The position numbers and the translations under genes are program-made. From positions 1 through 35,247 of IMG/VR virus record IMGVR_UViG_3300049489_000438: DNA of 35,247 nucleotides. One strand, 5' to 3'. The notes beneath the pieces are model-generated. The model saw only the letters and a list, made by a program, of their open reading frames with translations, searched no databases and had not been told where the DNA came from. The stretch is from a virus. Of this stretch, positions 1-35,247 are shown piece by piece; within the stretch, counting starts at the first letter, position 1, and each line of letters starts with the position of its first letter.

Positions 1-127
1 ACAATAGTGATAGTCCCCTTCTCATACAGGGAAATGAAATCTTCTATCTCAGAAAGAAATTCGTTTGTTACGTTGAGCATTTTAGTTTCATTATACCCCC
101 CTCGTTTCAATCTTTCGCATGATTGTT
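1..127. repeat. Direct terminal repeat, left copy
   Basis: Bases 1-127 match 35121-35247 exactly, so the molecule closes into a circle of about 35,120 bp. The repeat holds the first codons of the portal gene (minus strand, ATG at 80-78) and the last codons of the large terminase gene. The coding sequence runs through the joint without a break. A length of exactly 127 suggests an assembler k-mer overlap rather than a biological terminal repeat. Confidence 0.97.
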
Positions 128-1557
128 ATTCTTTTTCCACCTGGCGGTTCTGCTATTTGTAACTGATACGCCGCAGAATCTAGCACATCGTCATTGGCAC
201 CTTTGGGGAAAACAAGCATTTCAGATTCAAGGTCAGTACACATACCCTGTAGGTGGTAGACCTTCCCGAATGAGTACCGTGGTATAAGCCCACGGATTCT
301 CACCTCTTTCATCGTGTTGTTATGTTTTAGTGGGACAACGTTGGGGAACGAGTTACGCTTCTGCATCTCTTCTCTCAAAAACGGCTCAATTACAAAGGAA
401 AATGCGCCCTCTTCAACGCCAATCTTCTCAAAACCCTCTTCGTGAAGCGTAAATATCAAGTCGATGATACCCCTCCCATCGAGTCTGTACCGTTCTGCTC
501 TGAAGTGCCATTCGTTTAACTCGTTTACATAGTTTCTAGTGACACCAGTGTAATCAGAGCCTTCGGATTTCTTTAAAGCCGTGTCAATCGTGGCAAACTT
601 TCTAAGATTCATCTTCTCAAGTTCACTGTACTGACGTGTCTTAAACCATTTATCCTTGAACTCCCTGTTAGCGTCATCTACGGGGTGCTGTTGGTACAGG
701 GCAGAAAATTCATACGGGCCAAGGGTGTTTTTGATATCTGTTAGCTCTTCAATCGAATATCGCTGAGGCCATAGTGCTTCCCCCGCCTTTCTATGCTCTT
801 CATCAACTTCTGCAATGGCTTTTAAGGTAAGACGAACCCATTTAGCGTCGCCAAGCCCGTTCTTTTTAAACTCTTCAAATGTAATCCATTTCTCCTTGCC
901 CTCCCCCTCGGTAAGCCTGCCGATAATGTCGTTTTGGTGCCATCTTGTATGCATTACGCACATTCTCCCATTCGGAGACAGACGAGTACGAGCTACAGAG
1001 GTAAACCACTTCCAACGCTCATCTCGAATAAGTTGCGAGTCAGCTTCCTTGCGGTCTTTGAGTGGGTCGTCAATTATGAAAAACTCTGCCCCCTTACCTG
1101 TTAGAGAACCGCCAACACCTGCGGCGTTATAAGCACCTTTCCCGTTAGTGTTCCACTTACCCTTTGCTGTAGAGTCGGGTGCAAGGCGCGTGTCAAATAC
1201 GTTTTGGTATGCTTGTGTTTCTATAAGGTTTCGTGTCTCGCGCCCGTGGTCTGTTGCAAGGTCACCTGAGTATGAAGCAACAATGACTGAATTATCTTTA
1301 TCCTTCCCCACTACATACGCTGGAAACAGTTGAGACACGTGGACGGACTTTGAATGGCGGGGAGGGGCTTCAATAAAAAGAAAGCGTATTTCGCCCCTAT
1401 GTAAATAATCTAGTGCTTCACAGATAAGCTCTGTATGCCAGCTTTTTTGATACCCGTCGTAAATGTACGGGGCAAAGTGTTTGAAGTGACGACGAGCTAA
1501 CTCTCTACGAGCTAGTTCCCTCTTCGCTTCCTGCGGCGAGATTTTCAAGTTCTGCAT
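91..1557 (-). CDS. terL: Terminase large subunit (packaging ATPase and nuclease)
   Basis: The 488-residue protein has the two-domain layout of phage terminase large subunits, which pump DNA into proheads and cut it. The N-terminal ATPase shows a Walker A variant APPRHSKS at about residues 64-71, a Walker B FFIIDD at 159-164 and a TRWH coupling motif near 204-207. The RNase H-like nuclease follows, with acidic residues at D325 (ATIDTA), E382-E383 and the C-terminal DDVLD at 456-460. The start overlaps the end of the small subunit gene by 53 nt. An imperfect 15-nt tandem duplication near the start gives ELARRELARR. The portal gene follows directly across the circular joint, the usual order. Family assignment is firm; the packaging mode (cos or headful) cannot be read from the protein. 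Confidence 0.96.
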   Translation of the reverse strand: MQNLKISPQEAKRELARRELARRHFKHFAPYIYDGYQKSWHTELICEALDYLHRGEIRFLFIEAPPRHSKSVHVSQLFPAYVVGKDKDNSVIVASYSGDLATDHGRETRNLIETQAYQNVFDTRLAPDSTAKGKWNTNGKGAYNAAGVGGSLTGKGAEFFIIDDPLKDRKEADSQLIRDERWKWFTSVARTRLSPNGRMCVMHTRWHQNDIIGRLTEGEGKEKWITFEEFKKNGLGDAKWVRLTLKAIAEVDEEHRKAGEALWPQRYSIEELTDIKNTLGPYEFSALYQQHPVDDANREFKDKWFKTRQYSELEKMNLRKFATIDTALKKSEGSDYTGVTRNYVNELNEWHFRAERYRLDGRGIIDLIFTLHEEGFEKIGVEEGAFSFVIEPFLREEMQKRNSFPNVVPLKHNNTMKEVRIRGLIPRYSFGKVYHLQGMCTDLESEMLVFPKGANDDVLDSAAYQLQIAEPPGGKRITIMRKIETRGV

Positions 1558-1972
1558 CTGTTGTGTCTTTCAAATTAAATAGGTTTTTCCCATTTGAAGT
1601 GAGGTCGTTATGGTACTTGTCTTGCCAACCAAAGTTATTCTTTGCGTTAAAGATTACACCAGTTTGGTTTTTCCCTAGAAACATATATTCTTCAACGTAT
1701 TTTTCAACTATTGCCAACGCTCTTTTAAGCGAGTCAGAATATAAATGTTTCTCTTCGTCTTTGGTACCTTCTGGATATACGGGGTCATACTCTCCATTCT
1801 TGTATACCATCAATGTTTGACGGTTTGTGTCAAGCGCTAATGCAAGCCCCGACATGGTTAAAGGACGCTTATAGTGTCCTGGGTTTTCGGGGTCTTCACA
1901 AGACTTAAAATAAGCGTCTATCTTTTCGTTCAGTTCTTGAACAGTTTTGAATTTCATTGGTCGTCCTGCCAT
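1505..1972 (-). CDS. terS: Terminase small subunit
   Basis: This 155-residue protein would recognise phage DNA and bring it to the large subunit. It opens with GRPMKFKTVQELNEKIDAYF and carries an HTH-like segment around residues 38-57 (GLALALDTNRQTL). The C-terminal half contains an IFNAKNNFGWQDK block typical of small terminase or gp3-type packaging proteins of many phages. Adjacency to the large subunit supports the call. The ATG lies 9 nt after an extended -10 box (TGGTATAAT) embedded in the stop of the upstream gene, with no clear Shine-Dalgarno sequence between. Confidence 0.88.
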   Translation of the reverse strand: MAGRPMKFKTVQELNEKIDAYFKSCEDPENPGHYKRPLTMSGLALALDTNRQTLMVYKNGEYDPVYPEGTKDEEKHLYSDSLKRALAIVEKYVEEYMFLGKNQTGVIFNAKNNFGWQDKYHNDLTSNGKNLFNLKDTTDAELENLAAGSEEGTSS

Positions 1973-1981
1973 AGTCTGTAG

Positions 1982-1990
1982 ATTATACCA
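1982..1990 (-). promoter_or_regulatory. Extended -10 promoter element before terS
   Basis: On the minus strand the sequence reads TGG-TATAAT, a perfect extended -10. It overlaps the last Val and stop codons of the upstream 90-residue gene. The terS ATG follows after 9 nt, so a transcript starting about 7 nt downstream would be nearly leaderless. No convincing -35 is present, as expected for an extended -10 promoter. Confidence 0.5.
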
Positions 1991-2255
1991 TAAGATTTTT
2001 GATTTCCTCCTTTGCTTCTGGGTCGTATTCTTTGAGAAGGTTTCTGAGTACGTAGTCTAGCTTCTTTTCCGTGTATCTTGAAGAAAGGGCGTTCCTACCA
2101 CATTTCGCGTTGCAGTGGATACAAAAGTTTCCTGCTATTTCATAGTGAGTTATTGTTTGGGGGAGAGATTTACCACAGACAACACAGTTTTTCTTTACCT
2201 TGTGGCGGTATTCACTTCTTGGGATAAGCCTTCTTACTGTGTCGGTGGTTGACAT
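1983..2255 (-). CDS. Small zinc-ribbon-like protein upstream of terminase
   Basis: The 90-residue protein is not recognised by name. It contains CVVCGK followed by CIHCNAKCG about 20 residues later, a four-to-five cysteine arrangement expected to bind zinc. A basic N-terminus and a helical, charged C-terminus flank it. Its ATG follows directly after the stop of the preceding start-less reading frame (TAAATG), indicating translational coupling. Being next to the terminase genes, a role in DNA binding or packaging is possible but unproven. Confidence 0.75.
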   Translation of the reverse strand: MSTTDTVRRLIPRSEYRHKVKKNCVVCGKSLPQTITHYEIAGNFCIHCNAKCGRNALSSRYTEKKLDYVLRNLLKEYDPEAKEEIKNLMV

Positions 2256-2429
2256 TTAGTCCATATAAAACCCAGTTTCCCTTAGTCTTTTCTTGATTGC
2301 ATTGAATCTGTTTATTTCTTCGCGGATTTGTTTCCAGGTATAAGAGAGTTTACGGATTTTGAAGATTTCTTCTTCCCGTTCGGGTTTTGTGCGGGCTATA
2401 TATTCTTTAAAAAGTTTCTTTTCATCTTC
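2256..2429 (-). CDS. Open frame without a normal start codon (57 codons)
   Basis: Between an in-frame TGA at 2430-2432 and a TAA at 2256-2258 lies a 57-codon frame rich in Glu, Lys and Arg (ends KKRLRETGFYMD). It looks coding and abuts the next ATG as TAAATG. It has no ATG, GTG or TTG near its 5' end. An ATG in the +1 frame at 2423-2425 reads nine codons (MKRNFLKNI) and passes T-TTA-AAG at 2411-2405, a classic -1 slippery heptamer. A -1 shift there would enter this frame and give a protein of about 56 residues. Alternatives are a truncated gene, a sequencing indel, or a 3' exon behind the structured RNA at 2430-2813. No function is recognised. Confidence 0.4.
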   Translation of the reverse strand, partial: EDEKKLFKEYIARTKPEREEEIFKIRKLSYTWKQIREEINRFNAIKKRLRETGFYMD

Positions 2430-2813
2430 TCATGTGTAACTAAATAGTGTTGAGGGGGCTTGGGTCTGGGTTCGGCTTACATTATCACCACGGCGAGCCT
2501 GTGTGGTTTTTCTCCTTATTTTCACCCAGAACTAAACCTCCTAACTGATAAGTGGGCTTGCGGGGAAGGCTCTATCGCAGTTGAGAGTCATCATCTTTAG
2601 GATTTGCTCCCCTTGGATTTTTAATTCCTACTCGTTTGCAACCGAGTGAGCCTTTTATCCGTAGAAACTGCATCCCCCGTAAACCCGCTTATCTTTGTAA
2701 AAGAACTGAAATCTATAGGCTCACGGGATTTTGAGAACTAGATTTCTCTGGCCGCGTTATTCTTTGTATTACCGCGAATCCCACGAACCTATTGATTTCT
2801 AAGGAACTGTCTA
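2430..2813 (-). ncRNA. Candidate structured noncoding RNA of unknown class
   Basis: This stretch of about 380 nt has no plausible gene on either strand but is full of complementary segments. On the minus strand, 2693-2673 pairs with 2567-2547 over 21 positions with two C-A mismatches. Inside it 2671-2666 pairs with 2582-2577 (GCAGTT with AACTGC), and hairpins lie at 2647-2630 (ACTCG with CGAGT) and 2627-2598. Upstream, 2746-2739 pairs with 2715-2708 (GAAATCTA with TAGATTTC). A long-range match joins 2724-2718 to 2652-2646 (GTGAGCC with GGCTCAC), which could make a pseudoknot. An extended -10 (TGCTATAAT) ends at 2820, predicting a transcript start near 2813. I could not fit it to tRNA, tmRNA, RNase P, or group I or II introns. 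The strand is inferred from promoter and gene direction. Confidence 0.55.
2547..2693. repeat. Long imperfect inverted repeat (21-nt arms)
   Basis: The arms at 2547-2567 and 2673-2693 are inverted copies that differ at only four positions, all transitions. On either strand they fold into a helix with 17 Watson-Crick pairs, two G-U wobbles and two A-C mismatches. The 105-nt interval holds further nested hairpins. Confidence 0.85.
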
Positions 2814-2819
2814 GGGGAG

Positions 2820-2828
2820 ATTATAGCA
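2820..2828 (-). promoter_or_regulatory. Extended -10 promoter element before the structured RNA
   Basis: The minus strand reads TGC-TATAAT, overlapping the stop of the HNH gene. The only -35-like hexamer upstream (TTGACT) is 21 nt away, too far for a normal spacer. The element would start a transcript near 2813, at the edge of the structured noncoding region. Confidence 0.45.
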
Positions 2829-3336
2829 TATTCAGGTACTTCATGCAGTCAATTATTGCTTGGGAAAGTGGATAAATTTGCTTTTCTTTTGAGAGGAGTT
2901 TTTGCCAGCGTTCTTCGCCAAGCCACTTTTTCATAAACAAAGTGTATTGTCCGTCCCACCCCTGCTTTTCTACACGTTGTTTTTGGTATTCGTAGCCGAG
3001 GTCTTTTGATTTGAAGTGATGATACCAGCAAAGGGCTATGAGATTATCGGGGTCGTATCTCGTTGCTTTGTGGGCGCGTCCGATGTAGTGAGAGCATTGG
3101 AGTTTCTTTATGTCGGTTACGGTGCAGTTAGGAAACATACATTTTCCGTCCCTTTCTCTAACGTGGAGAGATATTTCGTCATCGGCACGTTTCATTGACC
3201 ATATTCGTGAGCCTAATTGCTTCTTTGCGTGTTTGCGTAGTTTGCGCTGAGATGCCCTTAATTTCGCTTTTACGGCGTTGTTCGCACCCTTTTTACTCCA
3301 TACACGGGGCTTTCTCTTAAAACCTGAGCGTTTCAT
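2821..3336 (-). CDS. HNH endonuclease
   Basis: The 171-residue protein has a very basic N-terminal third and an HNH nuclease core. Cys66, Cys71 and Cys103 with His106 or His107 form likely zinc ligands. SHYIGRAHKATRYDPDN supplies the His83 and Asn98 of the motif. Such metal-dependent nucleases sit beside terminases in many phages and can assist DNA cutting at packaging; others resemble NinG or homing enzymes. The ATG at 3336 overlaps the stop of the upstream 53-residue gene (ATGA), so it is preferred over a GTG six codons earlier. The gene ends directly at the promoter of the structured RNA, so a mobile intron or homing association is worth considering but not shown. Confidence 0.85.
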   Translation of the reverse strand: MKRSGFKRKPRVWSKKGANNAVKAKLRASQRKLRKHAKKQLGSRIWSMKRADDEISLHVRERDGKCMFPNCTVTDIKKLQCSHYIGRAHKATRYDPDNLIALCWYHHFKSKDLGYEYQKQRVEKQGWDGQYTLFMKKWLGEERWQKLLSKEKQIYPLSQAIIDCMKYLNML

Positions 3337-3494
3337 CGGTGTACCGCTACCCACTCTTCAAATAACTCATACCCGCACCATGCGTAGTGTTTTCCACTTA
3401 ATACTTTAGGTTTGCACCAGCAGGAAAGTGAAGGCTGGTGTGAAGAGTTAGGATAATCGTGCAACAGTTTGAGTGGATTGGTTTCAGTTTTCAT
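3333..3494 (-). CDS. Small cysteine- and tryptophan-containing protein (53 aa)
   Basis: This 53-residue frame starts at the ATG at 3494, overlapping the stop of the upstream small gene (ATGA), and its own stop overlaps the HNH start the same way. The sequence carries CWCKPK and AWCGYELFEEW, three cysteines that might bind a metal. No family is recognised. The tight overlaps on both sides are the main evidence that it is translated. Confidence 0.65.
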   Translation of the reverse strand: MKTETNPLKLLHDYPNSSHQPSLSCWCKPKVLSGKHYAWCGYELFEEWVAVHR

Positions 3495-3604
3495 TGACAG
3501 GTTTCACAAATATCTGTGGTACCCTCCCATACTCTGAGTTTGGAGAGGTCTATGTCAGTTGGTTGTGCTTTGTCGTCTACAGTTTCGGTGTTTTCTGTGT
3601 CCAT
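3491..3604 (-). CDS. Small acidic protein (37 aa)
   Basis: This 37-residue frame starts at 3604 and ends in ICETCQ. It is acidic and has a CxxC pair at its end. The ATG stands 7 nt after a perfect extended -10 (TGATATAAT), so it is probably the first gene of a transcript and may be leaderless. Its stop overlaps the next ATG. Function is unknown. Confidence 0.6.
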   Translation of the reverse strand: MDTENTETVDDKAQPTDIDLSKLRVWEGTTDICETCQ

Positions 3605-3611
3605 CGTGTTA

Positions 3612-3620
3612 ATTATATCA
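3612..3620 (-). promoter_or_regulatory. Extended -10 promoter element inside the leftward operon
   Basis: The minus strand reads TGA-TATAAT. The TGA is also the stop codon of the upstream 109-residue gene. The next ATG begins 7 nt after the box, where transcription would be expected to start. Confidence 0.5.
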
Positions 3621-3947
3621 CGCTCTATAACTTGGAGAGGGGTCTATACGCTCGGGGTCGTGGGGAAAATTAACGTACTCAACGCCCCAATTCTTTCCTA
3701 AAATCTCCATTAAGTTTTCGTGTATTGCGTTTATCTCTTCTATCTTCAAAAGTTCGGCGGTGCTCTCTTTTCCGTATTTTGCTTTTTGTACGGGCTTCCA
3801 GAGATTACTTTTGACGCTTTCGGGTGTCCACCATATTTCGGCTTTGATTACTTTCTTCATGTCTAACCCTTGCTCGTTGAGTTTGTCGGAGAGGATACGG
3901 AAAAAGGCGTGGAGGGCGCGATTCTGCTGTGAAGTACGTTGGGTCAT
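3618..3947 (-). CDS. Conserved phage protein of the QQNRALHAFF type
   Basis: The 109-residue protein begins with RTSQQNRALHAFFRILSDKL and contains WTPESVKSNLWKPVQKA and a ST-E-L segment. This arrangement is recalled from small conserved proteins in recombination and replication modules of many phages, but I cannot assign a proven function. The ATG overlaps the stop of the upstream replication gene (ATGA). The C-terminus ends in a basic, Pro- and Ser-rich tail. The context suggests a role with DNA replication or recombination. Confidence 0.75.
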   Translation of the reverse strand: MTQRTSQQNRALHAFFRILSDKLNEQGLDMKKVIKAEIWWTPESVKSNLWKPVQKAKYGKESTAELLKIEEINAIHENLMEILGKNWGVEYVNFPHDPERIDPSPSYRA

Positions 3948-4411
3948 ACCACGCGCTTACGCTTAGCAATATCCGCGATTTCCCCTCTTAATTGTTCCGA
4001 AGGATTAAAAGAAGTTTCCTTACTTTCTTTCTTACCTACCTCCCTACCTATGCTCCCGTCTGGTATACCAATGGTAGCCAACCTATAAACCCCGCCACTG
4101 TCAGCCGTTATTTGCTTAATTTCCTCCCTATGGGTAGTCGGGCGGTATCTGTCGGAGCGTATGTAGTTATTAACTTTCCAGTGCTTCACTACCATTACGC
4201 CGTTCTCAAAAGGTAAAAGGAACTTCTTAGAAAGTAGGATTTTTAGGTCGTCATCGTTTGAACTTACGAGCCGAACCACCTTTTTAGGGTACACAAACCC
4301 GTCATCGTCAGCGTGCATACCTAAGTGAAAATACAACGCTTGTGTGCTAGACGGCATGTCTAGGAACGGGTCGCTATTAACTATCTCGGTGCTGAACATT
4401 CGTCTAGCCAT
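3944..4411 (-). CDS. Phage replication initiation protein, DnaD or replisome-organiser-like N-terminal domain
   Basis: The 155-residue protein starting at 4411 opens with MARRMFSTEIVNSDPFLDMP and continues STQALYFHLGMHADDDGFV. It then has LKILLSKKFLLPFENGVMVV and HWKVNNYIRSDRYRPT. This is the winged-helix N-terminal module seen in phage replication initiators and DnaD-like proteins. The C-terminal part is short, polar and basic and lacks a clear second DnaD domain. An upstream ATG at 4459 would add 16 residues that do not fit the family start. The gene probably recruits host helicase or primase to the phage origin, since no phage polymerase or helicase is present. Confidence 0.75.
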   Translation of the reverse strand: MARRMFSTEIVNSDPFLDMPSSTQALYFHLGMHADDDGFVYPKKVVRLVSSNDDDLKILLSKKFLLPFENGVMVVKHWKVNNYIRSDRYRPTTHREEIKQITADSGGVYRLATIGIPDGSIGREVGKKESKETSFNPSEQLRGEIADIAKRKRVV

Positions 4412-4553
4412 ACATTTACTTAAAAAGCCCCACGCGGATTGCACTACGCGCAGAGCCATTTAAATAAACGAAGTGTGCAATCTTCATACGTCAATCCTAT
4501 CACACTGAATGGGGGTGCAACATGATATCCACAGCCCAGACAGTGTTTATGGG

Positions 4554-4835
4554 TTAGCGTAAATCCACCTTACGTTGCTCTTTATAATCGTTTAGTCTTT
4601 TCCCAGATACAATATCCTCATAAGTGTTTTTGGGTAAGCGGAATGTACAGTCTTTCTTTTTGCAATAAATGAGGGAGTTATCACGTTTCCAGTATACGCG
4701 TCTACCGTCTACGGGGCATTTGTTTTCTTTCAGGGCATCCCATACGAGGTAGTTGAGTGCGGGGATGAGAACGGGTTGGATTACCTTCCGTTTTTTAACG
4801 ACACGGACGTTGATGTGAGAAAAGTCTAAACCCAT
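4554..4835 (-). CDS. Small putative zinc-binding protein (93 aa)
   Basis: The 93-residue protein has CPVDGRR and, about 15 residues later, YCKKKDC, giving three cysteines that may bind a metal. A central segment resembles a short helix (LIPALNYLVWDALKEN). The ATG overlaps the end of the upstream gene by about 10 nt. About 140 nt without a firm gene separate it from the replication gene; that interval holds only a possible 23-codon frame. Function unknown. Confidence 0.65.
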   Translation of the reverse strand: MGLDFSHINVRVVKKRKVIQPVLIPALNYLVWDALKENKCPVDGRRVYWKRDNSLIYCKKKDCTFRLPKNTYEDIVSGKRLNDYKEQRKVDLR

Positions 4836-5104
4836 ATTTCCCTAGCCCTGCCCGTTGATTCATCTAAAACAAACTTACGGGTGAGGGGTTGTTTCGGGGC
4901 TTCTACTAAACGCCACTCCTTGCTACCCCCAGCGTGGTAATTGTGTTGTCGGCATTTTCGGCTTTCTAGGTTGTAGCCCTTGTCGCGCAAATCACAAAGT
5001 CTTCGGCGCGGGTCAGCCATAAATAGGCGGTACATATCCGAGGTGCATGTCCATTCGTTGTTTTGGAGGAGGTCTAGGATTTTGTTTGTTTGCGCGAGCT
5101 TCAT
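4826..5104 (-). CDS. Winged-helix-like DNA-binding phage protein
   Basis: The 92-residue protein has an N-terminal helix-turn-helix-like part (NKILDLLQNNEWTCTSDMYR) followed by DPRRRLCDLRDKGYNLESRK and a His- and Gly-rich wing ending EWRL. Similar small proteins occur in early regions of many phages and are predicted to bind DNA. The ATG overlaps the stop of the upstream gene (ATGA). It lies close to the divergent promoter region and could act as a transcription regulator there, but this is inference. Confidence 0.65.
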   Translation of the reverse strand: MKLAQTNKILDLLQNNEWTCTSDMYRLFMADPRRRLCDLRDKGYNLESRKCRQHNYHAGGSKEWRLVEAPKQPLTRKFVLDESTGRAREIWV

Positions 5105-5412
5105 GTCGGCTTTGTATCTAGTTTTTTCTTTATATCCTCAATGGCGCACCCCAACTCACTTATAGTTCCTTCGTAGTCTCGAAAATCGCGCCCTGCTGTC
5201 AAATAGCCCACGTTCACAAATATCTGTTCCCATGTAGGTATCTGTGGTTCACCTTCGTTTCTATATGAGTAAGGTTGCTGTGCTTTGTACCAAGCAAACG
5301 CCTTTGCAAACTCTCTTCTGCGAAGTTGGTCTTCCGTAAGATACTTTTCGCATTGGTGCTTTAGGTCAGCATTTGCAATAATGAGTTCTTCTTTGGTTAT
5401 CTTGTTTTTCAT
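5101..5412 (-). CDS. Hypothetical phage protein (103 aa)
   Basis: The 103-residue, charged, mostly helical protein is not recognised. It has a Lys- and Glu-rich N-terminus, an aromatic middle (FAWYKAQQPYSYRNEG) and an acidic-basic C-terminal helix. Both ends overlap their neighbours by four bases in ATGA form, which supports its translation within the leftward operon. Confidence 0.65.
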   Translation of the reverse strand: MKNKITKEELIIANADLKHQCEKYLTEDQLRRREFAKAFAWYKAQQPYSYRNEGEPQIPTWEQIFVNVGYLTAGRDFRDYEGTISELGCAIEDIKKKLDTKPT

Positions 5413-5540
5413 TTTGCTTCCTCAATTATTTTACGAAGTGCTGGTGCGTCTTTTATGTTCCACTTACGAGCGAGGCGGGCTATTTTAATAAAGTGCTTCG
5501 GCTCTAGGCGGTGTCCGCACGGCTTTAATTGGCTATTCAT
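5409..5540 (-). CDS. First gene of the leftward operon (43 aa, hypothetical)
   Basis: The likely protein of 43 residues starts at the ATG at 5540 (MNSQLKPCGHRLEPKH) and ends in a basic helix (IARLARKWNIKDAPALRK). An upstream ATG at 5600 would place the start within the -35 side of the promoter, so it is rejected. The chosen ATG is only 6 nt from the -10 box at 5547-5552, so the transcript may be leaderless. Function unknown. Confidence 0.6.
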   Translation of the reverse strand: MNSQLKPCGHRLEPKHFIKIARLARKWNIKDAPALRKIIEEAK

Positions 5541-5546
5541 GGGGAT

Positions 5547-5575
5547 ATAGTACCACGGGGCTAGCGATAGCGCAA
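5547..5575 (-). promoter_or_regulatory. Leftward promoter of the divergent control region
   Basis: On the minus strand, TTGCGC (5575-5570) is followed by a 17-nt spacer and TACTAT (5552-5547), preceded by TG at the extended -10 position. It faces the leftward early genes. The predicted start coincides with or closely precedes the ATG at 5540. Confidence 0.6.
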
Positions 5576-5624
5576 TAGATAGTTTGTCCACACCCCTCAC
5601 TATGCTTTGTTGACACCGCTAGCG
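5560..5624. promoter_or_regulatory. Operator-like palindromes in both promoter spacers
   Basis: GCTA-GCGA-TAGC at 5560-5571 lies across the spacer and -35 of the leftward promoter. CGCTAGCG at 5617-5624 lies in the spacer of the rightward promoter. Both share the GCTAGCG core and are about 45 bp apart centre to centre. This is what a single DNA-binding protein controlling both promoters would need, though the binder is not identified. Confidence 0.4.
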
Positions 5625-5638
5625 CGAGGGTGTATACT
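5610..5638 (+). promoter_or_regulatory. Strong rightward promoter
   Basis: TTGACA at 5610-5615, a 17-nt spacer and TATACT at 5633-5638 match the sigma-70 consensus at 11 of 12 positions. Transcription would begin near 5645. It is the only obvious full promoter for the long rightward operon that starts at 5759. Confidence 0.8.
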
Positions 5639-5644
5639 TCCTAA

Positions 5645-5758
5645 GTACGACATTCTGGTTACGACTGGGGTACTCGTACAAGGGGTAAATGGGCGGAGTA
5701 ATCAAAAAAATATCTACTTCCGCCCCGTATCCCCGCATTAAAACCTTAATTAAAAAAT
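5645..5758 (+). promoter_or_regulatory. Structured 5' leader of the rightward operon
   Basis: The predicted 115-nt leader begins with a hairpin (GTACGA at 5645-5650 with TCGTAC at 5674-5679). A second stem follows (GGGCGGAGTA at 5691-5700 with TACTTCCGCCC at 5715-5725, one bulged A, A-rich loop). It ends in an A- and T-rich stretch before the ATG at 5759 with no Shine-Dalgarno sequence. The two stems could protect the mRNA or regulate translation. Confidence 0.5.
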
Positions 5759-5869
5759 ATGAACTACGACAACTATGACGATTACAAAAAACCAGAACTG
5801 TATATCTATGCGGTCATTGCAGTTGGACTCTTCCTTTTCTTCGGACAATTCTTCCTTGGGCTTGATTGA
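5759..5869 (+). CDS. Small membrane protein (36 aa), first gene of the rightward operon
   Basis: This 36-residue frame starts at the first ATG after the strong promoter. A hydrophilic Tyr- and Asp-rich N-terminus (MNYDNYDDYKK) is followed by one transmembrane segment (about residues 15-34, rich in Phe, Leu and Val). Small membrane proteins made early by phages often act on host envelope functions or superinfection, but nothing in the sequence shows a specific role. Confidence 0.6.
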   Translation: MNYDNYDDYKKPELYIYAVIAVGLFLFFGQFFLGLD

Positions 5870-5873
5870 AAAC

Positions 5874-5948
5874 GTGAAGCTCTACAAGAGAATGGAAAAA
5901 GAACGCATGGTATTACTAGCGAAAATATTTAAAGAAATATATGGATGA
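5874..5948 (+). CDS. Possible 24-residue basic peptide
   Basis: A GTG-started frame of 24 codons is Lys- and Arg-rich and amphipathic. It overlaps the next ATG at 5941 in the form ATGGATGA, which could couple translation. A second in-frame ATG lies at 5892. It may be only a spacer, so confidence is low. Confidence 0.25.
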   Translation: MKLYKRMEKERMVLLAKIFKEIYG

Positions 5949-6159
5949 AACAAAAATAGAGACGGCGTTAATCTTTCTGAATAACGGCGACTTCCCTAAC
6001 GCTCACGCACTTATAAGGGGAATGGATACCGAAGAATCAGCACACTTGTTTAATCAGGTATCGCTTGAAACGGAAATGAATTACGAAGCATGGGAAAGTC
6101 AGCATAGGGAAGCGTTGCCGGCGGATTCACAGATAGATGAAATAACACAAAATATATGA
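5941..6159 (+). CDS. Hypothetical acidic protein (72 aa)
   Basis: The 72-residue protein is acidic and predicted helical, with no cysteine and no recognised motif. Its first half (residues 7-35) resembles a short helical repeat of the TPR sort (ALIFLNNGDFPNAHALI), but one unit is too little to assign. It overlaps the RecT start by four bases (ATGA), so it may be co-translated with the recombination genes. Confidence 0.6.
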   Translation: MDETKIETALIFLNNGDFPNAHALIRGMDTEESAHLFNQVSLETEMNYEAWESQHREALPADSQIDEITQNI

Positions 6160-6836
6160 CACAAATAACTGAAATAAAAAGAGAAATTGACTTGCAGGTT
6201 GCAGACCAAAATACGCTCAATACCTTGCTTTCGACGACATTCAAAGGACTTGCGCCCTCAAACGTAAAGCCAGCAATTCTTGAAGGAATGTTGCGCGGGT
6301 TTCACTTTGAGGACTTTCTTAAAAAGAACGTATACGCAATTCCTTTTCGGGACGGCTACTCACTCGTAACGTCGATAGATTACTCTCGCAAGGTGGGGCA
6401 GAAAAGCGGTATTGTCGGTACAGACGCACCAGTATTTACCGAGGACGATTCAGGCATAAAAACCTGCTCTGTTACCGTCCACAAAAAGACGGGCGACCAT
6501 GTAGGTTCATACACCGCAACGGTATACTTTGACGAATACACCACGAAGAAGAATCTATGGGTTACAAAGCCCCGTACCATGATTGCTAAGGTTGCTGAAA
6601 TGCACGCACTTCGTAAGGCTTGCCCCGAAGAACTAGCACAGGCATACGTTCAGGAGGAAAAGGAAAAAGAGGTTGTGCAAGTACCTGTAATAGACCTAAC
6701 GGCATACGAAACAAAACTGAACGAAGCAAAAACGCTTGATGAAGTAAAGAAGATTTGGGCAGATATGCCAGTTGAAGCAAAGGAGAAACTCAATCCATTA
6801 AAAGAAGAACTAAAGAAAAAATATGAAGGTTCTTAA
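6156..6836 (+). CDS. recT: RecT/Bet family single-strand annealing protein
   Basis: The 226-residue protein matches phage annealases that pair complementary single strands. Diagnostic segments are the conserved core SLVTSIDYSRKVGQ, then TVHKKTGDHVGSYTATVYFD, and W-TKPRTMIAKVAEMHALRK followed by ACPEELAQAYVQEE. A charged C-terminal helix (residues about 175-226) could bind the exonuclease. The gene overlaps the YqaJ exonuclease gene downstream by 14 nt, the standard two-component recombination pair. Such systems repair and join phage genome ends. Confidence 0.9.
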   Translation: MTQITEIKREIDLQVADQNTLNTLLSTTFKGLAPSNVKPAILEGMLRGFHFEDFLKKNVYAIPFRDGYSLVTSIDYSRKVGQKSGIVGTDAPVFTEDDSGIKTCSVTVHKKTGDHVGSYTATVYFDEYTTKKNLWVTKPRTMIAKVAEMHALRKACPEELAQAYVQEEKEKEVVQVPVIDLTAYETKLNEAKTLDEVKKIWADMPVEAKEKLNPLKEELKKKYEGS

Positions 6837-7425
6837 TTTTGAAACCCGCGAAGATTGGCTCTCTGCTCGTAGGGGGAAGATTACAGGCTCTCGCGTAGGC
6901 GATGTCATCACAAAGCGCGGTACGGGCAAAAAAATAGGCTTTTATGAGCTTATAGCCGAACGCCTTGGTATCCCCGCTGATGATGAGGACGCAATGGCGC
7001 GTGGCACACGACTTGAAAGCGAAGCGATAGAAAGGTTTATTGCTGAAACAGGTAAAAAGGTAGACACCTCATTGAAGTTGTGGGTACGCGAAGATAACGA
7101 AAGTATCGCCGTATCCCCTGACGGCTCTATCGCAAAAACAGAGGCGGTTGAAGTGAAGTGTCTATCTTCGGCACGACACATTGAGGCACTTATCACGCAG
7201 GAAGTACCGAAAGATTACGCAGACCAAGTTACACAGTATTTCGTAGTGAACGATAAACTAAAGAAATTGTACCTCGTCTTTTATGACCCTCGCCTTGTTG
7301 CAAAACCGTTCTTCTTTCTAACTGTTACAAGAGCAGAAGTGCAGGAGAAAGTAACCGAGTACCTTGAATACGAGCAGACAATTTTAGCAGAAGTTAATGA
7401 AATAGTTAATAAATTAACCTTTTAA
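6823..7425 (+). CDS. YqaJ-type (lambda Exo-like) exonuclease
   Basis: The 200-residue protein has the PD-(D/E)XK fold signatures of YqaJ viral recombinases. The N-terminus contains W-SARRGKITGSR, then ARGTRLESEAIERF (Glu65). The catalytic pair is SPDG (Asp100) and EVK (Glu110, Lys112), and a DYADQVTQYFVV segment follows around residue 131. It would resect double-stranded ends to give the 3' single strands used by RecT. The start lies inside the recT end, so the two are translationally coupled. Confidence 0.92.
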   Translation: MKVLNFETREDWLSARRGKITGSRVGDVITKRGTGKKIGFYELIAERLGIPADDEDAMARGTRLESEAIERFIAETGKKVDTSLKLWVREDNESIAVSPDGSIAKTEAVEVKCLSSARHIEALITQEVPKDYADQVTQYFVVNDKLKKLYLVFYDPRLVAKPFFFLTVTRAEVQEKVTEYLEYEQTILAEVNEIVNKLTF

Positions 7426-7427
7426 CC

Positions 7428-7682
7428 ATGACAAAAAGATACGACATAAGCAAGCCTAGAAAGTACGTTAAAGACGGAGTAGAAAAGACTTATTGGGACA
7501 GAGTAGGAGAAATGGTTGAGTTTGAAAAGCAGGGCGGTAGCGTGAGTAGAATTATCAAAATTCCCGCAATAGGACTAGAAGCAAACGTGTTCCCCGTGAA
7601 ACCGAGAGAACAGGCGACACCAACAGTAGCAAAAGACGATTTACCGTTTGATTCTGAAAGAGCGAGCGACATTCCTTGGTAA
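7428..7682 (+). CDS. Putative ssDNA-binding or recombination accessory protein with SSB-like tail
   Basis: The 84-residue protein is directly downstream of the RecT and YqaJ genes. The N-terminal half (KYVKDGVEKTYWDRVGEM) looks like a small beta-rich domain. The C-terminus is acidic and ends DDLPF...SDIPW, resembling the acidic DDIPF-type tail by which SSB proteins recruit repair enzymes. A compact phage SSB analogue is my inference; the OB fold is not obvious from sequence alone. Confidence 0.5.
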   Translation: MTKRYDISKPRKYVKDGVEKTYWDRVGEMVEFEKQGGSVSRIIKIPAIGLEANVFPVKPREQATPTVAKDDLPFDSERASDIPW

Positions 7683-7684
7683 CC

Positions 7685-7786
7685 ATGCCAACCTACGACT
7701 ACACTCTCTGCACTTCCGCTTGTGGCAAAGAATACGATTGCCCGCACGAAGAAGCGTTTGACCAAGAACACGGTATCAGACGCTGA
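7685..7786 (+). CDS. Small cysteine-containing protein (33 aa)
   Basis: This 33-residue frame starts 2 nt after the preceding stop. It has Cys at three positions (LCTSACGKEYDCPHEE) with a nearby His, which could form a zinc knuckle. No family is recognised. Its place in a tightly packed operon supports translation. Confidence 0.45.
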   Translation: MPTYDYTLCTSACGKEYDCPHEEAFDQEHGIRR

Positions 7787-7824
7787 AAGTTAGACTTTAC
7801 TATTAAGTGTGAATGTAAAGAGGT

Positions 7825-7959
7825 ATGAACAGGCCCACCGCGATTTTATCTTCTCTAGGGACAGGATATTTCTTCGGGATGTGGCTAGAAAGTTTTTCGG
7901 CAGGAGTTTTTATGTTCCTCTTTCTCTCAACATTAGCCGTAATCAAAACAATTGAGTAA
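7825..7959 (+). CDS. Small membrane protein (44 aa)
   Basis: This 44-residue frame has two hydrophobic stretches (about residues 5-19 and 25-41) separated by a short Glu-containing loop, suggesting a hairpin or one long transmembrane segment. AGAGG sits immediately before the ATG. It is the second tiny membrane protein of the rightward operon. Function unknown. Confidence 0.55.
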   Translation: MNRPTAILSSLGTGYFFGMWLESFSAGVFMFLFLSTLAVIKTIE

Positions 7960-7983
7960 CATGACCCCCGACACAATAAACGT

Positions 7984-8322
7984 ATGACACTAAAAAGCCT
8001 TATTCAGTTACTAGAAAAGTTACCACAAGACCTCATTATCCGTAATGGTTTTGCTTACCCTCATTCGTGGCGCGGTATTTATGAAGAACTTTCTTTTGAG
8101 CCGACTGAAAACACGAAAGTTTCGGACATGCTTGCAGAAGCCAAATCAGCAATAGGTAAAAGTTTTGTGGGATACAAGGGTGGTGATTTCGTGATGGACG
8201 AAGAAACTCGTGTGCATTTCTCAAACTATGGAGATAGTGAAGATATGTCGGGGAAAGTTTTTTGTTCAATCGTGGAGTCGCTAACAGACTTTCTTCAGAT
8301 TAGCCCGAATACAAAGCCCTAG
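7984..8322 (+). CDS. Conserved phage protein of the PHSWRG type
   Basis: The 112-residue protein carries NGFAYPHSWRGIYEELSFEP, SDMLAEAKSAIGKSFVGYKG and a GGDFVM segment. These are hallmarks of a family found in accessory regions of many unrelated phages, with no known function that I can name. The ATG overlaps the stop of an eight-codon upstream frame (ATGA at 7984), which may be a leader. Confidence 0.75.
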   Translation: MTLKSLIQLLEKLPQDLIIRNGFAYPHSWRGIYEELSFEPTENTKVSDMLAEAKSAIGKSFVGYKGGDFVMDEETRVHFSNYGDSEDMSGKVFCSIVESLTDFLQISPNTKP

Positions 8323-8353
8323 AGTTCTTTATTAGTACGATTAATTAAAAATT

Positions 8354-8992
8354 ATGGATAAAAAAAATAACACAGGTTTAGAAAATACGGGTTACCGCAA
8401 CTCGGGGGGCTACAACTCGGGGTACTACAACTCGGGGAACTGGAACTCGGGGTATTTCAACTCGGGGAACCGCAACTCGGGGAACTGGAACTCGGGGTAT
8501 TTCAACTCGGGGAACTGGAACTCGGGGTATTTCAACTCGGGGAACCGCAACTCGGGGAACTGGAACTCGGGGTATTTCAACTCGGGGAACTGGAACTCGG
8601 GCTTTTTCAACACCAACTCACCCGACAAAATCCGTATCTTCAATACGTGGGTAGAAATGACGCACGAAGAGTTCAACCAAAAATACAACATTTACGCCGA
8701 CATTCCCCTCAACCGTTGGATAGATATAAAAGATTGCACCGAAGAAGAAAAAACAAAGGAGTGTAGAGAAATGGGTGGCTATCTCAAAACCCTTCCGTTC
8801 AAAGAAGCGTTTGTCATTTGGTGGAATGAAAACCCTGGCAGACATAACGACTTCCTATCACTCCCCGCATTTGACGCTGATATTTTCTTTGAAATCACAG
8901 GCATAGACGTACGCAAAAAGGAAATCTCCCTCAAAGGCAAGAAAGTGAAAGTAGAATTAGACGGGGTGAGTTATACAGCAACGATTGATTAG
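8354..8992 (+). CDS. Pentapeptide-repeat protein with conserved C-terminal domain
   Basis: Residues 6-85 are sixteen pentapeptides of the form N-S/T-G-x-x, the second pentapeptide class (Asn and Gly every five residues) rather than the A-D/N-L class that mimics DNA. They should form a regular beta solenoid. The remaining 127 residues form a globular domain with W-EMTHEEFNQKY, IPLNRWIDI, a MGGYLK segment, IWWNENPG and LPAFDADIFFEITGID. This domain combination is recalled from other phage genomes but has no assigned role. The repeats use almost identical codons, a sign of recent expansion. Confidence 0.85.
   Translation: MDKKNNTGLENTGYRNSGGYNSGYYNSGNWNSGYFNSGNRNSGNWNSGYFNSGNWNSGYFNSGNRNSGNWNSGYFNSGNWNSGFFNTNSPDKIRIFNTWVEMTHEEFNQKYNIYADIPLNRWIDIKDCTEEEKTKECREMGGYLKTLPFKEAFVIWWNENPGRHNDFLSLPAFDADIFFEITGIDVRKKEISLKGKKVKVELDGVSYTATID
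8369..8608 (+). repeat. In-frame 15-bp tandem repeats with a 75-bp higher-order duplication
   Basis: Sixteen 15-bp units of the form aactcggggNNNNNN encode the pentapeptides. Five-unit blocks at 8444-8518 and 8519-8593 are identical over all 75 bp. The array can expand or contract by slippage or recombination, and short reads may miscount it. Confidence 0.95.
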
Positions 8993-9006
8993 TGTAGTGA
9001 AATGAT

Positions 9007-9315
9007 ATGGGTGTAATTAAATACGGAAAGGTTCTTATCCACGGAAACTTTGCAACAGCAAAGCGGTACAAAAACGGCAGACCAAGAAATTGGATAGACA
9101 GAGACTGGAAAGCAATCGTTCCGTATCCGTTCAAATGGAGAGACAAACTAGGAAAGGTGAATTGTGACTGCGTTGAGGTAGTGGAGGCGTACCAACCGTA
9201 CTACGGTACTAGTTGGTATCACTCAGACGAGTGTTCAATGATGAGACATATAAAAAAGTACCCACAAATCCACAACATCTTAAACGTGAGTTCTTTAATA
9301 GCTCAAACTGACTGA
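9007..9315 (+). CDS. Hypothetical protein (102 aa)
   Basis: The 102-residue protein is basic and rich in Trp and Tyr in its middle, with two cysteines in VNCDC and one later. HSDECSMMRHIKKYPQ hints at metal binding. No family is recognised. It is followed by the next gene after a single base. Confidence 0.6.
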   Translation: MGVIKYGKVLIHGNFATAKRYKNGRPRNWIDRDWKAIVPYPFKWRDKLGKVNCDCVEVVEAYQPYYGTSWYHSDECSMMRHIKKYPQIHNILNVSSLIAQTD

Positions 9316-9316
9316 C

Positions 9317-9643
9317 ATGAACACCCCACTTCAAACCTTAGTAGACGAGTTGGAAAAAGAGTTTGAGAAACGCTTAGGCGGTTTTATAGCAACACAAAGT
9401 AAACGTGAACAACAAGACAAGGACAATGCATGGTTTCGTAAAGCCCTCTCAAAAGCATATATCGCTGGTTTAGAAGAAGCAGGGAGAATGGCGGAGAAAC
9501 AGAAAAAGGCAGTAACGGAATGTAGGCACTCACCGAGCGACTCTTGTGATAGCGATTGTGCAAGCCAAGAATGGGATTTAGGAAGAAATGACGGACTCAC
9601 CTCCTTCATTGCTGACATTAAAAAGATAACGGAGGGGGTATGA
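9317..9643 (+). CDS. Hypothetical helical protein (108 aa)
   Basis: The first 75 residues are charged and predicted helical or coiled coil (LVDELEKEFEKRL, then KALSKAYIAGLEEAGRMAEK). A Cys- and Ser-rich patch (CRHSPSDSCDSDC) follows, then a short C-terminal helix. The mixture suggests an oligomer with a metal site, but no function is recognised. Its stop overlaps the next ATG. Confidence 0.6.
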   Translation: MNTPLQTLVDELEKEFEKRLGGFIATQSKREQQDKDNAWFRKALSKAYIAGLEEAGRMAEKQKKAVTECRHSPSDSCDSDCASQEWDLGRNDGLTSFIADIKKITEGV

Positions 9644-9849
9644 AAGGATGTTGCAAAAGGTGTTACACCAACTATACGACAGATGACTACCCAGCTCACG
9701 AAACACTTGATGCATGTTTTAATTTGAATTGTATCTGTCATCAACCCTGTAACAACGAGTGTCATTTTCAGGAGCCGTACGGTTTTGTGCCAGAAGCAGG
9801 ATGTGAAATACATGAAGCCCACATTACTAACTTAGGGGAGGGGAGATGA
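9640..9849 (+). CDS. Cysteine-rich small protein (69 aa)
   Basis: The 69-residue protein contains ten cysteines and several histidines, including MKGCCKRCYTNY, CFNLNCICHQPC and CHF. Two or more zinc sites are likely. A purine-rich GGAGGGGG lies right before the ATG, one of few good ribosome-binding sequences in the window. No family is recognised. Confidence 0.65.
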   Translation: MKGCCKRCYTNYTTDDYPAHETLDACFNLNCICHQPCNNECHFQEPYGFVPEAGCEIHEAHITNLGEGR

Positions 9850-9989
9850 AAGACACACTAGAAACCATTTTCCTTTTGAGCACCATCTTTGTGATGGCAC
9901 TTGTTGCCCCTCTATTGCTAGGCGGAATTATGCTCGCTGTCTTTAGTCCCTTTATCTTAATCGTATATTTGATATTGCAGGCGGTATGA
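9846..9989 (+). CDS. Small two-segment membrane protein (47 aa)
   Basis: The 47-residue protein starts at the ATG overlapping the previous stop (ATGA), after GGGGAGGGGAG, a strong Shine-Dalgarno-like run. Almost the whole length is hydrophobic, in one long or two short transmembrane segments (residues about 8-26 and 29-46) with Pro and Gly between. Its stop overlaps the next ATG. Roles such as envelope targeting are possible but not shown. Confidence 0.65.
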   Translation: MKDTLETIFLLSTIFVMALVAPLLLGGIMLAVFSPFILIVYLILQAV

Positions 9990-10450
9990 AAAAGAAAGTA
10001 ACTAAGAGAGGTAAGAAACCAAAAAATCCATTAGCAGGAACCACCAGAGCTGTTGAAGTCAGCGAGGTTGGGCGAATAGTGTTCGACAAGTTTGAGGACG
10101 GTGTGCGGTTCATTGTCGTGCGTGGACCTGCTTCGTGGTGCGCCTATGCGGGTATACCAAAAGACCACCCGCTTGCAGGATTCAGTTACGACGACCTGAT
10201 GGGAGTAAATGCACACGGTGGGCTTACCTACGCAGGGAATGGTGTTACGGGGAGTCCTGACGGGTACTACTGGTATGGGTGGGATTACACCCACCTTGGA
10301 GACGTTTCTGTGTATGACCACAAATACGGGAAAGACCGCGTGAGTGAAGAACACGATTGGACGATAGATGAAGTAGTGAAAGACTCGTGGAGTGCGTTGT
10401 ATGACATCAAAAAAATGGCTACTTTAGCAGAGAAAATCAGAGCGAAATGA
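9986..10450 (+). CDS. Conserved phage protein with CAYAGIP and HGGLTY motifs
   Basis: The 154-residue protein has a Lys-rich N-terminus and a globular body with RFIVVRGPASWCAYAGIP, AHGGLTYAGNG and a W-Y-G-W-D-Y-T-H segment. These blocks are recalled from a family common in phage accessory regions without known function. The abundance of Trp, Tyr, Gly and His suggests a ligand or metal pocket. It sits in the overlap-linked series of genes ahead of the Mom-like gene. Confidence 0.75.
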   Translation: MKKKVTKRGKKPKNPLAGTTRAVEVSEVGRIVFDKFEDGVRFIVVRGPASWCAYAGIPKDHPLAGFSYDDLMGVNAHGGLTYAGNGVTGSPDGYYWYGWDYTHLGDVSVYDHKYGKDRVSEEHDWTIDEVVKDSWSALYDIKKMATLAEKIRAK

Positions 10451-10659
10451 AACCAAAACCAAGAATGAAGGTGGTGAAGGCTTGGTGTGTAACCTACAAC
10501 ACGGGTGAACTTGTAGAGCGTAAGCGTAGATACGGTTCAGAGGTGTGGCTTGATAGAAACGACGGTTATATGATTTTTGCGGAAAAAACTGATTACGACG
10601 GAAACCTTACTCCCTGCACCATCTCCTACCCCATTAGTAGTAAGAAGAAACAAGTATGA
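10447..10659 (+). CDS. Hypothetical basic protein (70 aa)
   Basis: The 70-residue protein is basic at both ends and has two cysteines (AWCVTYN and TPCTISYP). It appears to be a small beta-rich domain. Both ends overlap neighbours by four bases (ATGA), so it is probably translated together with the Mom-like gene. No family is recognised. Confidence 0.6.
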   Translation: MKPKPRMKVVKAWCVTYNTGELVERKRRYGSEVWLDRNDGYMIFAEKTDYDGNLTPCTISYPISSKKKQV

Positions 10660-11288
10660 AAGGTGAACTAAGGTACATAGACTCAAAAACCGCCATAGAC
10701 TTTTTGTTGCCACGACACTATTCGGGGCGTAAACCACAAATAAGTTTAGCGTTTGGGTGGTACTTTAGTGGTGAGTTAAAGGCAGTATGTACGTTTGGGA
10801 AGCCAGCAAGTAACTCTCTATGTGAAGGGATTTGTGGGAAAGAGTATTCAAATGTGGTGTACGAACTTAATCGCCTATGTCGTGTAGATGACCTACAAGA
10901 ACCATTATCGCAATTTGTAGGGGCGTGTCTTTCCCGAATAAAGTTCGGCAAAAATTGGATAGTGGTTAGCTACTCAGATACAGGTATGAACCACAACGGA
11001 TACATTTACCAAGCAACTAACTTCCTATTCACTGGGACTACGAAGCCAAGAACAGACAAGTACACAGAGGGTAACAAGCACTCACGTCACTACGAAAAGG
11101 GTATCGAAGAAAAGTACAGGAAAGTGCGAACAGCTAAAAACAGGTATGTATTCTTTGCAACTACCCATAAGCCAACTAAGAAAAGGTGGCTCGCAAGTCT
11201 TAAATACCCCATACTCCCATACCCTAAGCAAAAGAATAAAAATTACAAGTTGGGCGAGTTTCAGACAGTATCACTCATAAAAGTATGA
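10656..11288 (+). CDS. Mom-like DNA modification protein (GNAT-fold)
   Basis: The 210-residue protein resembles the phage Mu Mom family, which adds a carbamoylmethyl-type group to adenine in phage DNA and blocks host restriction enzymes. Diagnostic segments are ISLAFGWYFSGELKAVCTFG, YELNRLCRVDDLQEPLSQFV and VVSYSDTGMNHNGYIYQATN followed by FLFTGTT. This is the acetyltransferase-like core with the YxD and GxIYQA elements. The C-terminal part is basic and fits DNA contact. If active, virion DNA should carry modified adenine. The exact substrate cannot be deduced. Confidence 0.8.
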   Translation: MKGELRYIDSKTAIDFLLPRHYSGRKPQISLAFGWYFSGELKAVCTFGKPASNSLCEGICGKEYSNVVYELNRLCRVDDLQEPLSQFVGACLSRIKFGKNWIVVSYSDTGMNHNGYIYQATNFLFTGTTKPRTDKYTEGNKHSRHYEKGIEEKYRKVRTAKNRYVFFATTHKPTKKRWLASLKYPILPYPKQKNKNYKLGEFQTVSLIKV

Positions 11289-11347
11289 AGCCAACCATTA
11301 GCACCCCTATAAAGAACGGGGATAAAAAATGAAACGGCTTACCTAAA

Positions 11348-11356
11348 TGGTATAAT
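11348..11356 (+). promoter_or_regulatory. Extended -10 promoter element inside the rightward operon
   Basis: TGG-TATAAT lies 7 nt before the ATG at 11364, in a short gap after the Mom-like gene. No -35 is visible. It could restart transcription in the second half of the operon with a leaderless mRNA. Confidence 0.5.
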
Positions 11357-11363
11357 AAAGAAA

Positions 11364-11519
11364 ATGGGACAAGAAACGGTACATCTTCGTCCAGACAACT
11401 TTCAAACGTGGAAGTGTCCTGTATGTGATTATAATGGGATACCAAGGAGTACGGCGGGGTGTCCTAGAAAGTTTTGCACGGGGAGAAGACCCGCCGAGTT
11501 TCATCCACCTAAGCCATAA
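11364..11519 (+). CDS. Small zinc-ribbon-like protein (51 aa)
   Basis: The 51-residue frame holds WKCPVCDYNG and, about 15 residues on, GCPRKFCTGRR, a pattern of two cysteine pairs fitting a zinc ribbon. The ATG follows the TATAAT box by 7 nt. A Pro- and His-rich tail ends the protein. It may bind nucleic acid. Confidence 0.6.
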   Translation: MGQETVHLRPDNFQTWKCPVCDYNGIPRSTAGCPRKFCTGRRPAEFHPPKP

Positions 11520-11522
11520 CTT

Positions 11523-11807
11523 ATGGAATACGAACTAGCAAAAAAGTTGAAGGATTCGGGGTTTCCTCAAACTTTTACAGGTGAGTGTGGGAGTGGTTGT
11601 AACGTCAGTAACGAAGAAAATACTGACTTCGTATACTGTCCAACCCTCTCCGAACTGATTGAGGAAGTAAAAAAACACAGACTCAAAATAACTATAAACG
11701 GTTTTGAGAACCATTGGTCGGCACATTGTTCTACAACAGAATCTGCCTCGGGTTCTTCACCTGAAGAAGCCGTTTCTAAACTTTGGCTTGCGCTTAACGA
11801 AAAATGA
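11523..11807 (+). CDS. Conserved phage protein of the LSELIEEV / EEAVSKLWLALN type
   Basis: The 94-residue protein has an N-terminal LAKKLKDSGFPQ helix, a central YCPTLSELIEEVKK block and a C-terminal SSPEEAVSKLWLALNEK. This arrangement is familiar from many small conserved phage proteins, with no assigned function. A Cys pair in GECGSGC is specific to this copy. Its stop overlaps the next ATG. Confidence 0.75.
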   Translation: MEYELAKKLKDSGFPQTFTGECGSGCNVSNEENTDFVYCPTLSELIEEVKKHRLKITINGFENHWSAHCSTTESASGSSPEEAVSKLWLALNEK

Positions 11808-11935
11808 AAGAATCAGCCCCCCGCAAAACCCGTAAAGCAGGAAGAGGTAACTACAAAGCACTTTTACATTTACTGGTTACTCACCAAAACAAAGTTGGAG
11901 AGGCGTTACCTAAGAAGAAAGGTATAAAGAAATGA
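11804..11935 (+). CDS. Small basic protein (43 aa)
   Basis: The 43-residue protein is strongly basic, with RKTRKAGRGNYK at the front, a short hydrophobic helix (ALLHLLVTH) and a KKKGIKK tail. Nucleic-acid binding is possible. It is bounded on both sides by ATGA overlaps, the main evidence for translation. Confidence 0.55.
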   Translation: MKESAPRKTRKAGRGNYKALLHLLVTHQNKVGEALPKKKGIKK

Positions 11936-12186
11936 ACTACACTTTCCCAAAAGGTACTAAACTTATCTGCCGTTGGGTGGATATAGTAAGCGAACCTAAC
12001 TGGAAAAAACTAGACGAACTAGACGCGCCGCCGATTATAACGACAATCGGTTTTTTTATGGAAGTAAAAGTCTGCCACACTAAGGAATGTTTGGTACTTG
12101 CAGGGTCAATCGGACAAGATGATGAAATTGGAAACGCCGACACTATCCCCGTAGGTACGATTATTTCTTTAGAGGAGATACTGTGA
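11932..12186 (+). CDS. Conserved small phage protein (84 aa)
   Basis: The 84-residue protein contains CRWVDIVSEPNW near the front and a C-terminal ADTIPVGTIISLEEIL. This is recalled from a family of small beta-rich phage proteins of unknown role. GAGGAG stands ahead of the next gene's GTG and lies in its last codons, giving tight coupling to the exonuclease. Confidence 0.65.
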   Translation: MNYTFPKGTKLICRWVDIVSEPNWKKLDELDAPPIITTIGFFMEVKVCHTKECLVLAGSIGQDDEIGNADTIPVGTIISLEEIL

Positions 12187-13007
12187 AAGAGCGTGATATT
12201 GCTCGCCAAAAGGATGTTCTTGAAAGCCGTAGGCCCAAGGTTTTATACGTGGATATCGAAACAAGTTACGCGGTAGGTACGTTTTGGGGTAGCAGAATGT
12301 GGAAGACAGACATTCTTGATGTGATTCAGGAGTCCATGCCTATCATGGTTGGGTATATGTGGGAGGGTGATAAAAAAGCCCGTTCCTTTTGTCTGAAGGA
12401 TTTTAAAGGATATAAGCCTGGATTATTCAACATCGACGACAAAGCGTTAGCTGAAAGGACGCGAGATTTGTTAAACGAAGCTGATGTGGTTGTTGGACAA
12501 AATTCCCAAAGTTTTGATGTCCGTATGCTCATGGCAAGGTTTTGGCATCACCGTATCCCCGCCCCCGATGGTTTTGACCAAGAGGACACCAAAATCCGCG
12601 CAAAAAAGACTTTCTACCTTGCTAGTTACAAACTGAAACACATGGCGAAGTTTGCGGGGGTAAAACAAAAGACAGACCCTGGCGGTATTAGAGCATGGGA
12701 CGATGTAATAAAACACGGCACAGGGTGGGAGAACATGAGCAAGTATTGTAGGAATGATGTTGAAACCACCCGCGAACTCTTTTTAAGTATGAGAGGGTAT
12801 GTAAAGAGTAAGGTAATCGCAAACCTCTTCACCCGTAAACCATACCACTGTCCGAACGTTACCTGTATGGCAAGGGATTATCAAAAAGCAGGTAGACGAG
12901 CAACTAAAACAGGCTGGAAGCAGAAGTTTGTGTGTATGGTATGCGGAACTCGCTGGCTTGGTGCTTTGGAGAAAGACGATTCTAAACTTAATATAACAAT
13001 GGCGTGA
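12183..13007 (+). CDS. DnaQ/RNase H-like 3'-5' exonuclease with C-terminal zinc finger
   Basis: The 274-residue protein starts at GTG overlapping the previous stop and has the DEDDy exonuclease motifs. Exo I is YVDIETS (Asp24, Glu26), Exo II is VVGQNSQSFDVRML (Asp112), and Exo III is YCRNDVETT (Tyr188, Asp192). Residues about 223-254 hold two Cys pairs (HCPNVTC and CMVCG) forming a likely zinc ribbon. No polymerase domain is present. It may trim DNA ends, proofread with the host polymerase, or degrade host DNA. GAGGAG before the GTG is a good ribosome-binding site. Confidence 0.8.
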   Translation: MKERDIARQKDVLESRRPKVLYVDIETSYAVGTFWGSRMWKTDILDVIQESMPIMVGYMWEGDKKARSFCLKDFKGYKPGLFNIDDKALAERTRDLLNEADVVVGQNSQSFDVRMLMARFWHHRIPAPDGFDQEDTKIRAKKTFYLASYKLKHMAKFAGVKQKTDPGGIRAWDDVIKHGTGWENMSKYCRNDVETTRELFLSMRGYVKSKVIANLFTRKPYHCPNVTCMARDYQKAGRRATKTGWKQKFVCMVCGTRWLGALEKDDSKLNITMA

Positions 13008-13216
13008 AAAAAGAACGTACACCACATGACGCGGCGAAAGATGTTGCCTATCAAATCTCGCTTATCAGAATGAGATGGGAAGCCTATAAAGCAATACAGG
13101 CAGGTGGTACATATTCAGTGGGGAATAAGAAGATTTATGATTCACTCCGCAAAAGACTTGCTAGAATGTTCCAAGGTAATGAAGAGAAATTATCAAGGTT
13201 TAAGTTGTTAGAATGA
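13004..13216 (+). CDS. Hypothetical basic helical protein (70 aa)
   Basis: The 70-residue protein begins at a GTG overlapping the exonuclease stop (GTGA). It is basic and helical (DVAYQISLIRMRWEAYKAIQ, then LRKRLARMFQ). No motif or family is recognised. Its own stop overlaps the next ATG. Confidence 0.55.
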   Translation: MKKERTPHDAAKDVAYQISLIRMRWEAYKAIQAGGTYSVGNKKIYDSLRKRLARMFQGNEEKLSRFKLLE

Positions 13217-13941
13217 AACTATCAAATCCAGTAAAAGACTTTAAGCCAGCTCTGTACCCGCAGGGGGATGTGACTCAATGGTTCGGAGAAAATAAGCAAC
13301 TCTATTCTTCGCTCTGTCCCTCCCCAGGTGTTTGTATGACGGGGGGACATAACGGTATCGATATAGTACGTCCCCATGGAGAACCTATCTATTGCGTAGA
13401 GTCAGGCATAGTCGTTGAAGCACTTGGTAAAGAAACGGGCTATGGTACTCACGTTAAGGTGCTTTCTGATGAGGGTAGAGAATGGACATACGGACATCTT
13501 TCAGCAATAGATAAGGATTGTAATCTTGGTCAACGCATTAAGGCTGGTCAGTTGATAGGCAAAATGGGCAATACTGGCTTTGTGGTTTCGGGGGCAACGC
13601 CCTTTTGGAAAGCAAATCCATTTGCTGGTACACACCTCCACTTAGGCTATAGGAATGTTAAAAAATGGGAAGGTGTAGGACAGTGGAGTGTCACATATCT
13701 TTCGGGTACACCGAATGAGATACGAGCTGTAGTGCAGGATTACGGCAATGGAGCCTTTGGTGCACAGCCTATTTCACCTGAAAGTTTCGCAGCGAAACAG
13801 CCAACAACCGACACCCAAACAATAGACCTAACCATTCAATCACTTCTTAATGTAGCCCTTGACCTAGAAAAGAAAGGCAACCTCGCTCAGGCAAAGATAG
13901 TCAGAGCGGTAGCTGGGGTGGTAAGAGCGTTTATGGTATAA
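13213..13941 (+). CDS. M23 family peptidoglycan endopeptidase (rightward copy)
   Basis: The 242-residue protein has the LytM/M23 zinc sites: GGHNGID (His46, Asp50), YGHL (His95) and THLHLG (His141, His143). These enzymes cut peptide cross-links in the host wall. The N-terminus has a QWFGEN segment shared with the second M23 protein in the late region. The C-terminal 50 residues form a helix (LLNVALDLEKKG, then a Val-rich end) of unknown role. There is no signal peptide, so it needs a holin or acts from the virion. It is the last gene of the rightward unit. Confidence 0.9.
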   Translation: MKLSNPVKDFKPALYPQGDVTQWFGENKQLYSSLCPSPGVCMTGGHNGIDIVRPHGEPIYCVESGIVVEALGKETGYGTHVKVLSDEGREWTYGHLSAIDKDCNLGQRIKAGQLIGKMGNTGFVVSGATPFWKANPFAGTHLHLGYRNVKKWEGVGQWSVTYLSGTPNEIRAVVQDYGNGAFGAQPISPESFAAKQPTTDTQTIDLTIQSLLNVALDLEKKGNLAQAKIVRAVAGVVRAFMV

Positions 13942-13942
13942 T
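13934..13942 (+). promoter_or_regulatory. Extended -10 element overlapping the M23 stop
   Basis: TGG-TATAAT overlaps the last codon and stop of the M23 gene. Nothing coding follows before the terminator about 110 nt downstream. It may drive a short RNA or be a by-product of the Val-stop codon pair. Confidence 0.3.
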
Positions 13943-13948
13943 ACCCGT

Positions 13949-14065
13949 GTGGGTAATCTGGGTGCAGAATAGCGTACCATTTTCAATCTCCTATTATCTT
14001 CCCACCCTGTTTTGTTCTGAACGACCACAGAACAAACTAACCACAACAAAACCCCCTTTCGGGGG
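13949..14065 (+). ncRNA. Possible small RNA between lysin genes
   Basis: A transcript from the TATAAT box at 13937 would run about 115 nt to the terminator. It would contain a 9-bp perfect hairpin (TTTGTTCTG at 14011-14019 with CAGAACAAA at 14028-14036, loop AACGACCA) and the terminator stem. No frame of useful length is present. An untranslated operon tail is an equally good explanation. Confidence 0.25.
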
Positions 14066-14081
14066 TCTTTGTTTAGTTGTG
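14042..14081. terminator. Bidirectional transcription terminator
   Basis: CCCCC at 14052-14056, loop TTTC and GGGGG at 14061-14065 form a tight hairpin flanked by complementary AACAAA and TTTGTT and by CACAAC and GTTGTG. On the minus strand it is followed by a T-rich run (TTTTGTTG); on the plus strand by TCTTTGTTT. It lies exactly where the rightward and leftward units converge. Confidence 0.85.
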
Positions 14082-14090
14082 TCGCCTAAC

Positions 14091-14501
14091 CTATGCGTCA
14101 ATTAGGCGACCACATGTCCATAAATGCTGCCTTCCTTTCATTATTTGGCTAACTAGGAAGTTAAGGCTGAAGTTTGGGTTCTGTGCCTGTTCTTTAGTAA
14201 TTGTGGGATTAGATGGGAGATGGATTTGCACCAACCCCCACGAATCTTCTCTAAGTCCCCCTGATACTATCCTACTTTGTAGCAATGGGTCTAATTCGTT
14301 ATTCTCACACAAAACAATTTTAAGTGCGGTGTCTGATACTTGAGTGTCTCCACCAGAAAACTCAAGCAGTAGATGTTTTATTTCTTCAAGCCTTTCTGTT
14401 CTTGTTCCTTGCCATACATCCTCTTCATGCGTAGGAGATTCAGCATAAGCAGGGTTAAGAAAAACAAGGCTAATAAGAAGCGCAGAGACAAGTTTTTTCG
14501 T
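14091..14501 (-). CDS. Secreted lytic transglycosylase-like lysin, apparent ACG start
   Basis: The frame encodes 136 residues if it begins at ACG (14501). There it reads as KKLVSALLISLVFLNPAYA, a textbook signal peptide cut after residue 20. The mature part has Glu66 in LCENNELDP and SWGLVQIHLP at 87-96, matching the catalytic Glu and GLMQI-like motif of SLT/goose-lysozyme fold enzymes, which cleave glycan strands. No ATG, GTG or TTG exists upstream before an in-frame TGA. Either ACG is used as a start, or the ATG has mutated or been misread (one T-to-C change). An internal TTG at 14312 would remove the signal peptide and catalytic Glu. Late lysis location beside holin and M23 fits. Confidence 0.7.
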   Translation of the reverse strand, partial: TKKLVSALLISLVFLNPAYAESPTHEEDVWQGTRTERLEEIKHLLLEFSGGDTQVSDTALKIVLCENNELDPLLQSRIVSGGLREDSWGLVQIHLPSNPTITKEQAQNPNFSLNFLVSQIMKGRQHLWTCGRLIDA

Positions 14502-14532
14502 AAGCCTATAATTAGGGATTACTTTCGTTTCT

Positions 14533-14577
14533 CACTACACTTACGCTAAATGCTTCCACTCGACCAGAGTGGTAGTG
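14533..14577. repeat. Nested inverted repeats upstream of the transglycosylase gene
   Basis: CCACTC at 14556-14561 pairs with GAGTGG at 14567-14572 around a GACCA loop. CACTAC at 14533-14538 matches GTAGTG at 14572-14577 as an alternative outer stem. The structure lies in the 85-nt gap between the holin and transglycosylase genes and could modulate expression of the latter. Confidence 0.6.
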
Positions 14578-14586
14578 TAGGTTGCC

Positions 14587-14817
14587 TTACAGGACACCGC
14601 CGACCTTACCCCCGCTATCAGTAACAAAGTTTTTGACTAAATAAGCAAGGGCGGCATTTACTGCCAAAAACCCTAGCTGTGGAAAGTCAAAACACGCCAC
14701 TTCAAGACCGCAGACACTAAGTGACTGCTGTACAGAGCCAAGAACGACGACTAAAACTGCAACAACAAGACCATTTACATAGTCTCGCGTATTGAGTGTG
14801 AACATTTTGCTGTTCAT
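14587..14817 (-). CDS. Putative holin (two transmembrane segments)
   Basis: The 76-residue protein starts MNSKMFTLNTRDYVNGLVVA. It has two hydrophobic segments (about residues 13-35 and 45-62) joined by a loop with two cysteines, and a charged tail (KNFVTDSGGK). The FTLNTRDY...LVVAV and AYLVKNF pattern is recalled from small phage holin-like proteins. The position between two wall-degrading enzymes strongly supports a lysis role. The TATAAT box ends 6 nt before the ATG. An internal Met5 would start at the conserved part. Confidence 0.75.
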   Translation of the reverse strand: MNSKMFTLNTRDYVNGLVVAVLVVVLGSVQQSLSVCGLEVACFDFPQLGFLAVNAALAYLVKNFVTDSGGKVGGVL

Positions 14818-14823
14818 ATATGA

Positions 14824-14829
14824 ATTATA
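14824..14829 (-). promoter_or_regulatory. TATAAT box immediately upstream of holin
   Basis: A perfect TATAAT on the minus strand ends 6 nt before the holin ATG, leaving no room for a ribosome-binding site if transcription starts at the usual distance. No -35 is evident. Confidence 0.45.
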
Positions 14830-14865
14830 CCTTATTTATTAAGCCTTTTATAAGTTACGCACAGG

Positions 14866-15534
14866 CTACCTTTCCTTGTAAATTGGGGCGTTTATCTTCC
14901 GCAGAGCGTCTGCGATACGGTCAGCCATTTGAGCCAAGCCCTCTAAAACCTTATCCCCAACCCCAATAGTGTTTCTAACAAATATACCCGTCCAGTAGGT
15001 ATCAGGGTCAACTGCCCCAAAATAGCCATTGTTAGGTAGAGAGTGTTGCCAATCCGAGCCTGTTTTCATTTGAAAGACGGGCTTTAATTCGAGGTGTAGA
15101 TGGTCGCCTGTCGAATAACCCGTTGAGTCACACCAGCCGATGAGTTGCCCCTGCTTAACTGTGTCTCCCTTTCGACAGTATAGAGATATTAAATGCCACA
15201 TGCGTACCTTAAAATACTCCATCTCCCCCGTCTCTTTACAGAGGTACTTTCGTGAGGTTACTAGCCCAATACCAAGCCCTCGCGCAGCTTCTGTTGAGGT
15301 TTCTTCTATAAAGCCGTCCACGGGGGCATACAGCGGTGTCCAACGCTTACAGGGTATGTCTATGCCGTTGTGTCCTAACATTTGACTGTATACGCTTCTG
15401 TACCCAGGAGGACAAATCCCAGGGTTAGCCATTGTTTTCTTGTTATCGTCTGAGATACACGTTTTGTTCTCACCAAAGTTTTGAGAACGCCCCCAGTTGA
15501 CTATAGGATTGTGTAGGAATTTGTATTCGCCCAT
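14866..15534 (-). CDS. M23 family peptidoglycan endopeptidase (late copy)
   Basis: The 222-residue protein carries GHNGIDI (His55, Asp59), RMWHLI (His114) and GDHLHLELK (His145, His147), the full M23 zinc and catalytic set. The C-terminal 35 residues form an amphipathic helix (VLEGLAQMADRIADALRK), perhaps for membrane or wall contact. It shares its N-terminal NFGEN and domain layout with the rightward M23 protein but has diverged. Location with holin and transglycosylase makes it the main late endolysin. There is no signal peptide, so the holin would release it. Confidence 0.9.
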   Translation of the reverse strand: MGEYKFLHNPIVNWGRSQNFGENKTCISDDNKKTMANPGICPPGYRSVYSQMLGHNGIDIPCKRWTPLYAPVDGFIEETSTEAARGLGIGLVTSRKYLCKETGEMEYFKVRMWHLISLYCRKGDTVKQGQLIGWCDSTGYSTGDHLHLELKPVFQMKTGSDWQHSLPNNGYFGAVDPDTYWTGIFVRNTIGVGDKVLEGLAQMADRIADALRKINAPIYKER

Positions 15535-15552
15535 AAGTATTTAATTTTAGAT

Positions 15553-16308
15553 TTAAGCACTCAGAGAAGCCGCGAGTGCTGCCTTATTCTTAGCGTCCTT
15601 TAGTATCTTTCCTGCTGTGCCTGTTGTGTTATACGATGAAAGGTCTGCTGTCCACGGGTCTCCAGCCGTTCCAGCCGCGTTCATCTTTTCACCCATAGTT
15701 CCGCTCTCATTATAATCAGCGGCAACAGCACCCCACACGCCAGCAACAATAGACTGTACTGTAGCCTCAGATTGATTGACGTAAATGTTCGCCTCCATGT
15801 CTAGATTTCCTTTTAGGTTTGATGTCAGTGTCCCCGTACCCGAGAGCGAAGCCACAAGGGGTATAAGTAGAGAAAGAGACCCAGAAAGGTTACCTGAACC
15901 AGCAAGAGAAGCCGCAAGTCCAAGCGTTGCCGCCATACTTGCGGTAATAGTTCCAGAACCAGCTATGGTGGCTATAAGTGACGCTGTAATCGAAAGATTG
16001 CCACTTAAAGAACCAGAGCCAGAGAGGTCTGCGGTCATGGTCTTACCCAATGAGAAAGAACCTGTAACCTCGCTTGTTCCTGTAATGTATGTAGTAGCCG
16101 AAAGTTCCCCACCCTCTATGGCGAGTCTGAATGAGTACGGAGGTTCTGTTCCTGTCGGGATACTTGCGTTACGCAACCTACCAGCGTCAGCCTCTGATGT
16201 ATAAAACATCATTACAGTTGACGGTTTAATGTACGAACCCCGATGACTCGTGCTAACCAAGAGCCTATTCGGATTTTTGTTTAGTATCGAATAGTTACCT
16301 AGCAACAT
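15553..16308 (-). CDS. Virion fibre-like protein with five 20-residue repeats
   Basis: The 251-residue protein contains five consecutive 20-residue repeats at about 76-175, pattern xGSGxLxGxLxxxxxLxAxL, likely a beta structure. The N-terminal 70 residues look globular. The last 60 residues (GVWGAVAADYNESGTMGEKM, then AGDPW and GTAGKIL) are a recurrent C-terminal module of phage structural proteins. It sits at the end of the virion gene block, just before lysis, as tail tip or fibre proteins often do. Exact role unknown. Confidence 0.65.
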   Translation of the reverse strand: MLLGNYSILNKNPNRLLVSTSHRGSYIKPSTVMMFYTSEADAGRLRNASIPTGTEPPYSFRLAIEGGELSATTYITGTSEVTGSFSLGKTMTADLSGSGSLSGNLSITASLIATIAGSGTITASMAATLGLAASLAGSGNLSGSLSLLIPLVASLSGTGTLTSNLKGNLDMEANIYVNQSEATVQSIVAGVWGAVAADYNESGTMGEKMNAAGTAGDPWTADLSSYNTTGTAGKILKDAKNKAALAASLSA

Positions 16309-16311
16309 ACA

Positions 16312-17484
16312 TCAGTTCCATACAAAATCTATGAAACCAGTGATTGTGGAGTTTGTTGGTGTAGCCGCGCCCGAGATAAGCACCCAGTACAGTGCCGCGC
16401 CATCGTAGACACGTGGGAGTGAAGGCACTTCGTAGAGTGCGTTTCGCTCTCCTGGCACACCTAGGGTCGTTACTGGTACTCGATAGAGTTCTTTGTATAG
16501 GGCAACAGAGTACGAGCCTGAGACGTATGATGTGGCGTTCTGTATGGTGTTAATTTCAGCAATACCTGAGTCACCGTTCTGGCGTGGTACAGCAAAGTTG
16601 TACTTACCAGCTGCGGTTGCACCAGTGTGGAGAATGTGAGAGTTTGAAGCCGCCGTCTTTCCTACTGGCAACACTGTCGGTGTAGCGCGTGATGCTACCT
16701 GTGATGAGTTCGTGTATCCAAGTGAGAGGTTAGGGGTAGCCGCGCCAAGTGCTGTAGCGGCAGGATTGAAGAAGAACGCATTGAGTCCTGCACCGTTTGT
16801 GTAGCGTGGCAGAAGCCATGTGATTGTGTGCGTTCCTGTACCAGTTGACGTAATGTTGATGGCTGTCCCAGCAACAGCGTTTGCATACGATGTTGCTAGT
16901 TTAAATGTAGAGTTTGATACACGAATGACGTAGTAGTCAGTAGCCGTAGCAAGTCCTGCTGGGAGGGTAGTTGTAGTGGTCAGGCGAACACGGGTTCCAG
17001 TAAGGATGTTCGATGGTATGTTTGCGGTAGATGTATAGGTACAAATATCAGTCGTGTCATCTGCTGTAAACGTATCAGACTGCCCGAGCGTGTTGGTTGT
17101 AGCCTGTGCGGTAGTCGTAGTTACTGAGGTGACGCGATAGAAACCTACCATATCTATGAGGGCTAGGGTAGCTGGTGCTACCGTAGCAGCCGCCGTGAGT
17201 GCCTGAGCGTTGAGAATGTGCTTTGTATAGCCAGAAGCCTGTACATCACCGCCATGAAGCAAGCAACTCGCGGAGGTTGTGGTGTCTTTTACCGCCTGAA
17301 ATGTGAGGTTAGTACCAGCGTCAAAGATAGCGTCTGGTGGTGGGTTTCCGTTTCCACGAGCAAGAAGGTGACATTCGTTTGCCACCGCCGCTGCGGTTGG
17401 GTTCATGTTCTTCGTCCAGTCGTTTCTCCAGTACTGTCCGTTTGATAAAGCCTGTATAAGTTGGTCGTGTGATGAAAATGCCAT
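16312..17484 (-). CDS. Virion structural protein with inserted beta domain
   Basis: The 390-residue protein is Thr- and Ala-rich. Segments near the end (QNGDSGIAEINTIQ, then GSYSVALYKELYRVPV) align with a similar arrangement in the neighbouring 287-residue protein, so the two are likely paralogues. Residues about 135-220 (FTADDTTDICTYTS, then LPAGLATATDYYVIRVS and GTGTHTITW) form an extra Thr-rich beta-sandwich module seen in many phage structural proteins. Capsid decoration or tail surface is plausible. No enzymatic motif. Confidence 0.65.
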   Translation of the reverse strand: MAFSSHDQLIQALSNGQYWRNDWTKNMNPTAAAVANECHLLARGNGNPPPDAIFDAGTNLTFQAVKDTTTSASCLLHGGDVQASGYTKHILNAQALTAAATVAPATLALIDMVGFYRVTSVTTTTAQATTNTLGQSDTFTADDTTDICTYTSTANIPSNILTGTRVRLTTTTTLPAGLATATDYYVIRVSNSTFKLATSYANAVAGTAINITSTGTGTHTITWLLPRYTNGAGLNAFFFNPAATALGAATPNLSLGYTNSSQVASRATPTVLPVGKTAASNSHILHTGATAAGKYNFAVPRQNGDSGIAEINTIQNATSYVSGSYSVALYKELYRVPVTTLGVPGERNALYEVPSLPRVYDGAALYWVLISGAATPTNSTITGFIDFVWN

Positions 17485-17489
17485 ATATT

Positions 17490-18353
17490 TTAATTAGACC
17501 AGATAACCTTCATGTCTGCTAATATGCCTGTCGCGTTTAGTGCGCCGTTGGGTAGGCACACAAAGTTTAAAAAAGCGTCAGGTTTTATTTCGGGCAGATT
17601 ACTTGATTGAATCAAGTAATCTGAGTTTGACGTTGCGGTTATCTCTAGTATAGCGGTTGAGACAAGTGGCTTTACAAGCACGAGAGAGAAGAGACCGACA
17701 TCAGTCCCTAACATTGTAACACTTTCTATGCTTCGAACTCCTGTATCGCCATCTTGAAGTGGAATAAAGAGGCAGGAATTACCGTTTGTTGCTGTCGCTG
17801 ATGTGACTACCACACCGAGAGCAGCTGAGGTGTTTTCTATGACAGTCTGGCTTACTCTACCAGATACACCGTCTTGGTTTGTATAGTTGATGAAGAAGGA
17901 TTGTCCACCTGTTCTACCAGCAACCGATACAGCCATGACTCGCACACCGTCTCCGTCGGTATAGCGCGTAAGTGTGTTTGTGTTGTCCATCAACTGCTCA
18001 TCCGTCGTACCCTCGTCAATAAGTGGATAGTACATGAGGTAGTCCATGAGAATCATAGACATAGGGAGTGCTGTTGAGGCTGTCGCAGAGAGAGTCGTAC
18101 TTCTAAGGTACTTCTTAGCGGGAGTTACATCTGAACCATGGAAGAAACCACCGTCTGATGATTGCGTAATGACAGTGGCGGCTAGAGGTGTACCGAACCA
18201 GTATTTAGGAATGGGATTACCTGGAGAAAGAGCAAGGTCAAACCATAAGCCTGCTGTTGTTGTCTGTGACGGGTTTTTACGAAAATTGTATATATTCACC
18301 CTGCCCTCAAGTTCGGCATCGGCAACTTGTTTGATTCCATTTATCGCTGTCAT
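17490..18353 (-). CDS. Virion structural protein, paralogue of its neighbour
   Basis: The 287-residue protein has a beta-rich composition. Shared features with the adjacent 390-residue protein are the order GGxxxASGYTKH/HGSDVTPAKKYL, a central LIDMVGFYR/LMDYLMYYP hydrophobic block, QxGDTGVRSIE and a C-terminal hydrophobic VIWSN/FVWN end. It lacks the inserted beta domain. Its ATG overlaps the stop of the 52-residue gene upstream. A capsid or tail surface role is likely; no specific family is recognised. Confidence 0.65.
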   Translation of the reverse strand: MTAINGIKQVADAELEGRVNIYNFRKNPSQTTTAGLWFDLALSPGNPIPKYWFGTPLAATVITQSSDGGFFHGSDVTPAKKYLRSTTLSATASTALPMSMILMDYLMYYPLIDEGTTDEQLMDNTNTLTRYTDGDGVRVMAVSVAGRTGGQSFFINYTNQDGVSGRVSQTVIENTSAALGVVVTSATATNGNSCLFIPLQDGDTGVRSIESVTMLGTDVGLFSLVLVKPLVSTAILEITATSNSDYLIQSSNLPEIKPDAFLNFVCLPNGALNATGILADMKVIWSN

Positions 18354-18508
18354 ACTTCGATAGGCTTCACAATGTACTCCTGTATAGGAGAGTTTTCAGT
18401 TATTGAGCGCGTCTTAGCAAACTCGTACGCTTCTCGCGCGTCAGCAAACGTTTGACCATTCCATTCCTGTTCGTCTGTCTTAGCAACGATAAAGCGAATT
18501 TCTGTCAT
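18350..18508 (-). CDS. Small hypothetical virion-block protein (52 aa)
   Basis: This 52-residue frame has ATGA overlaps at both ends. It reads MTEIRFIVAKTDEQEW, an ADAREAYEFAKTRS helix and a C-terminal beta strand. The alternating beta-alpha-beta pattern suggests a small folded protein. Unrecognised, but the packing supports it being real. Confidence 0.6.
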   Translation of the reverse strand: MTEIRFIVAKTDEQEWNGQTFADAREAYEFAKTRSITENSPIQEYIVKPIEV

Positions 18509-18747
18509 ACTTCCTTGCCAGTCAATGTGAAGGAGAACTCTCTACCAGTGCTTTCGTCTTTAATTCTCACATCTTCAGCAAACAAGGTTGTTTTTCCGTT
18601 CTTGAAAAACTCAGTAGCCGCTAGTGCGAAGAGTGAGTGTTTCAGTACAATAACAGAACTCTCACTGAGGTCATTGTTCGGCTTCGGTGCTTCTCCAAGG
18701 GAACTTTTCCCCGTCACCGTAGCTTCCATTACAGCGTACTTGGTCAT
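18505..18747 (-). CDS. Hypothetical virion-block protein (80 aa)
   Basis: The 80-residue protein has no recognised motif. It alternates polar and hydrophobic residues and ends in a REFSFTLTGKEV beta-like strand, consistent with a small structural protein. It starts one base after the tail-type gene's stop and overlaps the 52-residue gene downstream. Confidence 0.6.
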   Translation of the reverse strand: MTKYAVMEATVTGKSSLGEAPKPNNDLSESSVIVLKHSLFALAATEFFKNGKTTLFAEDVRIKDESTGREFSFTLTGKEV

Positions 18748-18748
18748 A

Positions 18749-19189
18749 TCAATCTTCCGTAACTGTCAATCCTGAAGCCGCAAAAAGTGGGGTAATGCCG
18801 CTTGATACTGAGCGTGAAGCGGTCAATGCACCAGAATATAGGATTTTAGAAGCACCAGATGACGCAGTTGTAATGGATACGTGGGTAATAGTTTCAGAAC
18901 CAGAGGTACATTCAGGGAACTGAATCTGTGCCGCGTTTGTTGCCGTGTTAGTTGCAACTGTCCATCCACCTACAGTACGGGCAACGGCAACACGGGCATA
19001 AGAGCCGTATGCAGATTCGCTTGTAGTAGCTGTACCCGCTTCACCTGGGTCTGCGGTATGCAGAGCAACGTACAAAGAGCCTGCCGTAGCACTGTTTTGA
19101 AGACCCGAAGCGTCTCCAATATCAGCAATATCTACGTTGTTAAATATCAGTTGTAACAGGTCGTTTTCAAAAGTATTAGACTTCGACAT
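18749..19189 (-). CDS. Phage tail or virion surface protein (LYVALHTADPG family)
   Basis: The 146-residue protein shows the well-known arrangement LLQLIFNNVDIADIGDASGL, SLYVALHTADPGEAGT, YARVAVAR and a Gly/Ser-rich C-terminus. This family is usually annotated as tail fibre or tail-associated protein in many phages. Two promoter-like boxes lie upstream, a TATATA 7 nt before the ATG and a TATAAT at 19222. No good Shine-Dalgarno sequence. Confidence 0.7.
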   Translation of the reverse strand: MSKSNTFENDLLQLIFNNVDIADIGDASGLQNSATAGSLYVALHTADPGEAGTATTSESAYGSYARVAVARTVGGWTVATNTATNAAQIQFPECTSGSETITHVSITTASSGASKILYSGALTASRSVSSGITPLFAASGLTVTED

Positions 19190-19221
19190 AATGTGCTATA
19201 TAATTTACAATTTGGCTTTTA

Positions 19222-19227
19222 ATTATA
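19222..19227 (-). promoter_or_regulatory. TATAAT box downstream of the collagen-like fibre gene
   Basis: A perfect TATAAT directly follows the stop of the 273-residue gene. A start about 7 nt downstream would give a leader of about 25 nt to the ATG at 19189. No -35 was found. Confidence 0.35.
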
Positions 19228-20049
19228 CTACGAGTAGGCTACGGAACTAAGGTTTCCGCTTGTATACGCTAGTGTTTTAGTAATAGGGGTTTTAATGATA
19301 AGTGCGCCCGAAATAACTACAGACGTGAGGTCGTCCCCCGTGTACGCCAACGTCTTAGTTATTGCACCTCGTGGAGTTGTATAAACCACCGAAGTGAGGT
19401 TGTCTCCAGTGTAGGTTAGAGAAAATGGATATGAATTGAGGTTTTTGGATACAGCCTCAAACGTTTTTCCGAAGAGTTCTTCCGATGAAGTAGACCCGCC
19501 AAACAGCGTAACCCCCTTCTTCGTGTTCCGTATAAGTTCCTCAAGTTCGTCCAACCCCTTGACCCTATCGCGGTCTATCTGTTTTTCTGAAGTGTTTATA
19601 CGCTCAATAATCTCATCTCCAAGTATTTCCTTAACCCCAGGCATTTGGATACCAGCAAGTACACGGGAAACAATAGAGTCCTCATCAGCGTCTTTCCCGT
19701 CCAAACCATTTACACCGTCATTACCGTCCCTGCCATCTCGACCATCCTTACCGTCCTTAGCTTGTGTAATCGCAGAAGCAATAAGGTCAGATACTTGTTT
19801 TTCTGTAAGAGAAGAGTTTTGTACTTCGTCTATAAAAGAATAGAGTGCAGATATATCTTCTGCCAAATCTTGTAGGGCTTTGTCTATCGGTTCGTGAGAG
19901 TGAGAACCAAGAAATGTATTGAGGTCAGATTCTAGAGATTTAAGAGACGTTGAAAGCTCACTGATTTGCTCAGCATTAACTTTGTCGCCATCACGTATAA
20001 GTTTGGCGATACGAAGAGTTTTTTCAAGTTCAGTAAGTTTTTTATTCAT
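19228..20049 (-). CDS. Fibre-like protein with coiled coil, collagen-like and beta repeats
   Basis: The 273-residue protein has an N-terminal coiled coil (residues 1-95), seven Gly-X-Y triplets at 100-120 (GKDGRDGRDGND and on), another helical part, and three C-terminal repeats of the form TKTLAYTGDDLTSVV. The layout is that of a trimeric fibre: coiled-coil stalk, collagen-like rod, beta tip. Such proteins touch the host surface. The ATG lies 8 nt inside the end of the 1223-residue gene. Confidence 0.75.
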   Translation of the reverse strand: MNKKLTELEKTLRIAKLIRDGDKVNAEQISELSTSLKSLESDLNTFLGSHSHEPIDKALQDLAEDISALYSFIDEVQNSSLTEKQVSDLIASAITQAKDGKDGRDGRDGNDGVNGLDGKDADEDSIVSRVLAGIQMPGVKEILGDEIIERINTSEKQIDRDRVKGLDELEELIRNTKKGVTLFGGSTSSEELFGKTFEAVSKNLNSYPFSLTYTGDNLTSVVYTTPRGAITKTLAYTGDDLTSVVISGALIIKTPITKTLAYTSGNLSSVAYS

Positions 20050-23000
20050 CTTGTTCGCCTAACAATGGGATTGCACCTAAACCAAACGCCTCCACAGGCA
20101 TCCGTGCTTTTTCGGGGGGTATTTTTATGACCCACCACTCGCCGTTGTCCTGTGAGATTTTACCCTCAACGATAAGTCCTTGTTTGCGGGCTTCTTTAGG
20201 GAAAGCTTCTTCGTTCAATTTGTAGACGAAGTGTTTGGTGTCTACTTTGCCAGAGATGTCGAAGGTTTCAGTGTTTCCATATTCTCTTGCATACTTTAAG
20301 TCCTCCTCGAAAAGAGTTTTCGCATCTACTCCCTCAAGCTCACTTCCAGCCTCCATTCGGTTTATGTCTTTCATTTGCTCAAATTCACTCTTTTGCACCG
20401 CCTTAAACTTCCCATCTCCGAGGACATCGGTTATTATCCAACCACCTTGCTCTCCAACTTGTGATACTTCTTTTCCTACTTGGAGTTCGCTGATGTCGTT
20501 TATTCTTTTGCCGTTTGATACCCAGTTTTCTTTTACGCCCAATCCTTCTATGCGTAGGGCTGTCTCTCCTGTAGGCACAAGCAGAGTATCCTTACCGTCT
20601 TTAGCGGCTCGTTTTACTTCTTCTCGGAAGGTGCGGAGGTGGGCGAGGGGGTCGTTGGATTCGTAGGCGGAGAGCGATTTCATTTCTTCTGTCCGTCTAC
20701 CCGTTGCACCCTCAAGCAATTCGTTCATTCGCTTTTGTTCTTTTTTGTATGTCGCAAAGTCATCACCGTGTGAGTGTTGGCGTTCCAAAAGTGCGTCATA
20801 TTCTTTTTGCTCGGCTTTGGTGAAGTTTCTGATTCCCTTATTCTCTTGAGCAAAGTTCTCCTTCTGCATCAAATCACTTTGCACTTCCATTAGTTTACGG
20901 GTAGTACCTTTGTCTTCGTAGCGGACGTGACTAAAGTAATTAGGAAACTTCTCGCCTTTCACTAATTTGCCCCCGTCCATGTACTCATTCGTTCCTGCGA
21001 AGTGAATTGAACCCGCACTCGTCTTTATCGGGCTTTGGTAGACGATTTCGCCATACTTACCATCACCTATGAAGTCCTCGCCTATGTTAGCCCAGCGAGG
21101 GGATTTTACGGGAGTAGGGGTAAGGGGTACGAGTTGCTTTTCTACATCTTTAGCGAGTTGGGGGAGGGAGATGGAATCCGCTTTATCCCACTCTGCTTTT
21201 AGTTGAGAGCGGGTTTTGACACTAGGTTTACTTTGTTCTCGCAAGTAAGACCATAGCTCATCCCGTGTTCTAAACTCGGCTATTGGGGCTTTGTAATTTG
21301 GTTCATAGCTTCTTGGGGTTATTTCATCAAAGTTACTAGTTTCAACCACCTTCCACGGTTTGTTATGCCACCCGACATTTCCGATTTTTACCCCGCCGAC
21401 TTCACGGATTGAGTTCATCATTCCTTTTGTCTGGTCATTGAAAACAGAGCGGGTGGGAAGTTCCATACCCGTTTTTGCAGGGAACAACCCCTTATATGCC
21501 TGCTCCGCTGATGGAATATCTAAACCATACACCTTTCCTGTGCTGATTTGATTGGGGGTCGGGTCGTAGTATTTTTTGAAGTTCTCTAGTGTTCGCTGTT
21601 CAGGATTTAACTTCGCCAACATATCTAACTTTTCTTGGATGCTATTCGCTGGGTAAGCAATCTCGCGAACTAATGCACCACCACTACTATCATCAGCAAC
21701 ACGAGAAAGATTTTTACCAACCTGTGTTTCCCCCTGCCCCTTCACCCACTCATCAAAAGATTGACCAGAGGCTTTGGCTTTTACAATATCGTTTCCCTGC
21801 CTCTCCGCCGCCTCTCTCACCATATCCAAGTCCACTTTCTTGATACCTTCTTTCTGGGCGCGGTTGATTACTTCGTTGAACTGTTGAGGAGTGATTTCTT
21901 CGGGGAGTCCACGGAACTTTTCTAGGAGTTTGGTGGAGAGGTCTTTAGGTGGGGTGAAGGTGTTTGGTTTAGACTTTATACTACCCGCTTTCAGAAGTTC
22001 GTCCCCAGGAAATGGGTCTTTGTTTATATCTCGAACGGTGAGTCCTGGTCTTATAGACCGAGCGTATGCAAGAGAGCGTTGACCAAGAGGGGAATCAAAG
22101 AACTGGTCGCCAGGAGAGACTTTATTGAGGTGTTCGAGGATTGCATTTTTGTATAGTAAAAGTTCTTGTTCTGTTAATGTTTTACCTGCAAGGATTTTTC
22201 CTGCTAACCCCCGCATGGTTTTCTCTGCTATACCCCTGAGTTGACCAAACTTAACGAGTATTGGCACCATTACCTCTGGCATTGCCATAGCAAGTGTAAT
22301 GAGCGCAAATGCGGGGTTACTACCTACGGCTAAAAGCCCTCCACCAAAAAGGAGGGACTGTGCATACGCACCCACCTTGTTTCCACTAGACGCTTCTATT
22401 CCCTCTAATGCCCGAACGAGCTGTATCTGCTGTGTAATGCCTGGTACGTAGTTTTCAAGACGTTTAAGTATCTCAGTTCTTCCCTTGTTTGTTGCGTTAG
22501 CAATCTTCGTGAGTGCTGTGTCGCTTAATGTCCATTGGTTGTCTCTGAATGTAAGAAAGTCTTTTTTGAGAGAACCCAACTCGCTTTTAACTGGTGCAAA
22601 CGCTTCATCTGCTTCCTTGAGTCCTTTCACCTGCACCTTAGCGACACTGTCGTATGCTCTACGAAGTTCTTTTGCTATATCTACCGAGTGTTTTGTTCGA
22701 GTCGGGTCTTTTATTGCGTTCCAGTTGATAATGTCATCAAGTGCTTGACGGAAGTTAAGGTATTGATTCGGTGTAAGTGTGTTATCAAAACCATATTGTG
22801 AATACACACGTTCAATCGCAGAAACATCACCACCCGTAAGTGCGGGGGAATCTTTGGAAAGTTTAATTCTTCCGTCTTCAAACCCGATACCTCTCTTCGT
22901 GAGAACTTCCTGAAATGGATTTGTTTTGTAGGTTACAGGGGTCTCCAACATTCGTATATTGGTATACGCAGGGCCTAACTCAGAAACCTCATCTGAAAGT

Positions 23001-23713
23001 TGTGTAAACCTTGTGTTTACCATTTCACCAAGGTTGATTCTATTTAAACCACTTGCCTTTGCCGCTTGAAACTCATTTGGCTTAGTGATTATTGTTGTTA
23101 TGTCATCTGGTGTAAGACCTGATGCCTTAGCAACACCAAAGCGCAATGCTTTTGCCGTGGCAGGAAGACCCGCCGACAAAGCCTTACCAACTATCGGGAT
23201 AGCGGCTGGGATTGCTGTTCCTAACCCAGGTGTATATGGATTTTCTGCACCCTCTTGTAATTTAAGACCTGTTTCTGTTAAGTAACCTGACGTACCAAGT
23301 CCTGCGCCAAACCCAAGTGTTTTACCGACAACAGGGGCAAGCTTAGACGCAATTCTACCTACTGGTGTAGCCAAAGCTGCAACTTCGCCTGCCTGCCCTA
23401 AAATCTGTTGCACCCCGCGTGGGGTATTTAACGGTTGTTGCCCTGGCACCACCACAGTACCTAAAATTGGTGCTTTTAATACCTGTGTTGTTGCAAGAGG
23501 AACTTCTTTATTTCCTCCTAATACATGCGAAATCCCCGCGCCGATTGTTTGTCCAATTCTTGTAGCGACGGTTATCACGGGCGAAGCAAGAGAACCTATA
23601 AGACTAGGTCCTGGCACAGTATCACCCGCTGCTTGGGCGGCACGCTGAATTTCACTCGGGGTCATACCCGAGTCCAACATCTTTTTCAGTTGTGCGCTTG
23701 TGAGTTCAGCCAT
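20042..23713 (-). CDS. Very large virion protein with internal hydrophobic segment and EVQSD domain
   Basis: At 1223 residues this is the largest gene. The first 190 residues are Ala/Gly-rich with hydrophobic stretches. A strong hydrophobic region lies at about 450-488 and a helical region follows. The C-terminal third has FSHVRYEDKG and MEVQSDLMQK (EVQSD at 943-947), then RTFREEVKRAAKDGKDTLLV and PTGETALRIEGLG. This combination is recalled from a domain in large polyvalent phage proteins of unknown activity. Size, hydrophobic segments and place beside the 546-residue protein suggest an internal protein ejected with DNA. A tape-measure role cannot be excluded. Confidence 0.7.
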   Translation of the reverse strand: MAELTSAQLKKMLDSGMTPSEIQRAAQAAGDTVPGPSLIGSLASPVITVATRIGQTIGAGISHVLGGNKEVPLATTQVLKAPILGTVVVPGQQPLNTPRGVQQILGQAGEVAALATPVGRIASKLAPVVGKTLGFGAGLGTSGYLTETGLKLQEGAENPYTPGLGTAIPAAIPIVGKALSAGLPATAKALRFGVAKASGLTPDDITTIITKPNEFQAAKASGLNRINLGEMVNTRFTQLSDEVSELGPAYTNIRMLETPVTYKTNPFQEVLTKRGIGFEDGRIKLSKDSPALTGGDVSAIERVYSQYGFDNTLTPNQYLNFRQALDDIINWNAIKDPTRTKHSVDIAKELRRAYDSVAKVQVKGLKEADEAFAPVKSELGSLKKDFLTFRDNQWTLSDTALTKIANATNKGRTEILKRLENYVPGITQQIQLVRALEGIEASSGNKVGAYAQSLLFGGGLLAVGSNPAFALITLAMAMPEVMVPILVKFGQLRGIAEKTMRGLAGKILAGKTLTEQELLLYKNAILEHLNKVSPGDQFFDSPLGQRSLAYARSIRPGLTVRDINKDPFPGDELLKAGSIKSKPNTFTPPKDLSTKLLEKFRGLPEEITPQQFNEVINRAQKEGIKKVDLDMVREAAERQGNDIVKAKASGQSFDEWVKGQGETQVGKNLSRVADDSSGGALVREIAYPANSIQEKLDMLAKLNPEQRTLENFKKYYDPTPNQISTGKVYGLDIPSAEQAYKGLFPAKTGMELPTRSVFNDQTKGMMNSIREVGGVKIGNVGWHNKPWKVVETSNFDEITPRSYEPNYKAPIAEFRTRDELWSYLREQSKPSVKTRSQLKAEWDKADSISLPQLAKDVEKQLVPLTPTPVKSPRWANIGEDFIGDGKYGEIVYQSPIKTSAGSIHFAGTNEYMDGGKLVKGEKFPNYFSHVRYEDKGTTRKLMEVQSDLMQKENFAQENKGIRNFTKAEQKEYDALLERQHSHGDDFATYKKEQKRMNELLEGATGRRTEEMKSLSAYESNDPLAHLRTFREEVKRAAKDGKDTLLVPTGETALRIEGLGVKENWVSNGKRINDISELQVGKEVSQVGEQGGWIITDVLGDGKFKAVQKSEFEQMKDINRMEAGSELEGVDAKTLFEEDLKYAREYGNTETFDISGKVDTKHFVYKLNEEAFPKEARKQGLIVEGKISQDNGEWWVIKIPPEKARMPVEAFGLGAIPLLGEQDE

Positions 23714-23714
23714 T

Positions 23715-25355
23715 TTAATAACCTCGGAAAAGTTGGTCTATGAATGAAGCGATTTCTGTTGATATAAGGTCGCCACCAGTATCAGCCCCTGCACTTGATT
23801 TTGCGGAGTTGTATTTTGACATTAGTGTTGGGTCTATTTGAGGGGATAGTCCAGAGAGTATAGAGTCTATTTGTTGGTTCATTGATTTCCATTTTGGAAC
23901 AAAGCCGGACACATCTCTCCCCGAAGCCGCGTATGTTTCCAGATAGCTTTGGAAAGAGTTTTTTATTGTGGTTAGTGTCATTGCTGTAACCAAATCATTG
24001 GCTTGCTGGGGCGTTCGGATGTTAGGTAGGGTCTGTATATAGTTATTTATATCTGCGTCCGTTAGAACACCAACTTCACCATACACGCCCCTTGCAAGGT
24101 TTGGCACAGTTGAGCGAAGTTCCGCCCTAATCAACCTTGCCTTTACATCATAAGGATTATTGTCTCGCAAAAATCCTAATATCGGGTCAGTAACCGTACT
24201 GTCTATATCCTTTGCTAAATCATCAACCTGGTTAAGAACTATCGATGCTTTTACGAGTGGGGTTGTTTGGTCGCCCGTAAGCTGTTTTCCACCTTTTGTG
24301 CCTGAAAAAAGTGCTTCATAGTATGGCGTTGTCCCGTATTCGACATCACCTATTGCTTGTGGTAGTCCACTTGGGGCTTGTTCTGCCCCACCCAAATCTT
24401 TTACTACATTACCTGTGGTTGTATCTATTAGGATAGTCCTTCCGTTTTCCAGCTTTACAATGGAATTATTTTGCTGTGCTAGAAATGGAGCGGCCTTTTT
24501 TAACGCCTCGTCCAAAGATTTAGATGCCAAGACGGAGTTTACAACTTCGTTACCAGCTTTTTGAGCAATTATTGGAATTAGATTATAGATTGCGTTTTTC
24601 TGCTCTTTATCTTCTGCCAATGTTCTCTCCCTCTCAGCAAGTACCGCCAATCGTTTATCTGCCGCACGCTTTGTTGAGTCATCAAACTTATCGTAGTTCC
24701 TTTCAATAACCGCTTTTTGGTAATCAATTTGTGATTTGATTGGCGTAAACTCTGTATCGAGTGCGGATTGTACTCGTGCTTCTGCTTGCGCTATGTTACC
24801 CTGCAATGCTTCAGCTGCCGCAGACAAGGCAAAGTTCTTCACTGCCGTCTGTCTCTCAAAAGACTGTTGGTCTCCCTGTATAGCAAAGTTCGGTGCTAGC
24901 CTATCTTCGGCAATCTGCTGTTGAGTAAACGTCTGTACGTTGTTGGAACGTATCTGGCTATACAACTCATTCAACTGCTTATTCATGTCAGGAAGCCCCT
25001 CTTTTGTGGTGAGTTCCGCTTTTCGAGCCGTTGCCTGCCCCTCCTTTTCGGTTAATTGTCTAAGGGCTTCCAGGGATAGGTCAATATCACGGTCTGCCTT
25101 TTGTTCCTCTTGTGTTTTTTGAAACTGTTGGTCTAGGAATGTAGTGTCGGGGACAGCCGTTGAATAGGGGGACGGTACTGTATAAGGTTTAGGTGGTGTA
25201 GTGACTGAATCCACACTGACGGGAGGCGGTACGTTTGGTATGTTTACTGGTGTGTTTACAATATTAACCCCACTACCAAATGAAGCCGCCGACACTACCG
25301 CGCGTTTCTGTTCGTCTGTTAATCCTGTTACGTCTATCGTTGGTTTGGGAGGCAT
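23715..25355 (-). CDS. Large coiled-coil virion internal protein
   Basis: The 546-residue protein has a Pro-rich N-terminus (residues 1-75), a long charged, Gln-rich coiled coil (about 80-270) and a helical C-terminal half without known motifs. It is one base from the 1223-residue gene. Podoviruses carry such paired large internal proteins that form a conduit for DNA. Assignment is by composition and location. Confidence 0.6.
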   Translation of the reverse strand: MPPKPTIDVTGLTDEQKRAVVSAASFGSGVNIVNTPVNIPNVPPPVSVDSVTTPPKPYTVPSPYSTAVPDTTFLDQQFQKTQEEQKADRDIDLSLEALRQLTEKEGQATARKAELTTKEGLPDMNKQLNELYSQIRSNNVQTFTQQQIAEDRLAPNFAIQGDQQSFERQTAVKNFALSAAAEALQGNIAQAEARVQSALDTEFTPIKSQIDYQKAVIERNYDKFDDSTKRAADKRLAVLAERERTLAEDKEQKNAIYNLIPIIAQKAGNEVVNSVLASKSLDEALKKAAPFLAQQNNSIVKLENGRTILIDTTTGNVVKDLGGAEQAPSGLPQAIGDVEYGTTPYYEALFSGTKGGKQLTGDQTTPLVKASIVLNQVDDLAKDIDSTVTDPILGFLRDNNPYDVKARLIRAELRSTVPNLARGVYGEVGVLTDADINNYIQTLPNIRTPQQANDLVTAMTLTTIKNSFQSYLETYAASGRDVSGFVPKWKSMNQQIDSILSGLSPQIDPTLMSKYNSAKSSAGADTGGDLISTEIASFIDQLFRGY

Positions 25356-25379
25356 AGCTTGTTTAATTATAACGTTTCT

Positions 25380-25610
25380 TTACGTAAGAGTCGCATAACT
25401 CCATACATTGTTCGTTACATCGAATATGTATATACGGAGTGTTGCGCCATTTTTGTAATAGACTATCTGTTCATCGGGTGAAATGGGTACGTAAGTAGGT
25501 GCTGATGATACGGTACGGAAAAACCCCCTAGAACTCTCAAAGCGTGAGAACTTATCAGGTTCTTCAGATAACTTCACTGTACCGTAGGGTTTATTGGGCT
25601 TTGGTTCCAT
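25380..25610 (-). CDS. Small virion-block protein (76 aa)
   Basis: The 76-residue protein is beta-rich with many aromatic residues and a C-terminal IYIFDVTNNVWSYATLT strand. Small proteins of this type often follow tail proteins in metagenomic phages. It overlaps the upstream propeller-like gene by 20 nt. Function unknown. Confidence 0.6.
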   Translation of the reverse strand: MEPKPNKPYGTVKLSEEPDKFSRFESSRGFFRTVSSAPTYVPISPDEQIVYYKNGATLRIYIFDVTNNVWSYATLT

Positions 25611-27045
25611 AAAGAATCAGTTTACCGAAAGATGGTAGCCCAGCAGATAACGTGAACGAGAAGCGTACCCTACTTGTGGTTAGATGCCCCTTTTCTGAGA
25701 AAAATAACCGCAAGTAATGTTCGTTTTGTGTATGGTTTGCTTCGTTTATTGTGAATTGTCGGCTTACACCAGAAGAAGAAAGCACACTAAACGTCATTGT
25801 GTCGCTTGCCCCAATACCATTCGGCATTTCTAAATCAACACGCTCTAGGTGGTATTCAGAACCTAAATCAAAGAATCTGGTTGTCCATGTTTCGTTGCTA
25901 TCAGAACCAGCACCCGCAAGGTTAATCCAGTAAAGCCTATCGGAATCTGTGCCGTAAAAGATTTCGTCCTGCTTAAAGTCAGTGATGATTGTTGATATAT
26001 TCCCCGTGTGACCGTGAAGTGGGTTGTGTATTACTGGCGATTCTGCGTTAGGAAACGGACGAGCAAACGCTGTGGCTTTCTTGCCGTGAATAAAACCATC
26101 TTTATAGAGATTTCCACCGTTTGTGTAGTTATAGTTTAGCCCGTCAAAAATAGAATCTTCATCAGAGTCAAAAGTGTATATAAGTTTTGGTTTTACACCA
26201 TAGGCAATTTGATACACGGAACGCCCCGTAACAGCAAATAACCCATTTGGTGTGTTGTATATCTTACGAACTGCCGTTTCTGATGGCAAAGAAGTCTCCC
26301 ATTCCCACGATGAGCCAGCGGCTGTATTTGTCGCCCACCAGACTATACGAACAGGCTCATAGCCCGAGTAGGAAGCGTCTAGTGTTTGAGATGTTGCAAT
26401 TACTAAGTATCTACCGTCATCGCCTATTGCGGTTATAGTTTCGCGTCCGTCAAAATCTAATACATTGGTATCGTGGTTTGGTGTAGCTGTTCCGTCATCA
26501 TACGTTTTGCCGACAATGTTATCATTCCCCCAATAAACGGTGTCATAAAGCCTATGAACAGGGTGATGGACTGTTGTATTCACTGTTACTGCTGTGTCAC
26601 TCCACCCAGTTGGATATGTGCCTGACATATCCCAAGAACCTAATCGCGTCTGCCTAAAGTAGAAAAGTGTTGGTGTAGTAGCAGAGCGTGACTGAAAAGT
26701 AAATATCCCTCCAGTTGGGCTAGTTATAACATTTGCACCGTCTCTTAAATCAGATACATTTCTGTTAGTGTCTACTGAATAAAAGTGACCTCCGTCTCCG
26801 AGAATGTATGCGTTCCATGTGGAAGCCCGTGCATCTATACAGTAGGCAATGGGCGTATCTTCCACTACAGAGCCAGTAATGTTTGTCGGGGAAGCGGTCA
26901 TAACCATAAGACCACGATACGTGTCGTCGTTGATTCCAGGGTTTAGTCCTACCGCTGTATCCCACACACCACCACGTAGGTCATGCTTACCTCTACTTCT
27001 CCCTGAAAGGAGAGCGTCTGGTGTGAGTGTTAGTAGTTTTTCCAT
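25591..27045 (-). CDS. Beta-propeller-like tail protein
   Basis: The 484-residue protein has repeated short blade-like segments (FYSVDTNRNVSDLRDG, then YLVIATSQTLD, LFAVTGRSVYQIAYG and IFYGTDSDRLYWIN). These strands with aromatic ends resemble a propeller, as in tail hub or stopper proteins of podoviruses. The N-terminus GGVWDTAVGLNPGINDD may anchor it to the tail. AGGTAGGTGAT precedes the ATG, one of the better ribosome-binding sequences here. Family membership is inferred. Confidence 0.6.
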   Translation of the reverse strand: MEKLLTLTPDALLSGRSRGKHDLRGGVWDTAVGLNPGINDDTYRGLMVMTASPTNITGSVVEDTPIAYCIDARASTWNAYILGDGGHFYSVDTNRNVSDLRDGANVITSPTGGIFTFQSRSATTPTLFYFRQTRLGSWDMSGTYPTGWSDTAVTVNTTVHHPVHRLYDTVYWGNDNIVGKTYDDGTATPNHDTNVLDFDGRETITAIGDDGRYLVIATSQTLDASYSGYEPVRIVWWATNTAAGSSWEWETSLPSETAVRKIYNTPNGLFAVTGRSVYQIAYGVKPKLIYTFDSDEDSIFDGLNYNYTNGGNLYKDGFIHGKKATAFARPFPNAESPVIHNPLHGHTGNISTIITDFKQDEIFYGTDSDRLYWINLAGAGSDSNETWTTRFFDLGSEYHLERVDLEMPNGIGASDTMTFSVLSSSGVSRQFTINEANHTQNEHYLRLFFSEKGHLTTSRVRFSFTLSAGLPSFGKLILYGTKAQ

Positions 27046-27046
27046 A

Positions 27047-27301
27047 TCACCTACCTATAATAATCTCTTTTATAAAAGCCCCAACAACACCAAATACCGC
27101 CCCTGCGCCAACACTGATGATAGACAGCTTCCCCCAAAGACTATCTTGTCTACCTTTCAGTTTAGAAATTTCATCTTGCTGTTTATCAAGTACTTCCTGA
27201 TGCCTCTCCAAGAGCTTATTAGTTCCCTCTGAATAGGTTTTAACTGTACCCTCAAGGGTTCCTATCGCTCTCATTAAATCTTCGTGGTTGCAGACTTCCA
27301 T
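27047..27301 (-). CDS. Coiled-coil protein with C-terminal transmembrane segment
   Basis: The 84-residue protein has a polar coiled coil (about residues 8-55, KLLERHQEVLDKQQDEISKL) followed by one hydrophobic segment (about 58-80) and a short Arg end. This arrangement resembles XhlA-type accessory lysis proteins and other phage membrane anchors. Its location in the virion block rather than the lysis genes leaves the role open. Confidence 0.65.
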   Translation of the reverse strand: MEVCNHEDLMRAIGTLEGTVKTYSEGTNKLLERHQEVLDKQQDEISKLKGRQDSLWGKLSIISVGAGAVFGVVGAFIKEIIIGR

Positions 27302-27302
27302 A

Positions 27303-27971
27303 TTAGTACATCATTGGGTTGCCTAGTGCTATGGGGCGGGGTTGGAAAGTGGGCGCACTTGCAGCTGGGGCAATGAGCATTGCTACTAACCACCCGTTAC
27401 CTGAACTTATTGTAAAGTTAATACCCTCTGTTCCTGTTGTACCCAAAGAACCGTTTGTATCTGCATACCCAAGTGAGTTTGCAACAGCACGCAAAGTTAA
27501 AGCCCCCGCACCAGTTCCATTTCCTTGTGTCCCAGCGTCTGAACGAAAACCACCTATACCCCACGTATCTGCAACCGTGGAAGTAATATCTACATTTACG
27601 GGAGATGTGGCAGTGTTCTCAATTTTCCCAGGAGTTCCGTTTACTGGCGTGGTCTGGTCTACCCCCGTATAAGAGGCACAAGTACCACGAATGAAAACTG
27701 AAGCGGTTACGTTTATGACAACGTTATTTGAGCCAGTAGTTGGCGCAACCAAGTACCAAAATGTGTAAGTACGAGAAGATTCATCTGACATTGTAATACC
27801 CGCACTCGTACAGTTAGTTCCGTTATACGTTACGCTGGATGCACTTGCGCCCGATGAAACAATCGGCAAGACCACTAAGAGTCTGTCACTACCAGATGTC
27901 GTGTGTGCATACGTTAAAGACGTTCCTGTGGTTGTTTGTATATCTGTAAATGCGTCAAGTGCTATAGCCAT
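27303..27971 (-). CDS. Virion structural protein, beta-sandwich type
   Basis: The 222-residue protein starts at 27971 (MAIALDAFTDIQTTTG). The longer frame from 28010 runs into the upstream gene and adds unlikely Leu/Lys residues. AGGGG lies about 10 nt before the ATG. The body is Thr, Ser, Gly and Val-rich with a YTFWYLVAPTTGSNNVVINV segment typical of beta-sandwich surface modules. The C-terminus carries QPRPIALGNPMMY. Probably a decoration or tail surface protein. Confidence 0.65.
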   Translation of the reverse strand: MAIALDAFTDIQTTTGTSLTYAHTTSGSDRLLVVLPIVSSGASASSVTYNGTNCTSAGITMSDESSRTYTFWYLVAPTTGSNNVVINVTASVFIRGTCASYTGVDQTTPVNGTPGKIENTATSPVNVDITSTVADTWGIGGFRSDAGTQGNGTGAGALTLRAVANSLGYADTNGSLGTTGTEGINFTISSGNGWLVAMLIAPAASAPTFQPRPIALGNPMMY

Positions 27972-27972
27972 G

Positions 27973-28344
27973 TTATTTTTCCCCTTTCTCTTCAAGAGAA
28001 GCAATCTCAACTTTACCCTCTACAATTTCACTACTATCAACGACATGTACCTTGAACATCGGGTCTTCAGCAAGCCTAACAACATGTTGGCCTGAACCCA
28101 AAATTGCGTAAGAATCGGCAGTTAAGTCGCCGTCGGGGGTGTCGTATTTAGGCTCACGCGCAGAGTTAATCCATACAAAACCTTCACCGTTTGATGGCTG
28201 TCCTGCCCCCTCCATACCCAATGCATTGTATTCTGCGTTTGTACAAGGGACACGGACAATTTCTTGAGTTGCTACATTCCTAAAATAGTGGAATGTGCGT
28301 TCGCCTACTATTTCAATCTTTGTTAGTGTTCTTTGTGTCGGCAT
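27973..28344 (-). CDS. Hypothetical virion-block protein (123 aa)
   Basis: The 123-residue protein has a basic N-terminus, an aromatic and charged middle and an acidic C-terminus ending EEKGEK. No family is recognised. It lies between two large virion genes with gaps of one or two bases, so it is almost surely translated. Confidence 0.6.
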   Translation of the reverse strand: MPTQRTLTKIEIVGERTFHYFRNVATQEIVRVPCTNAEYNALGMEGAGQPSNGEGFVWINSAREPKYDTPDGDLTADSYAILGSGQHVVRLAEDPMFKVHVVDSSEIVEGKVEIASLEEKGEK

Positions 28345-28346
28345 GG

Positions 28347-30128
28347 TTAGTCGGTGTAACTATTGATTGGGTATTCAATCTTAACTGCTATCAACCGCGC
28401 GTCAGCGGCAAGTGTGTCTGAGCCGTTGTCTGCGTCCCTGTACGCACGAAGTTGTACTAATTGACCCCCCGCTGGAGAACCTGCCAAGGTAATTGCGGCG
28501 GTCGCAGAAGAAATGCGAACGGTATACGCCGAAGCACCATTTGCGTCTGTTACTGTTTGAGCCGTACCCCACGTTGCGTCTATAGCGTCACCATCAGCAT
28601 AGGCACGACCCTGCAATCCCCATACGACAGAGTTTGTGGATGTAGAGTTCGCTGTCCAGATAAATGCGGCTGTAATAGTTCCCCCCGTGTAACTATCAGG
28701 CATGACAACAGTCCATTGAGCAAATTCATCGGTTGATTGGTCAAAGTCTAAGAAGTAGAGGTCTTGGTCGTTTGTGGTAAATTCAACTTTCGTGTTTGTT
28801 GCAGAACCGCTTGTTGTGGACGGCCAACCTCCTGCCGCCGTTAAGACTATTGTTCTCGTTGCTGTACGGTTAGCCACTACAATTTCATTACCCTCTACCG
28901 CGGCAACACCAGCTGAGGCACGTGATACGGTTGTATCAGAAGCGTGTCCAAGTTCAATCTGTTGTGCCGTGTGTGTATTGGTAGTGCTGTTTAATGGAAC
29001 AGTAACACCCTCAACGGCAATGATTCCTGCCGATGAACGAGTGAGTGTAGTATCCGAGGCATGACCAACATTTATTCCTGTAAACTCTGGTGAATCTGCG
29101 GTTCCAAGACCAACTGCGTTACGAACTTCTGTCGCAGTGAGGTTTTCATACGCACCAGCGGTATCATCCCACCCAAAGACAGCATTTGCCCCAGCGTCTG
29201 CTAGTGTGACAGTTCTACCCTGAATACTGGTCAAGTTGGCAAGTGTATCTATAGCGGATTCGATAGTCGCTTCTGTTGTAGCGTCAAGAGCGTCAATGTT
29301 AGAAAGTGTAGTAGTTCCTGCTGAGTCATCAATAATGTTCACCGCGCCCATTGCTATTTTCCCTGATGCAGCAACAGAAAGTGTGTCAGTTGTAGAGTCG
29401 AAAGTAAGTGCTGCGTCGCCTTCAAGTGTTCCATCGCCTGTCCATACACCAACTTGGTTGTTGACGGGCGTACCTACTTTTGAAACATCACCTGAACCAG
29501 CAGGAGTCGCCCACGTGTTGTCTCCTCTAAGGAATGTTGATGAGTTAGCCGTCCCAGTAGCAGAAAGTTCAGTAACGCCTACGGTTGCTGCGTCTATGTT
29601 CCACGTGGAACCACTGGCCGATACTGTTATATCCCCCTTATCGCCATCTGTTACACCTGAAGCAAGGTCAACGATTGATTGAACGGTAACTTTCTTTAGG
29701 TTATCGGTATCTGAGGCATCTGCGATGAGTACGTGGTCGCCAACTGCCGCGGTTACAAGGGTTTTGCCTGTGATTGCCGTTTTATCTACCGTAAGAGCAG
29801 TTGAGCCTGTTACCTCTCCAGTGTGTGTTGCATTTGAAGTAACATCACCGACATACAAAACGTTTCCGTCTGAAACTGCGGCGTCAAGTTGAGCCTTTGT
29901 AGTAACAAGCGTGTTACTCGTTAGGTTGATTGTTTTGTTGGTAAGTGTCGCTACCGCGTCATCAATGTATGCAAGTATGTCAGCTTTTAAAGAAGCCCAT
30001 GTCCACTTTTTAGTGGTACCCGAAGCGTCCATCGTTGTGTCTGAAATATCAACAACAGGCACTACGTCAGTATCTGCGATGTTGCTTGAGGCTAGTTCGG
30101 TGAGACCTGTTATTTTAGTGTCAGCCAT
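28347..30128 (-). CDS. Large repetitive tail fibre-like protein
   Basis: The 593-residue protein begins with MADTKITGLTELASSNIADT, the common N-terminal start of phage tail fibre or spike-associated proteins, followed by a W-KADILAYIDD helix. The middle holds two near-copies of the motif GHASDTTLTRSSAG.IAVEG, and the C-terminus is a Thr- and Val-rich beta domain. Composition is strongly Ala, Thr, Val, Asp and Gly, as in trimeric fibres. Probably mediates host adsorption. Confidence 0.7.
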   Translation of the reverse strand: MADTKITGLTELASSNIADTDVVPVVDISDTTMDASGTTKKWTWASLKADILAYIDDAVATLTNKTINLTSNTLVTTKAQLDAAVSDGNVLYVGDVTSNATHTGEVTGSTALTVDKTAITGKTLVTAAVGDHVLIADASDTDNLKKVTVQSIVDLASGVTDGDKGDITVSASGSTWNIDAATVGVTELSATGTANSSTFLRGDNTWATPAGSGDVSKVGTPVNNQVGVWTGDGTLEGDAALTFDSTTDTLSVAASGKIAMGAVNIIDDSAGTTTLSNIDALDATTEATIESAIDTLANLTSIQGRTVTLADAGANAVFGWDDTAGAYENLTATEVRNAVGLGTADSPEFTGINVGHASDTTLTRSSAGIIAVEGVTVPLNSTTNTHTAQQIELGHASDTTVSRASAGVAAVEGNEIVVANRTATRTIVLTAAGGWPSTTSGSATNTKVEFTTNDQDLYFLDFDQSTDEFAQWTVVMPDSYTGGTITAAFIWTANSTSTNSVVWGLQGRAYADGDAIDATWGTAQTVTDANGASAYTVRISSATAAITLAGSPAGGQLVQLRAYRDADNGSDTLAADARLIAVKIEYPINSYTD

Positions 30129-30129
30129 A

Positions 30130-30309
30130 CTACGACTTTGCTAGGTTAGTAAGAGAACCTCCCCCTTGTGCTAATACAATCTGGTCGCCATTCTGTAAAA
30201 GAAGAAAATCATTGTTCTGTAAAAGTAAAAACGAGTCCGTAGCAACAGACTTAAACTGATTGGTTAGTGTTGAAACGGCAGTTTTTGCAAGGTTAGAAAG
30301 TGAAGCCAT
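30130..30309 (-). CDS. Small protein with LLLQN repeats (59 aa)
   Basis: The 59-residue frame starts at 30309 and contains FLLLQNNDFLLLQNGDQIVL, a beta-strand repeat seen in small proteins next to fibre genes of other phages. It ends one base before the fibre ATG. A TATAAT lies one base before its ATG, too close to be its promoter. Confidence 0.6.
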   Translation of the reverse strand: MASLSNLAKTAVSTLTNQFKSVATDSFLLLQNNDFLLLQNGDQIVLAQGGGSLTNLAKS

Positions 30310-30311
30310 GA

Positions 30312-31058
30312 TTATACGGGTGCATTAGAACGTGCAATTATTCTTCTGCGCTGTGGGTTTCTTTTCTGTATCATCGCGTCCAATTCGTCCTCTCTGCGCT
30401 TTATCTGAGCTTCAATACGGGTAATCAGTACTTGGTTATCTGGCTTATTAACAACGAGCCAATCGTGTGAAGCATAGAGCGCAAGTAACTCGTGAAATGG
30501 TTTTGGAATACCAGGCTCTTTTGTGGTATCTGCTACTACAAAGTAAGACTGTTCGCGTTCAAAGAATATCTTTGCCCCTGCTGTTGCTGAATAGTTAGGC
30601 TCTGGGTAGAAAAAGATTGTGTTATTGGATTCAAGATAGTGAGTGGGGACACCTACGTCACTTGGGTTAGGAGAAATAGCACGCTCAGCAAGAGGGTGGT
30701 CTGCTGTCAGTGCAGAAAGTACAAGATACTCAGTAGATGTTGCTGAGGGTAGAATCTGTACGCCAGTTATGTTGAAAATGTCGAGTGAGTTGTCATCTTC
30801 TTTGATTGTATAGTCGTGAGTACCAGAAACTATGTTGAATGTTCCTGACGGGTGGTCAGTGTGGTTTGTGTCGTCCCAGCGGAGAGACTTAGAGTATGAC
30901 AGGACTCTCGGTAGAATCCTGTCAAACCCTGAGTTTAATCTAGCGTTGAATTGTGCCTTGAGCGTGGCGTTTCCCGTAATACCAGCATCACCTAGACCAG
31001 TCCAAAACTCACACGTTTGCATGAGTCCGTCTTTAGTTGTGGTGTTGCTGTATTGCAT
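30312..31058 (-). CDS. Head-tail adaptor protein (P22 gp4-like, putative)
   Basis: The 248-residue protein has the layout of connectors that sit under the portal: helical N-terminus (NARLNSGFDRILPRVLSYSK), a strand-rich core (FNIVSGTHDYTIKEDD, then a YLESNNTIFFYPEPN segment) and a helical end with AQIKRREDELDAMIQ and a basic tail. This order is recalled from adaptor or DNA-stabilisation proteins of podoviruses. Location downstream of capsid supports it. Confidence 0.6.
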   Translation of the reverse strand: MQYSNTTTKDGLMQTCEFWTGLGDAGITGNATLKAQFNARLNSGFDRILPRVLSYSKSLRWDDTNHTDHPSGTFNIVSGTHDYTIKEDDNSLDIFNITGVQILPSATSTEYLVLSALTADHPLAERAISPNPSDVGVPTHYLESNNTIFFYPEPNYSATAGAKIFFEREQSYFVVADTTKEPGIPKPFHELLALYASHDWLVVNKPDNQVLITRIEAQIKRREDELDAMIQKRNPQRRRIIARSNAPV

Positions 31059-31060
31059 GG

Positions 31061-31429
31061 TTATTTAGGTTTAGGAACGCTCGCCCATTTGTCGAACTTC
31101 TTGAATGTTGCCACAAACTCTGCCATTGAGTCAGCGATTGTGAAGATAACCTTACCGTCTTTTATGTCGGTAGTAACAGGTACTTCAAACTCTCCTAAGT
31201 GAGAGCCGCCAACCTTTTTAACGCGGTCAATAATCTGAAGTTTAACTTTGTTTACTTCCGTAATCAGGTCGTTTTGTTCTTTGTGAACTTTCTCGTGTTC
31301 CTTGGCTAGTCTTTCCATTTCAGCGGAGAGTTTTCTGCCTTTATCAACCATTTCCCCCTTTTTTGTGACTAGCTGAAAGAGCTTTGCGTCATCGAGTACA
31401 ACCGTTCGTTCTGTTTTTTTACTTACCAT
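31061..31429 (-). CDS. Hypothetical coiled-coil protein (122 aa)
   Basis: The 122-residue protein has a charged coiled coil (about residues 20-70, LSAEMERLAKEHEKVHKEQN) and a C-terminal beta/Lys-rich part ending KWASVPKPK. The start overlaps the end of the upstream small gene by 11 nt. It may support capsid assembly or tail joining; no family is recognised. Confidence 0.6.
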   Translation of the reverse strand: MVSKKTERTVVLDDAKLFQLVTKKGEMVDKGRKLSAEMERLAKEHEKVHKEQNDLITEVNKVKLQIIDRVKKVGGSHLGEFEVPVTTDIKDGKVIFTIADSMAEFVATFKKFDKWASVPKPK

Positions 31430-31598
31430 AGTATTTTCTGAGTGCTGATAATGTTGTTGTTCCTTCTGCTAAGACGTTATTAGCCTCTTCTGTTTTCCCC
31501 GTTGCACGGTTGAAGACATCGGTTGCACGAGCCTTTGGGTCAATAAAGGCTGCCGTCCTTTTAATTTCTGTGCCTATTACTACTGGTATATCTGACAT
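31419..31598 (-). CDS. Small protein between capsid and adaptor (59 aa)
   Basis: The likely start is the ATG at 31598 (MSDIPVVIGTEIKRTAAF), giving 59 residues. The longer frame from 31658 would put 20 codons through the inverted-repeat region, so it is rejected. No Shine-Dalgarno sequence is seen. The protein ends in a Ser- and Arg-rich stretch. Function unknown, but its position suggests a capsid or connector role. Confidence 0.6.
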   Translation of the reverse strand: MSDIPVVIGTEIKRTAAFIDPKARATDVFNRATGKTEEANNVLAEGTTTLSALRKYYGK

Positions 31599-31610
31599 AT
31601 TGTTTTTACG

Positions 31611-31653
31611 TTCACTTTGTCTTGCCCCCTCCAAAGTGAATAGAAGGGGCAAG
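31611..31653. promoter_or_regulatory. Two interleaved, mutually exclusive hairpins after the capsid gene
   Basis: TTCACTTTG at 31611-31619 pairs with CAAAGTGAA at 31632-31640. CTTGCCCC at 31621-31628 pairs with GGGGCAAG at 31646-31653. Both are perfect and interleaved, and one connecting loop of a pseudoknot would be a single base, too short for both to form. The RNA should therefore switch between two forms. No T-tract follows on the minus strand, so it is not a simple terminator. It could set the ratio of capsid to downstream proteins. Confidence 0.6.
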
Positions 31654-31668
31654 CGCAAAAACTAGTTG

Positions 31669-32553
31669 TTAAACTGCTGAAACGATACGAACACCACCTG
31701 CATCGCGGTTTTCGATGACTCCGTAGAGGATGTCGCACGTAACAAGTGTACCGAGGTACTCTTGAATGTACGAAGCCTGCATACGAACTCCCATTTCATC
31801 TTTCTGACCTGGCAAAGCCGCCGTTGCCCAATGAATTGAATCGGGTGTAGCAAGCGCACCAGCATAGTCAGCGTTGGTGTTGATTTTTGTGATACGAGTT
31901 GACGTAATCACAGGGCGACCAAGCAATGAAGGTGCAGCCCCCTTAGTTACAGGGTTAGTTGCGCCGCCTGTGTTGATTGCGAGTGCGAAGGCATCAATAC
32001 TCATAACGTCTTCCCAAAGAGTCTTCGGGTGCAAGAACCAGATAGCCTCTTCAAAGGAAGCGTTAGCTGTTTCAAGCGTTGAGACTGCTTCAAGAACTAC
32101 TGCGCGTGTGAGTGCGACAGTTGTGGTTCCTACTGATGAAGAGAACGACTGGAAGAGGGTTGCAACCGCATCTTCAAGCGTTTTAGCAGCAGAGTATGCC
32201 GCGTTCTTCATGTATCGCTGTTGTACGTTGTAAGAACGTTTAACCTGTGCCGCTTCTTTGTCTTCAATCAAGAAGGAAACTTCACGGTGGTTGTTGACAA
32301 CGAGCGAAACTGCGGTTTCAGTTGGTGATACCAACGTAACCTGAGTTCCAGCGGACTTCGTTGAAGCCGCCATTTCCGTCAAGTTCGGCGTGTAAAGGGT
32401 GTCACCACCATTTGCAAGCTCATCTGAACGGTTAGTAAAGGCGAGGGTCATCTTGAGTGCGGCGCGATAAAAGTCATTGACTTTCTCGCCCCAGACTTCA
32501 GGAATCATCACAGCCAAGTCAGTGGCTGTAAAGTGGTCAGTTCCAAGTGCCAT
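31669..32553 (-). CDS. Major capsid protein
   Basis: The 294-residue protein has an N-terminal arm-like start (DHFTATDLAVMIPEVWGEKV), a helix-strand core (DTLYTPNLTEMAAST, then a VVNNHREVSFLIEDKEA segment and an AIWFLHPKTLWEDVMSIDAF segment) and GRPVITSTRI near residue 220. Order and spacing match HK97-fold coat proteins of metagenomic phages. Scaffold and portal lie just upstream. There is no decoration or insertion domain. Interleaved hairpins follow its stop. Confidence 0.85.
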   Translation of the reverse strand: MALGTDHFTATDLAVMIPEVWGEKVNDFYRAALKMTLAFTNRSDELANGGDTLYTPNLTEMAASTKSAGTQVTLVSPTETAVSLVVNNHREVSFLIEDKEAAQVKRSYNVQQRYMKNAAYSAAKTLEDAVATLFQSFSSSVGTTTVALTRAVVLEAVSTLETANASFEEAIWFLHPKTLWEDVMSIDAFALAINTGGATNPVTKGAAPSLLGRPVITSTRITKINTNADYAGALATPDSIHWATAALPGQKDEMGVRMQASYIQEYLGTLVTCDILYGVIENRDAGGVRIVSAV

Positions 32554-32588
32554 ATTTTAGTGAAAGTAAGTGGATTGGAACAGAAAGT

Positions 32589-33098
32589 TTAACCGTATTT
32601 TTGCTTGTAGAGAGCCTTGTGTTCCTCGTCTGAAAGACCAGGAGTATTAAGACCTTTTTTGACAGCAACCTTTGAGCCATTTGACGCTCTCAGTTGTGCC
32701 TGTTCCGCCTTAATCTTTGCTTCTCTATTAGAATTCCAAGTCGTGTACAGTTCTGATTTGAAAGCCTCATCGAGGGAAGTTCCCTCAAGTGCTGCAATCT
32801 TCTGAACTTGTGCTACCTGGTCATCTTCAAGTCCTTTGGCGTAGAGTTTAACTAAACCAAGGTCTGCTTTCTGTTCTTGTGCTTTAGGGGCAGAGGATTC
32901 TTCGGGTTTGGCTGGTGCCTTTTCCTTTAGTTTCGCTTCTGCTTTTTCAGCACGGATTTTGTAATTGTTTGCGAGGGTTTTGTAGTCGGGTTCATTACCC
33001 TTCTTTTCCTCACTAGAACCTTCAACCTGTTCGGTTACGGTGGTGTCGCCGTTGTCAGAAACTGAGGTGTCCTGACTTACCTGATTTTCGTCTCCCAT
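32589..33098 (-). CDS. Capsid scaffold protein
   Basis: The 169-residue protein is highly charged and low in aromatic residues, with a Thr/Ser/Glu-rich N-terminus, an Ala/Lys/Glu/Pro linker and a C-terminal helix rich in Lys and Ala. Such proteins guide coat assembly and are lost during maturation. It lies between portal and major capsid, the usual place. No protease domain is present. Confidence 0.8.
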   Translation of the reverse strand: MGDENQVSQDTSVSDNGDTTVTEQVEGSSEEKKGNEPDYKTLANNYKIRAEKAEAKLKEKAPAKPEESSAPKAQEQKADLGLVKLYAKGLEDDQVAQVQKIAALEGTSLDEAFKSELYTTWNSNREAKIKAEQAQLRASNGSKVAVKKGLNTPGLSDEEHKALYKQKYG

Positions 33099-33115
33099 AG
33101 ATAGAATGTGTTTAA

Positions 33116-33162
33116 GGTCTCAAGCAAGACCGTGGAGATTTATTGACGAGCTAAATGCTCGT
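33116..33162. promoter_or_regulatory. Two small hairpins in the gap upstream of the scaffold gene
   Basis: ACGAGC at 33146-33151 pairs with GCTCGT at 33157-33162 around TAAAT. GGTCT at 33116-33120 pairs with AGACC at 33127-33131. On the minus strand a weak TATTAT at 33176-33171 precedes them, without a -35. They may form a structured leader or attenuator for scaffold and capsid genes. Confidence 0.35.
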
Positions 33163-33197
33163 TTATCTTTATAATAAGTCAGAAGGACCAAAAACTC

Positions 33198-33446
33198 CTA
33201 TACTCCTCGATTCTCAACTGTGCGTTTCGGCTCTTTTCCGTAAAGATTTTTCAACGCCGCGAATGAACGAGTGATAACTTCCTGAGCATCTGGTAGGGAA
33301 GATGTCTCTTCTTTACGAAATACGCGCTCAACGGCAATTTCCTTTAATTGGATAGCCATAAATGAAGCTAGAGCCTCCATCATTGCCTTGTCACTATAGA
33401 ACTCGGCAAGTTTGTCTACCTTAAACTGTGGTTTTTTCTTAGCCAT
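33198..33446 (-). CDS. Small protein between portal and scaffold (82 aa)
   Basis: The 82-residue protein is helical and charged, with a basic N-terminus (MAKKKPQFKVDKLAEFY) and a basic C-terminus. Many phages carry a small gene here, sometimes linked to head assembly. Its start overlaps the portal stop by one base. No family is recognised. Confidence 0.6.
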   Translation of the reverse strand: MAKKKPQFKVDKLAEFYSDKAMMEALASFMAIQLKEIAVERVFRKEETSSLPDAQEVITRSFAALKNLYGKEPKRTVENRGV

Positions 33447-35200
33447 TATCGTTGCCCTGCTGGAAGTACGCTTTCAATCTTAGACGGTTGTGCAGCAACT
33501 GTTCTTGGGTCTACACCCTGTGCTTGGGGTGCGCCTTGTGCGGGGGCTGGCGAAGCACCAAAGGTGGTGGGGCTTATACCCGATATTTCCATCATCTCAT
33601 TCACAATAACGCTACGCTGTGGGTCGCCTTGCGGTAAGTTTTGGAGTGCTACAGCAAGGGCATTAAGTTTGCGCTGTGAGTCCTCCATTTCGTCAGTAAT
33701 GTTGAAGCGTACCTTGGTGCGAACTTTGTCTACGGTTATATACCCCGCTGGTATCTCAATCGTTCTATCGTTACGTGTAGAGAGAACGTCCTCAACACCA
33801 ACTTGTATACCCGCAATAGCCTCGGGTGTAATTTCATCTTCAGACTGAATCAAGGCATCAATACCGCCGTTATTCATTTCAACCCGAACGGCTTTATCAA
33901 TAAGCCGTAACTCTTTTGCTGAATACGAAGCCGTAAGTTTGTGTGCTTTGTTTATCTTCTTAATCAGGTGAGGAACTACCCAATCGACAAGGACTTCTTC
34001 AACATCAAAGCCGTCATCGTCTCTGCGCTTGTTAAAGATAGAACCACCCTGTGCGGCTTGTAATGCTTGTGCGGCGAAAGGAACACCTGCCTTAGCTTCT
34101 TCACCCGTAACCGCATTAAACGTTGATTGGTCACGCTGTGTGTTCACAAACCATGAGTCAACAACATTTTGGAATTGAGGTAGTGCCGCAGGAACAAGTG
34201 ACATGCTCTCAAGATATTCATTGTCTCGAAGTTCAATAATTTCACCATCGAGAAGAGACGCGGCAGAAGGAATGTCGGACTTCTTATTCGTTTTGAGAAT
34301 AACTTTTCCTGCCATGTCCATAGCAAACTTCTCTGCTATAACTGCATCATTAGTCCAAATCTGTGGTTCAAAGACTTCTTCCCAAACACCAATACCAAAG
34401 TCTCTATTTTCTACGGACTTTCTCTTAAAGTGCTTGAACCTGCTTTCCTTTAGTTCTGTGCAGAACAGACGGTACTTCTTTCTGTTTACTACAGCCAAAA
34501 CCACGTTATAGAGACCAAAATCAAGCGTGTCTGCGTCCGCGTATTCTTCAAAGTATGTTTTCGGGAACTCACCTTCAATATCAAGTATTTCAATTTCTTT
34601 GTTGGGGTTTTTTGACTTCTTGTGTATCTCAATCACTTCGTTGATAACGTCTGTGTCCCAGATATTAGATTTCTTTCTAAGTTCAAGTGCTGATAACTCA
34701 AACTTTTCTACCTTTGCACCGCCCGTTATGTCTTTAGGGTTTACCGCAACGTTATTCCATTTGACCACATCAATAAACAGTTCCCCGTTTGCTTCTGTCT
34801 TCTTTAAAAGTACTGAACCGAACTCAGACTTCTTGCGCTGGTATTCATCAATGAAACGTCCAAACTTGTTGTCGCGCATCCACTGTTGAAGTTCTTTGTT
34901 GATGACAAGAGAGAACACGTAGTCCCCATCTGTTGCACTGGCCTCAATAGCCTTTCGGTCAATGTTCTTAGCCCTAAACTCAACGTCCACTATTGCGTTG
35001 CCGATGTTGCGGAATGGCTTACGCCTTTTCAGTTGGTCTTCCTGCCCGTCAAGATACTTTGAAAGTATGTAGTAAGTAATGTTCTTAATTAACTTCGGGG
35101 CGTTAAATTCAATACCCTCAACAATAGTGATAGTCCCCTTCTCATACAGGGAAATGAAATCTTCTATCTCAGAAAGAAATTCGTTTGTTACGTTGAGCAT
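33446..35200 (-). CDS. Portal protein
   Basis: The portal ring at one capsid vertex lets DNA in and out and joins the tail. From the ATG at 35200 the protein has 584 residues. An upstream TTG at 35230 would add ten, but the ATG is preferred because a TATAAT box ends 9 nt before it. Supporting segments are KPFRNIGNAIVDVEFRAKNI, SEFGSVLLKKTEANGELFID, VKWNNVAVNPKDITGG and a C-terminal helical part around GVPFAAQALQAAQGGSIFNK. Length, position between terminase and scaffold, and this block order are typical. The Pro/Ala/Gln-rich end is low complexity. Confidence 0.85.
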   Translation of the reverse strand: MLNVTNEFLSEIEDFISLYEKGTITIVEGIEFNAPKLIKNITYYILSKYLDGQEDQLKRRKPFRNIGNAIVDVEFRAKNIDRKAIEASATDGDYVFSLVINKELQQWMRDNKFGRFIDEYQRKKSEFGSVLLKKTEANGELFIDVVKWNNVAVNPKDITGGAKVEKFELSALELRKKSNIWDTDVINEVIEIHKKSKNPNKEIEILDIEGEFPKTYFEEYADADTLDFGLYNVVLAVVNRKKYRLFCTELKESRFKHFKRKSVENRDFGIGVWEEVFEPQIWTNDAVIAEKFAMDMAGKVILKTNKKSDIPSAASLLDGEIIELRDNEYLESMSLVPAALPQFQNVVDSWFVNTQRDQSTFNAVTGEEAKAGVPFAAQALQAAQGGSIFNKRRDDDGFDVEEVLVDWVVPHLIKKINKAHKLTASYSAKELRLIDKAVRVEMNNGGIDALIQSEDEITPEAIAGIQVGVEDVLSTRNDRTIEIPAGYITVDKVRTKVRFNITDEMEDSQRKLNALAVALQNLPQGDPQRSVIVNEMMEISGISPTTFGASPAPAQGAPQAQGVDPRTVAAQPSKIESVLPAGQR

Positions 35201-35247
35201 TTTAGTTTCATTATACCCCCCTCGTTTCAATCTTTCGCATGATTGTT
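35121..35247. repeat. Direct terminal repeat, right copy
   Basis: This is the second copy of the 127-bp end repeat. It carries the portal start and the portal-terminase junction. Only one copy should be counted in the true genome. Confidence 0.97.
35210..35215 (-). promoter_or_regulatory. TATAAT box at the terminase-portal junction
   Basis: A perfect TATAAT on the minus strand overlaps the stop codon of the large terminase gene (across the circular joint; also at 90-95). It ends 9 nt before the portal ATG. There is no -35 or extended TG, so promoter strength is uncertain. Confidence 0.4.

Follow-up and report, generated by a model that had tools for sequence, protein, structure and literature searches.

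The window, that is the whole stretch of DNA analysed here, is the 35,247-base IMG/VR virus record IMGVR_UViG_3300049489_000438, belonging to an uncultivated phage. Positions 1-127 are identical to positions 35121-35247, 127 being a common assembler word size, and from these identical ends the genome is probably a complete circular assembly of 35,120 bases, or a circularly permuted one. The virus list carries the record without an end-repeat remark, despite these ends. A leftward block of genes extends from about 5.6 kb and takes in a DnaD-like gene, a weakly NinB-like gene and a gene encoding a NinG/Rap-like HNH endonuclease, followed by the candidate RNA stretch studied here; beyond it lie a 57-codon frame, a gene encoding a small Cys-rich protein (Zn protein), terS, terL and the structural genes (Table 1). 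The genome is otherwise tightly packed with genes and contains no tRNA. No reverse transcriptase was found among the proteins scanned, and a retron or a diversity-generating system is rejected on this ground. Further along, positions 8388-8611 show a tandem repeat array encoding NSGNW/NSGYF repeats.

Table 1. Features of the leftward block around the non-coding stretch (positions are those of the window).
Feature	Position	Strand	Remarks
Possible -35, TTGACT	2847-2852	minus	Weak; 21 nt from TATAAT (too far), 16 nt from TATGCT
HNH endonuclease gene (NinG/Rap-like)	2821-3336	minus	phrog_5034, 3.4e-13; 3' end complete (alignment with L086 and L087)
Extended -10, TGCTATAAT	2820-2828	minus	Exact match; overlaps the HNH stop codon; 5' edge of the RNA stretch
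Structured non-coding RNA candidate, about 375 nt	2440-2814	minus	MFE -117.9 kcal/mol, z -4.38; predicted 5' end 2814-2809
Closing stem P1, 5' strand	2806-2814	minus	Pairs with 2448-2440: 7 Watson-Crick, 1 G-U, 1 A.C
Closing stem P1, 3' strand	2440-2448	minus	Pairs with 2806-2814
Arm A, 23-position helix with two apical hairpins	2708-2799	minus	z -6.34 minus, -4.05 plus
Arm B, 21-position helix with inner hairpins	2547-2693	minus	z -4.60 minus, -5.45 plus
Arm C, 22-position imperfect helix	2449-2545	minus	z -1.75; alone no better than chance
57-codon coding-like frame	2256-2429	minus	Codon score 0.30 bits per codon, like real genes
Small Cys-rich (zinc-ribbon-like, Zn) protein	1983-2255	minus	Homologue in L087
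terS promoter box, TGGTATAAT	1982-1990	minus	9 nt before the terS ATG
Terminase small subunit, terS (P22 gp3 type)	1505-1972	minus	PF16677, 7.4e-16
Terminase large subunit, terL	91-1557	minus	phrog_38, 2e-95

The stretch between the HNH gene and the 57-codon frame is non-coding, as the preliminary description had it: between 2440 and 2820 the longest stop-to-stop frame has about 50 codons and the codon score is near zero. Its minus-strand fold compares with -91.4 +/- 6.0 kcal/mol for shuffled sequences, none of 100 shuffles being as good; the plus strand reaches -115.6 kcal/mol (z -3.16). The fold shows two strong arms, A and B, which exceed chance against shuffles, a weak arm C and a closing stem. 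Arm A is the strongest element of the stretch. Its helix (2799-2777 with 2708-2730) has 19 Watson-Crick pairs, three G-U pairs and one A.A mismatch, and the pairs 2799-2794/2713-2708 have a base-pair probability of 1.00. When both strands of the genome are scanned in 100-nt windows, arm A ranks third in stability against shuffles; only the convergent terminator at 14.0-14.1 kb and one window within a gene of the tail region score better. The first of these, 14011-14110, is the most stable 100-nt window of the genome and contains terminator-like hairpins between convergent gene blocks; the tail-region gene contains a very stable hairpin at 17531-17630 on the minus strand (z -7.4). The helix of arm B (2693-2673 with 2567-2547), already seen in the preliminary description, is present with 17 Watson-Crick pairs, two G-U pairs and two A.C mismatches over its 21 positions. 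Arm A had been overlooked there: the 8-bp stem proposed between 2746-2739 and 2715-2708 exists as a match but competes with this much stronger helix, and the long-range match read as a pseudoknot, likely GTGAGCC (2724-2718) with GGCTCAC (2652-2646), uses bases already engaged in arm A.

Stability of this order had been held to be rarely accidental, which is true against shuffles but not against real phage gaps. Among 98 intergenic gaps of related phages, examined in a rough control with 15 shuffles per gap, 19 score z -4 or below on one strand, and therefore the stability of the fold alone is not rare among phage intergenic gaps. Chance also often produces closed multibranch folds of this size (89 in 168 gaps, counting both strands); the closing stem therefore carries little weight and was dropped as a hallmark. 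The mismatches do not decide the strand of the RNA: the main outer helices, 75 positions in all, comprise 61 Watson-Crick pairs, seven G-U, five A.C and two others on the minus strand, where G-U barely exceeds A.C, and on the plus strand the two counts swap. Arm A is the exception and favours the minus strand, where it shows three G-U pairs, no A.C and 16 unbroken pairs as RNA.

The extended -10 at the 5' edge of the stretch, also recognised in the preliminary description, belongs to a recurrent arrangement. The motif TGNTATAAT is found five times in the genome, where 1.0 would be expected, and none of 100 shuffles reaches five. Five of the 22 TATAAT boxes are followed by an ATG within the range of 5-11 nt (about 0.1 expected), all five lying 6-10 nt ahead of an ORF with 50 codons or more, and a sixth lies 8 nt ahead of a shorter ORF. 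The boxes in this arrangement are at 95, 1987, 3617, 14829 and 25371 on the minus strand and at 11351 on the plus strand, and they often overlap the stop codon of the preceding gene. This spacing suggests that genes with such boxes make messages with almost no leader, and it renders the box at 2828-2820 credible as a promoter. Its hexamer (2825-2820) should start an RNA at about 2813-2809, inside the closing stem, and is the exception to the near-leaderless rule, since what comes after it is a structured, non-coding run of 375 nt. No minus-strand terminator-like site was found in the stretch, nor after it before the next gene. The gene after terL, like terS, has its own TATAAT box. The same TATAAT-ATG arrangement is found before the HNH gene of a related locus (L086).

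The 57-codon frame shows no ATG, GTG or TTG near its beginning and is preceded by a TGA. Its stop overlaps the ATG of the next gene (TAAATG), and it lies one base out of frame from an ATG at 2425; this offset may stem from a frameshift, from a broken gene or from misassembly at a T run. Reading TGA as a sense codon to rescue the frame is rejected, 18 of 50 genes ending in TGA, and a search for relatives of the frame found none. A second start-less coding-like frame lies at 14501-14091 on the minus strand; it begins at ACG with a signal-peptide-like sequence (TKKLVSALLISLVFLNPAYAES...), adjoins a holin-like gene and has no Pfam or PHROG match.

The TerL protein has relatives with 66-68% identity in four loci (L089-L092), which carry other TerS modules where the loci cover the upstream side. 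In one of them (L092, 2192-3214) a protein judged by eye to be reverse-transcriptase-like is encoded a few genes upstream of terS. The best syntenic relative, L087, shows the HNH (55% identical), Zn protein, TerS and TerL genes in the same order, and there the Zn frame overlaps the HNH stop codon with no insert between them. Since L087 joins these two genes directly, the RNA and the 57-codon frame are accessory, either gained here or lost in L087.

DNA, pattern and covariance searches of IMG/VR loci, phages, plasmids and sampled Patescibacteria, collections from which records close to the window may be missing, revealed no homologue of the RNA. DNA searches gave no homology in phages and plasmids and only chance-level short matches by blastn in 380 Patescibacteria genomes, and a 17-mer of arm A occurs in two places in IMG/VR, both unrelated. 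Two covariance models were built, R1 for the whole RNA and R2 for arm A. R1 recovered only the window itself from about 180 related loci, 14 whole related records or genomes and 192 Patescibacteria genomes, and R2 only the window itself from about 100 of the related loci; as each model is built on one sequence, distant relatives would escape it, and an empty answer of this kind without a positive genome shows little. The covariance models of Rfam 15 gave no match at gathering score. At E <= 10 there were five chance-level matches (E 1.4-6.4), all outside the families considered by name (group I and II introns, pRNA, ROOL, GOLLD, HEARO, 6S, RNase P and tmRNA). Thus none of the Rfam families fits, even at E 10. 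The earlier proposal of a promoter-driven structured RNA outside the known classes is supported as a candidate.

We give about an even chance to the reading that the stretch is a promoter-driven phage RNA, either stand-alone or the short leader of a unit formed by the 57-codon frame and the Zn gene. Transcription, which we infer, would run leftwards on the minus strand from the extended -10 at the end of the HNH gene, and the RNA, of about 375 nt, would start within the weak closing stem and fold into arms A, B and C. Because boxed genes are otherwise almost leaderless and terS has its own promoter, the product would be the RNA itself, or no more than a structured leader for the 57-codon/Zn unit. 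A role as regulator, suggested earlier, is possible. The RNA might act through binding to a protein, to the ribosome or to another RNA, or through modification of the polymerase that transcribed it; all of these are guesses, binding in trans being the first to consider. The promoter box that fits the genome-wide TATAAT-ATG pattern, the lack of coding, the stable fold and the absence from L087 speak for the RNA. Against it stand its orphan status, which offers no covariation, the undecided strand (arm B being better on the plus strand counts against a minus-strand RNA), the frequency of structured gaps, the lack of a terminator and the single assembled genome.

Less probable, though still to be considered, is a cis-acting structured 5' leader of the 57-codon frame and Zn protein, perhaps with read-through into terS, which would control elongation or translation. 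Its position would be that of the late leader in lambdoid phages, between replication-type genes (DnaD-like, NinB-like and NinG-like) and packaging genes on the same strand, and there is no terminator ahead of the next gene; but separate boxes precede terS and the gene that follows terL, which makes such a leader dispensable for the late genes, and L087 lacks the RNA. The leader RNA of the lambda late promoter (pR') likewise has its own promoter and lies between nin-type and packaging genes. The window RNA resembles this leader and the HK022 put RNAs in position and in having its own promoter, but differs in that its terS has a separate promoter, no terminator is present and no Q-like gene was recognised. 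For lambda the comparison stays at the level of position. Assignment to the late leaders or put-type antiterminators is disfavoured, given the late genes' own TATAAT boxes and the lack of a minus-strand terminator-like site in the stretch.

An element acting as DNA, three tandem imperfect inverted repeats serving as a packaging (pac) or other recognition site, is unlikely. The proximity of terS, the strand-neutral mismatch pattern and the fold of the stretch as DNA (z -3.26) agree with it, whereas arm A shows only short exact runs as DNA, a promoter sits at the edge of the stretch and L087 lacks it. In addition, GC skew does not turn at the stretch, for which reason a replication origin is rejected. 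We doubt to a similar degree that the stretch is a decaying insertion, left over from a mobile element or from a broken gene, whose hairpins have no function: it is absent from L087 and adjoins a start-less frame one base out of frame, but the rest of the genome is densely packed, the two strong arms are well preserved and the promoter box is intact. A self-splicing intron with the 57-codon frame as 3' exon, an earlier suggestion, would explain a coding signal without a start codon but is very improbable, as the HNH proteins of the window, L086 and L087 share the same end point, no other start-bearing 5' exon is present, neither group I nor group II introns match at E <= 10, and L087 has no gene that such exons would rebuild, nor any extra gene between HNH and Zn.

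The candidate phage RNA was also compared with known RNA systems. ROOL and GOLLD are large, highly structured, phage-encoded RNAs of no known function (PMC12286853). The window RNA is likewise large, structured and phage-encoded, but these RNAs are often near tRNA islands and are covered by Rfam models, and GOLLD often exceeds 800 nt against 375 nt here; with no model match and no tRNA context, membership is rejected. Like the pRNA of phi29, the candidate is a phage RNA near packaging genes, but a phi29-type motor is expected to lack TerS, and, to our knowledge, phi29 has no TerS/TerL pair of this type. The window contains a P22-type TerS together with TerL and no Rfam pRNA match, and its syntenic relative lacks the RNA, so the packaging pRNA suggested earlier is disfavoured. 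A HEARO/IscB guide RNA also adjoins an HNH gene, but here the HNH protein is NinG/Rap-like, not IscB, and HEARO has no match at E <= 10.

An orphan phage RNA is plausible, and as a single sequence it gives no evidence of a new class, which keeps the claim modest. Provided that it is transcribed, this would be a sizeable phage RNA that no Rfam family covers, encoded in a genome whose promoters are otherwise almost leaderless, and a concrete candidate for learning the function of large phage RNAs. That promoter-driven, multi-armed RNAs form a new class, located close to packaging genes in phages whose messages are almost leaderless, seems improbable; under this reading, two elements in other loci would be analogous cases. 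The first (L010, 234-503), immediately ahead of terS, is a multibranch element enclosed by a 21-bp closing stem (z -3.99); TATAG direct repeats lie on both sides of it, and it is either an inserted element or an RNA. The second (L160, 3866-4188, from an Ignavibacteria MAG) is a structured element right after a TGTTATAAT box at a gene end, with no Rfam match at gathering score. Neither gave a model match as a relative of the window RNA, and both are treated as unrelated to it. Among the other loci, one phage contig (L142, 2794-3303, minus strand) contains three type II hammerhead ribozymes, and L256 (5830-8211) shows a 793-codon TerL frame with, as judged by eye, an intein-like insert after the N-terminal part.
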